Shown here in pieces: positions 1 to 42,220 of a DNA stretch of 42,220 nt (its first letter is position 1; each line of letters starts with the position of its first letter). The position numbers were made by a program, and so were the translations under genes. The stretch comes from a virus: the IMG/VR virus record IMGVR_UViG_3300047157_000018, positions 1 to 42,220 of that record. One strand, 5' to 3'. The notes under the pieces were generated by a model. The model searched no databases and was not told the DNA's origin. It saw nothing but the letters and a program-made list of their open reading frames with translations.

Positions 1-157
1 TATAAAAACTACGAATTCGCCCCAATAAAAAAAACAAACGAGGCTTTTGAAATCCCCGTATGCATACCAAGATGATAATGCAAACGATAATCATTCGCAT
101 TTGGAAAAGCCCCGAAAGGTCGAAGCCCCCCACCCAAATCGTGCGTGTGCCCACACA
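1..157. repeat. Left copy of imperfect terminal direct repeat
   Basis: The first 157 bases recur at 42083-42220. The copies differ by a C/T change near base 57, one C more or less in a C-run near base 130, and a replaced segment at about 76-103 that is 20 bases longer here. Both copies contain the 10-bp palindrome GTATGCATAC (58-67 here), enclosed by GGCTTTT ... AAAAGCC arms that can pair. This is either a direct terminal repeat or the overlap of a circular assembly. No gene is convincing here; an open frame on the minus strand at 9-251 is composed of the repeat and looks accidental. Confidence 0.85.
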
Positions 158-264
158 CAGAATCCATGCTCCATGTAAAATTATTATTTTTTGAGTAATT
201 CCCCGCACGCCCACTACGAATTCGGGCACAATGAATAAAATACTTACACAAACTAAGAAATATA

Positions 265-273
265 TGGTATAAT
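265..273 (+). promoter_or_regulatory. Extended -10 promoter, distal late promoter
   Basis: TGGTATAAT matches the extended -10 consensus TGNTATAAT exactly. No good -35 lies 17 bases upstream (CTTACA at 243-248 is a weak match). It would give a leader of about 140 nt before the terminase small subunit gene. No phage RNA polymerase gene is present, so host sigma70 holoenzyme is the likely user. Confidence 0.55.
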
Positions 274-401
274 ATTGCTTATATTTTAAAGGAACTATAC
301 CTAGAACCACACATATAAACACACATTGAACCAACTACAACAACATTCTAAATAAATAGAATAACTTTGTATATATTCTAGGAATACAATAAGCAATTTT
401 A

Positions 402-410
402 TGGTATAAT
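402..410 (+). promoter_or_regulatory. Extended -10 promoter abutting the first late gene
   Basis: A second exact TGGTATAAT has its -10 hexamer at 405-410. Transcription would start near 416-418, one to three bases before the ATG at 419. No Shine-Dalgarno sequence lies between the box and the ATG, so mRNA from this promoter would be leaderless or almost so. The 9-mer ATAAGCAAT at 389-397 lies just upstream and is the inverse of ATTGCTTAT at 274-282 beside the other promoter. Confidence 0.5.
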
Positions 411-418
411 ATAAGTAT

Positions 419-1006
419 ATGGCAAATAAAGGTGAAATCTCTATAGACTCAGAAGATGAGATTAGAGAAATAGAAAAAGAATTAGAAGAAGAACTAAGAT
501 ATGCTGTAGCATCGGCTAAAGGTATAGTACCTGCTGATGCTGTATTAAAGATTGAGCGTAAAAAGGGTAGACCTACTGGTGGTCTTAGTGCAGAATCTAA
601 GAAAGCAGGGGGTAAAAAGTCTAGAATTAAAAGAGGACAGACATATAAGCCTACTAATGATGACTATTCTAAGGTAGAAGAGATGGTTACCATAGGATTA
701 GACCAGCATACTATAGCTAAGATTATGGGTGTAAGTAATGCCACTCTAACTAAGTATTTTTCACACAATTTAATAGTAGGTAAAGAGAAGCGTACAGCAA
801 GAGTTGCTGGGGTTGCCTATGAAATGGCGGTTAGTGGGGAGTCTCCTAGTATGACTACCTTTTGGCTAAAGACACAAGCCGGATGGTCTCCAAAACACCA
901 TGTTGTGGTAGAAGATAGACAGTTTGACATACAATGGGCTAGTGATGAAAAGGATATTGCAGACGCTAACCAGATATTAAGGGATAAAGACAGTAAGGTA
1001 CACTAG
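419..1006 (+). CDS. terS: Terminase small subunit (probable)
   Basis: Protein of 195 aa, first gene of the late block and six bases upstream of the large terminase subunit, the usual place for the DNA-recognition subunit of the packaging motor. The N-terminus is acidic and helical (residues 7-30), followed by a basic stretch (about 47-76, KKGRPTGG then GGKKSRIKRG) and a helix-turn-helix-like segment (about 83-115, ending GVSNATLTKYF), as in many small terminases. A C-terminal segment with TTFWLKTQAGW resembles the conserved region of other phage small terminases. The ATG has no ribosome binding site and lies 8 bases from a -10 box. Function is assigned from position and the helix-turn-helix, not from a strong signature. 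Confidence 0.72.
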   Translation: MANKGEISIDSEDEIREIEKELEEELRYAVASAKGIVPADAVLKIERKKGRPTGGLSAESKKAGGKKSRIKRGQTYKPTNDDYSKVEEMVTIGLDQHTIAKIMGVSNATLTKYFSHNLIVGKEKRTARVAGVAYEMAVSGESPSMTTFWLKTQAGWSPKHHVVVEDRQFDIQWASDEKDIADANQILRDKDSKVH

Positions 1007-1011
1007 ACTTT

Positions 1012-2301
1012 ATGCAAGAGGAGAGAAAACCTATAGTAATACCCTATACACCTAGGGAATTACAAAGACATTTACACACAACGCTAGATAGATTTAATGT
1101 TGTAGTGTGTCACAGACGATTTGGTAAGACTGTGTTTGCTATTAATCAGTTAATCAAAAGTGCTGTAGAAGATATAGGTAAAAGTAAACCCGCACCTAGA
1201 TATGCGTACATAGCACCACTATTTAAGCAGGCTAAAACAGTCGCTTGGGATGAATTAAAAAGACTATGTAAAGTATTTCCAGAAGTTAAGTTTAATGAAG
1301 CGGAATTAAGAGCTGACTTTATGGGAGCTAGGATACAACTGTACGGAGCTGATAACTATGACACTCTCCGTGGAATTTATCTTGATGGTGTAGTATTGGA
1401 CGAATACGCTCAGATGAACCCTAAGATGTTCTCTGAGGTTATAAGGCCAGCACTGTCAGACAGGAAAGGGTATGCTATATTTATTGGTACACCCAAAGGG
1501 AAAAACGAATTTTATGATTTATACCACTCTGCCCCAGAGAAGAAGGGATGGGCCAGATTCTTATACAAGGCGAGTGAAACAGGAATATTAGATGATGAAG
1601 AACTGGAACTTGCGAAACAAGATATGGCAGAGACTGAATTTGAACAAGAATACGAGTGTTCTTGGTCTGCTGCACTTAGAGGTGCGTATTATGCTAAAGA
1701 GATTGAAACTGCTTATGAAGAAGACCGAGTGGGGAAAGTCCCTTATGACCCGGCTAAACAAGTAGTAACAAGCTGGGACTTAGGAGTAAGTGACGCAACC
1801 TCAATTTGGTTCTGTCAATTTATAGGCAAAGCGGTACATGTAATAGATTACTATGAAAACTCTAATGAAGGACTGCCTCACTATATAGAGGTACTTAATA
1901 GAAAGGGTTATCATTATGGTGCACACATAGCACCACACGATATAGTAGTTAGAGAATTTTCTACGGGTAAGTCAAGACGAGACCTAGCATTTGACCTAGG
2001 CATAGACTTTCAAGTAGCACCTAAGTTAAAGGTAATGGATGGTATTGACACCACTAGAACTTATTTAAACAAGTGTTGGTTTGATTTGGAAAGCACAAAG
2101 AAAGGACTAGAAGCATTACTGCAATATAGAAGTAGCTATGATGACAAGAAAAAGATATGGTCACAAAGACCAGTCCACGATTGGACATCACACGCTAGTG
2201 ATGCATTTAGGTACTTGTGTGTAACAGATGTTGTATTTACAGGTAATGATAGTGTCTGGGGAAAGGAACTCCCTAAGACTGATTTAAGTTGGATAGTATA
2301 A
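1012..2301 (+). CDS. terL: Terminase large subunit
   Basis: Protein of 429 aa, the ATPase/nuclease that packages DNA into proheads through the portal. An ATPase Walker A-like motif CHRRFGKT is at residues 33-40 and a Walker B motif VVLDE at 127-131 with the catalytic Glu. A coupling-type motif FIGTPKGKNEFYD follows at about 158-170. The C-terminal nuclease half starts with TSWDLGVSDATSIW (about 250-264), giving the first metal-binding Asp, and ends with HDWTSHASDAFRYL, giving the last acidic residue. The length is normal for podovirus terminases. It sits just after terS. The reading frame is intact. Confidence 0.95.
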   Translation: MQEERKPIVIPYTPRELQRHLHTTLDRFNVVVCHRRFGKTVFAINQLIKSAVEDIGKSKPAPRYAYIAPLFKQAKTVAWDELKRLCKVFPEVKFNEAELRADFMGARIQLYGADNYDTLRGIYLDGVVLDEYAQMNPKMFSEVIRPALSDRKGYAIFIGTPKGKNEFYDLYHSAPEKKGWARFLYKASETGILDDEELELAKQDMAETEFEQEYECSWSAALRGAYYAKEIETAYEEDRVGKVPYDPAKQVVTSWDLGVSDATSIWFCQFIGKAVHVIDYYENSNEGLPHYIEVLNRKGYHYGAHIAPHDIVVREFSTGKSRRDLAFDLGIDFQVAPKLKVMDGIDTTRTYLNKCWFDLESTKKGLEALLQYRSSYDDKKKIWSQRPVHDWTSHASDAFRYLCVTDVVFTGNDSVWGKELPKTDLSWIV

Positions 2302-2311
2302 GGAGAAGTAT

Positions 2312-2455
2312 ATGCCAATGAATCCCAAGTGGTTAGAAAATAGAATATTAGAGATGGCACAAGACATCAAAGACCTTAAAGAAATAATGAAAGCGGTTAG
2401 TATGTCTACACCACCACCTAAAGAAACGAAATACCCTATTAATAAAGGTAAATAA
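2312..2455 (+). CDS. Small conserved-position protein, 47 aa, unknown
   Basis: A 47-aa frame between terminase and portal, with a good ribosome binding site (AAGGAG at 2300-2305, 6 bases before the ATG). The sequence begins MPMNPKWLENRI and ends in a Pro/Lys-rich tail (STPPPKETKYPINKGK); the middle is a probable amphipathic helix. It fills the gap exactly and shares codon use with its neighbours. I do not recognise a family. A structural or packaging accessory role is only a guess from position. Confidence 0.7.
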   Translation: MPMNPKWLENRILEMAQDIKDLKEIMKAVSMSTPPPKETKYPINKGK

Positions 2456-2458
2456 TTT

Positions 2459-4507
2459 ATGGCAAAAATGACAAAGAGGGAGCTATCTGCTCACTTAGAG
2501 CAAGAGATTAGCTCTGCTTTAGGATACAAAGATGGCAAACTTACAGCTCAGCGTTCAGATGCATTAGACCGTTACTACGGTAAAAAGTATGGTAATGAGC
2601 AAGAAGGTCGTTCTCAAATTGTCACAAGAGATGTAGCAGATGTAATCGAATGGATTATGCCTAGCCTCATGAAGATATTTACTTCGGGTGATAAGGTAGT
2701 ACAGTTTGAACCACAAGGTCCGGAAGATGTTGAGATGGCAAAAACAGTCTACAGACTATGTGAACTATGTCATTATGAGACAGAATCCTGGGTTTAGTAT
2801 AATATACCAATGGTTCAAGGATGCACTGCTACAAAAGAATGGTATAGTAAAACACTACTGGGATGACAGCAGTGAGACATTAAGAGAAGAGTATAAGAAC
2901 TTAACAGAAGAAGAATTTACTGCACTCTTAATGGATGACAATGTAGAAGTAAAAGAGCACACAGCCAATGGCGGTGAAGAAAATATGGACGAAGCAGCTT
3001 TGCACCTCAAGCTGTAACGCATGATGTTGTTGTAAATAGAACATATGAAGATGGGCAGGTTCGTATAGAAGTTGTACCACCAGAAGAATTTCTAATAAAC
3101 AAGTATGCTAAGACAATAGAAGATGCTCGTTTTGTAGGACACAGGGTAAAAAGAACTAAGTCTGAATTAATACAACAAGGCTACCCTAAGAGTAAAATAG
3201 AGAATGTATTTAGTAATGATGAAGCTGACTATAAAGCTGAAAGATTATCTAGATTCTCACACGAACAAGACAATGCACCAGAAGGTGATATTGATGATGG
3301 AATTTGGGTTACAGAATGTTACATGCGTGTTGATTTTGACAACGATGGCATTGCTGAACTAAGAAAAGTAACGAAGGTTGGAGATGAACTGTTAGATAAT
3401 GAGGCCGTGGATAGTGTTCCCTTCTCCTCCCTTACACCTATACCAATGCCTCATAAGTTTTACGGTCTGAGTATTTATGACTTAATCTCCGACCTTCAAC
3501 TCATTAAGACTACACTAATGCGTAACTTGTTAGACAACATGTACCTAACAAATAATGGGCGATACGAGGTAGTGGAAGGTCAAGCAAATTTAGATGACCT
3601 AATGACTTCTAGACCGGGTGGTATTGTAAGAGTACGCACACCGGGTGCTGTTAACCCTCTGGGAACACCACAACTAGACCAGAACTCTTTCAATATGCTA
3701 GGATACCTAGACAGTATTAGAGAAGAACGAACTGGTGTTAGCAAGCAGTCAATGGGATTATCAGAAGGTGCGTTAAAGTCGCATCAAACTGCTACAGGCG
3801 TAGGTCAAGTTATGACCGCAGCACAGCAGAAAATAGAATTAATAGCCAGAGTATTTGCGGAAACAGGAATGAAGGACCTAGCAAATTCTGTCTATATGTT
3901 AGTACAAAAGTATGAAAAGCCTGAGAAATTAGTTAGGCTAAACAACAAATGGACTACATTGTATCCACACGAGTGGAAAGAAAAAGCAGATTGTGTAGCA
4001 CAAGTTGGATTAGGATTTGGCAATAAAGATATGAACCTTATGCATTTAGGTAGATTGTCGCAAACAATACAAATGATTGCTGGACACCCAGCAGCAGGTA
4101 TGTTATTAAAGCCTAAACATGTATACAATCTAGTAGCTGAGCAAATAAAAGCTATGGGTATGAAGAATGTAGATGACTTTATACAAGACCCCGGTGATGC
4201 AGATGTACCACAGCAACAAGGGCCTTCTCCAGAAGAACAAGCTAAGCAACAAGAAGCACAGCTTAAACAACAAGAACTACAAGTTAAGATGCAAAAGATT
4301 CAACAAGAATCTGAATTAAGACAACAAGAAATGCAAATTGATGCTCAAATAGCACAGCAAAACCTAGAGCTAAAAGCACAAGAAGCAAAAGTAGAAATGC
4401 AAATTAAGGCACAGGAGCTTGAAATTAAGAAAGCAGAACTTGCACTTAAACAACAAGAACTTGTACTAGAAAGAGAACAGGAACGAGCAGTTAAAATAGG
4501 GAACTGA
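2459..4507 (+). CDS. Portal protein, interrupted by two compensating frameshifts
   Basis: The head-to-tail connector through which DNA enters and leaves. The protein is read in three pieces: 2459-2740, then frame +1 to about 2980, then the original frame to 4507. Conserved portal sequence continues across both joins (EPQGPEDVEMAK, then QSTDYVNYVIMRQNPGF, then APQAVTHDVVVNRTYEDGQ). The first shift is an extra A in the A5 run at 2740-2744. The second, of opposite sign, is near the A4 run at 2980-2983. The joined protein is about 680 aa with a long Gln/Glu/Lys coiled coil at the C-terminus (from about base 4200). The pattern fits sequencing error in homopolymers; a programmed shift is less likely because two are needed. 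Confidence 0.88.
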
Positions 4508-4509
4508 TT

Positions 4510-4764
4510 ATGGGAAAGGGAGAAGAAATAGCAAGGGCAGACCAAGCTAAACAGATTTTAGAACATCCTCTATATGTAGAGGCTCTAGCCACAGTAAGAG
4601 AAGCATTAATACAGCATCTCTTAGATACCAGAGTTGCCGAGGAAGTGGAAAGAGATAGATTGTATATAACAATCAAAGCATTAGACTTAGTGCATCAGCA
4701 CATACAGTCGGTGCTTGAAACAGGCAAACTTGCTGAAAGGGAGCAAGAAGACTTTATTAATTAA
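4510..4764 (+). CDS. Small helical protein between portal and scaffold, unknown
   Basis: An 84-aa protein starting MGKGEEIARADQAKQILEHP, predicted mostly helical and rich in Glu, Leu and Ala. It follows the portal stop by 2 bases and is followed after 16 bases by the scaffold gene, so it belongs to the head assembly operon. Small helical proteins at this position occur in other marine podoviruses. No catalytic motif is visible and no function can be given. Confidence 0.8.
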   Translation: MGKGEEIARADQAKQILEHPLYVEALATVREALIQHLLDTRVAEEVERDRLYITIKALDLVHQHIQSVLETGKLAEREQEDFIN

Positions 4765-4780
4765 GTGAGAGGAGTAACCA

Positions 4781-5824
4781 ATGGATTCTCAAGAGAACAC
4801 CCAAGAAGTTGTAAATAGTAATAGAGCTGATGCAGGTACAACTGCTGAAGCAAGTAATAAAATCCTTAGTATGTGGGACTCACAAGAGCAAACCGCAAGC
4901 GAGGTAACCGACACCCCTGTTGACGAGGAAGTGGTGGAGGAAACAGAGGAAGCTGAAGAGGTAGAAGAAGAAGCCCCTGAATCGGAAGAGGAAGGACAAG
5001 CTGAAGAAGAAACCGAAGAAGAGGTAGCCGAAGAAGAAGAGTTTGATGTAGTAGCGGAAGAAGATTTGAAGTACACTATTAAAGTGGATGGAGAAGAATT
5101 AGAAGTTGGTATTGATGAACTTAAAAACGGTTATCAAAGGCAAGCTGACTACACTCGTAAGTCTCAGGCACTAGCTGAGCAGCGTAAGGAAACCGAAGCA
5201 ATTCAGTCCGAGCGTATGCAACTAGAGCAAGAGAGGCAAATGTACGCTAATGGTTTACAGATGTTGCAAGAGCAACAATCAGCCAAGCTAAAAGACTTTG
5301 AAAGTGTTGAGTGGGAATCGTTAAAAGCGGAAGACCCTTATCAATACATGATAAAGAAAGATGAGTACAGAGATGCACAGGAAAGAGTCAATAATTTAGT
5401 AGCTGAACAACAAATGGTTCAACAAGAACAAGCTCAGCAAGCTCAACAAGCTAGAGCACATTTTGTTCAACAAGAATATTCTAGATTAGTACAATCTTTA
5501 CCTGAGTGGAACGATTCAAATTCTACAATCAAGAAAGACATACAAGAGTATGCTACTTCTGTAGGATTTAAACCGGAAGAGATTAACCAGTTAGCAGACC
5601 ACCGTAGTGTTCTAATAATTAAGAAAGCTATGGAATATGATAAGCTAACAACAAAGGTTGCTCCTAAAAAGAAAGCGGTTAAAAAAGTTCCTAAAGTACA
5701 AAAGTCTGGAAGAGGAAATTCAAAGGAAGATGCAGCTACTGAAGCTATTAAGAAAAAGCGTACAAGGTTACAGAAGTCAGGCAAACAACAAGATGCTGCT
5801 TCTGTCTTTTATGATATGCTTTAA
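4781..5824 (+). CDS. Capsid assembly scaffolding protein (probable)
   Basis: Protein of 347 aa placed directly before the major capsid gene, the standard scaffold position. The N-terminus (about residues 40-95) is extremely acidic, with runs of Glu broken by Val and Ala. The middle is a long Gln/Glu-rich coiled coil (about 120-230) and the C-terminus is basic (KVAPKKKAVKKVPKVQKSGRG, about 290-310). An acidic head, a coiled coil and a basic helix that binds the capsid is the usual scaffold design. A good ribosome binding site (GAGAGGAG) precedes the ATG. Assigned by composition and position. Confidence 0.82.
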   Translation: MDSQENTQEVVNSNRADAGTTAEASNKILSMWDSQEQTASEVTDTPVDEEVVEETEEAEEVEEEAPESEEEGQAEEETEEEVAEEEEFDVVAEEDLKYTIKVDGEELEVGIDELKNGYQRQADYTRKSQALAEQRKETEAIQSERMQLEQERQMYANGLQMLQEQQSAKLKDFESVEWESLKAEDPYQYMIKKDEYRDAQERVNNLVAEQQMVQQEQAQQAQQARAHFVQQEYSRLVQSLPEWNDSNSTIKKDIQEYATSVGFKPEEINQLADHRSVLIIKKAMEYDKLTTKVAPKKKAVKKVPKVQKSGRGNSKEDAATEAIKKKRTRLQKSGKQQDAASVFYDML

Positions 5825-5835
5825 GGAGATAGGTA

Positions 5836-6738
5836 ATGCCTACACAATTCAAAACATATGATGCAACTGCAATCCGTGAGGATTTGTCAGATGTCATCTA
5901 TGATATTTCACCAACGGATACTCCGTTCCTATCCAGTATTACTGGTAAAGGTTCAGTATCTAACACTCTATTTGAGTGGCAAACAGAAGCACTTGCTGCT
6001 GCTGTAATTAATAACTACCATGTTGAAGGAGCTGCTGCTGGTACAGCTGCAACTACTGCGACTGTTCGTGCAACTAACCAAACACAAATTTCTAAGAAAG
6101 TTGTTGAGGTTACTGGTACACACGAAACAGTTAACAACGCTGGTAAGAAGTCAGAAATGGCTCACCAACTAGCAAAGGCTTCTAAAGAGCTTAAGCGTGA
6201 TATGGAAGGTTCACTACTAGCTGACAACGCTGCTGCTGCGGGTAACGCAACAACTGCTCGTGAGACTCGTGGTGCTGCTAACTGGATTACAACTAATGTT
6301 GTAGATGCTGGTACTACTAGTACACATGCTGCTATGACTGAAGCTGATGTTCTTTCGGCTGCTGAAGCAGTATGGACACAAGGCGGTGAAGCGTCTACAA
6401 TCCTACTTGGTGCAACTAACAAGAAGTTAATCACAGCTATGAATGGTCGTGCTGATGCAATTCGCTCAGTAGCAGACAACAACATGACTATCCAAAACTC
6501 AGTTGATGTATATGTATCAGACTTTGGTACTTACAACATTATCATGGATAGATTCTGTGACCAAGATGTTGTATACTTCCTAGACCACGACATGTGGTCA
6601 GTTGACTACTTGCGTGATTTCCAAACTGTGGATATTGCAAAAGAAGGTGACTCAGAGAAGAAGATGCTTCTAGTTGAGTACGGTCTAAGATGTGGCAACG
6701 AAGCTGCCAACGCTAAGATTAGATACACTACAGGTTAA
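5836..6738 (+). CDS. Major capsid protein, SU10-like
   Basis: Protein of 300 aa with the features of the SU10-type major capsid family: an N-terminal MPTQFKTYDATAIREDLSDV, then YDISPTDTPFLSSI and a FEWQTEAL segment. The strong ribosome binding site (AAGGAGATAGGTA) and the enrichment of a small set of codons (many GCT, ACT, GTT) fit a highly expressed gene. The C-terminal half (LLVEYGLRCGNEAANAKI) matches the end of that family. It forms the HK97-fold shell. A hairpin follows the gene at 6750-6773. Confidence 0.9.
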   Translation: MPTQFKTYDATAIREDLSDVIYDISPTDTPFLSSITGKGSVSNTLFEWQTEALAAAVINNYHVEGAAAGTAATTATVRATNQTQISKKVVEVTGTHETVNNAGKKSEMAHQLAKASKELKRDMEGSLLADNAAAAGNATTARETRGAANWITTNVVDAGTTSTHAAMTEADVLSAAEAVWTQGGEASTILLGATNKKLITAMNGRADAIRSVADNNMTIQNSVDVYVSDFGTYNIIMDRFCDQDVVYFLDHDMWSVDYLRDFQTVDIAKEGDSEKKMLLVEYGLRCGNEAANAKIRYTTG

Positions 6739-6749
6739 TATAACCGACT

Positions 6750-6773
6750 ACCACCCTAGGCAACTGGGGTGGT
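6750..6773 (+). terminator. Hairpin after the capsid gene, possible attenuator
   Basis: A perfect 7-bp stem ACCACCC (6750-6756) / GGGTGGT (6767-6773) with a 10-base loop, followed by TTACATT. It lies 11 bases after the capsid stop. The right arm contains the GGGGTGG that would act as ribosome binding site of the next gene, so it could act as a partial terminator, protect the capsid mRNA 3' end, or mask that site. The T-run is weak. Confidence 0.5.
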
Positions 6774-6780
6774 TTACATT

Positions 6781-7074
6781 ATGGCAATTGATACAAAAAT
6801 AATAGCAAATTTAGATGGAAGCCTTACAGTAGCTAGTCAGCAAAATGACAAGGTAGTTAAAAAACTAGCCGAGCTAAACACAAAAGATAAGTTCCATAAC
6901 AGAAGTACACAATACAAAGGTGATTCAGTAATGTCTCACAAAGTAGCAAGCATACCACTTATTGTGGTAGAACAAATGATGCGAGAAGGCATATGGGGAA
7001 ACCAAGAAAGAATGAAAGTTTGGATGAACGACCCAGCTAACGCTATGTGGAGAACTACTAAAGGAAAAGTATAA
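6781..7074 (+). CDS. Conserved head-region protein, 97 aa, unknown
   Basis: A 97-aa protein starting MAIDTKIIANLDGSLTVASQ. The ATG at 6781 is preferred to a GTG at 6769, which lies inside the hairpin. It contains a basic middle and a C-terminal WGNQERMKVWMNDPANAMWRT with several Trp. It overlaps the next gene by one base (TAATG), so translation is probably coupled. Position between capsid and adaptor suggests a head or head-completion role, but no family is recognised. Confidence 0.75.
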   Translation: MAIDTKIIANLDGSLTVASQQNDKVVKKLAELNTKDKFHNRSTQYKGDSVMSHKVASIPLIVVEQMMREGIWGNQERMKVWMNDPANAMWRTTKGKV

Positions 7075-7718
7075 TGGCATTAAGTACATTTACAGAATTA
7101 AAAGATGCAGTAGCAGACTGGTTAGACAGGTCAGACTTGACCACAAGAATACCAGACTTTATTGCACTAGCAGAAGCTAGAATTAATAGGGAGATACGCA
7201 TACGCCCTATGGAAGTAAGAAGTACAATGACCACTACAGCAGGCAATCAATATTTTAATCTGCCGGGTGGTTACATACAAATGCGTAACATACAACTAAA
7301 CACAAATCCTACCACACCTCTTGAGTATATTACACCAGAGATGTTAGATAGGTTATATGGTAGCAGTACAACAGGTAAGCCAAGAGCCTATACGCTTATT
7401 GGAGACGAGATTCAACTAGCACCTATACCTGATTCAGCTTACACATTAGAAATGGCTTTCTATGAGAAATTTACAGCATTGGGTGATGGTACATCAGGTA
7501 CAGTCACAAGCAACTGGTTAACTAAGAATGCACCAGACATATTATTATATGGTGCTCTTATGGAAGCAGAGCCTTTTATTAAGAATGATGAAAGAGTAGC
7601 AGTGTGGCTAAATGGCTATGGTAATGCTATAGACAAATTACAAAAAGCAGACCAGAGAGATAGACACTCAGGCTCAGCTATGAGAGTAAGAAATATTTAC
7701 TCTGGAGTTGAAGGCTAA
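7074..7718 (+). CDS. Head-tail adaptor (connector) protein
   Basis: Protein of 214 aa, starting MALSTFTELKDAVADWLDRSDL. The N-terminal helical segment followed by FIALAEARINREIRIRPME and a beta-rich YFNLPGGYIQMRNIQL region is typical of the SU10-type adaptor family that docks under the portal. Its place two genes after the capsid supports this. One-base stop/start overlaps with both neighbours (TAATG) indicate a tightly coupled operon. The frame is intact and the length is normal. Confidence 0.82.
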   Translation: MALSTFTELKDAVADWLDRSDLTTRIPDFIALAEARINREIRIRPMEVRSTMTTTAGNQYFNLPGGYIQMRNIQLNTNPTTPLEYITPEMLDRLYGSSTTGKPRAYTLIGDEIQLAPIPDSAYTLEMAFYEKFTALGDGTSGTVTSNWLTKNAPDILLYGALMEAEPFIKNDERVAVWLNGYGNAIDKLQKADQRDRHSGSAMRVRNIYSGVEG

Positions 7719-8149
7719 TGGCATCTAGCACTTGGTCAGCAGACTCATCAACTTGGTCAGGTAATTCCTATATATGGGATAACAGTACATACCAAGTAAC
7801 AGCCACTATGACTCAGACTATATTGTCAAAGTCATTACTAGAAGATACTGTATTCCCTAGAGGAGTAACGATAGGTGGTAGTTACGGAATGTCTGGTACA
7901 ACAGCACATGTTATGCCAGCATCTATTTCACTAGCAAACGCTGGTGATGTAGCAAACAGTCAGACAGCACAGATTCCAGTTAATGGAACTCTGGCAGGAA
8001 CAAGTAACATAAAGAATAATGTAAACTTTCCAGAAAGTGGAACAATGGGTATGACTGGTTCTGCCTCTAGTGACAACACATTCTTATGGAACGATGTAGA
8101 GGAAGATACGGACACACTTTGGACAAAGATAAGTGACCCAGATGAATAA
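7718..8149 (+). CDS. Structural protein, Ser/Thr-rich, 143 aa, unknown
   Basis: A 143-aa protein that begins with a near-duplication (STWSADSSTWSGNSYIWDNS) and is rich in Ser, Thr, Gly and Asn, with predicted short beta strands and an acidic C-terminus (NDVEEDTDTLWTKISDPDE). It is coupled to the adaptor by a one-base overlap. Composition and position suggest an exposed virion protein such as a decoration or fibre-base protein. I do not recognise the family. Confidence 0.7.
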   Translation: MASSTWSADSSTWSGNSYIWDNSTYQVTATMTQTILSKSLLEDTVFPRGVTIGGSYGMSGTTAHVMPASISLANAGDVANSQTAQIPVNGTLAGTSNIKNNVNFPESGTMGMTGSASSDNTFLWNDVEEDTDTLWTKISDPDE

Positions 8150-8166
8150 CACAACAGGAGTATACA

Positions 8167-8658
8167 ATGACATTAGATAATGTAAACATAGGGCTGGCTA
8201 ACTTTTGGAAAGTTACTTGTCTTGATAAAGATGGCAACATCAAATGGGAAGAGAATAAAAAGAACCTAATTACTACAGTAGGTTTAAACCATATTCTAGA
8301 TACACAATTTCACGCAAGTACACAAGTTACTACTTGGTACATAGGACTAAAAGGAGCTGGTACTCCAGTAGCAGCAGACACGATGGCATCACACTCAAGC
8401 TGGGCAGAACTTGCTGGCTATGCTGGTAACAGAAAAGAGTGGACAGAAGGTGCAGCATCAAGTGGTAGTATGACTAACAGTTCTAGCGTAGACTTTACAA
8501 TTAACGCAACAGCAACAGTAGCTGGTGCTTTTCTAAACACAGCAGCGACAGGAACAGCAGGTACACTATACGGTGTAGTTGACTTTAGTTCTTCAAGAGC
8601 AGTAATCTCTGGTGACACACTACAGGTAACGGTAACAGTAACAGCTGCTTCAGCATAA
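8167..8658 (+). CDS. Conserved phage structural protein, 163 aa
   Basis: A 163-aa protein beginning MTLDNVNIGLANFWKVTCLDKDGNIKWEE. The first third resembles a small beta-domain found in many phage structural proteins (a host-like KDGNIKWEE strand, then NLITTVGLNHILDTQF). The rest is Ser/Thr/Ala-rich beta sequence ending DTLQVTVTVTAASA. It has a good ribosome binding site (CAGGAG). It is probably a virion surface or tail component; no enzymatic motif is visible. Confidence 0.75.
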   Translation: MTLDNVNIGLANFWKVTCLDKDGNIKWEENKKNLITTVGLNHILDTQFHASTQVTTWYIGLKGAGTPVAADTMASHSSWAELAGYAGNRKEWTEGAASSGSMTNSSSVDFTINATATVAGAFLNTAATGTAGTLYGVVDFSSSRAVISGDTLQVTVTVTAASA

Positions 8659-8669
8659 AGGAGTAGAGA

Positions 8670-9305
8670 ATGGCTTTAGAGGATTTAACAGGTACTAAGT
8701 ACATAGATGACCTCGTATCGACTAACCCAGCAGCGGGCGATAATGTCTCTGAGGGTGATGACCATATACGAGGAATCAAGAATGTACTAAAAACTACATT
8801 CCCCAGCATTGATGGTGCAATAACTGCAACAGATACTGAGCTTAACTATGTAGATGGTGTTACCTCTGCTATTCAAACTCAGATAGATTCTAAGACAACC
8901 AACGCCACACACAGTGGCGAGGTTACTGGAGCAACAGCACTAACTATTGCAGACAATGTAGTAGACGAGGCTAATCTTAAAGTAAGTAATACACCAACTA
9001 ATGGATATTTCTTATCTGCACAATCGGGTGCTACGGGTGGTATGAGTTGGGCAGAGGTAGATGCTTTGCCTTCACAGTCTAGCAATAGTGGTAAATACTT
9101 AACAACGAATGGTTCAGCAGCTTCTTGGGCAGTCTTAGATACAGATGCCAACACAACAACTAAAGGTCTATACGAACACGCACACACCATAGCAGCTAAC
9201 TATAGCATAACAAGTGGCAACAACGCTATGACTGCTGGGCCTATTACAATTAACTCAGGGGTATCAGTCACAGTACCTACTGGTTCAACTTGGGTGATAG
9301 CATAA
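8670..9305 (+). CDS. Tail fibre-like protein 1, 211 aa
   Basis: A 211-aa protein whose N-terminal 75 residues (YIDDLVSTNPAAGDNVSEGD, then DDHIRGIKNVLKTTFPSIDG) are a common phage fibre attachment module. The same module recurs in the 206-aa protein at 16162-16782, so the two are paralogues or share a swapped head. The middle has collagen-like spacing without true Gly-X-Y repeats, and the C-terminus (ITINSGVSVTVPTGSTWVIA) is a short beta tip typical of marine phage fibres. The stop overlaps the next start (TAATG). Confidence 0.75.
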   Translation: MALEDLTGTKYIDDLVSTNPAAGDNVSEGDDHIRGIKNVLKTTFPSIDGAITATDTELNYVDGVTSAIQTQIDSKTTNATHSGEVTGATALTIADNVVDEANLKVSNTPTNGYFLSAQSGATGGMSWAEVDALPSQSSNSGKYLTTNGSAASWAVLDTDANTTTKGLYEHAHTIAANYSITSGNNAMTAGPITINSGVSVTVPTGSTWVIA

Positions 9306-10228
9306 TGGCAAAAGTAAAAATACAAGGTAACGCATCAGGCACAGGGGTACTAACTGTAACTGCACCGAATACAAGTACAGACAGAACGATTACACTACCT
9401 GACTCAACAGATACACTTGCTGTTAATAGTGATGTAACTAATAAGCTACCTTTAGCTGGTGGTAATGTAACAGGCGATTTACAAGTGTCAGGTAAATTAA
9501 GTAGTGCAGGTGTTGCTCACGCTGATTCACAGGTAATGATTTATACAGGAGATGCAACAGACAATGGACTTAGAATAAATATGGGTTCTGGAAGTTATAC
9601 TGGAACTGCATTAGAAGTTCAGATTGCAAAGCAAAGTGGTGAAGATTCGTACACTTTATGTAAGATGATTTCAAAACACGATAATGCAAGTCCTGCTACA
9701 CGATTTTCAGTAAGGGGTGATGGACTAACAACTGTTAATGGTATTCTAAATGTAAAAACTGGTATTACCTTTGCCTCAGACACAGCAGCAGCCAATACTT
9801 TAGACGATTATGAGGAAGGCACTTTTACAATTACTATATCTGGAAGTTCGTCAGGTTCAGGAACTGTTACAGGTAATGCTTATTATACAAAAATTGGTAG
9901 GTTATGTACTGTATCAGTAAACTTTAATAATCAAACTGTGCCAACCATATCAGGAACTGTTCAAATTGGTTTGCCTTTTGCAGCAGGTAATCAAGGAGAG
10001 TATCACGGTGGTGATATATATTTCTACCCGCTTTCTGCGTGGACTATGGGTAGTAATTTTGTAGGACACACACCTAATATTGGAGGAGTAGGTAGCACTC
10101 ACATCTTTATGAATAAAAATGTTAATACAAATAGACAAGGAGCTTTTTCTACTGCGGAGAATGGTTCATTTAGTGGGTCAGGCGGTATATATTGTAGATA
10201 TTCATTTACATATGTAACAGCAACTTAA
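9305..10228 (+). CDS. Tail fibre protein 2, 307 aa
   Basis: The start is taken at 9305 because it overlaps the previous stop (TAATG). The N-terminus (MAKVKIQGNASGTGVLTVTA, then DRTITLPDSTDTL) is a repeated beta-strand module common in marine phage fibres. A middle region with LDDYEEGTFTITISGS is the well-known linker seen before host-range tips. The C-terminal 100 residues are Gly, Ser and aromatic rich and are probably the receptor-binding tip. It is the first of three successive fibre genes, each followed by a small gene. Confidence 0.8.
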   Translation: MAKVKIQGNASGTGVLTVTAPNTSTDRTITLPDSTDTLAVNSDVTNKLPLAGGNVTGDLQVSGKLSSAGVAHADSQVMIYTGDATDNGLRINMGSGSYTGTALEVQIAKQSGEDSYTLCKMISKHDNASPATRFSVRGDGLTTVNGILNVKTGITFASDTAAANTLDDYEEGTFTITISGSSSGSGTVTGNAYYTKIGRLCTVSVNFNNQTVPTISGTVQIGLPFAAGNQGEYHGGDIYFYPLSAWTMGSNFVGHTPNIGGVGSTHIFMNKNVNTNRQGAFSTAENGSFSGSGGIYCRYSFTYVTAT

Positions 10229-10231
10229 TTA

Positions 10232-10251
10232 TTCTAAGTGGATTCTTAGAA
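10232..10251 (+). other. Small hairpin between fibre 2 and its partner gene
   Basis: A perfect 7-bp inverted repeat TTCTAAG (10232-10238) / CTTAGAA (10245-10251) with a 6-base loop, four bases after the fibre stop. It is AT-rich with no T-run, so a strong terminator is unlikely; an mRNA processing or stability role is possible. Confidence 0.35.
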
Positions 10252-10277
10252 CGGACATTTAATAATAGGAGAATGCA

Positions 10278-10562
10278 ATGGCATTAACAAAAGAAATAGT
10301 AATAGACAAGATTGAAGTATTAGAGATGGGGCAAGTGCAAGTACGCACAGCAACAAGAGTTAAGGAAGATGGAGCAGTATTGTCATCATCATTTCATAGG
10401 CATGTTTTAGACCCTAGCACTAAGTCAGGTGACACTTGGGGAGACACAGACATTAGTGGTGAAGATGCTAGAGTACAGGCAGTAGCTAATGCGACTTGGA
10501 CTGACTCAGTAAAGACAGCCTATCAAGCAATGGAAGATGCAGCACAAGCATCAAAGGAGTAA
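10278..10562 (+). CDS. Small protein following fibre 2, 94 aa
   Basis: A 94-aa protein with MALTKEIVIDKIEVLEMGQV at the start, then a basic/His segment (SSSFHRHVLDPS) and an Ala-rich C-terminal helix (ARVQAVANATWTDSVKTAYQ). This is a widespread small phage protein usually found directly after fibre genes. A fibre assembly or attachment role is plausible from position. A good ribosome binding site (TAGGAG) is present. Confidence 0.75.
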   Translation: MALTKEIVIDKIEVLEMGQVQVRTATRVKEDGAVLSSSFHRHVLDPSTKSGDTWGDTDISGEDARVQAVANATWTDSVKTAYQAMEDAAQASKE

Positions 10563-10568
10563 ATATAT

Positions 10569-11267
10569 ATGGCTATAACGATTAATGGAAATGGCTCAAT
10601 TTCGGGCATATCGGTAGGTGGACTCCCAGATGGTACAGTCGATGCTGGAACACTAGCAACAAACTCAGTTGACTCAGCAGAACTTATTGATGGTGCTGTA
10701 GATGATTCTCATATAGCAGCTTTAACAGCTTCTAAGTTAACTGGAGCTTTACCAGCAATTAGTGCAGCTAATTTAACAGCTATACCCGCAGCAAATGTTA
10801 CAGGAACGCTACCAGCAATAGATGGAAGTAATCTTACTGGCATTTCTTCAGCAGCTGGCACTTCACATTTTCACGCAATCTTTGGTAGTGGTGGGTGGCA
10901 GACTTATGCTGCAAATACTAAAATTGGATTTAATGCTACTTTTCGCAATGTAGGAACTGATTTTGATACAACAAATAATCGGTATGTAGCACCAGCAACG
11001 GGAGTTTATTACTTTTATTATTTAGCTTACACAGCTTTAAACGATACTACAAATGGTTTTACTTTTAGAAAAAATGGGCTTACGAATGACCTTGTTGATA
11101 GAGACCAAGCTGTAACAACTTTTAACGAGCAAGGTGCTGGAGACCACACCCAAACTGGAACGCTTGTTGTTAATTTAAGTGCAAACGATTACATAGAAGT
11201 TTGGGCATTTATGGCAAGTGATTTTTACCCGGGAAATTCATCTTTTGGTGGCTTCAGAATATCATAG
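10569..11267 (+). CDS. Tail fibre protein 3 with C1q/TNF-like tip, 232 aa
   Basis: The N-terminal half contains degenerate repeats of the type LTGALPAISAANLTAIPAAN, with the LTG and LPAI units recurring; a related unit is found in the next fibre. The C-terminal 130 residues look like a C1q/TNF-like jelly-roll: NNRYVAPATGVYYFYYLAY, then GTLVVNLSANDYIEVWAF and the closing FGGFRIS, matching the family's F-x-aP-x-xGvYyF, LxxgDyVeV and GF landmarks. Such trimeric domains act as binding heads in phage fibres and in bacterial spores. Assigned by pattern, not by search. Confidence 0.78.
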   Translation: MAITINGNGSISGISVGGLPDGTVDAGTLATNSVDSAELIDGAVDDSHIAALTASKLTGALPAISAANLTAIPAANVTGTLPAIDGSNLTGISSAAGTSHFHAIFGSGGWQTYAANTKIGFNATFRNVGTDFDTTNNRYVAPATGVYYFYYLAYTALNDTTNGFTFRKNGLTNDLVDRDQAVTTFNEQGAGDHTQTGTLVVNLSANDYIEVWAFMASDFYPGNSSFGGFRIS

Positions 11268-11275
11268 GAAATATT

Positions 11276-11560
11276 ATGGCAAATTTTATAGAACAAAAAG
11301 TATGGAACAAAAATCACAGTACAGTTTGGAGAGAAATAGTTTCTCGCTTTGGACAGTCTGAGTATGACGATGAAACAAAACGAGCTGCACATATGGAAAC
11401 ACTTAAAGCGGAGTGGGATGCTAAAGATTATGCTAGAAAACGCAAAGCTAAATACGATGCGTTAAATCAAGATGAGATGCGTTTTGACGATACAAAAAAT
11501 TCAACAACAACTTGGGTAGATGCTATTGATGCTATCAAGTCTGAGTTTCCAAAACCATAG
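11276..11560 (+). CDS. Small protein following fibre 3, 94 aa, unknown
   Basis: A 94-aa charged, helical protein (MANFIEQKVWNKNHSTVWRE, then a Lys/Arg-rich KDYARKRKAKYDALNQDEMR). It follows the C1q-tipped fibre by 9 bases, as 10278-10562 follows fibre 2 and 12445-12729 follows fibre 4, so it may be a fibre assembly partner. It is not similar in sequence to the other two small genes. Confidence 0.7.
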   Translation: MANFIEQKVWNKNHSTVWREIVSRFGQSEYDDETKRAAHMETLKAEWDAKDYARKRKAKYDALNQDEMRFDDTKNSTTTWVDAIDAIKSEFPKP

Positions 11561-11569
11561 GAGTTATAG

Positions 11570-12443
11570 ATGAGTACAATAAAATCAAGTGACGAACATC
11601 TAACACTAAACGCTGATGGTTCTTCTAAAGATATAAAGTTCCAAGCCAACGGAGTAGAGAAAGCAAGTATCAGCTCTAGCTGGTGCGTTTACTTCTACTA
11701 CGATTGATGCGACCAAGCTGACAGGAGCGTTACCAGCCATATCGGGTGCTGCTTTAACAGGAGTTGGAGTTGCTGGTATTACATCGGCTGCTGATGCTAC
11801 TGCTATAACTATTGATTCAAATGAAGATGTAGGTATTGGTGCGTATGCAACTACTCCACCAAGCAAATTATATATAAATAATAAGACATATCCAACTACT
11901 CAGGCTAATGCTGGTCAATGGCAACATTGTGCAATTGGCATACCTTCTACAACTTATGTTGGCGATAAATGTGTAATTGGTTTAGGAGGTGGAAGTACAA
12001 ACACCGCTACTGATTATGCTGCTTCCTATATAGGACACGAAAATAAAAATAATGGTAATCAAGGTTACGGTGATTTAATTTTTGGAACTAGACATAGTAC
12101 TACTCCAAGTGTGCAGCCAACAGAACGACTACGAATAACCTCAGATGGCAGAGGCTTGTCACAGTTTACTGCAAGGGCTTGGGCAAGATTTGAGAACAGT
12201 ACGATACACGATTCACATAATTGCAGTAGTGTAAGTCAAAGCGGTAATACGGGTTATTATGATATTTCTTTTACAAATGCTATGACTAATGCAAACTTTG
12301 CTGTAGCAGGTATGGCTCACGCAGACAGAATGTTGTCTTATCATTCAGCTCCTTCTACACAAAATCTTTATTTGTGGAGTTACAATTCAGCTGGTACTGC
12401 TGAAAATGGTAACTATCAATCAGTTATAGTTTTTGGAGATTAA
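11570..12443 (+). CDS. Tail fibre protein 4, one apparent frameshift
   Basis: It starts at 11570 behind a good ribosome binding site (AGGAG) as MSTIKSSDEHLTLNADGSSK, a common fibre N-terminus. At about 11670-11680 the frame has to change by +1 to reach a long continuation (LTGALPAISGAALTG, then TAITIDSNEDVGIG and PTERLRITSDGRGLSQ) that runs to 12443. The LTGALPAIS unit matches the repeats of the previous fibre. The joined product is about 290 aa. The C-terminal 80 residues (SGNTGYYDISFTNAM) are a small beta tip. The shift is probably an inserted base; if it is real, the tip is not translated. Confidence 0.72.
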
Positions 12444-12444
12444 T

Positions 12445-12729
12445 ATGAAAATAATATTTCATCATACTGAATCAAACACTCTTGGAGAAATGACTCCAGC
12501 ACCTAAGTTTTTAGCAACACTTGATGGTACTGAAGAAGAAAAAATGATTCATCTTGCTAATAAAGATTTACCTACTGGAACTAAGTATGAAATTGTTGCA
12601 GACGATTATCTTCCTTCAGATAGAACATTTAGAATTGCTTGGGAATATGTAGCTGGTTCTGACGAAAAGACTTCAGAAGATTTAAGTGCAGAGGACTTAG
12701 CTAAATACAATATGAAGGAGAATAGATAA
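12445..12729 (+). CDS. Small protein following fibre 4, 94 aa
   Basis: The start at 12445 (MKIIFHHTESNTLGEMTPAP) is chosen over an in-frame ATG at 12433 because GGAG at 12436-12439 then sits correctly in front of it. The protein is acidic, with GTKYEIVADDYLPSDRTFRI in the middle, which resembles small tail assembly proteins of other phages. It overlaps the next gene by one base. Function is inferred from the fibre plus small-gene pattern. Confidence 0.68.
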   Translation: MKIIFHHTESNTLGEMTPAPKFLATLDGTEEEKMIHLANKDLPTGTKYEIVADDYLPSDRTFRIAWEYVAGSDEKTSEDLSAEDLAKYNMKENR

Positions 12730-12959
12730 TGCCAATGCAAATTAACATAAATAAGGCAAAGGCTGCTACTAAAGACAGACTGAGAGTAGACAGAAAACCT
12801 CTCTTAGAAGAACAAGACATTCTGTTTATGAAGGCACAAGAAGCTGGTACATCAACTTCAGCTATTGTGACAGAGAAGCAAAGGCTCAGAGATATTACAA
12901 ATCAAGTAGATAGTATGACTACTACTGATGAATTAAAGGCAGCCAAAGTAGAAGCCTAA
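12729..12959 (+). CDS. Small tail-region protein, 76 aa, unknown
   Basis: A 76-aa highly charged protein (MPMQININKAKAATKDRLRV). The middle (RKPLLEEQDILFMKAQEAG) and the C-terminal helix (TTTDELKAAKVEA) resemble short phage proteins that follow fibre genes and carry a DUF4376-type C-terminus; this resemblance is weak. It is coupled to both neighbours by TAATG overlaps and has a good ribosome binding site (AAGGAG). Confidence 0.65.
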   Translation: MPMQININKAKAATKDRLRVDRKPLLEEQDILFMKAQEAGTSTSAIVTEKQRLRDITNQVDSMTTTDELKAAKVEA

Positions 12960-13552
12960 TGTCTGACAGACTGCGTAACAATGTAATAGCTGGGTTTATA
13001 GTTGTAGCTTTTTGGATAGTGTTTGTATTGCCAGTAATGGCTGCTGACCCTATCGTAACAAACAGTACAAGCAATAGCACAGTTACTACAAGTACAGATG
13101 CTAAGAGTACAATAAGGACAAACCCACCTAGTGCAATTAGTCCGAGCATTAACGCAAGTAATAGTGACTTATGTATGGTAGGAGTTAGTGGAGCAGTACA
13201 GACACAGATACTAGGTATCAGTACAGGACAGGCTTACTCAGATGAAAACTGTATGAGGCTTAAGAATGCAAAGGTACTCTATGATATGGGTATGAAGGTA
13301 GCAGCAGTTGCTTTAATGTGCCAAACGAGGTCGGTGTATGACGCAATGAAATTTGCCGGGACTCCCTGCCCGATAAACTCGCCCACTACAGGTGAGGGGC
13401 TAATAGGACAAGAAGCTACAGCAGAATGGAGATTGAATCCTAAGAAGATTCCAAAGAAACAACAGACAGCAAATATGGATAGAGGAGTATTTCTTGAGAA
13501 ATTGGTTAGCGGTATTATTGGCGTTATCTTGCTCGCTATCCTCGTGGTCTGA
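12959..13552 (+). CDS. Secreted/membrane protein with four Cys, unknown
   Basis: A 197-aa protein with an N-terminal hydrophobic segment (IAGFIVVAFWIVFVLPVMA, about residues 10-28) that could be a cleavable signal (Ala-x-Ala-like end VMAADP) or an anchor. A Ser/Thr/Asn-rich linker follows, then a small domain with cysteines at about residues 72, 95, 121 and 138, and a C-terminal membrane segment (VSGIIGVILLAILVV). The last 59 bases overlap the next gene in another frame. It opens a run of membrane or secreted genes (12959-16160). I do not recognise a family; a periplasmic or envelope role is likely from topology. Confidence 0.72.
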   Translation: MSDRLRNNVIAGFIVVAFWIVFVLPVMAADPIVTNSTSNSTVTTSTDAKSTIRTNPPSAISPSINASNSDLCMVGVSGAVQTQILGISTGQAYSDENCMRLKNAKVLYDMGMKVAAVALMCQTRSVYDAMKFAGTPCPINSPTTGEGLIGQEATAEWRLNPKKIPKKQQTANMDRGVFLEKLVSGIIGVILLAILVV

Positions 13553-14963
13553 CCCAGAGATAATTGAGCATCAGATTGCAGATGATGGCTGGGTGGAAGT
13601 ACCTCTTGACTTTACCTTTCCTTTTTATGGAAATAGTTATGTCACTAGTTTTATGTTTAGTAACGGTGTTGTGGGGTTTCTTGACCCTCTTGATGTACCC
13701 GGTACTGGCATTGTATATGATGGGTTGTGTTGTCAAGGACAGGACCTAAGTTCATTTACAGGTGTAAGATTTAATTACACCATAATGCCTTGGAACACAG
13801 ATTTAATAGACACAGGTGTAGGTAAATTTTATACACAAGGTGACTCCACATTTCAAAAGTATATGTGGGAAAATTTATCAGAGTATTACGACAGAAACAC
13901 AAGTAATACATTTGACCTGACAATATACCCAATGGGTAACATAGATGTAAACTATGAGCAGGTACAAATAAATAACCACGCAGTAACAGTAGCAGTGGTA
14001 GGAGATTTAAGTCAAGGTGAGTATGAACAGTGGTTCTATAATCATCCGACAAGTGGAGCAATCTTTTGGAACAGTCAAGAAGATGACCCAGTAGAGATAG
14101 CAAACGGAGAGAGTGTATGCAGTGTAATACCAGACAGTCATATCAGTTGTTTATACTACCCACAAGTCTATGCTGATAATGTGTATAATCAACAATGTGC
14201 ATTGGACCCTTTGTATGATTACGGATGTGATGGCTGGGACGATGCTTACATAGAAGAATATGTTGAAGAAGATATACCAGAAGTTTGGGAAACTAATGAG
14301 GAAGATATTGAATCGGTATTCGTCTTGGAAGAGCCAGAGATTTTTGAAGTAATAGAAATAGAAGCGTTAGATGATTACACTTTAATTGCCACTACATTAG
14401 AAGAAGCAGTACCAGAGATGGAAGACTTGTTTGAAGAGATGGCACAAGAAGAATTGATAGAGGAAATAGAAGCAGAGTTAGAAGAATTCCTAGAGCCAGA
14501 GTTAGAAGAAGAACCTTTAGAAGAACCAATAGAAGAGGAACTTGATGAGCCAGAGCCAGAAGAAGATACCGTACAAGAAGAACAAACAGAAGAAGAGCCA
14601 GAACAAGAAGCAGTAGTAGAAGTTGTAGAGCAACCAGTATTAAAAAAGGTAGCAAAGAAAGCAAGTAAAAAAGATAAGATGCGAGAGATTATAGGCAACA
14701 AGCTAAAGAACCTTGCAACAGAAATGGGTGAGGCTGCATCACTAGAAGAACAACAAAAACTACAAAGCCTAATACTTGCACTCTTAAACTTTAATGCTGG
14801 ATTCAATAGCTACAACACACAACTACTTATTGATGGTGTATTTTATGAAGACAAAGGTATATATTTAGACAAGGACATACCAGACAATCAAAGAGGATTA
14901 AGAAACGGATTGGCTAATGAAATACTACATAATAAATTAATGGACTTACAATGGCAGAGATAG
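13494..14963 (+). CDS. Secreted acidic protein with nidogen-like N-domain
   Basis: A 489-aa protein starting with TTG at 13494, seven bases after AGAGGAG, inside the previous gene. The N-terminus (MRNWLAVLLALSCSLSSWS) is a clear signal peptide. Residues 30-195 resemble a nidogen-like beta domain: FTFPFYGNSYVTSFMFSNG, NTFDLTIYPMGNIDVNY and SGAIFW. Four Cys follow (about 207-240), then a very acidic Glu-rich region (about 245-385), a basic stretch (KKVAKKASKKDK) and a helical C-terminus. It could be an adhesion or envelope-active factor. The role is unknown; the nidogen resemblance is by eye. Confidence 0.7.
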   Translation: MRNWLAVLLALSCSLSSWSDPEIIEHQIADDGWVEVPLDFTFPFYGNSYVTSFMFSNGVVGFLDPLDVPGTGIVYDGLCCQGQDLSSFTGVRFNYTIMPWNTDLIDTGVGKFYTQGDSTFQKYMWENLSEYYDRNTSNTFDLTIYPMGNIDVNYEQVQINNHAVTVAVVGDLSQGEYEQWFYNHPTSGAIFWNSQEDDPVEIANGESVCSVIPDSHISCLYYPQVYADNVYNQQCALDPLYDYGCDGWDDAYIEEYVEEDIPEVWETNEEDIESVFVLEEPEIFEVIEIEALDDYTLIATTLEEAVPEMEDLFEEMAQEELIEEIEAELEEFLEPELEEEPLEEPIEEELDEPEPEEDTVQEEQTEEEPEQEAVVEVVEQPVLKKVAKKASKKDKMREIIGNKLKNLATEMGEAASLEEQQKLQSLILALLNFNAGFNSYNTQLLIDGVFYEDKGIYLDKDIPDNQRGLRNGLANEILHNKLMDLQWQR

Positions 14964-15439
14964 AATATCAAGGAGTTAAAGTAGGTGGTAGTAAATTGCT
15001 TCTTGTTATACCATTATTAAGTATGATTGGTGGTGGTGCTTGGGCTGGGTTTGAATTGTACAACGAGTTCAGAGTTCTTAAAGCTACTGTAATGGAATAC
15101 CAACCACCTGACATTACTGGTATAGAACAGAACATAGCAGTCATAGAAGAAACATTAGTAAGTGTAAGTGAATCAGTGGAACAAGCTAAAGACTATACAA
15201 GAACAATTAAAAATGATTTAAAGGATGACTTAGCTAGACAAGAGGCACTTATGGAAAGACTTGAAGACAAAGTAAATGCTTCACAAGATGAAATAGATGC
15301 GACCATTGACATAGCTGGAGAAAGGTTTGATGCCAGAAGAGATGCTCTTTATTCTGATACAGATAGAAAGATTAAAGAGTTAGAAGATAGGCTCGGTAGT
15401 AAACTACAAAGAGCATTAGATAACCCATTAGCAAATTAG
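14951..15439 (+). CDS. Single-pass membrane protein with long coiled coil
   Basis: A 162-aa protein with a short N-terminal tail, one membrane segment (about residues 16-35, LLLVIPLLSMIGGGAWAGFEL) and a long charged coiled coil to the C-terminus (about 60-155). The N-in topology with a periplasmic coiled coil resembles an inner-membrane spanin, but no lipoprotein partner is seen and the family is not identified. It overlaps the previous gene by 13 bases and lies in the membrane cassette with two holin-like genes. Confidence 0.7.
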   Translation: MAEIEYQGVKVGGSKLLLVIPLLSMIGGGAWAGFELYNEFRVLKATVMEYQPPDITGIEQNIAVIEETLVSVSESVEQAKDYTRTIKNDLKDDLARQEALMERLEDKVNASQDEIDATIDIAGERFDARRDALYSDTDRKIKELEDRLGSKLQRALDNPLAN

Positions 15440-15448
15440 GAGAATAAT

Positions 15449-15520
15449 ATGCCACAAGGACCGGGAACTTACGGAAAAAAGAGAGGAAGACCACCAGCTA
15501 AACGACCAGTTAGAAAATGA
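15449..15520 (+). CDS. Tiny basic peptide, 23 aa
   Basis: A 23-aa frame (MPQGPGTYGKKRGRPPAKRP then VRK) with a proper ribosome binding site (TAGGAGAATAAT). Its stop overlaps the start of the next gene (ATGA). The AT-hook-like RGRPP core is flanked by Lys and Arg. Short Gly/Lys/Arg/Pro peptides of this kind are common in podovirus genomes; their role is unknown and a nucleic-acid or envelope contact is possible. Confidence 0.65.
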   Translation: MPQGPGTYGKKRGRPPAKRPVRK

Positions 15521-15726
15521 ATGAGGATTTTAATAGAATGCAATTACAACTAGATAAGCATTCAGGACAAATAGCAAAACTGTTTAGCAAGATTGATGAC
15601 ACTAATTTGTGCATACAGAAAATTAACACTTCTTTAATGCAAATTAAATGGGGAGTGTTTGGTGCATTTGCTTGGTACATTATAGGCCAAGTAGGGATTA
15701 TAGAAGCAATGAGGGTAGCGTTATGA
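15517..15726 (+). CDS. Holin-like coiled-coil plus TM protein, 69 aa
   Basis: The N-terminal 45 residues form a coiled coil (MNEDFNRMQLQLDKHSGQIA), followed by one membrane segment (WGVFGAFAWYIIGQVGII). This layout is that of XhlA-type holin accessory proteins. It overlaps its neighbours at both ends by four bases (ATGA), so it is translated with the following multi-span membrane protein. A lysis role is likely but unproven. Confidence 0.65.
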   Translation: MNEDFNRMQLQLDKHSGQIAKLFSKIDDTNLCIQKINTSLMQIKWGVFGAFAWYIIGQVGIIEAMRVAL

Positions 15727-16160
15727 TAGCATTATTAACAAATGTAGCACCAATAGCATTAGGCTTTGTAGCTAAATTGTTTGCACTTAAGAGTCAAGCA
15801 GCATCAGAAAATCAAAAGCTAATGATACAGAACTTGCAGGCACGCAACGATTCTATAAACCAAGCTAGAGACAGAGCAGATAAAGAAAGTCCAATGGCTG
15901 CACTTAACAGACGAGTCATTATATTTGTTATACTAGCACTAATTATATTTACACAAGTAGCTCCAGTGTTCTTTAATGTGCCAACAGTAATACCTACAGT
16001 AACAGAAGGCTTTAGTTTCTTTGGTATACAATTCACACCAGACATAATAGATTACATAGAGATACAGGCTGGTTCAGTATTAAAGATGGATGAAATCTTT
16101 GGCTGGGCTACAATGATAATAGAGTTCTATTTTGGAGCACAATTAGCAAAAGGAAAATAA
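15723..16160 (+). CDS. Putative holin, 3-TM-like, 145 aa
   Basis: The start at 15723 (MIALLTNVAPIALGFVAKLF) overlaps the previous stop (ATGA). Hydrophobic segments lie at about residues 2-20, 59-80 (VIIFVILALIIFTQVAPVFF) and 117-140 (EIFGWATMIIEFYFGAQLA), with a charged amphipathic region between the first two (about 25-55). This matches the layout of the three-span holin families used by gene transfer agents and many marine phages. It would permeabilise the inner membrane at lysis. No endolysin is recognised nearby. Confidence 0.62.
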   Translation: MIALLTNVAPIALGFVAKLFALKSQAASENQKLMIQNLQARNDSINQARDRADKESPMAALNRRVIIFVILALIIFTQVAPVFFNVPTVIPTVTEGFSFFGIQFTPDIIDYIEIQAGSVLKMDEIFGWATMIIEFYFGAQLAKGK

Positions 16161-16161
16161 C

Positions 16162-16782
16162 ATGGCATTAGAATCAACAACATACATAGATGGGCTAGTA
16201 GCAACAAACCCTACAGGCACAGACTCAAGAAGTCAGGGAGATGACCATATAAGATTAGTCAAGTCTGCGGTTAAAGCTACATTCCCAAACATTGCTGGTG
16301 CTATGACAGCTACACACACAGAATTAAATAAAATAGATGGCTACACTGGAACAACAGCAGAACTAAACTACAATGATGTGCCAACACTAGGTACAGTAGA
16401 AGCATCAAGAACTGTGACTGCTGATGCTGTAGGAACAACAACTAATTTAAAGACTAAAAAACAAACAGAGATTGTTAATCCTGTAGGTACAGTAAGCAGT
16501 TCTACTGCAATTAACTTTGCATTAGGAAATGTAGTTACTGCGGTACTTGCAAGTGGTGGAGCGTTTACAATTACTAACGCACCAACATCTGGTATATATG
16601 GTAAATTTAAATTAATATTAACTAACGGTGGTACAGTGGCAGACCCTTGGCCTTCAAGTGTTAAGTTTGCTGGAGGTACTACACCTACACTAACAACAAG
16701 CGGAATAGACATTCTTACATTTGAAACGATTGACGCAGGTACAAACTGGTATGCTGTAGTCAATGGTTTAAACATGAGCTAA
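16162..16782 (+). CDS. Tail fibre-like protein 5, 206 aa
   Basis: The N-terminus (YIDGLVATNPTGTDSRSQGD, then HIRLVKSAVKATFPNIAGAM) is clearly related to that of the 211-aa protein at 8670-9305, and both continue with TAT-TELN-DG. The C-terminal part (NAPTSGIYGKFKLILTNG) forms a different beta domain, so the pair share an attachment module with distinct tips. It sits after the membrane cassette and before the tail nozzle gene. Confidence 0.75.
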   Translation: MALESTTYIDGLVATNPTGTDSRSQGDDHIRLVKSAVKATFPNIAGAMTATHTELNKIDGYTGTTAELNYNDVPTLGTVEASRTVTADAVGTTTNLKTKKQTEIVNPVGTVSSSTAINFALGNVVTAVLASGGAFTITNAPTSGIYGKFKLILTNGGTVADPWPSSVKFAGGTTPTLTTSGIDILTFETIDAGTNWYAVVNGLNMS

Positions 16783-16785
16783 TAA

Positions 16786-18336
16786 ATGCCAGCACAAATA
16801 ACAGTATTAAATCCTAGTGGTATTAACAAAGACATTGACTCTTATGAGTTACCAGAGACACAATGGTCTGATGGAAACAATATACAATTTGACAATGACA
16901 AGACTGCAAAGGTATTAGGTACTCAGCAGGTGTTTGGCACACCAACAGTAGCACCTTATTGGTTAATGCCTTTTGATACTATAAGCACTAACTCTTGGAT
17001 ATATCCTAGTTTAACTAAAATATATAGAGTACACACATCTGGCTCTAGCACTACACACACAGATATAACTAGAACTTCCGGTGGTGATTACTCAGCTACT
17101 GCTGGTACAGGATGGAATGGTGGTGTCTTAGGTGGTGTTGCTATTATTAATAATGGTGTAGACAACCCACAATTTATGGGTGATAGTAACACAGCCAAGT
17201 TTGCTGACTTAACTAACTGGCCTAGTAGTACAACCTGTAAAGTTATAAGACCATTTAAAAGATTCCTAGTTGCATTAGACACAACAGAGTCAAGTACACG
17301 CTACCCCTTTAGAGTTAAGTGGTCACATCCAGCAGAGGGTGGTACTATACCCACGACTTGGAATCCAGCAGATGCAACTAAAGATGCTGGCTATGTAGAC
17401 TTGTCACAGACTAAAGGATTTGTAATTGATTGTTTGCCATTAGGTGACACTAATATTATTTATAAAGAAGATTCTATTTGGTCTATGTCATTTGAGGGTG
17501 GACAGTCTATATTTGGATTTAGGCAACTATTTGATGATGTTGGTATCCTGAGTAGACACTGTGCAAAAAGTTTCGATAACAAGCATTTTGTAGTCTCTGA
17601 GGATGATGTTTATATACACGATGGACAAACTAAACAGTCAATTGTAGACCAGCAGATTAGAGATGAGTTGTTTAACTCTATGCACCCAGACTACAAGACA
17701 AGAACATTTGTAGCTGCGGATAGAGCAAAGAATGAAATGTGGGTATGCTTTGTATCTAACACAAATGACACTAACGCATTTGCAGACACAGCTTTTGTAT
17801 ATAATTTTAGAAACAACAGTTGGTCTAAAAGAGATTTACCATATGTTAGTTATGTTGCTTGGGGTATTGTTGAGTTTGATTCTACTACAGATTGGTCAGA
17901 GTCTGGCGAATGGGATACAGATAGTGAGTCTTGGAATGAACCATTGAAACCTACTTTACTACTTGCAGCAACCAGTGCTACTAAATTATATGTATTAGGA
18001 AGTAATCAAAACGCAGGTGCAAACTTTAGAGCATATGTAGAAAAAGACAATATGCAGTTGGGATATCCGGGAACTAAAACTATACAAAAAATAGTACCGA
18101 GAATAAGTGGTACTGGTTCAATAGATTTTTATGTAGGTCAGGAAATGATGCCACATGAGGGTACAACATGGAAAGGACCATATACATTTACAAGTGGTGT
18201 GCATTCAGAAATACCAGTTAGAGCCACAGGAAATTATGTAGGTATTAGAGCTGAGTCAACCGATGCAAACACATGGTCATTAGCTAACTTAGAGATTCAT
18301 TGGACTCCTTCAGGTAGTAGAGGTAAAGGTGTATGA
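16786..18336 (+). CDS. Tail nozzle/stabilisation protein (probable)
   Basis: A 516-aa protein (MPAQITVLNPSGINKDIDSY) with the repeated blade-like pattern of a beta-propeller: WLMPFDTISTNSWIYPSLTK, DVYIHDGQTKQSI, MWVCFVSNTNDTNAFADTAF and SWNEPLKPTLLLAATSATKL. Proteins of this size and look act as the nozzle or stabilisation protein of P22-like and marine podovirus tails, closing the DNA channel under the adaptor. The frame is intact and is coupled to the next gene (ATGA). Confidence 0.72.
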   Translation: MPAQITVLNPSGINKDIDSYELPETQWSDGNNIQFDNDKTAKVLGTQQVFGTPTVAPYWLMPFDTISTNSWIYPSLTKIYRVHTSGSSTTHTDITRTSGGDYSATAGTGWNGGVLGGVAIINNGVDNPQFMGDSNTAKFADLTNWPSSTTCKVIRPFKRFLVALDTTESSTRYPFRVKWSHPAEGGTIPTTWNPADATKDAGYVDLSQTKGFVIDCLPLGDTNIIYKEDSIWSMSFEGGQSIFGFRQLFDDVGILSRHCAKSFDNKHFVVSEDDVYIHDGQTKQSIVDQQIRDELFNSMHPDYKTRTFVAADRAKNEMWVCFVSNTNDTNAFADTAFVYNFRNNSWSKRDLPYVSYVAWGIVEFDSTTDWSESGEWDTDSESWNEPLKPTLLLAATSATKLYVLGSNQNAGANFRAYVEKDNMQLGYPGTKTIQKIVPRISGTGSIDFYVGQEMMPHEGTTWKGPYTFTSGVHSEIPVRATGNYVGIRAESTDANTWSLANLEIHWTPSGSRGKGV

Positions 18337-18581
18337 TTCGTTATTCGCCTGCTCCTGTACCTAATAAACCAGAAGATTTGCCAGCATACCTAAGAGAAGA
18401 ATTTGCTAGAATGTCTGCTATTATAGGCAATCTTGCTGATGGACATTATGATGAGTCTAATGCTGTGCCATCAAAACCTAGAGCCGGAGATGTAAGGTAT
18501 GCAGATGGTACAAACTGGAATCCGGGTAGTGGTGAAGGAATATATTTATACTTGTCTACAGGAGCGTGGAGTAAACTTTGA
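18333..18581 (+). CDS. Small tail-associated protein, 82 aa
   Basis: An 82-aa protein (MIRYSPAPVPNKPEDLPAYL then REEFARM) with a C-terminal half rich in Gly, Asp and Trp (RAGDVRYADGTNWNPGSGEG then YLYLSTGAW). This short protein is widespread in marine phages next to tail genes. It overlaps the previous gene by four bases and the next by four. It is likely a minor tail component; the molecular role is not known. Confidence 0.75.
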   Translation: MIRYSPAPVPNKPEDLPAYLREEFARMSAIIGNLADGHYDESNAVPSKPRAGDVRYADGTNWNPGSGEGIYLYLSTGAWSKL

Positions 18582-18991
18582 TTGAAGGGATTAAGGGAGA
18601 AAGTGTAGAGGCTTGGTGGCCTCTCGTTGAAGAATACTTGAATGCTGCCCTTAAACATGGTTTAGGCGAGTACAGCACTAGTGACATAAAAAGTGCCTGT
18701 ATATCGAAGAATATGCAGCTTTGGGTAAAAATAGATAAAGAAGTACAAGGTGCTTTTGTTACAAAGATTAGTAAGTATCCACAGAAAAACATATTATGTG
18801 TGTTATTGCTAGGCGGAAAAGAATTTATAAAGTGGAGAGATGAAGCAGATGCACTCTTAAACGCATTTGGAAAAGAAAATAACTGTGAGTATGTAGAACT
18901 ATTTGGTCGTAAAGGATGGGGAAAGATGCTTAAAGATATAAATTATAAAGAACAAACAAGATTATTTGCAAAGGAGATAAATAATGTCTAA
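18578..18991 (+). CDS. GNAT-like phage protein, 137 aa
   Basis: It starts at TTG 18578, which overlaps the previous stop (TTGA). The protein (ESVEAWWPLVEEYLNAALKH, then MQLWVKIDKEVQGAFVTKI, then ILCVLLLGGKEFIKW and CEYVELFGRKGWGKMLKDIN) follows the pattern of a small GNAT-fold acyltransferase-like protein carried by many podoviruses near the ejection protein genes. The acetyl-CoA loop is not clear, so catalysis is uncertain. The frame is intact. Confidence 0.7.
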   Translation: MIEGIKGESVEAWWPLVEEYLNAALKHGLGEYSTSDIKSACISKNMQLWVKIDKEVQGAFVTKISKYPQKNILCVLLLGGKEFIKWRDEADALLNAFGKENNCEYVELFGRKGWGKMLKDINYKEQTRLFAKEINNV

Positions 18992-19778
18992 AGGTGACAA
19001 TCAAAGTTCAGTAAATGCAGACCCTTGGGATGTTGCTGTACCTTATATGGAAAGTGGTTTTAAAGAAGCTGCTAATTTATATAACAATAACACACCTCAA
19101 TACTACAGTGGTCAAACACAAGCAGGTTTTACACCAGACCAGTTAACAGCACAGCAAGGTATTAGAGACTTTGCAACACAAGGTGCTCCAAGTATAATGA
19201 ACCCAGCAATGAGTGCATATCAGCAAGGCACTAGCTCTAATATGTTAGATGTGGCTAATAACCCATATGTTAATAACATGGCACAAGCAGCAGCAGATAG
19301 AGCAATGGGTTCTTTAACACCACAACTAGCAGACATTAGAGGTGGTGCAATTATGTCAGGTGGTTATGGTGGTGGCAGACAGGGTATTGCAGAAGGCAAT
19401 GCACTTGCTGGAGCAGCAGATTCAGCTAATCAAGCAGCAGCACAAATATATGGCAATGCTTATGGACAAGGACTTGGACACCAAGCTAATACATTAGGAA
19501 TGACTGGTGGATTAATGGGTGCAGGAATGCAACCTTATAGTGCATTAGGTGCATCAGGTGGTCAGCAACAAGGCAGAGAACAAGCACTTATACAAGATGC
19601 TATGGCTCAACAAGAGTTTGAACAAAACTTACCTTACCAACAACTACAACAATATCAATCAGGTATTACAGGGTTTAGTCCTTTGGTTGGTGGAGCAGGT
19701 CAGAAAGTTAGCACAACTCCGGGTAGAACTCCATTAGAAAACATGGGTTCTTTAGCTGCAATGTATGGTTTATTTTAA
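18984..19778 (+). CDS. Internal virion/ejection protein, 264 aa
   Basis: A Gly/Ala/Gln-rich protein (PWDVAVPYMESGFKEAANLY near the start) with alternating helical and Gly-rich parts (GGAIMSGGYGGGRQGIAEGN, then a Gln-rich QQEFEQNLPYQQLQQYQSG). This composition is characteristic of the smallest of the podovirus ejection proteins that form the trans-envelope DNA channel. It lies first in the ejection gene run (18984-28177). Assigned by composition and position. Confidence 0.7.
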   Translation: MSKGDNQSSVNADPWDVAVPYMESGFKEAANLYNNNTPQYYSGQTQAGFTPDQLTAQQGIRDFATQGAPSIMNPAMSAYQQGTSSNMLDVANNPYVNNMAQAAADRAMGSLTPQLADIRGGAIMSGGYGGGRQGIAEGNALAGAADSANQAAAQIYGNAYGQGLGHQANTLGMTGGLMGAGMQPYSALGASGGQQQGREQALIQDAMAQQEFEQNLPYQQLQQYQSGITGFSPLVGGAGQKVSTTPGRTPLENMGSLAAMYGLF

Positions 19779-19787
19779 GGAGTAGTT

Positions 19788-22400
19788 ATGGCAATAACAT
19801 TTAATTCACCTTTCTCTGATTATTACAAAGGAGTTGCTGATTCTTTTAAAGGAGTTACTTTTAATCCTGTTACTCCTGCTGTTATAAACACAACTAAAAA
19901 TTTTTTACAAAGTGGTAGTAAAAACCAAGGCCCTCACGCAAATAATCCGGGTGGTGTTACTCCAGTACAAACATATCCATTAGGAACTACAAAAGGAGAT
20001 GAATACTTGACTCCTAAAGAGCCTAATTTATTTGTAAACAATTCAGATGTTCCCTCTCTTAGTGAAGGATTGCCTGTGTATGGTCCTTTAAATCAATATG
20101 GATTAATGGGTAAAAGTAGTTTAGGTCCTATAACTGTTGGTTTAAACTCTTATGACCCGTCAACTTTTGCAAACGATAATAGTCCTATGAACGAGGCAGC
20201 TGGCTATCCTAACTACTATAAACCGACTGAACAAATTAACCCAGCAGGCGTGACTTCAGCAGATGGTATGATGACAGAGCCAGCTATGTATTTGTATCCG
20301 GGTGAAGCTATTGGTATTGATGGTGTGCCTTATAGACCAAGTGCTGGAGCTTCTACTGCAAACAGTGGTAGTGGCGGTAATAAGGGTAATAGTAGCAATA
20401 GTGCTGGTTCATATCCTGTGTCTAATGTATTAAACACTCGTACATTTCCTTTTACCTCACGCACACCTTCAGGCAGTGTATATACACCAGATTTGTCTGC
20501 ATACAATGATTCGTCTTTATTTAATTATGAAGGACCGGGTGGTGTACCTGAGTACACATACGGACAAGGATTACGCACGGATGGTGCAGACTACAGTATA
20601 TTTGGCTCACCTGCTGATGCAGCTAATCCATACTTTGCTGGACAATTTGCAACTCCAGCAGGACCAGCAGACGCTGCTATAAATATGCCAGCAGTTGAAC
20701 TGCCATCAGGTGTGCAACCAATTAGTGCAGATGTTAGTATGCCGGGATTTACTAGTGGTAATCAAATAATAGGTGGAAGTTTACCTAGTGATTTAACATA
20801 CCAGCAAACAATAGATGAGATGGGAATTTTTGGACCAAACAACCCACCGCCTAGCACTACATTTCCTAGTCCGGGAAGCTCTACTCCAGAAGGTCTTACT
20901 AATTCTGGTGGTGGTGGAAGAGCAGTAGTTCCTTGGATAAATTCAAAAACTGGAGAAACTTTCTATGCTCCGCATACAGGCTTTAAAGCTAATAATGGTG
21001 ATTGGAAAATAGCTAGTACGATGGACAATCAGTTGCAACAAGGTCAAATAAATAAAAACAGAGAAATAGCTAATATTGCTAGCTCTCCAGACACTAGTAT
21101 GATGGATAACCAAGCAGCAGCAAATTTAGCTATGGGTGATAGAATGGGATATCCTTCAACAGTTCCTACTGCACAACAAACAATGGATATGTTGCAAGCT
21201 AGAGCTAATCAAGTATATGATAACATGACAGCAGAAGAAAAAAGAGATGGTTTATTTATTGAGCCAACTTATAGTGTTTCTAAAGATACTATGAAACTAG
21301 GAATACCAGATATTTTTGCAACTAATAATGAAAATGTTAGTTCTACTGGTAATTTAATTAACAGAACACCTCCAGAAAGAAATATATTTAAGGCTGATGA
21401 AATAGACATACCAACTCCACCATTTAGACCTGAAGGTATAGAGGGTGAAGATTTTTATCAAGATGTAACAGGTGATTATTTTGCTATGGAAGATGATTTA
21501 GGTACACAACCCCTTAAACCTGTTTCAGAAGTTTTGCCCTTAAGTTCTTTAGCCACACAAGATTTTTCTGAAGACATTGGCACCAATTCTATTGGTTCTT
21601 TTATTTATGGAAATGACCAAAGAACAAGTTCAGACCAAAAAAGATTATTTGAAGAATTTAGACCAAAAACAGATTTAAGTTCTTTAGCCACACAAGATTT
21701 TTCTGAGTTTACAGAAGCCGAACTTGCTTCAGATACAGGAGAATTAACAAGTGGTGATATGGGTGCATTAAATGATGCAATGACAGCAATTGATGCTAAA
21801 TATGCAGGCAGTAAAACAGATGCTAGTGCAGAAGCCGAGTTAAAAGAAATACTTAATGCTACTTTAAATGCATTTGGTGGAAGCGGTTCTACAAATGCAA
21901 GAGGTGCTAAAGGCGAAACAGTTCCGGCAGACATACCAGCATTTTTAAATCAAGACATATCAAGAATGGCAGATAAATATGTGCCAAGTCCTGCTGAATC
22001 AGATTACCCACCTGCTTATCAATCATATGCTAGAGAAGACGAGGGTACAAGTACAGGAGAAAGTTTATTTCAAAATGTAGCTGAAGACATACCTTTAAGT
22101 GTGTTTAATCCTATTGATAGGGTTGTTATGCAAGCAGAAGCTCAAGCTGCTCAAGTAGCAGCAGCACAAGCACAAGCAGCAGCACAAGCACGAGCAGCAG
22201 TAGAAGCAGAAGCACGAAGAAATCCACCACCGCCTCCACCTAGAGTTACTGTAAATTACAATAGAAATAAACCTACTCCGGTGGTAAAAAGTAAACCTAC
22301 TCCAAGAGGGCCACAACCATTTAAACCTACAAGAACTACAGGCAGTAGAGGTGGCAGAGGCAATGTCAGTGCGAGTAGAAGATTAACAGGTGGAAGATAA
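19788..22400 (+). CDS. Large low-complexity virion protein, 870 aa
   Basis: An 870-aa protein, Pro/Gly/Ser/Asn-rich and mostly disordered in appearance, placed among the ejection genes. Short repeats are present: SSLATQDFSE occurs twice, encoded by a 32-bp direct repeat (21540-21571 and 21675-21706). Near the C-terminus there is an Ala/Gln helix (about residues 780-808), then a Pro-rich run and an Arg/Gly-rich basic tail. No enzyme motif is visible. A flexible internal or ejected protein is the simplest reading. Confidence 0.65.
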   Translation: MAITFNSPFSDYYKGVADSFKGVTFNPVTPAVINTTKNFLQSGSKNQGPHANNPGGVTPVQTYPLGTTKGDEYLTPKEPNLFVNNSDVPSLSEGLPVYGPLNQYGLMGKSSLGPITVGLNSYDPSTFANDNSPMNEAAGYPNYYKPTEQINPAGVTSADGMMTEPAMYLYPGEAIGIDGVPYRPSAGASTANSGSGGNKGNSSNSAGSYPVSNVLNTRTFPFTSRTPSGSVYTPDLSAYNDSSLFNYEGPGGVPEYTYGQGLRTDGADYSIFGSPADAANPYFAGQFATPAGPADAAINMPAVELPSGVQPISADVSMPGFTSGNQIIGGSLPSDLTYQQTIDEMGIFGPNNPPPSTTFPSPGSSTPEGLTNSGGGGRAVVPWINSKTGETFYAPHTGFKANNGDWKIASTMDNQLQQGQINKNREIANIASSPDTSMMDNQAAANLAMGDRMGYPSTVPTAQQTMDMLQARANQVYDNMTAEEKRDGLFIEPTYSVSKDTMKLGIPDIFATNNENVSSTGNLINRTPPERNIFKADEIDIPTPPFRPEGIEGEDFYQDVTGDYFAMEDDLGTQPLKPVSEVLPLSSLATQDFSEDIGTNSIGSFIYGNDQRTSSDQKRLFEEFRPKTDLSSLATQDFSEFTEAELASDTGELTSGDMGALNDAMTAIDAKYAGSKTDASAEAELKEILNATLNAFGGSGSTNARGAKGETVPADIPAFLNQDISRMADKYVPSPAESDYPPAYQSYAREDEGTSTGESLFQNVAEDIPLSVFNPIDRVVMQAEAQAAQVAAAQAQAAAQARAAVEAEARRNPPPPPPRVTVNYNRNKPTPVVKSKPTPRGPQPFKPTRTTGSRGGRGNVSASRRLTGGR

Positions 22401-22419
22401 TGAATAAAGGAGAAAGATA

Positions 22420-23472
22420 ATGGGTTATTGTTCTTACAACGGTCAAAGAGTACCGGGCAATAAACAAAACTGTACTAAGCCCGGAACTACTTGGATAGAA
22501 GAAGATGTTAAAGACAAAGGATTTCAAGGTAATTTTTTTATTGGAAAAGATTTTGGTACAGCAGTAATGAATACTTTAAATCCAGACAGTCCAGAAACTG
22601 AGGAAGATTTAAAAGGTTATTTAACAAGAAGAGCAGAAGATGACCCTTATGGTTTAGCAATAGATGCTGGTCTTAGTGTAGCGGGTGGTGGTGTAGGTGG
22701 TAAACTTTTAAGCAAATTAGGATTAGGAAAATTACTTAAGTCAGCATTTACTAAAAAGAAAACTAAGACTATTGACAAAAAACCTGAAATAGTAAATGGT
22801 AGAATAGTAAAAGGAAGTAAATATGGTAAGACTACTACAGAAGTATTAAGACCTAGATTTATTCCGGGTATGGCATTAGGTTATGGTGCAGTCCAAGCAG
22901 ACAGAGCTGGACTTTCAACACCTTTTAATGCCCCATTTAGCCAAGAAGGTCAAGCAGCTGCACAGCAAAGAGATTTAACAAACTTAGAAAATGCTATAGC
23001 AGGTATTGATACTCAAACTTCTCAAGCAGATGTAGAAAAAGCAGCTACAGAAAAAGCAGCAGCAGCACAAGCTAAGATAGATAACATGAGTTTCTTTGAT
23101 AAGTTTAAACTGGGAATGAAAGACCCAACTACTGCAGCTTTATTTGGTGCTGGATTGCAAGACATAGGTAGTAATATACCGGGTCAAAATACATTAGCAG
23201 AATTGCAAGGAGACTATGCAACCGCAGCAGCTAGTGGTGGCCCAAATGCTGCAGACTTTAATGCTACTAAAGTATCAGATACAGTTCTTAAAGAAAGGTT
23301 TATGGAAGGAAGTAGTATATTTAAAATTGGAGACAGCGAAACTAAAAGAAAAGCTAATGCTGCTGAAATGGTAGCTATGTATAGGTCAGTACAAGCTAAG
23401 TTGTATGCAGCAGGTATGCGTACAGATGATGAATATGTAATGCAAGTTCTTAAGGCACAAGCAGGAGCGTAA
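22420..23472 (+). CDS. Internal virion protein, 350 aa
   Basis: It begins MGYCSYNGQRVPGNKQNCTK with two Cys, then has a Gly-rich hydrophobic segment (GLSVAGGGVGGKLLSKLGLG, about residues 88-107) and an Ala/Gln-rich helical C-terminal half. It sits between two larger ejection-type genes and is coupled to the next by TAATG. The domain order fits the mid-sized podovirus ejection proteins. It is not recognised beyond that. Confidence 0.65.
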   Translation: MGYCSYNGQRVPGNKQNCTKPGTTWIEEDVKDKGFQGNFFIGKDFGTAVMNTLNPDSPETEEDLKGYLTRRAEDDPYGLAIDAGLSVAGGGVGGKLLSKLGLGKLLKSAFTKKKTKTIDKKPEIVNGRIVKGSKYGKTTTEVLRPRFIPGMALGYGAVQADRAGLSTPFNAPFSQEGQAAAQQRDLTNLENAIAGIDTQTSQADVEKAATEKAAAAQAKIDNMSFFDKFKLGMKDPTTAALFGAGLQDIGSNIPGQNTLAELQGDYATAAASGGPNAADFNATKVSDTVLKERFMEGSSIFKIGDSETKRKANAAEMVAMYRSVQAKLYAAGMRTDDEYVMQVLKAQAGA

Positions 23473-26400
23473 TGGCTACACAATTTAGAGAAGAGGAAGA
23501 AAATCCTTTTGCTAATTTTGATTTTGATAGTGTACAGCTAGAGGAAAAGGCAAACCCGTTTGCTAGTTTTGACTTTAGTTCAGCAGGTTTTGGAGAAGAA
23601 TCTGATTCATTAGGTTATTCTTTTGATAGGGCAATGAAAGCTGGTGGTCGTGGACTGTCAGAGTTATTGCCACGCATGGGATTAGATGTGCCTCAAGGCA
23701 TACAAGATTACTCTGCTAAGTTGCAAGATGCTGGTGAAGTTGGGATGCAAGATTATGTTCCAGAATACCAAGGCGAAATAACACAGCAAAGTTTAAAAAA
23801 TGTGCCCGGATTTTTAGGTGAGAAACTAGCAGAAAATGCTACTGCTATGGGCATTACTATGTTTGGCCTTACATTAGGACAGTCGCTAATGAAAGGTCCG
23901 GGTGTTAGTAAGTTAGTTGGTGCTGGTATTACAGGTGCAACTGCTGGCTTTAATTATTTAATGCTTTTAGATGAAGCAGTAGAAACACATGCTGCTGCTG
24001 CTGGTAAAACTGTAGATGACTTAAGTGAAAGTGAATTAGGCAATGCTAGTTTTACAGCTATACAGAATGCTGGTCTTGATTTTATTCTTCCGGGAATATG
24101 GGCAAGGTCTATGAAAAAAGCAGGAATGCCTGCAAACAAATCACTAAAAGAATTAGCTGACAATTTAAAAACAACTGATAAAGAAAAAATTGGTTCAATG
24201 CTTTACAAAGGAGTAAAGCAAACTCTTAAGTCTTCACTAATAGAAGGTAGTATTGAGTCTGCACAGCAGGCTAACATGATGCGTACATCTGTATTAGGCA
24301 CAGCAGGAATAAATCCAGAATCTATGTTAACAGACTTTGCTGTTGGTGCAGCAGGTGGTGGCTTGTATGGTACTCCAGCATCTGTAAGCGAAGCTACTGC
24401 TGTAAACAGAAGTCGTAAAGCAGACAAAGCTATATTAGATTTTGCAGATGTACAAGCTAAAGTAAAAGCTGGTGACAAATACAAAGCAGATGTACAATCC
24501 TATTCAAAAGATTTTGATAAACTGTTAGCTGAGTATGACAATATAGTTAAGGATGTAGAAAAAGGTAAAAAAATTGACCCTGCGGTTATTCAAAAGTTTG
24601 CAGCATTACCGGGAACTGGCAAACCTTTTGATATACAAACAGGTCAAGGTAAGATTGCTCCTCCTAAATATGATGTAGATAAAAATGTTGCAGATATTAT
24701 TCCGTTGCTATACAATGCACCTGAAGAAACTAAATCATTCTTAGGTAAAATAAAAGATGGTATTAGTGAATTAGCATTAAAGCGTTCTACTGATGAACTA
24801 GGTGACATTCGTAAAGATGTTAAAACTGGTAAGGACATGGCTAAGTTTATGGACATAGCCGGTGCATTAGCTGATGTGCAAACAGGAAGCGGAGAAACTC
24901 AAGGCATTACTCAATCGTATGATACTCGTAGACACATATTGATTGGTAAGTATGTAAATAGATTTGAGCGTATAAGAGACACATGGGTTAGAAAAATACC
25001 ATTTATGGGTGAGATGGGTGGTAGTGTTAGACCTGCGGTTAACAGATACATAGCTGCTAAACTAGAAGAAAAAAATAAAAAACCTTTATACAATTTAGCA
25101 CAAGCTGAGTCTGAAGTATTGTCTTTAATTGGTGCTAATAAAAAAGCAATATTAGATGAAAGCATTGTAGAGATTGCACAAATACAAGAAGAAATTTATC
25201 AAGAGTTAACAAAAGCATTAGGTAAAGATGGTTTACAAATTGGTTATCAAAAAGGTTATTTAACTCGTAGTATTGATTCTGCATTTATTAAAAAGAGTAC
25301 AAAGAATCAAGAAGAATTTTTACAAAGTTTAATTAATGATGTTGGTATACCAGAGCCTATTGCTAAACAAGTATTAGAAAATGTACTTAATGATGTAGAC
25401 CCTAGCATATATACTTCTGAGCAAATTAGAGCAGGGCTTGACCAAAAACAAGGTCTTGGCAAATCTTCTTTTGAAATAGAAAGAGATGGTAAGTGGGATA
25501 AACTTGATACTAAGTTTAGAAACAAAGACACATTACAATCTATAGAAAACTATTTACTTAGTGCAGTATCTAGGATTTCTTCTGCTGAGTCTTTTGGTGC
25601 AAACAGAGCAAACAAATATTCAGATGCTATAACACATCTTAAAAAGAAAGGTGCATTAAATGATGCACAAGTAGAAAAGTTATGGGGCATGTATGATGCT
25701 TACCATAATGTCTATAAAAAACCTAGAACCGCAAATCAAAGAGCATTAACAAGTGGCATGAAAGGATTGTCTACAGTAACTGCTGTTAGTTATTTAGGAT
25801 TAGCAACAATAAGTTCTTGGACTGAACCACTGTGGATACCTCAAAGAACAGGGTGGTATAACATGTTAAGGTCTGCTCCTTTAGCTGCTGGGTATATGCT
25901 TAAAGGTGTAATGCGTGCTACTTATGCAGGTGGTGAAGGGCAACAAGCTATGTCATCATTTGGTAGAGATTTGCTAAGAGTTATGGGTATGGCTACTAAT
26001 CCCGCTATGGCTGAAAGAGTAGACAAACTTATGGCAGGTGATAGAAACATTGTATTAAATTATTTCTTTCGTACACCGGCTGCTATGTTCCTTACACAGT
26101 ATACAAACTTTGTAAGAGTATGGACTGCGGTAGCAGGACTAAAAATGATACAAGAGCAGTACAATAAAATAGACAGCATGAGTGCTAACAACAACAAACT
26201 GTTACAACAAGAGTTAAAAGAAAATGGCTTATCCATGGATGACTTTAGAAAAATAGGTGGGTTAGCTAATGGTAAAATACAAGATGCAATATTAGATGAC
26301 AATTACTTAGACTCTACATTTACAAATTCTAAAGGTGAGACTGTAGCTATAAGAGATGTGTTAGTTCCATGGATGCGTAAAATAACTACAGATGTAGCAC

Positions 26401-26882
26401 TTGAACCAACTGCTGGTAACAGACCATTATGGATGTCTAATCCTAATCTTATGTTAATTGCACAGCTTAAGTCTTTCCCTATATTGTTTGGAAACACAAT
26501 AGCTAGAAGGTTAAATGCTAAAATGAATCCTCAGTTTTGTTCGTCTGATTTTGTTGGTAAGCTAGGTACTATTTCTGCTATTAGTGCTGCTGTTGGAATG
26601 GCTGCATTAGCAATGGCAGTTAAGAATGCTATTAAAGGTGTTGAAGAAGAGCCGGGTTTATTAAAAACAGTAAGTGCTGTGGGTGTTCCTTTGATTGGTG
26701 AGTTTGGAGAGGCTCAACTTGCAGGATATGTAGCAGGACCGGGACCTGCACTTGTAGATAATTTTATTAGAAAGATGTTTGGAGAAGACCCTTTAGGCGA
26801 TACAGCAGAAGATATATTTAAAGTATTTACTAATGCTGTTACTGGTAGGATAGGTACTCAAGCATTGATGGGAGATGACTAA
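23472..26882 (+). CDS. Large internal virion (ejection) protein, 1136 aa
   Basis: The longest gene (1136 aa). The N-terminus repeats NPFANFDFD / NPFASFDFS, a motif of many marine phage ejection proteins. Hydrophobic or amphipathic segments are present (about 124-165, 770-830 and 1035-1060), among long helical stretches (about 300-720). The size and place match the largest podovirus ejection protein, which enters the host envelope with the DNA (T7 gp16-like by role only; no transglycosylase motif seen). The frame is intact, unlike several replication genes, so this stretch is well sequenced. Confidence 0.75.
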   Translation: MATQFREEEENPFANFDFDSVQLEEKANPFASFDFSSAGFGEESDSLGYSFDRAMKAGGRGLSELLPRMGLDVPQGIQDYSAKLQDAGEVGMQDYVPEYQGEITQQSLKNVPGFLGEKLAENATAMGITMFGLTLGQSLMKGPGVSKLVGAGITGATAGFNYLMLLDEAVETHAAAAGKTVDDLSESELGNASFTAIQNAGLDFILPGIWARSMKKAGMPANKSLKELADNLKTTDKEKIGSMLYKGVKQTLKSSLIEGSIESAQQANMMRTSVLGTAGINPESMLTDFAVGAAGGGLYGTPASVSEATAVNRSRKADKAILDFADVQAKVKAGDKYKADVQSYSKDFDKLLAEYDNIVKDVEKGKKIDPAVIQKFAALPGTGKPFDIQTGQGKIAPPKYDVDKNVADIIPLLYNAPEETKSFLGKIKDGISELALKRSTDELGDIRKDVKTGKDMAKFMDIAGALADVQTGSGETQGITQSYDTRRHILIGKYVNRFERIRDTWVRKIPFMGEMGGSVRPAVNRYIAAKLEEKNKKPLYNLAQAESEVLSLIGANKKAILDESIVEIAQIQEEIYQELTKALGKDGLQIGYQKGYLTRSIDSAFIKKSTKNQEEFLQSLINDVGIPEPIAKQVLENVLNDVDPSIYTSEQIRAGLDQKQGLGKSSFEIERDGKWDKLDTKFRNKDTLQSIENYLLSAVSRISSAESFGANRANKYSDAITHLKKKGALNDAQVEKLWGMYDAYHNVYKKPRTANQRALTSGMKGLSTVTAVSYLGLATISSWTEPLWIPQRTGWYNMLRSAPLAAGYMLKGVMRATYAGGEGQQAMSSFGRDLLRVMGMATNPAMAERVDKLMAGDRNIVLNYFFRTPAAMFLTQYTNFVRVWTAVAGLKMIQEQYNKIDSMSANNNKLLQQELKENGLSMDDFRKIGGLANGKIQDAILDDNYLDSTFTNSKGETVAIRDVLVPWMRKITTDVALEPTAGNRPLWMSNPNLMLIAQLKSFPILFGNTIARRLNAKMNPQFCSSDFVGKLGTISAISAAVGMAALAMAVKNAIKGVEEEPGLLKTVSAVGVPLIGEFGEAQLAGYVAGPGPALVDNFIRKMFGEDPLGDTAEDIFKVFTNAVTGRIGTQALMGDD

Positions 26883-28177
26883 TGAGAAAGTGTATTGATT
26901 TAGAAAGCCAACCGGGATTTCAAAGTATTTATGCACCTCAGATGCAACAAGCTATTGACAGGGGGTTAGCTGGTCATAGTGGTACAGGTGTAGTTGATTG
27001 GGGTTATGAGCCAGTAGGACCGGACACTAAGCCGGGAAGAAAAGCAAAGACTAAACCAGTAGGAAAACTTCCTCCTACTCCTCCAGTAGACCCTAAAGTT
27101 GTTAACCCTGTGGTAACAGGCAGTGATACTTATTTTGATTATTTGTTTAATACTTATGGCACACCTGAAATGCGTGCTCTTATTAATAAATATCCTAAAG
27201 TTAAAATAACTGCTTTTAATGGTGGCGGTTATTTTACACCCGGTGAAGGACAATATGGCACAGTGTATACATCTAAAGGATTAGAAGGAGATGTATCAAC
27301 ATTATTTCATGAGTATGGTCATGCGTTAGATAATATCATAGGTATAGATTTACATAAAGATTCCGATTCTCTGGGAACATCTAAGTTTTTTATAGATGAA
27401 TTTGTAAAAGATGGTACTGATATGGGAATGATTATTGATGACAGTATCTATTGGGATTATCTGTCAAAGAATGGAATCAATTTTCCTATTACTACTAGAA
27501 GAATGTTTAATTTAAATAAAGGTTCAGACAGAAGAGACATAGAAAGAAATATGCAACCGGGAGACCATTGGAGAATAATGGAAGAGTTGCTTAAAATTAC
27601 TAAAGAAAAGGCAAGAAAAGTTAAGAATGTTAAAAACCCTGACCCTGTCAAAGTAAAGAGAGCAGAAGATGACTATAAAAAAATGAATGCTTTGTATGAC
27701 AGTTATTTAAAAAGAATTGAAGCAGTAAAAAATATAAGAAAACTGGTAATGTCTAGTCCTTTAGCTAAGTACCAAGGAGATAAGGCTGCGATTTATAGAC
27801 AGCGTGGTTCTATTGGTGACATTATTGATGCACTTACTTCTGGAGAAATTTATGATTGGCAAGTAGCTACTAGAGAAAAAATTATGTTAGGTGGACATGG
27901 ATTTGGGTATTACAACATGAGAAAAACTTCTAGTGGTAGAAATAGAAATTTTAGTATGGATGGCTCTATGTTTTTTAGAAGGGCTGAAATATGGGCACAG
28001 TTCTTTCAATTTTTAATTCACCAAGATAATACTTCTGCAAATATAATGAAGAAGTTAATGCCTAATACAGATAAAAAGTTTCAGCAATTAATTAAAGAAG
28101 CTCAAACTGCAAAGTTGCAAGTGGCAGAAGCATTTAATTCTCCTGAGTTTAATCCTAACTTGCCAATACTTAGTTAA
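26882..28177 (+). CDS. Ejection-operon protein with HEXXH metallopeptidase motif
   Basis: A 431-aa protein with HEYGHALD at residues 143-150: an exact HEXXH zinc-binding motif preceded by the hydrophobic DVSTLF. A third zinc ligand is not certain; an Asp/Glu candidate lies about 25 residues on (FFIDEFVKDG). Before it, residues 85-130 include MRALINKYPKVKITAFNGGG. It is the last of the ejection genes, coupled by TAATG to the 1136-aa gene, so it may act during entry on envelope or peptidoglycan-linked proteins, or in virion maturation. Zinc peptidase activity is inferred from the motif alone. Confidence 0.6.
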   Translation: MRKCIDLESQPGFQSIYAPQMQQAIDRGLAGHSGTGVVDWGYEPVGPDTKPGRKAKTKPVGKLPPTPPVDPKVVNPVVTGSDTYFDYLFNTYGTPEMRALINKYPKVKITAFNGGGYFTPGEGQYGTVYTSKGLEGDVSTLFHEYGHALDNIIGIDLHKDSDSLGTSKFFIDEFVKDGTDMGMIIDDSIYWDYLSKNGINFPITTRRMFNLNKGSDRRDIERNMQPGDHWRIMEELLKITKEKARKVKNVKNPDPVKVKRAEDDYKKMNALYDSYLKRIEAVKNIRKLVMSSPLAKYQGDKAAIYRQRGSIGDIIDALTSGEIYDWQVATREKIMLGGHGFGYYNMRKTSSGRNRNFSMDGSMFFRRAEIWAQFFQFLIHQDNTSANIMKKLMPNTDKKFQQLIKEAQTAKLQVAEAFNSPEFNPNLPILS

Positions 28178-28182
28178 TAAGG

Positions 28183-28188
28183 TATAAT
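28183..28188 (+). promoter_or_regulatory. -10-like box directly before a small gene
   Basis: GGTATAATAA has TATAAT at 28183-28188, only 6 bases before the ATG at 28195. As at the terminase gene, transcription would start at or next to the ATG. There is no TG extension and no clear -35, so this is weaker than the two left-end boxes. Confidence 0.4.
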
Positions 28189-28194
28189 AATATT

Positions 28195-28407
28195 ATGTAT
28201 ACAGAATTAGAATTAGAATTTTATAAAGCAGAAACAAGGCACGAAGAAAAGTTTGGTGAGCCTCCTTATTTTATGGGAATAATTAATCCTTCGGCAGATG
28301 GTGAAGAATACATTAGATTAATTGAAGATGCTATTAGAAAAAACAAGCCTGTTAATCAAGAAAAAGAAGCACCTCCTCATTTAAGAACAAATAAAGTTAT
28401 TTTTTAA
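28195..28407 (+). CDS. Small protein at the convergence point, 70 aa
   Basis: The last plus-strand gene (MYTELELEFYKAETRHEEKF, then YFMGIINPSADGEEY). Charged and helical, no family recognised. The last 11 bases overlap the end of the convergent minus-strand gene. The upstream box at 28183 could give it its own nearly leaderless transcript. Confidence 0.68.
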   Translation: MYTELELEFYKAETRHEEKFGEPPYFMGIINPSADGEEYIRLIEDAIRKNKPVNQEKEAPPHLRTNKVIF

Positions 28408-28795
28408 CTGCTTCGATTAACTTAGCTATATTAACTAAGTACATCTTAGATGCTTTGTTATCCCCACCCATGACAGTGTAAGGTTTCATTTCTTCCATTG
28501 TCTTTCGTAGTTTGTCTGTGTTAAACACTAGGCTACAGCACAACTCTCCATCCTTAACTAAATTATGTACCCATAACTCAGCCTCTGTGCTAGTTAATCC
28601 TGAGGGTTTACCATAGCTCTCTGTCTCAATACAGATGTTACCTGTAGTTGCCCACTTATCCCTCTCTGTTTTAACTTCACACTTCTTAGCACCTGAGAAC
28701 ATCTCATCTATGTGCTTCTCCCATTGCTGACCAAACTCTAGGTCTACATCAAACTTCTTTAGTTCTTTTATGTCTTTGCTCTTGTTAAGTGCCAA
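28397..28795 (-). CDS. PD-(D/E)XK-like nuclease family protein, 132 aa
   Basis: It starts with TTG at 28795, with AGGGAGAGGAA just upstream, overlapping the end of the RusA-like gene. The central part KKCEVKTERDKWATTGNICI with the later SGLTSTEAELWV resembles a small phage family with a PD-(D/E)XK-type core: EVKT gives the E-x-K pair and the Asp/Glu upstream is in WEKHIDEMF. Such proteins act as junction resolvases or repair nucleases. It lies with other replication genes. Moderate confidence; the second metal ligand is not clear. Confidence 0.62.
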   Translation of the reverse strand: MALNKSKDIKELKKFDVDLEFGQQWEKHIDEMFSGAKKCEVKTERDKWATTGNICIETESYGKPSGLTSTEAELWVHNLVKDGELCCSLVFNTDKLRKTMEEMKPYTVMGGDNKASKMYLVNIAKLIEAVKK

Positions 28796-29093
28796 GTTCC
28801 TCTCCCTTAATTTCTACGACAACATAGTTGTCCGTATCTAATCCACCAATCTCTGTAGTAACCTTAGTTACAATCTCATAGTGGTCATCTTCAATGACTT
28901 CGCCTTCTACTAATGCATCCATAAGAAACTTATGCATAGTAAATGTATAGTTATCTAAATCTCTTTTGTGTTTTGTTTTAAAGTATAGTTTGTAGTGTGG
29001 CTGTATGGTCTTGTACTTGGGCAGTGTTTGTACCCAATCCATAACAGTATCATGATAGGCTCGTTTAACATTATTCTTTTGTATGTAATGCAT
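28785..29093 (-). CDS. RusA-like Holliday junction resolvase
   Basis: A 102-aa protein with the RusA pattern: the conserved acidic loop KRDLDNYTFTMHKFLMDALV followed by EGEVIEDDHYEIV. The spaced DLDN, Lys, DAL and DD are the metal and DNA-binding residues of the RusA family, which cuts four-way junctions. It would resolve recombination intermediates or branched DNA before packaging. The ATG has no clear ribosome binding site. The start is preceded by a gap of small frames. Confidence 0.85.
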   Translation of the reverse strand: MHYIQKNNVKRAYHDTVMDWVQTLPKYKTIQPHYKLYFKTKHKRDLDNYTFTMHKFLMDALVEGEVIEDDHYEIVTKVTTEIGGLDTDNYVVVEIKGEELGT

Positions 29094-29116
29094 AGGAAAG
29101 AAATTGTTTAAACTAA

Positions 29117-29188
29117 CTAAGTGTTCCTTTTCTTTTCTCCTCTGCCTCTAGTGAACACAGGTAATGGAAGTATTCCTTTATTTTTCAT
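29117..29188 (-). CDS. Possible tiny basic peptide, 23 aa
   Basis: A short frame (MKNKGILPLPVFTRGRGEKK then RNT) with GGTGG five bases before the ATG. A further in-frame segment, MQTTRVHYA, lies upstream at 29227-29198 before a TAG, so a single longer gene with a wrong stop is possible. No function is apparent. Listed because it fills the gap and has the basic composition of other small genes here. Confidence 0.35.
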   Translation of the reverse strand: MKNKGILPLPVFTRGRGEKKRNT

Positions 29189-29227
29189 ACTTCCACCCTA
29201 TGCATAATGTACTCTGGTGGTTTGCAT

Positions 29228-29321
29228 TTAATTGTCTTCTTGTCTTTCTATGTTTAGTTTATCTTCTAGTACACTACCCTATTAAGGTAACAATAAGAAG
29301 TGGTATAATCAGTAACTTCAT
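29228..29321 (-). CDS. Small membrane peptide, about 30 aa, probable frameshift
   Basis: MKLLIIPLLIVTLIG continues as SVLEDKLNIERQEDN if the GGG after TTAATA is read as GG; as given, the frame stops at once. The hydrophobic N-terminus and acidic tail suggest a tiny membrane protein. It starts within the stop of the preceding gene (TAATG). The shift is in a G homopolymer, like the other suspected errors nearby. Confidence 0.5.
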
Positions 29322-29455
29322 TACTTTCTCCAGTCTGATTTCCAAAGTCTTGGGCTTGGTTTATTTTTTTTCTTTTGTAATTCTCTGTAGAGTCTAGCAG
29401 TCTTGTCTAGTTGAACAAGACCACTAGGTTTCTTGATTGGCTTACTTGCCTCCAC
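29321..29455 (-). CDS. Small basic protein, 44 aa, GTG start
   Basis: A frame read from GTG at 29455 (EASKPIKKPSGLVQLDKTAR, then LYRELQKKKNKPSPRLW). It is strongly basic with a helical middle. It overlaps the end of the upstream membrane gene and the start of the next (TAATG). No family recognised. The start codon is uncertain because the ribosome binding site is weak. Confidence 0.5.
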   Translation of the reverse strand: MEASKPIKKPSGLVQLDKTARLYRELQKKKNKPSPRLWKSDWRK

Positions 29456-29680
29456 TCGTGATGTCTTTATCGAGTAGTTTCCAAATAATACCGGCTGCGA
29501 TTATTCCCGCTAGTCCTGCATTACCAAGAGTCCAAACTATATCAAGTATAGAACCAATTACATTTCCTGTAAGGAAGGCTACCTTTGTCCAAAGATAATC
29601 TGTAATACAATTGATAAGCTAATCAACTTAATACCTACATCTATAGCACCATCAGCACCATTCTTTATTTTCTCTAACAT
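29442..29680 (-). CDS. Small membrane protein, about 79 aa, one frameshift
   Basis: It starts at 29680 behind AAAGGAG as MLEKIKNGADGAIDVGIKLI, reads to about 29605, and continues in another frame as TDYLWTKVAFLTGNVIGSIL, WTLGNAGLAGIIAAGIIWKL and KDITSGGK. Two hydrophobic segments are present, which recalls small holins or phage membrane proteins. The length (239 bases) is not a multiple of three, in line with a single missing or added base. Confidence 0.55.
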
Positions 29681-29694
29681 AACTTACTCCTTTA

Positions 29695-29757
29695 TTAGTC
29701 TAACATTTTTATAATGATTAGTTGAAGTGCTAAGATAAGTAATGCTGTTTCTATCAT
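29695..29757 (-). CDS. Tiny membrane peptide, 20 aa, coupled to RNR
   Basis: The ATG at 29757 overlaps the reconstructed stop of the RNR gene (ATGA). The peptide MIETALLILALQLIIIKMLD is almost wholly hydrophobic and would span the membrane once. Being so short it could be chance, but the stop/start coupling and the ribosome binding site of the next gene directly after it (TAAAGGAG) fit the local gene packing. Confidence 0.45.
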   Translation of the reverse strand: MIETALLILALQLIIIKMLD

Positions 29758-31722
29758 TCTACATCCCTCTCTTCTTCAACTAAGTCAACAAGTTCACATA
29801 CACTACCAGTACATGCTAATGATCTTAGTACCTACTGTCATATCTGTCAACTCGTACTGGCTAATCAAATCCCAGTCTACTGACTTAGGCATCTTCTTAG
29901 CTAGTTTGGTGTACTCTGCTTTAGTACAGTCTTCATAAGGTGCTTGTTGGTAGGAGTGGTCAGAGTGTGGTAAGAAACTAACACCACTGACTTCATCAAA
30001 GTGCTTGTATACCCACGCACCTACTTCCATCCACTCATGCTCTCTTACACTTACGGTCACACTAGGCTTATGCTCACAGTAATATCTTTGATAAGTGAGC
30101 CATAGTTCTAGCTGTTCGATAGCAGTCCTGTCGTTCCTAAGTATAGCACCTTCGGGTGCTTTCATTGGGAAGGTAAAGACTTTAACGCTATTAGGTTTCA
30201 TTACATCAGCCTCACAAGGTATGCCTTGGTCTTCCATGAGCTGAGCGATAGGGTCTTTAGCATCTGCTCTTACTCTACGGAAATAGTAGTCATTGTGCCT
30301 AGTGTGTATACCACTTGCACTATCTACTAATTGACTGACTGTGCCACTAGGTTTAATCGCTGTTGTTGCAGTTGCTTGACTGATACCTAGCAGTTCTGAC
30401 CAATGCTCATTTGTCTTAACTGTTTCTTTTCTAAGGTCGCTGAGAAAGTCAGGTAAACTTCTTTTACCATAGTAGCCTCTATCTTCACTGCTACCATTCA
30501 TAAAACTATTGTCCATTATACCAGTTAATGACACTCCAAGCAAGGCTTCTTCTTCTGTATTTTTAACCCATTTCGGTCTAAGTCTCTTAATGTTAGTAAG
30601 ACTTGCCTGAAATGTGCCCAGTATGGTGGCTAATCTTACCTTACGGAGCATATCTTTCTGTGTGTCTGTTGCTCGTATCACTACCTCTGTTAAGTTACAA
30701 AATTGACCATCTCTTAGGATTATTTCACTACAAGGATTACAACCAAAGTCATGCTCAGTATCTCTCCTACCTATGGATGCTACCTGTTTGATTGCCGCTT
30801 CTCTGTTAAAGATACCACGCTCACCTGACTTAGATTCATATAAAGAAGTCCACTCTTTCATAAAGATACCAATGTCTGGCTTCTCTGTATAGCATACGCT
30901 GTTGTTACTGAGTGCCATTTCCGGTGTGTCTGACCACCACTGACCTGACTTAGCGTTACGCATACGCTCATCAGTTAAGTTCGATAGAGATATAAGTGCT
31001 GACCTACGCACACCACCTACGACTACCACCTCTGCTATCTTACACATCATTCTATGACACTCATAACTTGTTAGCTTTCTTCCTACTGCACTCTTTAAAT
31101 AGGTTAGTAGCGAAGTTAAATAAGTCAAGCAATGGCTCAGGACCACTTGCTCTGCCACCAAAGGTAGCTAACCTAGAACCTTTGGGTCTAATCTTAGAGA
31201 AATCCCACTTAGGCATTTCACCATTGTATAGGTAAGTAATTAGTTTTCTAAACGCAGACTGCCATCCTTCCTTGCTGTCTTGTACAACTACTGTGTCCTC
31301 AACATCAATCATTTCTTCAGGTACTTCTGGTAGTTTGTTGAAATGACTGTCTTTCTACACTAAAGCCTACACCAGTACCATGCATGAGTACATAGAGGCA
31401 CTCATCAAATGCTTTTGGGATGGTCAACACTAAGGTAAGCACAGTTGTATCCAGCTATGTTGTTATCTTTGAGTGCCTTGCCTGAGGTCATCAATGCTCT
31501 CATGCTTGGCATAACTTCTAAGTTAATACTGCATCTTCTAGTATCTTCCTAGTCTTAGGTAATAACTCATGGTCACAGTTCTCTTTGAGATGTTCTTCCA
31601 TGAAGTCAAAGTATCTAGCAACTGTCTCTTGCCATGTCTCTCTTCTGTTCTTTATCAGGTAGCCACCTTGCATATCTGCTGAGTGCTATAAAGTTTTGGT
31701 AGTCATTGGGTAGTGTGTTCAT
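29754..31722 (-). CDS. nrdJ: Class II ribonucleotide reductase, about five frameshifts
   Basis: An adenosylcobalamin-dependent reductase that makes deoxynucleotides for phage DNA. Recognisable segments run in order: MNTLPNDYQNFIALSRYARW at the start, then LEVMPSMRALMTSGKALKDN, YNCAYLSVDHPKAFDECLYV, MHGTGVGFSVERQ, PKGSRLATFGGRASGPEPLL, NPCSEIILRDGQFCNLTEVV, SGTVSQLVDSASGIHTRHND, and the C-terminal ACTGSVCELVDLVEEERDVE with two Cys. Frameshifts fall near 31523 (lost base), 31414, 31348, 31095 and 29821 (added bases). Intact reading pieces include 31061-31312 and 29803-31161. The protein would be about 655 aa. Conserved residues continue across every join, so error in the sequence is likelier than decay. 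Confidence 0.85.
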
Positions 31723-31923
31723 TCTTCATCCTCTAGTGGTGCGATTTCAATGTCAACCATCTTATCGCCATTCTCATCATAATAATCTTTGTACTTTAAT
31801 CTTCCATTTCTATGCAATAATATTGCTGTTGTTATTCCTTTGTCATATGCTCTCTTGTGTGTAAAGTATATAGCAACTAGCACCTAGTAACATAAAAGCT
31901 AGACTTATCTCTATGTATTCCAT
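31719..31923 (-). CDS. Small membrane protein, about 67 aa, one frameshift
   Basis: It starts at 31923 as MEYIEISLAFMLLGASCYI (a membrane segment) and continues, after a shift near 31860-31870, as HKRAYDKGITTAILLHRNGR, KYKDYYDENGDKMVDIEIAP and LEDEE. The stop overlaps the RNR start (ATGA), so the two are coupled. The length (205 bases) is one off a multiple of three. A membrane-anchored accessory protein of unknown role. Confidence 0.55.
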
Positions 31924-32084
31924 TCGGTCTCCTCGAAATCCTCTAAGAATCTATCTTTCTTTTCAATAAGTTTACTTTCAAATGCATCAAGTAACTCATC
32001 AGGCTCTATCTCTAACTCATCACATATTAAACAGGTGTCATAAGTTGCAGAGATAAAAGCCTTCAGTTCTGGTAGTAGCTTCAA
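31911..32084 (-). CDS. Small acidic protein, 57 aa, TTG start
   Basis: It reads from TTG at 32084 (KLLPELKAFISATYDTCLIC, then DELEIEPDELLDAFESKLIE) to 31911. AAAGGAG is 8 bases before the TTG, which overlaps the stop of the exonuclease gene (TTTTTGA). A TCLIC cysteine pair may bind metal. It overlaps the next gene by 13 bases. No family recognised. Confidence 0.55.
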   Translation of the reverse strand: MKLLPELKAFISATYDTCLICDELEIEPDELLDAFESKLIEKKDRFLEDFEETEWNT

Positions 32085-32893
32085 AAACTTGCTCCTTTAT
32101 TGTCAACAAAATAATTAGTTATCTTGCCTGAAGGAATAGGTCTAGCATCTAAACTACCATAACAGTCCTCTTTGAATCCACAAAATGCACAAGTCATGCA
32201 TAGCTTCTCCTCTCCTGACTTAGTCATAGTAGTAGCGTTAGCTATTCTCATAGGCGGTGTATCTGATTCCATTTTATCTTTTAAGTCAACAATAAAAGTA
32301 TCAACATCTTGTTCAAGTTCCTGTTTGCACAACTTAAGAGTTGATTTGTTTTTATTTAAAGCAAGGAAGTAACCATGCTTTCTTTTGTCTCCCTTACCAT
32401 AGGCAGATAGTTGTTTGATGTAGCCAAAGCCATCATCCTTAATACCTGTCCTCAGTAAACTTGTTATCCCAAGACCACGCACTAGCAGTCTTAATGTCTA
32501 CAAGTTCGCCATCAATGTCACAATCTTGAGAGCCATTGACTCCCTCTACAGTATGTTTCTTTTGTTGGTTCTGTAGACTGCGTGTCCTGACAGTTTAATC
32601 AGAGCCACAAGCATAGCTTCTAACACATGACCTTGTAGAAAGGTAAGGTACACACTCCCATCTATCTCCTCTGGTGTGTACCCTTTCACAGTATACCACT
32701 GTGCCCTTTCACAACGACCAATGCTAGACATTCTTAGTCTTGTCTTTGGTTCATAAGGTTCAAAGGCATTCTTAATTGCCTGTTCAACCTCTCTACCACA
32801 TTGCATAGCAATAGTGTCTAGGTCTCCAGAATAATTCTTAGACTTCATCACCTCGTACACATCTGGTATTATAGTATTTATACTCTTTTCCAC
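32081..32893 (-). CDS. RecB/Cas4-like exonuclease, two frameshifts
   Basis: The start is GTG at 32893 behind AGAGGAG. The protein reads MEKSINTIIPDVYEVMKSKN, then RMSSIGRCERAQWYTVKGYT (a Cys that may join an iron-sulfur or zinc cluster). After a lost base near 32573 it continues HTVEGVNGSQDCDIDGELVD and IKTASAWSWDNKF, giving the D-x(n)-D-G-E-x-V-D-I-K core of PD-(D/E)XK nucleases. After a shift near 32445 it runs DDGFGYIKQLSAYGKGDKRK to a C-terminal Cys cluster (LCMTCAFCGFKEDC). About 270 aa. It acts on DNA ends, probably for recombination or host DNA breakdown. Confidence 0.8.
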
Positions 32894-32897
32894 TTTC

Positions 32898-33143
32898 TTA
32901 CTCCTCTCTTGTTGTAATTTCTATTAGCCGATTTAAATACCATTGTGCTTTCTTTAAATCTTCTAATCCATTCTTCATTTTGTAGCGAGTTACATATTTT
33001 ATCACATTGCCTTCCAGAAAACTCATGTTTTTTGAAGTGATATAATCAATGCACTCTATCCCTTGTGTGTAATGCTCTGGATTGATGTTGTCTTTCTCTC
33101 TGTTCTCATTCCATTGCACTTTAATCTCATTAGTGGGTGTCAT
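32898..33143 (-). CDS. DUF3310 / SaV-like small protein
   Basis: An 81-aa protein with the pattern of this family: DNINPEHYTQGIECIDYI, then FLEGNVIKYVTRYKMKNGLE and DLKKAQWYLNRLIEI. It is common in phage replication regions; the name nucleotide kinase used in some databases has little support. It is coupled to the polymerase gene by a 14-base overlap and has a strong ribosome binding site (GGAGGAG). Confidence 0.88.
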   Translation of the reverse strand: MTPTNEIKVQWNENREKDNINPEHYTQGIECIDYITSKNMSFLEGNVIKYVTRYKMKNGLEDLKKAQWYLNRLIEITTREE

Positions 33144-34875
33144 TCCAACTCCTCCCTATTTTAAAATCTCCTGTGATTGGGCAGTTGAGTTTATAATATT
33201 CTGTTGTCATCTCCATAGCATCTACAATCAAGTATCCAATTGCCTCTGCATCATTTGGGCTACACTCAATCTGTATCTCATCATGTATGACACCCAGTTG
33301 CTTATACTTAAAGCCCTCATACTCTGCCATATTATTAAATAGTTCCCATGCTCTTTTACTTATTATAGCACCGGCACTCTGTAGTAGGAAGTTAAGTGAG
33401 GCATGTTGACTCCTTACTCTTATCGTGTCTGCCATCTAATCCTTTTAGGTATCCCTTGTCTGATGCCTTGGCTACCCTTTCTCTAAGTTTCTTAAGTGAG
33501 GGTGTGTTGTTAAGAAAGTTTTCCTTAAGTTTCTTGCCTTCTTCTACACCACCACCTGCTATACTACCTATCTTCTTGTCTCCTGCACCATAGAGAAATG
33601 CATAGATAAATGTCTTAGCCTTATCTCTTGTGTCTAATCCGGCTGACTTTTGGTTGGCAGTGTGTATGTCTCCTGTGAGTAGTTCCTTAGTATAGTTCTC
33701 ATCTCTCATGTAGTGGGCGAGGCATCTAAGTTCTAGTCCCTGAAAGGTCAGCACCTACTAACACCTTATCCTCTGGCACAGTAAACAATGCTCTCATTTC
33801 TGAGCCATACTCCTTGCCACTTGCAGTTACTTGTTGTAGGTTTGGGTTGCTACTGCTCATCCTATGTGTCACAGTTCCCATAGTGTGTACTCTACTATGT
33901 ATCCTACCTGTTGTCTCATCTAAAGCATCAAGCCACGAGTTAATCTGTCCTTGTCTTTTCTGTAACATAAGATAGCGACCAATCAGCTTTGCCTCTGGTA
34001 TTTCTACATCCTTCAATGTGGACTCATCAACTTTAGGTCTGCCAGTTTCAGTAAATACTTCAGGCTTCCAACCATAGTGCATGAGATGTCTGCCTACCTG
34101 TTGCCTACTACCTAAGTTAAGTTCGGGGTAGTGCCAGTAGCCATAGTCTCCTTCTTCGTTTGTATGGCACTGAAGTTCTACCTCTGCTTGGTAGCCTTTA
34201 GTCCTAGTAAAGTCTTTCTTAAATCTATTCTTAACTGGTGTCTTGCTTTTCCATAGGGGTAGAGGCTTGAATGTCTTATGTACTTCTTCCTCTGCATTTC
34301 GTAGGTCATCATTCACCTGTTGTAATATCTTTATTGCACCTCGCTCATCAAAGAGCCAACCATTCTTCTCTTGGATAGTGCATTGTCTCTTGATTGCATA
34401 CTCTAATTCTTTAGCATCTTGGCTTAGTCCTTTCTGTCTTAGTATTTTATACACCTTGCTAGTTATCTCTAGTGTCTCTAATACAATACTCTACCATCTC
34501 TGTGCTTAGCTTTGACCAGTCCTCATGGTCTCCCTTATGATAGCCTAGGTACTCACCCCAGTTAGCTAGTGAGTGACCACCTTCTCTGCGTGGACTGTCA
34601 AGCTGACTCATTATAAGAGTATCCTCTATAGTTACATTGTTAAAGTCATACCCCATGTCTCCTCTAACACAGGGACATCAAAAGCTATACCATTATGAAA
34701 CACTATAGAGTCTCACCTGAGTCTAACCACTCTTGGAAAGCCATTCTCGTTTATTCCCAGACTTGTTCTGGATAGAATACTTAGTTTCCTCAGTGTATAC
34801 ATCTTGCACTGCAATACACCACACCTTAGTGGCTTCTATCCCATCAGTTTCTATGTCACAACTAAAAGTCTGCAT
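33130..34875 (-). CDS. polA: Family A DNA polymerase, six apparent frameshifts
   Basis: A T7-like replicative polymerase with a 3'-5' exonuclease half. The start MQTFSCDIETDG (34875) gives exonuclease motif I (DIET), VFHNGIAFD gives motif II and YCIRD motif III. The polymerase half has motif A (LVGADLSGLELR), motif B (RDKAKTFIYAFLYGAG) and motif C (GVIHDEIQIEC). Motif B carries Tyr at the position equal to E. coli Phe762, as in T7. Frameshifts fall near 34756, 34711, 34652, 34466, 33739 and 33425; the longest intact piece is 33726-34454. The joined protein is about 580 aa. It starts within the end of the primase gene. All catalytic motifs are intact. Confidence 0.88.
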
Positions 34876-36517
34876 CGTTATTCCATCCACCCACATCAGG
34901 GTTAACACCTTTCTCTAGCCTAGCTGTCTCAGGATTAAAGTATGTCCAACCAGCCTCTCCTGTCTGACCTGTCCTTCTTAGCTTGGGTACTCTAATGCGT
35001 GTTGAGTTCTTAGTGTAATCATCCTCTGCTAACTTGTCTCTTGAAAATAGTATGTTGGTGTGACAAGCCTGTGGTATTGCACCACTACCTTTAACATCAT
35101 ACTCACTAATCTTATGAGGATGTGAGCCATCATCAGGCTTCCTTGTGTGTGTACTTAGTATGACTGCACACTTAGTTTCTTTACATAATTTAATAAACCT
35201 GTCCATAACTTCCTCAATGTTCTCATTGCTTAGATTTTTTATAGCAGTATGCAATGGGTCTACCAAAATTATACCACAACCTAAACCTTTTACAAAGTAT
35301 CTTATCTTAGAAAACATCTCATCAATGTCAATACTACCACCACCATCATTATGTAGTTGTATCTTTGTGCCGAATCCTATCTTAATAGCCTTGTCCATGA
35401 TGTTGTCTACATTTAGTTCTGTTGGCTTCACAAGTTGTAAGTTCTCTGCTGTGTGTACACTAACTACCTTCCTAATTGTCTCATCAATATTATCTTCTAC
35501 CATGAAACAACCTATCTTTTCCTCTGTTTCTGTAGCAAAGTGGTAGATAAGTTCGTTAAGTATAGTAGTCTTACCAATACTGGTGTGTGCTATGATAGAT
35601 ACAAGTTCACCTTTAGCTACTCCACCCCTCATCATATGATTTAGGTCACCAAAGGATTCAGGTAATGGTACAAGTTCTGTGTTCTTATAGTCAAGCATGG
35701 CTTCTCGCATATCCTCAACTGTAGCAACACCACTAACTGTGTAGTCTTTTGAATAACTCCACCACTCCTCTAAAAATTCTTTACCATCACCATGCTTCAA
35801 GTAATCACTGGCATCCTTGTGCTTAGCTAGTGTTAGTATCTTACATTTGTTTGGACCAAGGATAGGTGCTACCTTTTCAACTGAGTCTCTACCTGCTTGG
35901 TCGTTGTCAAAGCATAGGACTACAGTTTCAAATGAGTCAAGCCATTCAAGATTAGCTTTAACATTGGCAATAGCATGTACACCATTGTTAACTGATACAG
36001 AAGCATAACGCATACCAAACATTTCATACACTGACATAGCATCCAACTCTCCCTCACATACTGTGACAAACTTACCACCACCTTGAAACAAACTCTGTCC
36101 AAATAGCATGTTCTGATTAGTGGTATCTCCCTTGCCAAAGAAAGACTTACTTGCCACCATCCTAGTTTTCATACCAACCATGTTGTTCTTCTGGTTGTAG
36201 AAAGGGTAGTGGTGTTTAATCACTCTACCTTTTTCATCTTTCTCACACTTAACTTTGTATCTCTCTAAGGTTTCGGCTCTTAGCTTTCTGTCATGTAATG
36301 TGTAATACCCACCCCTATACTCATGCTTCCAAGAGTCATCCTCTTTCTCTGTAATCTGTATAGGTTTGTTAGTATGTTCAACAAAGCCATGCTCACCACA
36401 TGCATAGCAATGAGTTTGTCCATCTGAATATACTGCTAAATTATCTTTGCTCTTATCTTTGCCTAGCTTGGCACAGTTAGGGCATTGTTCTTTCTTTACT
36501 AATGTATTCTTTTCCAT
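34862..36517 (-). CDS. DNA primase-helicase, T7 gp4-like
   Basis: A 551-aa protein starting at 36517 (MEKNTLVKKEQCPNCAKLGK). An upstream in-frame ATG at 36529 is rejected because the ribosome binding site AGGAGAAAG lies inside those codons. It has an N-terminal zinc ribbon (CPNC ... CYAC, about residues 12-41), a TOPRIM domain (VCEGELDAM and LCFDNDQAGRD, about 150-210) and a RecA-like helicase (Walker A-like IIAHTSIGKTT and Walker B-like IILVDPLHTAI). It primes and unwinds at the fork with the polymerase. A UUCG hairpin terminator-like element lies just upstream. Confidence 0.9.
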   Translation of the reverse strand: MEKNTLVKKEQCPNCAKLGKDKSKDNLAVYSDGQTHCYACGEHGFVEHTNKPIQITEKEDDSWKHEYRGGYYTLHDRKLRAETLERYKVKCEKDEKGRVIKHHYPFYNQKNNMVGMKTRMVASKSFFGKGDTTNQNMLFGQSLFQGGGKFVTVCEGELDAMSVYEMFGMRYASVSVNNGVHAIANVKANLEWLDSFETVVLCFDNDQAGRDSVEKVAPILGPNKCKILTLAKHKDASDYLKHGDGKEFLEEWWSYSKDYTVSGVATVEDMREAMLDYKNTELVPLPESFGDLNHMMRGGVAKGELVSIIAHTSIGKTTILNELIYHFATETEEKIGCFMVEDNIDETIRKVVSVHTAENLQLVKPTELNVDNIMDKAIKIGFGTKIQLHNDGGGSIDIDEMFSKIRYFVKGLGCGIILVDPLHTAIKNLSNENIEEVMDRFIKLCKETKCAVILSTHTRKPDDGSHPHKISEYDVKGSGAIPQACHTNILFSRDKLAEDDYTKNSTRIRVPKLRRTGQTGEAGWTYFNPETARLEKGVNPDVGGWNNDADF

Positions 36518-36530
36518 CTTTCTCCTCATT

Positions 36531-36557
36531 AAATTAAAAGGGCAACCGAAGTTGCCC
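36531..36557 (-). terminator. Rho-independent-type hairpin between ssb and primase
   Basis: On the minus strand, GGGCAAC, UUCG loop, GUUGCCC, then UUUUAAUUU (stem 36557-36551 / 36546-36540). The stem is perfect and the cUUCGg-type loop is unusually stable. It follows the ssb stop by 33 bases and precedes the primase ribosome binding site by a few bases. It would stop part of the transcription, giving more ssb than primase and polymerase mRNA. Confidence 0.78.
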
Positions 36558-36589
36558 CATATTATAACCTACTTTTTTAAGAAGTACAG

Positions 36590-36976
36590 TTAAAATTCAG
36601 AAGGGTCATACTCATCTACCCCATCCGCCTTCTCCTCTACCCTTACACGCTCTAAGTAAGTGTATCCATCGTAAGGTTCTTTACCTTTTTTAACAAGCAT
36701 AGTTACCTTATCTCCAAACAAAGACAAGTGAGTAGCATCTACCTCATCCTTATCTACATTGTAAATCTTAGGTTGTCCGAAGTCTACCTTACGCTTAGAA
36801 GTAATCTGAGTCTTGCCTTCATACTCCTTAGTTACTAAGCCATTCTTCTCTGCTTGTTCGATACCTGACTTGTCCAAAGATATTGTTAAAGTGTACTTAC
36901 TTTGGTTTTTGTATACATCAGGCTGTGTTATCTTGTTAAACACAACTTCACCTGTCAATGATATATAATCACTCAT
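36590..36976 (-). CDS. Single-stranded DNA-binding protein, T7 gp2.5-like
   Basis: A 128-aa protein (MSDYISLTGEVVFNKITQPD, later YTLTISLDKSGIEQAEKNGL) with an OB-fold-like beta pattern and an acidic C-terminus ending DEYDPSEF. An acidic tail with a final Phe is the hallmark of gp2.5-type proteins, which use it to contact the polymerase and primase-helicase. It is the first gene of the replication operon, behind a good ribosome binding site (TTAGGAGATG) and a strong promoter. Confidence 0.82.
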   Translation of the reverse strand: MSDYISLTGEVVFNKITQPDVYKNQSKYTLTISLDKSGIEQAEKNGLVTKEYEGKTQITSKRKVDFGQPKIYNVDKDEVDATHLSLFGDKVTMLVKKGKEPYDGYTYLERVRVEEKADGVDEYDPSEF

Positions 36977-37160
36977 CTTTACATCTCCTAATAGTTAACA
37001 TTTAATTTTACATCTAGCAGTAATAATACTACTAAAAGTGCAGTAGAAAAAATGGAAGTAAAAACTACTACACTCTTAGTAATACTAAGCATTAACATTG
37101 ACTCATCTTAACATTTGGAATGTTGTTGGTGGTGGGTTCAATGTATTTCTTTCTTAGAAT
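36977..37160 (-). promoter_or_regulatory. Structured leader of the ssb operon
   Basis: About 180 nt lie between the predicted start of transcription and the ssb ATG, without a convincing gene. In minus-strand sense it holds a perfect CTTAGTA-T-TACTAAG palindrome and a 9-bp stem GTGTAGTAG / CTACTGCAC around a T-rich loop. Such leaders may control translation, for example autogenously by the ssDNA-binding protein. No known riboswitch consensus is recognised. Confidence 0.5.
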
Positions 37161-37166
37161 GGGGTT

Positions 37167-37195
37167 ATTGTAGCATGTATAAAATGGTTTGTCAA
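37167..37195 (-). promoter_or_regulatory. Strong sigma70-type promoter for the replication operon
   Basis: On the minus strand TTGACA (37195-37190), a 17-base spacer and TACAAT (37172-37167), with TGC in front giving an extended -10. This is the best promoter match in the window. It lies between the terminator that ends the early block (37244-37268) and ssb. Confidence 0.85.
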
Positions 37196-37243
37196 TGCTA
37201 ATAGTCAGTAAATTTATAAATATTATTTAAGAAAACAACAGAC

Positions 37244-37268
37244 AAAAAAATGGGGGATTCGAACCCCC
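37244..37268 (-). terminator. Terminator with a tRNA T-arm-like hairpin
   Basis: On the minus strand GGGGG-TTCGAAT-CCCCC, then A and seven Ts, 23 bases after the stop of the 37291-37527 gene. The 5-bp GC stem plus T-run makes a rho-independent terminator. The hairpin is also an exact T-arm (5-bp stem, loop TTCGAAT), but the upstream sequence does not fold into the rest of a tRNA. Confidence 0.72.
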
Positions 37269-37290
37269 TCTCAAATCGTCATCTGAGTGC

Positions 37291-37527
37291 CTAGTTTTTT
37301 AAATCTTTGTGCTTTTGTACTAGGTAGCCTAGCTTGTGCATCATACCATACAAGGAGTCCTCATCAGCCTCGCTTAAAGCTACTTTTAAGGCTTGTTCTC
37401 TCTGTTCCCTTTCAAACTCCTTACTCTTTAGGTATTCGTCTACATAATCCATGCTCTCGACCTCACCAGCCTCATTAACATGCCCATTATCTTCACACCA
37501 ACTAATATATCTTTTTATTCCACTCAT
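37291..37527 (-). CDS. Small early protein, 78 aa, unknown
   Basis: MSGIKRYISWCEDNGHVNEA, then an acidic helical region and HKLGYLVQKHKDLKN. It is the last gene before the early-block terminator and shares its first five residues (MSGIK) with the gene upstream. A ribosome binding site (GGGAG) is present. Function unknown. Confidence 0.7.
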   Translation of the reverse strand: MSGIKRYISWCEDNGHVNEAGEVESMDYVDEYLKSKEFEREQREQALKVALSEADEDSLYGMMHKLGYLVQKHKDLKN

Positions 37528-37536
37528 TTTTTCTCC

Positions 37537-37704
37537 CTATTTATTTATTATTCGTTTATCTTCAAAATCCATATTTTTAATAAACCTTTTCCAATCCCCA
37601 TGAGAATATTCCATAAACTCAGCAACATCATCTAAGGTTATCATGTTATTTTTCCAAAACCAATAAGCAGTATCTATCACTTCATCTTCTTTAATTCCAC
37701 TCAT
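37537..37704 (-). CDS. Small early protein, 55 aa, unknown
   Basis: The start at 37704 (MSGIKEDEVIDTAYWFWKNN) is preferred to an earlier in-frame ATG (37743), because AAGGGAGAAAG precedes it. Aromatic-rich (YWFW) with a charged helical C-terminus. The MSGIK start is shared with the following gene, suggesting a duplicated translation start or leader. Confidence 0.68.
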   Translation of the reverse strand: MSGIKEDEVIDTAYWFWKNNMITLDDVAEFMEYSHGDWKRFIKNMDFEDKRIINK

Positions 37705-37720
37705 ACTTTCTCCCTTCTTA

Positions 37721-37918
37721 TTAAAATTGTGGCTCATGTTCAATGCCCTTATCTACTAAAGACTTGAAATGCTCTGCCTTACTTTTGTAAAACAAAGCAT
37801 CACTAAGTCTATCTTCAAAGTCAGCATCTAAGTATAGATTGTATAACCTTTTATGTTCCATTGCACAGTCTAACAAAGCATGTCCAACTTCCCAATTTCT
37901 ACCAGTCATATCAATCAT
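37721..37918 (-). CDS. Small early protein, 65 aa, unknown
   Basis: MIDMTGRNWEVGHALLDCAM, then a helical HKRLYNLYLDADFEDRLSDA. It begins inside the end of the upstream gene with no ribosome binding site of its own, so translation is likely coupled. No family recognised. Confidence 0.62.
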   Translation of the reverse strand: MIDMTGRNWEVGHALLDCAMEHKRLYNLYLDADFEDRLSDALFYKSKAEHFKSLVDKGIEHEPQF

Positions 37919-38141
37919 TGAGTCTATTATACATCAAATCAAACTCTACATCTTCTCTCGTTGGTGAGTTAGCACCTAAGTATTTCTTAAGTATCAGCTC
38001 TGTATCTTCCTCAATAAGTCTTAGCCTTTCAATACGCTCATCAATCTCTCTCTTGAGTTTCTTCTTAGCCTTATTCTTACGAGTCAACTCTACTTCCAAC
38101 TCCTTTACCCAACCTTGACTAGTTGCTCCCTTGATGTTCAT
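37911..38141 (-). CDS. Small coiled-coil early protein, 76 aa
   Basis: MNIKGATSQGWVKELEVELT, then a Lys/Arg/Glu-rich helix (about residues 18-50) with heptad-like Leu and Ile. A good ribosome binding site (CAAGGAG) precedes it and it overlaps the upstream gene by four bases. Function unknown. Confidence 0.68.
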   Translation of the reverse strand: MNIKGATSQGWVKELEVELTRKNKAKKKLKREIDERIERLRLIEEDTELILKKYLGANSPTREDVEFDLMYNRLND

Positions 38142-38299
38142 TGTGTGTACTCCTTGTCTATGAAATCACCACGACTCATGCCTTTGTCAGCATACTCATC
38201 ATCTCCCTCAACAGGAATATCAGGGAAAATCTCCTCTACCTTTTCTTTAACTGCCTTTGTAAGTTCGGGCGTTGGCATATCAATTATAATCTTATTCAT
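38138..38299 (-). CDS. Small acidic early protein, 53 aa
   Basis: The start at 38299 (MNKIIIDMPTPELTKAVKEK) has AAGGAGAATAATA just before it. The C-terminal half is acidic (EGDDEYADKGMSRGDFIDKE). The start overlaps the stop of the upstream gene. No family recognised. Confidence 0.66.
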   Translation of the reverse strand: MNKIIIDMPTPELTKAVKEKVEEIFPDIPVEGDDEYADKGMSRGDFIDKEYTQ

Positions 38300-38489
38300 T
38301 ATTATTCTCCTTGTTATAGTTGTTAAATTCTGTAGCACTTAGGTATTTAGCTAATTGCTTTTCAACTTCAGAGATGTCAGCCCAAAGACTTTTAATCTCT
38401 AGCTTGAGTGCATCATTTTCTTTCTTAAGCATTCTATTAATTCTTAATGCTTCATCATTAAAGTGCTTATTGTTATTTGGGTTGCTCAT
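38292..38489 (-). CDS. Small coiled-coil early protein, 65 aa
   Basis: The start at 38489 (MSNPNNNKHFNDEALRINRM) follows TTGGAG. Residues 15-52 form a probable coiled coil (LKKENDALKLEIKSLWADIS). The extra upstream in-frame codons are non-coding leader. It is the first gene after the 38490-38602 gap, which holds an inverted repeat. Confidence 0.68.
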   Translation of the reverse strand: MSNPNNNKHFNDEALRINRMLKKENDALKLEIKSLWADISEVEKQLAKYLSATEFNNYNKENNNE

Positions 38490-38524
38490 TCTAATACTCC
38501 AAAAAAATATAACCATATAAGTAT

Positions 38525-38561
38525 GTTGACACTTAGATAACACATTGTACTAAATGTCAAC
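38525..38561. promoter_or_regulatory. 12-base inverted repeat with TTGACA in both arms
   Basis: Arms GTTGACACTTAG (38525-38536) and CTAAATGTCAAC (38550-38561) pair except at one base, with a 13-base spacer. TTGACA is present on both strands (38526-38531 and 38560-38555), but neither has a good -10 at 16-18 bases. It fits an operator or a hairpin in the gap before the small-gene run at 38.5-37.3 kb. Confidence 0.45.
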
Positions 38562-38602
38562 ACCGTTTCTTCTACCTTTAGCTTTGTATTCTCATTCAAA
38601 GT

Positions 38603-38881
38603 TTAACCTCTCGGCTCGGCAATAGGTTCTTCATTCCAACATGCTTCATACATCTCTTGTACTTCTGCTCTATCGTCAGTTTGCAAGTGTGCTTCTGCCT
38701 CGGCAGATACCCCATCTAATGCACCTTGCCCACCACCAGTTTCAAAACTACTGAGTGCTAATTCCTCTGCTTCTTCTTGACTGTATGCAAAGGTATCTTC
38801 AAATGTTGTTGATTTAGTTATGGTTACATTATAAAAACCTAAACCTTTGGGTGCTAATTTTACATTTTCTGTATACATCAT
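38603..38881 (-). CDS. Small acidic early protein, 92 aa
   Basis: MMYTENVKLAPKGLGFYNVT, then FAYSQEEAEELALSSFETGG and a Glu-rich end. The start overlaps the upstream stop (ATGA), with GGGGG as the ribosome binding site. The beta-then-acidic-helix layout resembles small phage DNA mimic or regulator proteins in general terms only. Unknown. Confidence 0.66.
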   Translation of the reverse strand: MMYTENVKLAPKGLGFYNVTITKSTTFEDTFAYSQEEAEELALSSFETGGGQGALDGVSAEAEAHLQTDDRAEVQEMYEACWNEEPIAEPRG

Positions 38882-39117
38882 CTACCCCCTTGTGGTATGA
38901 CTTCCATCTCAGAGGAAGAAGTAAAGAACGCACCACCATAATTTCCCTCATCATCACTACTGGTTAATATCCATGAGCCATCAGTAAAGAAAATTACGGG
39001 TGTTGCCGTATCCCAGCCAAGACTTTCAAGCTCATCTTCTGCCGTATATCTAATTTTATCAACAGTCTTACCTTTGAAGATTTTTGTGGCATCTCCCGAC
39101 CAGTTTCGCATTGTCAT
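38878..39117 (-). CDS. Small early protein, 79 aa, unknown
   Basis: MTMRNWSGDATKIFKGKTVD, then a beta-rich middle (VIFFTDGSWILTSSDDEGNY). It follows hairpin module 39128-39171 and its ribosome binding site CTAGGAG. No family recognised. Confidence 0.68.
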   Translation of the reverse strand: MTMRNWSGDATKIFKGKTVDKIRYTAEDELESLGWDTATPVIFFTDGSWILTSSDDEGNYGGAFFTSSSEMEVIPQGGR

Positions 39118-39127
39118 ATTATGACTC

Positions 39128-39171
39128 CTAGTTATAAAGAGTTAGGACACTCCGAAGAATGCCCTAAGTTT
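39128..39171 (-). other. Hairpin module with UUCG loop
   Basis: One of five closely related long hairpins. In minus-strand sense, AAAAACTTAGGGCATTC, TTCG loop, GAGTGTCCTAACTCTTTATAAC, CTAGGAG. The 3' arm ends at the ribosome binding site of the gene at 39117. Arms are shared with the modules at 40624-40683 and 41073-41126. Confidence 0.72.
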
Positions 39172-39570
39172 TTACCACCAACTATCATAAACTACTTTGT
39201 AGCCATCTTTAATTGCTTGTAGTCCATTCTTCACAAACAAAAGGTCATAAGCATCTTGTTCCTTAACTTCTTCTGTGTCATAGTCATAACTATCTTGACC
39301 AAAAAAGAAGCCTTGAGTATCGGGTAAGTTCTTCTCTTTAATATACTTCTGTAATCTATTGAGGTCAATTTCGTCCAACTCAATAGGAACACAATTAAAT
39401 ACTTGGGGAATATCGCCATTTGGATTTGGGCAACCCTGTTCTTCCCAAAGCATTTGCATAAACCCATGCAGTCTATTATGTTTTCTCCAGTTGGCAAGGT
39501 CAACATCATTTTCATTCTCTTGCCTTAAATCTTCCGATTTAGTTTTCCACGCATACATATCTAATCCCAT
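39172..39570 (-). CDS. Conserved phage protein, 132 aa (misnamed phosphoglycerate kinase)
   Basis: MGLDMYAWKTKSEDLRQENE with DLANWRKHNRLHGFMQMLWE, FNCVPIELDEIDLNRLQKYI and LPDTQGFFFGQDSYDYDT. These are the landmarks of a family found in many phages and some bacteria, often labelled phosphoglycerate kinase without evidence. It has no kinase fold motif visible. Upstream is a 280-base stretch without a gene. Confidence 0.8.
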   Translation of the reverse strand: MGLDMYAWKTKSEDLRQENENDVDLANWRKHNRLHGFMQMLWEEQGCPNPNGDIPQVFNCVPIELDEIDLNRLQKYIKEKNLPDTQGFFFGQDSYDYDTEEVKEQDAYDLLFVKNGLQAIKDGYKVVYDSWW

Positions 39571-39853
39571 ATTTTTTCCTTTTCTTAGTTAATAGGAGTA
39601 TAGACTATCGCCCTCATGAGTTAATAGCAATAGCCTATATTTCTAACAACTAACATGGATTGTACAAACTCATGGTTAGTGAGCAGTTTTTACTATGCTA
39701 TTGCATTTGTCATACTCAGGACATTCCATTGGTAGTTTTTAGGACTTCCACCTAGTGTTACCCAGCACTTGTGAGATGTAGTAAGGTACTCTTAATGTTA
39801 TACTACAAATTTAGAAGCAGTTTAGTAAGTCATACTTAGGACTCGGAGATATT
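39571..39853. other. Gene-free stretch with diverged internal repeats
   Basis: No gene is convincing here. A 14-base unit GTCATACTCAGGAC (39709-39722) recurs as GTCATACTTAGGAC at 39829-39842. The preceding AGCAGTTT also recurs (39682 and 39816 region). A hairpin lies at 39599-39639. The stretch could hold a small RNA or be the remnant of a deleted gene. Confidence 0.4.
39599..39639 (-). other. Hairpin module-like element before the 39570 gene
   Basis: In minus-strand sense TATAGGCTATTG ... CGATAGTCTATA (39639-39628 / 39610-39599) pairs over 12 bases, two of them G-U type. It is followed by CTCCTATTAACTAAG and then the AAAAGG before the ATG. It resembles the other modules in layout but lacks their conserved linker. 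Confidence 0.5.
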
Positions 39854-40027
39854 CTATATCAACCTTGAAAAGAAATTGAATTGGTTGTTCAACTGTATAA
39901 ATACCTGTACTTGCCATATCAATATAGCACTGTTTAGTATTATACCTAAAAGCCCAATCCAAACCATTATCCTAGCAAATAATTCTTTTTGGTCGTTGCT
40001 AAGCCAACCTCGTTTAGTATTTCTCAT
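39854..40027 (-). CDS. Small membrane protein, 57 aa
   Basis: The start at 40027 (MRNTKRGWLSNDQKELFARI) is chosen because AAGGAGGAAC lies just before it. One long hydrophobic segment (MVWIGLLGIILNSAILIWQV) spans the membrane once. It overlaps the end of the upstream gene. Unknown. Confidence 0.65.
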   Translation of the reverse strand: MRNTKRGWLSNDQKELFARIMVWIGLLGIILNSAILIWQVQVFIQLNNQFNFFSRLI

Positions 40028-40205
40028 TAAGTTCCTCCTTGCCATAAGGCATTTCATAAAATAGTGGAAAAGTAGTTCCCTTTTTCCATGTGTCATCTAG
40101 ACAGGGTGCTAATTTCTCTTCTAAGAATTGGGTGGGATTATAAGTATGACAACCCTCATTTCCCTTTAAATGATAATAGCATTCATTACAACGAAATAAT
40201 TTCAT
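40014..40205 (-). CDS. Small Cys-containing early protein, 63 aa
   Basis: The start at 40205 (MKLFRCNECYYHLKGNEGCH) overlaps the upstream stop (TAATG). CNEC, GC-H and a later C give a possible zinc site (C-x2-C then C-x-C/H type). Likely a small zinc-binding host-takeover protein; function unknown. Confidence 0.66.
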   Translation of the reverse strand: MKLFRCNECYYHLKGNEGCHTYNPTQFLEEKLAPCLDDTWKKGTTFPLFYEMPYGKEELNEKY

Positions 40206-40420
40206 TATATCTCTCCCCAACCTGCTGAAGCTAACCAATCATTATCTGCCTTGACAGAAGCCTCATGGTTTCTAATACTTCTCATCTTTTCCTTATCGTT
40301 CTCGCAATCATCACAAATTGCAATCCTACCGTAAGGGTTAGTATATCCACACTTGGTTAATACTGGCTTATAATCCATGCCAGTATCAACAAAGTATTCT
40401 ACTTGATTTTCACATCTCAT
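40205..40420 (-). CDS. Small Cys-containing early protein, 71 aa
   Basis: MRCENQVEYFVDTGMDYKPV, then TKCGYTNPYGRIAICDDCEN. The cysteines at residues 3, 24, 36 and 39 suggest a zinc ribbon. The start overlaps the upstream stop (ATGA), with AGGAGTTAGCTT as ribosome binding site. Unknown. Confidence 0.68.
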   Translation of the reverse strand: MRCENQVEYFVDTGMDYKPVLTKCGYTNPYGRIAICDDCENDKEKMRSIRNHEASVKADNDWLASAGWGEI

Positions 40421-40614
40421 AAGCTAACTCCTAATGTTTCTTCAATTTTTGATAGTTCCTTGTAATCATATTTACTTGAACAATGATTAGCATAAAATAT
40501 GACAAAGTCATCAAAACTAATAGCACAATGTTCTAGTATATCTGCCAAGTTTCCCAACTCAACCCAACCATTGTTATACAAATCTTCTATTAAATCCATT
40601 TGCATTTTTTCCAT
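40417..40614 (-). CDS. Small early protein, 65 aa, unknown
   Basis: MEKMQMDLIEDLYNNGWVEL, then an acidic region with HCAISFDDFVIFYANHCSSK. It follows hairpin module 40624-40683 with CTAGGAG as ribosome binding site. No family recognised. Confidence 0.68.
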   Translation of the reverse strand: MEKMQMDLIEDLYNNGWVELGNLADILEHCAISFDDFVIFYANHCSSKYDYKELSKIEETLGVSL

Positions 40615-40623
40615 TTTGTTTCT

Positions 40624-40683
40624 CCTAGTTATAAAGAGTTTGGACAGTAGCCCTCGATACTGCCCAAAGTTTTTACAACTATA
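40624..40683 (-). other. Hairpin module before the 40614 gene
   Basis: In minus-strand sense GTAAAAACTTTGGGCAGTAT pairs with TACTGTCCAAACTCTTTATA, ending at CTAGGAG, the ribosome binding site of the 40614 gene. The 5' arm begins inside the stop region of the upstream gene. The 19-base linker AACTCTTTATAACTAGGAG is identical in modules 39128-39171 and 41073-41126. Confidence 0.75.
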
Positions 40684-41062
40684 TTAAATCATTACGAACA
40701 CAATATTTAATGTATTTGTCATACTCTGTATTGATTTCCTCGGCAGTAATATCATAATGTTTTAATGCCTCGATTGTATCGCTTGAGTCGGTATATTGTG
40801 CTTCATGATTTTGTAACGCTCTCCAAATAATATCTTTGTTTGAGTTTCTTTTCTTGTCAAACTTAGCTAAACTTCGGCTAGTATCATTAATCGCCTTTAC
40901 TAGTTCCTTGTATTGGCTTTTTGGGGCATATAATCCTTGCCCCAGATTAACATATGGCTTTAAATGTTCTTTGTATTGCTCGTAGAATTGTTCTTTACTG
41001 AATGCAAAGAAGCCATTAAAAGCCTCGATTGTATTACCTATTATATGTTTATCGCTTTCCAT
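40679..41062 (-). CDS. Early protein, 127 aa, unknown
   Basis: The start at 41062 (MESDKHIIGNTIEAFNGFFA) follows hairpin module 41073-41126 and CTAGGAG. The protein is charged and helical (FYEQYKEHLKPYVNLGQGLY, then a Lys-rich middle). It is the largest early gene in this run. No family recognised. Confidence 0.7.
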   Translation of the reverse strand: MESDKHIIGNTIEAFNGFFAFSKEQFYEQYKEHLKPYVNLGQGLYAPKSQYKELVKAINDTSRSLAKFDKKRNSNKDIIWRALQNHEAQYTDSSDTIEALKHYDITAEEINTEYDKYIKYCVRNDLI

Positions 41063-41072
41063 TATATTTCTC

Positions 41073-41126
41073 CTAGTTATAAAGAGTTGAGGCACTCTAT
41101 GAATGCCCCAAGTTTTTAAAACTTAG
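41073..41126 (-). other. Hairpin module before the 41062 gene
   Basis: In minus-strand sense CTAAGTTTTAAAAACTTGG and GGCATTC pair with GAGTGCC and TCAACTCTTTATAACTAG over about 24 bases, with a short loop. The ribosome binding site AGGAG directly follows. The 5' arm overlaps the last bases of the upstream gene. Compared with the other modules the mid-stem bases differ in both arms so that pairing is kept. Confidence 0.75.
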
Positions 41127-41268
41127 ATTGAGCCTTTAAAAAAGCCTCTTTAATATCAATCCGAAGAGGATACTTTTTATCTTCGCCACAACTAAAAGTG
41201 TAAACTTTCGCCCTACCGTTTTTATGATTTGTCTTTGTAACCTTGTAACCATTTATTACTTTTTGCAT
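41116..41268 (-). CDS. Small early protein, 50 aa, unknown
   Basis: MQKVINGYKVTKTNHKNGRA, then KVYTFSCGEDKKYPLRIDIK. A basic beta-rich N-half and a helical end. The start overlaps the upstream stop (TAATG), and AGGGAGAAATATA precedes it. It matches the small early genes in style. Function unknown. Confidence 0.66.
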   Translation of the reverse strand: MQKVINGYKVTKTNHKNGRAKVYTFSCGEDKKYPLRIDIKEAFLKAQSKF

Positions 41269-41513
41269 TATATTTCTCCCTTGTGAAAACTTTGGTAATG
41301 CTTTTCAAGTTCTCCACTATGAAACATGGAGAGCAATTTGGTTGCTTGTTTTTTGCTAATACTCCATTCGTCAACCATATCACCTCGTACACCGAACATA
41401 TTTACTTCGCCCGTATCTCTTAATTGCATTAACCAATTGTACATCTGCAATTTTAAAAGTGGGTGGAGTGGTTTGTCTGGGTTTGTCATTTCTTTGTATG
41501 CTTCTTGTTGCAT
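41268..41513 (-). CDS. Small early protein, 81 aa, unknown
   Basis: The start at 41513 (MQQEAYKEMTNPDKPLHPLL) follows AAGGAGAAACAC; upstream in-frame codons belong to the hairpin module. The rest includes MFGVRGDMVDEWSISKKQAT, where EWSISKKQATKLLSM looks like a helix-turn-helix end. A small DNA-binding regulator is possible but unproven. Confidence 0.66.
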   Translation of the reverse strand: MQQEAYKEMTNPDKPLHPLLKLQMYNWLMQLRDTGEVNMFGVRGDMVDEWSISKKQATKLLSMFHSGELEKHYQSFHKGEI

Positions 41514-41527
41514 TGTGTTTCTCCTTA

Positions 41528-41609
41528 CAGTTAAAAAGAGTTTGCACACTCAGAATATATATGCCACGATCGTGGCACGAATTCCAAGAGTGCAAAGTTT
41601 TCCTAACTG
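41528..41609 (-). other. Longest hairpin module, with a 16-bp palindrome
   Basis: In minus-strand sense CAGTTAGGAAAACTTTGCAC pairs with GTGTGCAAACTCTTTTTAAC and TG, about 22 bases with small bulges, enclosing the perfect palindrome TGCCACGATCGTGGCA (41562-41577). The 3' arm leads into TAAGGAG, the ribosome binding site of the 41513 gene. Confidence 0.72.
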
Positions 41610-41809
41610 AACATTGATTGCATTGCTTGAAGTCTTTGTGGAATTACTACTGTTGAATTACAAAGATTGCAACACTCGTCGTCGTCTCGCTCGGTGTCTG
41701 GGTTGTTCCCAAATCCACTAAACCACTCCAAGCAGTAGCAACACGACCAGTAGGTTTCATTACCATGTTTGAGGGTTTCGGTTGGGTGGTATGTATCGTT
41801 GACTTGCAT
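41603..41809 (-). CDS. First early gene, Cys-rich, 68 aa
   Basis: MQVNDTYHPTETLKHGNETY, then WSCCYCLEWF and DDDECCNLCNSTVV. Two Cys clusters (CCYC and CCNLC) give a likely zinc ribbon. It is the first gene after the right-end promoter and boxA, preceded by hairpin 41823-41875 and GAGGAG. A host-takeover role is suggested by position only. Confidence 0.68.
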   Translation of the reverse strand: MQVNDTYHPTETLKHGNETYWSCCYCLEWFSGFGNNPDTERDDDECCNLCNSTVVIPQRLQAMQSMFS

Positions 41810-41822
41810 ATGATATCTCCTC

Positions 41823-41875
41823 TAGTTTAAACGCAGTAAGACACATAAAGAATATGCCTTACAACTTTTAAACTA
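41823..41875 (-). other. First hairpin module of the early block
   Basis: In minus-strand sense TAGTTTAAA ... GTAAG ... CTTAC ... TTTAAACTA (arms 41875-41867 / 41831-41823 and 41862-41858 / 41840-41836) with a small internal loop, followed by GAGGAG. It is the most diverged of the closely related modules, but the GGCA / TGTC mid-stem pairing seen in the others is kept. Confidence 0.62.
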
Positions 41876-41950
41876 ATCCACAGATTATTATGTAAATAAT
41901 CATGGACAGTACAAGCAAGGATTTATTGCCCCTCTTGTAACATAAGCAGA

Positions 41951-41963
41951 TTTTTAAAGAGCA
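41951..41963 (-). promoter_or_regulatory. boxA-like antitermination element
   Basis: In minus-strand sense TGCTCTTTAAAAA. The boxA of E. coli rRNA leaders is TGCTCTTTAACA, so 10 of the first 10 bases agree, and the following ATCTG also resembles some rRNA leaders. It sits about 30 nt after the predicted transcription start, as in rRNA operons. It would recruit the NusB-NusE complex. Confidence 0.62.
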
Positions 41964-41999
41964 ACACATGGACAGAAAACACACGCATTTAATAACTAT

Positions 42000-42027
42000 A
42001 GGATACATGAAACCTAAGAAAAGTCAA
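42000..42027 (-). promoter_or_regulatory. Right-end early promoter
   Basis: On the minus strand TTGACT (42027-42022), a 16-base spacer and TATCCT (42005-42000). Transcription would start near 41993 and read boxA, the hairpin modules and the early genes. The -10 is only a 4 of 6 match, so other start sites are possible. The rest of 41876-42082 shows no gene. Confidence 0.6.
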
Positions 42028-42082
42028 GGACTTTATCCGAGATAATAAAACTATTTTAGTTCCACATATTAGAACAAGGATA

Positions 42083-42220
42083 TATAAAAACTACGAATTC
42101 GCCCCAATAAAAAAAACAAACGAGGCTTTTGAAATCCCTGTATGCATACCAAGATGACTTATTTAGAAAAGCCCCGAAAGGTCGAAGCCCCCCCACCCAA
42201 ATCGTGCGTGTGCCCACACA
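42083..42220. repeat. Right copy of imperfect terminal direct repeat
   Basis: 138 bases matching 1-157. The first 57 are identical apart from one C/T change, then a segment CTTATTTAG stands where the left copy has a longer segment with a near-palindrome. The palindrome GTATGCATAC (42140-42149) and the rest up to the window end are shared. If the ends were fused, this region would separate the two divergent early and late promoters. Confidence 0.85.

Follow-up and report, generated by a model that had tools for sequence, protein, structure and literature searches.

The window analysed here is a virus contig from IMG/VR, taken over its full length of 42,220 bases. Packaging and structural genes (terminase, portal, scaffold and an SU10-type major capsid protein) occupy its plus strand, and the minus strand encodes a primase-helicase, a DNA polymerase A, a Cas4-like exonuclease and a ribonucleotide reductase. 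Upstream of these replication genes, small early genes with no assignable function are arranged in a row. The terminase is nearest to those of Pelagibacter phages (~54%) and one virion protein to those of Pseudomonas podoviruses (~39% or less); a megablast search of phage genomes with the window as query gave no match, and a near relative was not found in the phage collection. Primase searches gathered 25 and later 67 related loci, nearly all of them 64–98% identical. A primase search of genome contigs, aimed at the host, and a search with the protein encoded after the third of the modules described below each found no relative.

Six related hairpin modules, M1 to M6, lie among the early genes, all on the minus strand; their coordinates are given here with the lower stems and 3-nt flanks. 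M1 (41821–41877) belongs to the leader of the operon and lies ahead of the first early gene (41809–41603); its cmsearch E-value is 4.7e-7, its fold has an energy of −25.4 kcal/mol and its central triad is divergent, GUU/UGC. M2 (41526–41611; E = 9.8e-7; −36.9 kcal/mol) precedes the gene at 41513–41268 and has a long loop that contains an extra palindrome. M3 (41072–41126; E = 1.9e-11), before the gene at 41062–40679, and M6 (39127–39182; E = 1e-10), before the gene at 39117–38878, contain in their 5′ arms the stop codons of the genes at 41268–41116 and 39570–39172, respectively. M4 (40624–40683; E = 2.6e-12) is followed by the gene at 40614–40417, and M5 (39584–39654; E = 1.2e-11), whose loop is nearly invariant among relatives, by the gene at 39570–39172. 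Upstream of M5 is non-coding sequence in which H-type-pseudoknot-like units are repeated. Every one of the six folds into a single long hairpin, with covariance-model E-values from 3e-12 to 1e-6 across the set; a Markov-shuffled control yielded 6 module-like structures per 211 kb. The earlier note on this DNA had described five modules before early minus-strand genes, all of which are present within the six-member set, and a 'looser relative' at 39599–39639. The latter site is real as well but is a full member of the family (39654–39584), and the limits first given for it and for the module at 39128–39171 had left out the outer stem. The exact 19-base stretch said to be shared by three modules, AACTCTTTATAACTAGGAG, indeed occurs exactly three times, at 39125–39143, 40622–40640 and 41070–41088.

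Other RNA signals accompany the modules. The early operon has a sigma-70-like promoter (TTGACT-16-TATCCT; 42000–42027, minus strand), whose position is kept, with better −35 and −10 elements, in three relatives (L007, L016 and L028). Between this promoter and M1, the early leader carries a boxA core of the rrn type, GCTCTTTA within TTGCTCTTTAAAAATCTG (41955–41962, minus strand), which is conserved in L007, L016, L017 and L028; in L013 and L014, boxA is found in the leader of a second promoter. A second long hairpin (~22–24 bp; 37004–37088, minus strand) lies in the following operon's leader, downstream of a promoter at 37195–37167. Its equivalents in many relatives have an A–C mismatch at the helix centre and show compensatory changes, and it is possibly an RNase III substrate of another sequence type. 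With the leader boxA, this second hairpin and the pseudoknot-like units, the early region is thus rich in structured RNA.

All modules are built alike. A 9-bp lower stem leads through a symmetric 3 × 3 centre to ~11 bp of upper stem closed by a loop, and the hairpin is followed by the Shine–Dalgarno sequence and the start codon; the consensus is AGTTGTAAA-AAC-TAAGGGC...GCCTTTA-CTC-TTTATAACT-AGG. This two-turn architecture (9 bp + 3 + 11 bp) is present in 58 distinct copies from the window and its relatives; it is the long stem that is conserved, whereas loop length ranges freely between 3 and 34 nt. The central triad comprises an A·C mismatch, an A–U pair and a C·C or A·C mismatch. Its middle pair, which is G–C or U–G in other copies, is standard in 57 of the 58. 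Because the triad is mostly two mismatches around a standard pair, the module amounts to a near-continuous helix of ~23 bp, interrupted close to the middle by two fixed mismatches; a few copies from relatives (AAG/CUU, in L185 and L191, for example at 3989–4059 of L191) are fully paired through the centre. In the lower stem and the central triad, the sequence itself is conserved, beyond pairing.

Placement relative to the flanking genes is equally regular. The start codon lies 12–19 nt past the lower stem in 64 of 66 copies, and the lower stem ends a few bases from the Shine–Dalgarno sequence. Where the upstream ORF encodes at least 40 aa, its stop codon ends inside the 5′ arm, no further than 8 nt into the lower stem, in 43 of 44 cases. 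The 64 downstream genes belong to 24 unrelated families, including C5 cytosine DNA methyltransferase, GP88-like and DUF7178 proteins, so the element serves the message and not a particular gene. A single genome carries up to seven copies (L028).

As the earlier note had proposed, a covariance model was built and relatives were searched with it. The first alignment contained 19 modules with trimmed loops, and the model derived from it (model R1) recovered all six window modules and further copies in many relatives, in the early region only. The element was thereby found in the early region of ~30 related metagenomic phages, from which 66 copies (58 distinct) were aligned. Among the 19 modules, 94.7% of cells were paired, double-sided changes occurred at 15 of 20 pairs and the covariation score was 0.522, compared with 0.182 for shuffled and at most 0.109 for slid partners. 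With 66 modules, 96.8% of expected pairs were formed, 16 of the 20 pairs showed double-sided changes and the score was 0.474, compared with 0.159 (shuffled) and 0.083 (slid partners), which bears out the previous reading of the differing mid-stems as compensating change. The paired percentages are biased upward because pairing was a requirement of the scan that supplied some of the members and because the 66-copy alignment was fitted to the structure; this bias bears less on the double-sided changes and on the flanks, which are conserved in sequence. A tree-based null, applied to these short sequences, gave E < 0.05 at 3 of the 20 pairs and at zero other column pairs. In the sense orientation, the 66 modules contain 145 G–U cells and 5 A–C cells; since G–U cells would be mismatches on the opposite strand, selection acts on the transcribed early mRNA.

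Modules occur both in the window group (84–98% primase identity) and in many distant phages (64–78%), with very different upper stems. The earlier note had held that, if covariation were missing or related phages lacked the structures, the modules would be only repeated sequence. Covariation was found, as were counterparts in relatives, except in one subgroup at ~80% primase identity (L022, L024, L029, L030 and their kin), which has other early genes and in which modules were not found. In a first pattern scan of IMG/VR, most loci were chance matches, and the model-checked modules from such scans belong mostly to this phage group, with L218, L219, L223, L225, L228 and L231 of uncertain kinship. 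Rfam returned no match at its gathering thresholds and a single chance-level snoRNA hit (E = 0.72).

The early RNA of phage T7 is cut co-transcriptionally by host RNase III at five inter-gene hairpins (PMC4858673). At R1.1, one strand is cut, at nt 5887, and a fully complementary version undergoes double-strand cleavage (PMC8708148); the internal loop of this site is 4/5 (PMC6121014). Like the T7 and T3 sites (R0.3, R0.5, R1, R1.1, R1.3, R4.7, R6.5 and R18.5), the modules are hairpins between the genes of a polycistronic early mRNA, with an upper stem of ~9–11 bp that has AAGG(U/G)C..G(C/G)CCUU pairs near its base, a non-canonical centre, a lower stem of ~8–9 bp, a start codon close downstream and a 3′ arm in which CCUUUA is followed by the loop. 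A defining feature of the T7 sites, however, is an asymmetric 4/5 loop, whereas the modules have a symmetric A–C/A–U/C–C triad. In addition, the modules have a stop codon built into the 5′ arm, their copies are near-identical repeats inside one genome and their cleavage is predicted. The phages that bear them are not T7-like, and a T7-type RNA polymerase was not found in the window or in two relatives by a search that recovers it in T7. Nor was a phage-encoded RNase III found when the window phage was searched for one.

The likeness was quantified against the genomes of T7 (L033) and T3 (L234, in whose record RNase III sites are annotated). Model R1 gave no hit in T7. A broader model, R2, built from the new phages alone with zero T7 sequence, gave four matches within E = 10 on the two strands of T7, and those ranked 1, 2 and 4 are known RNase III sites. 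By the published T7 map, the first is R1.3 and the second is R6.5; the fourth is the upper stem of R1.1. The hairpins themselves are visible in the T7 sequence. In T3, the top match of model R2 was the annotated R6.5. The E-values, 0.8, 3.7 and 6.4 for the T7 sites and 1.4 for the T3 site, are individually non-significant, with none below 0.5. When the first seven upper-stem pairs were used to rank all strong hairpins, the T7 R sites were separated with an AUC of 0.85, which 9 of 1,000 column-permuted models equalled, and the T3 sites with an AUC of 0.96 (1 of 1,000). The upper stems of the modules thus resemble those of T7 and T3 sites more than they resemble hairpins in general. In the reverse direction, model R3, built from the T7 and T3 sites, detected none of the window modules; its matches in three relatives were weak and partial. 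Given this ranking, the failure of the reverse search and the different centre, the modules probably work like T7 R sites but are at most putative homologous members of that class. Of the candidates that had been put forward for the modules, RNase processing sites as in T7 are the best supported, by the same two-turn architecture, the position between early genes and the similarity of the upper-stem pairs. On these grounds, we estimate a probability of about 70% that the modules punctuate the polycistronic early mRNA as RNase III processing signals of the T7 type.

We suggest that the promoter at 42027–42000 directs transcription of the early operon by host RNA polymerase and that the RNA at each non-overlapping gene junction folds into the near-continuous helix of ~23 bp, in which the 9-bp lower stem starts in the stop codon of the preceding gene and is followed by the triad and the ~11-bp upper stem. 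Host RNase III would then bind both helical turns and cut at the centre, presumably in or next to the 3′ CUC, with the two mismatches probably limiting the enzyme to a single nick, the role that the internal loop has in T7. Where the centre is fully paired, as in the AAG/CUU copies, a double cut is therefore predicted. After cleavage, a stable hairpin would close the 3′ end of the upstream message. The downstream message would begin ~20–30 nt upstream of its AUG and so keep a short leader with its own Shine–Dalgarno sequence; both message stability and translation may be affected.

An alternative is that the modules bind an RNA-binding protein, from phage or host, other than RNase III or act as uncut insulators, which would block 3′ exonucleases and keep ribosome traffic on adjacent genes apart. 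Conservation of the lower stem and triad at the level of sequence is what a protein site would be expected to show, and the presence of the same element before many genes also fits. However, the two-turn helix, the near-central non-Watson–Crick triad and the ranking of T7 and T3 sites are better explained by RNase III, and a candidate phage RNA-binding protein was not found among the identified families. We regard this alternative as unlikely.

The earlier note had also raised a translation switch. In such a switch, the hairpin would keep the ribosome binding site masked until the structure was melted, bound or cut. The lower stem does end within a few bases of the Shine–Dalgarno sequence, but the latter lies outside the stem, and its mean unpaired probability is 0.53 in the intact RNA and 0.56 after a simulated cut, which makes masking highly improbable. 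The nearby stem may nevertheless hinder ribosome entry without masking the Shine–Dalgarno sequence itself. We give still less credence to nut-like antitermination sites, suggested by CTCTTTATAAC in the 3′ arm, which resembles boxA, and compatible with the genuine boxA in the operon leader. The CTCTTTA core of bacterial rrn boxA appears in just 23 of the 58 distinct copies; variants such as CCCTTTATTA, CTTGTTATAAC and CTCCTATTAAC retain pairing; and the motif runs across the mismatched centre and the base-paired lower stem, whereas boxA acts single-stranded. The core is unconserved and base-paired in the modules, and the real boxA is a separate element. Three modules pass a loose scan for intrinsic terminators, but we give hardly any weight to termination or attenuation: a U tract is absent after the hairpin (mean of 0.62 T per 10 nt past the lower stem), the U-rich portion is the paired 3′ arm and a terminator at every junction would silence the operon. 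DNA-level repeats without an RNA role, for example recombination joints that shuffle early genes, are rejected as the sole cause by the excess of G–U over A–C pairs and the strict stop- and start-codon orientation, both marks of sense-RNA selection, although related phages have different genes after similar modules and crossover at these points could occur as a side effect.

The reading of the modules as RNase III processing signals also invites comparison with other phage hairpins. An RNase III-sensitive hairpin lies upstream of the early gene N in the lambda N leader; that hairpin, however, is a single site in an autoregulatory nut circuit, whereas the modules recur within a genome. Regulation of N mRNA by RNase III has been noted (PMC8708148). 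The CUUCGG-type intergenic hairpins of T4-like and phiEco32-like phages likewise precede genes, and affect mRNA ends or stability (PMC8948821); they have a short stem and a stable tetraloop, in contrast to the variable loop and conserved long stem of the modules.

As a general means of dividing polycistronic phage mRNA, RNase III processing has been described chiefly in T7 and close relatives of T7. The modules would place the same kind of signal in a different phage group, as a portable unit joined to a stop codon and a Shine–Dalgarno sequence and set before at least 24 gene families. It is possible, and we advance this only tentatively, that they are a new repeated RNA punctuation element of phages that lack a T7-type RNA polymerase, and that their likeness to T7-type RNase III signals arose by convergence. 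How RNase III selects its targets is still poorly understood (PMC8708148). With 58 natural variants that share a fixed mismatch triad, some of them fully paired, single versus double cleavage becomes directly testable in existing assays. If the enzyme is not RNase III, the modules would represent a new phage system of mRNA processing or protein binding; if the element is indeed convergent, its dozens of natural variants would yield the sequence and mismatch rules of single-strand cleavage by RNase III.

The non-coding stretch that precedes M5, the minus-strand hairpin module at window 39654-39584, contains units that resemble H-type pseudoknots (window 39844-39680, minus strand, with units at approximately 39844-39814 and 39724-39680). 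One to three such units per genome were present ahead of M5 in the window and in the related metagenomic phage loci L007, L009, L013, L014, L016, L018, L020, L025 and L028, as well as in L155-L157, L175, L186 and L187. In each unit, a covarying stem of 3-6 bp encloses the loop CURAGYAW, whose URAGYA segment has a pairing partner in a downstream AAACUGCUYA. Across the units, 92.9% of cells were paired and double changes occurred in 6 of the 11 pairs, with a covariation score of 0.33 compared with 0.14 after shuffling; the loop-plus-stem pattern occurred 65 times in the sense and 13 times in the antisense orientation. A search of the units against Rfam gave no match, and their likeness to type III antitoxin RNA repeats and to a small riboswitch is one of form only.

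The M5 loop itself, CTATTGCTATTAACTCATGAGGGCGATAG, was near-invariant in the window and its relatives, whereas the loops of the other modules vary. In L020 (approximately 6176-6250), the outer stem of M5 has been wholly replaced, and a continuous helix encloses the same loop. These observations suggest an additional function for the M5 loop.

The replication operon's leader carries a second long hairpin of approximately 22-24 bp, with CTTCC in its loop (window 37088-37004, minus strand). Equivalents were found in L172, L175, L177, L185, L193 and others, and also in the subgroup that carries no modules (L022, L024, L029, L030 and kin). In many relatives, the tenth pair from the loop is an A-C mismatch, with compensatory changes on both sides. 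This hairpin is likely to be another RNase III-type structure.

Just ahead of the second promoter, GGGGGTTCGAATCCCCC is followed by a T run (window 37268-37245, minus strand); the element resembles the T-arm of a tRNA that has been co-opted as a terminator. The non-coding RNA of L155-L157 holds a comparable T-arm-like hairpin (L155 approximately 1000, L157 approximately 5235), and ARAGORN found no tRNA. Further along the minus strand, the DNA polymerase A gene (window 34454-33130) is broken into three overlapping frames, identified as Pfam/PHROG pieces, and L028 has a single intact 554-amino-acid frame at this position. The split probably reflects assembly frameshift errors or a broken gene.

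Last, an rrn-type boxA, TTGCTCTTTAAAAATCTG or GAGGCTCTTTAACAATCTAATG, stands immediately downstream of early phage promoters in the window (41962-41955, minus strand) and in six relatives (L007 1539, L016 6167, L017 1883 and L028 4977; also L013 5228 and L014 3690). These sites suggest that the phage operons are subject to NusB/S10 boxA antitermination and that the phages perhaps have a gammaproteobacterial host.
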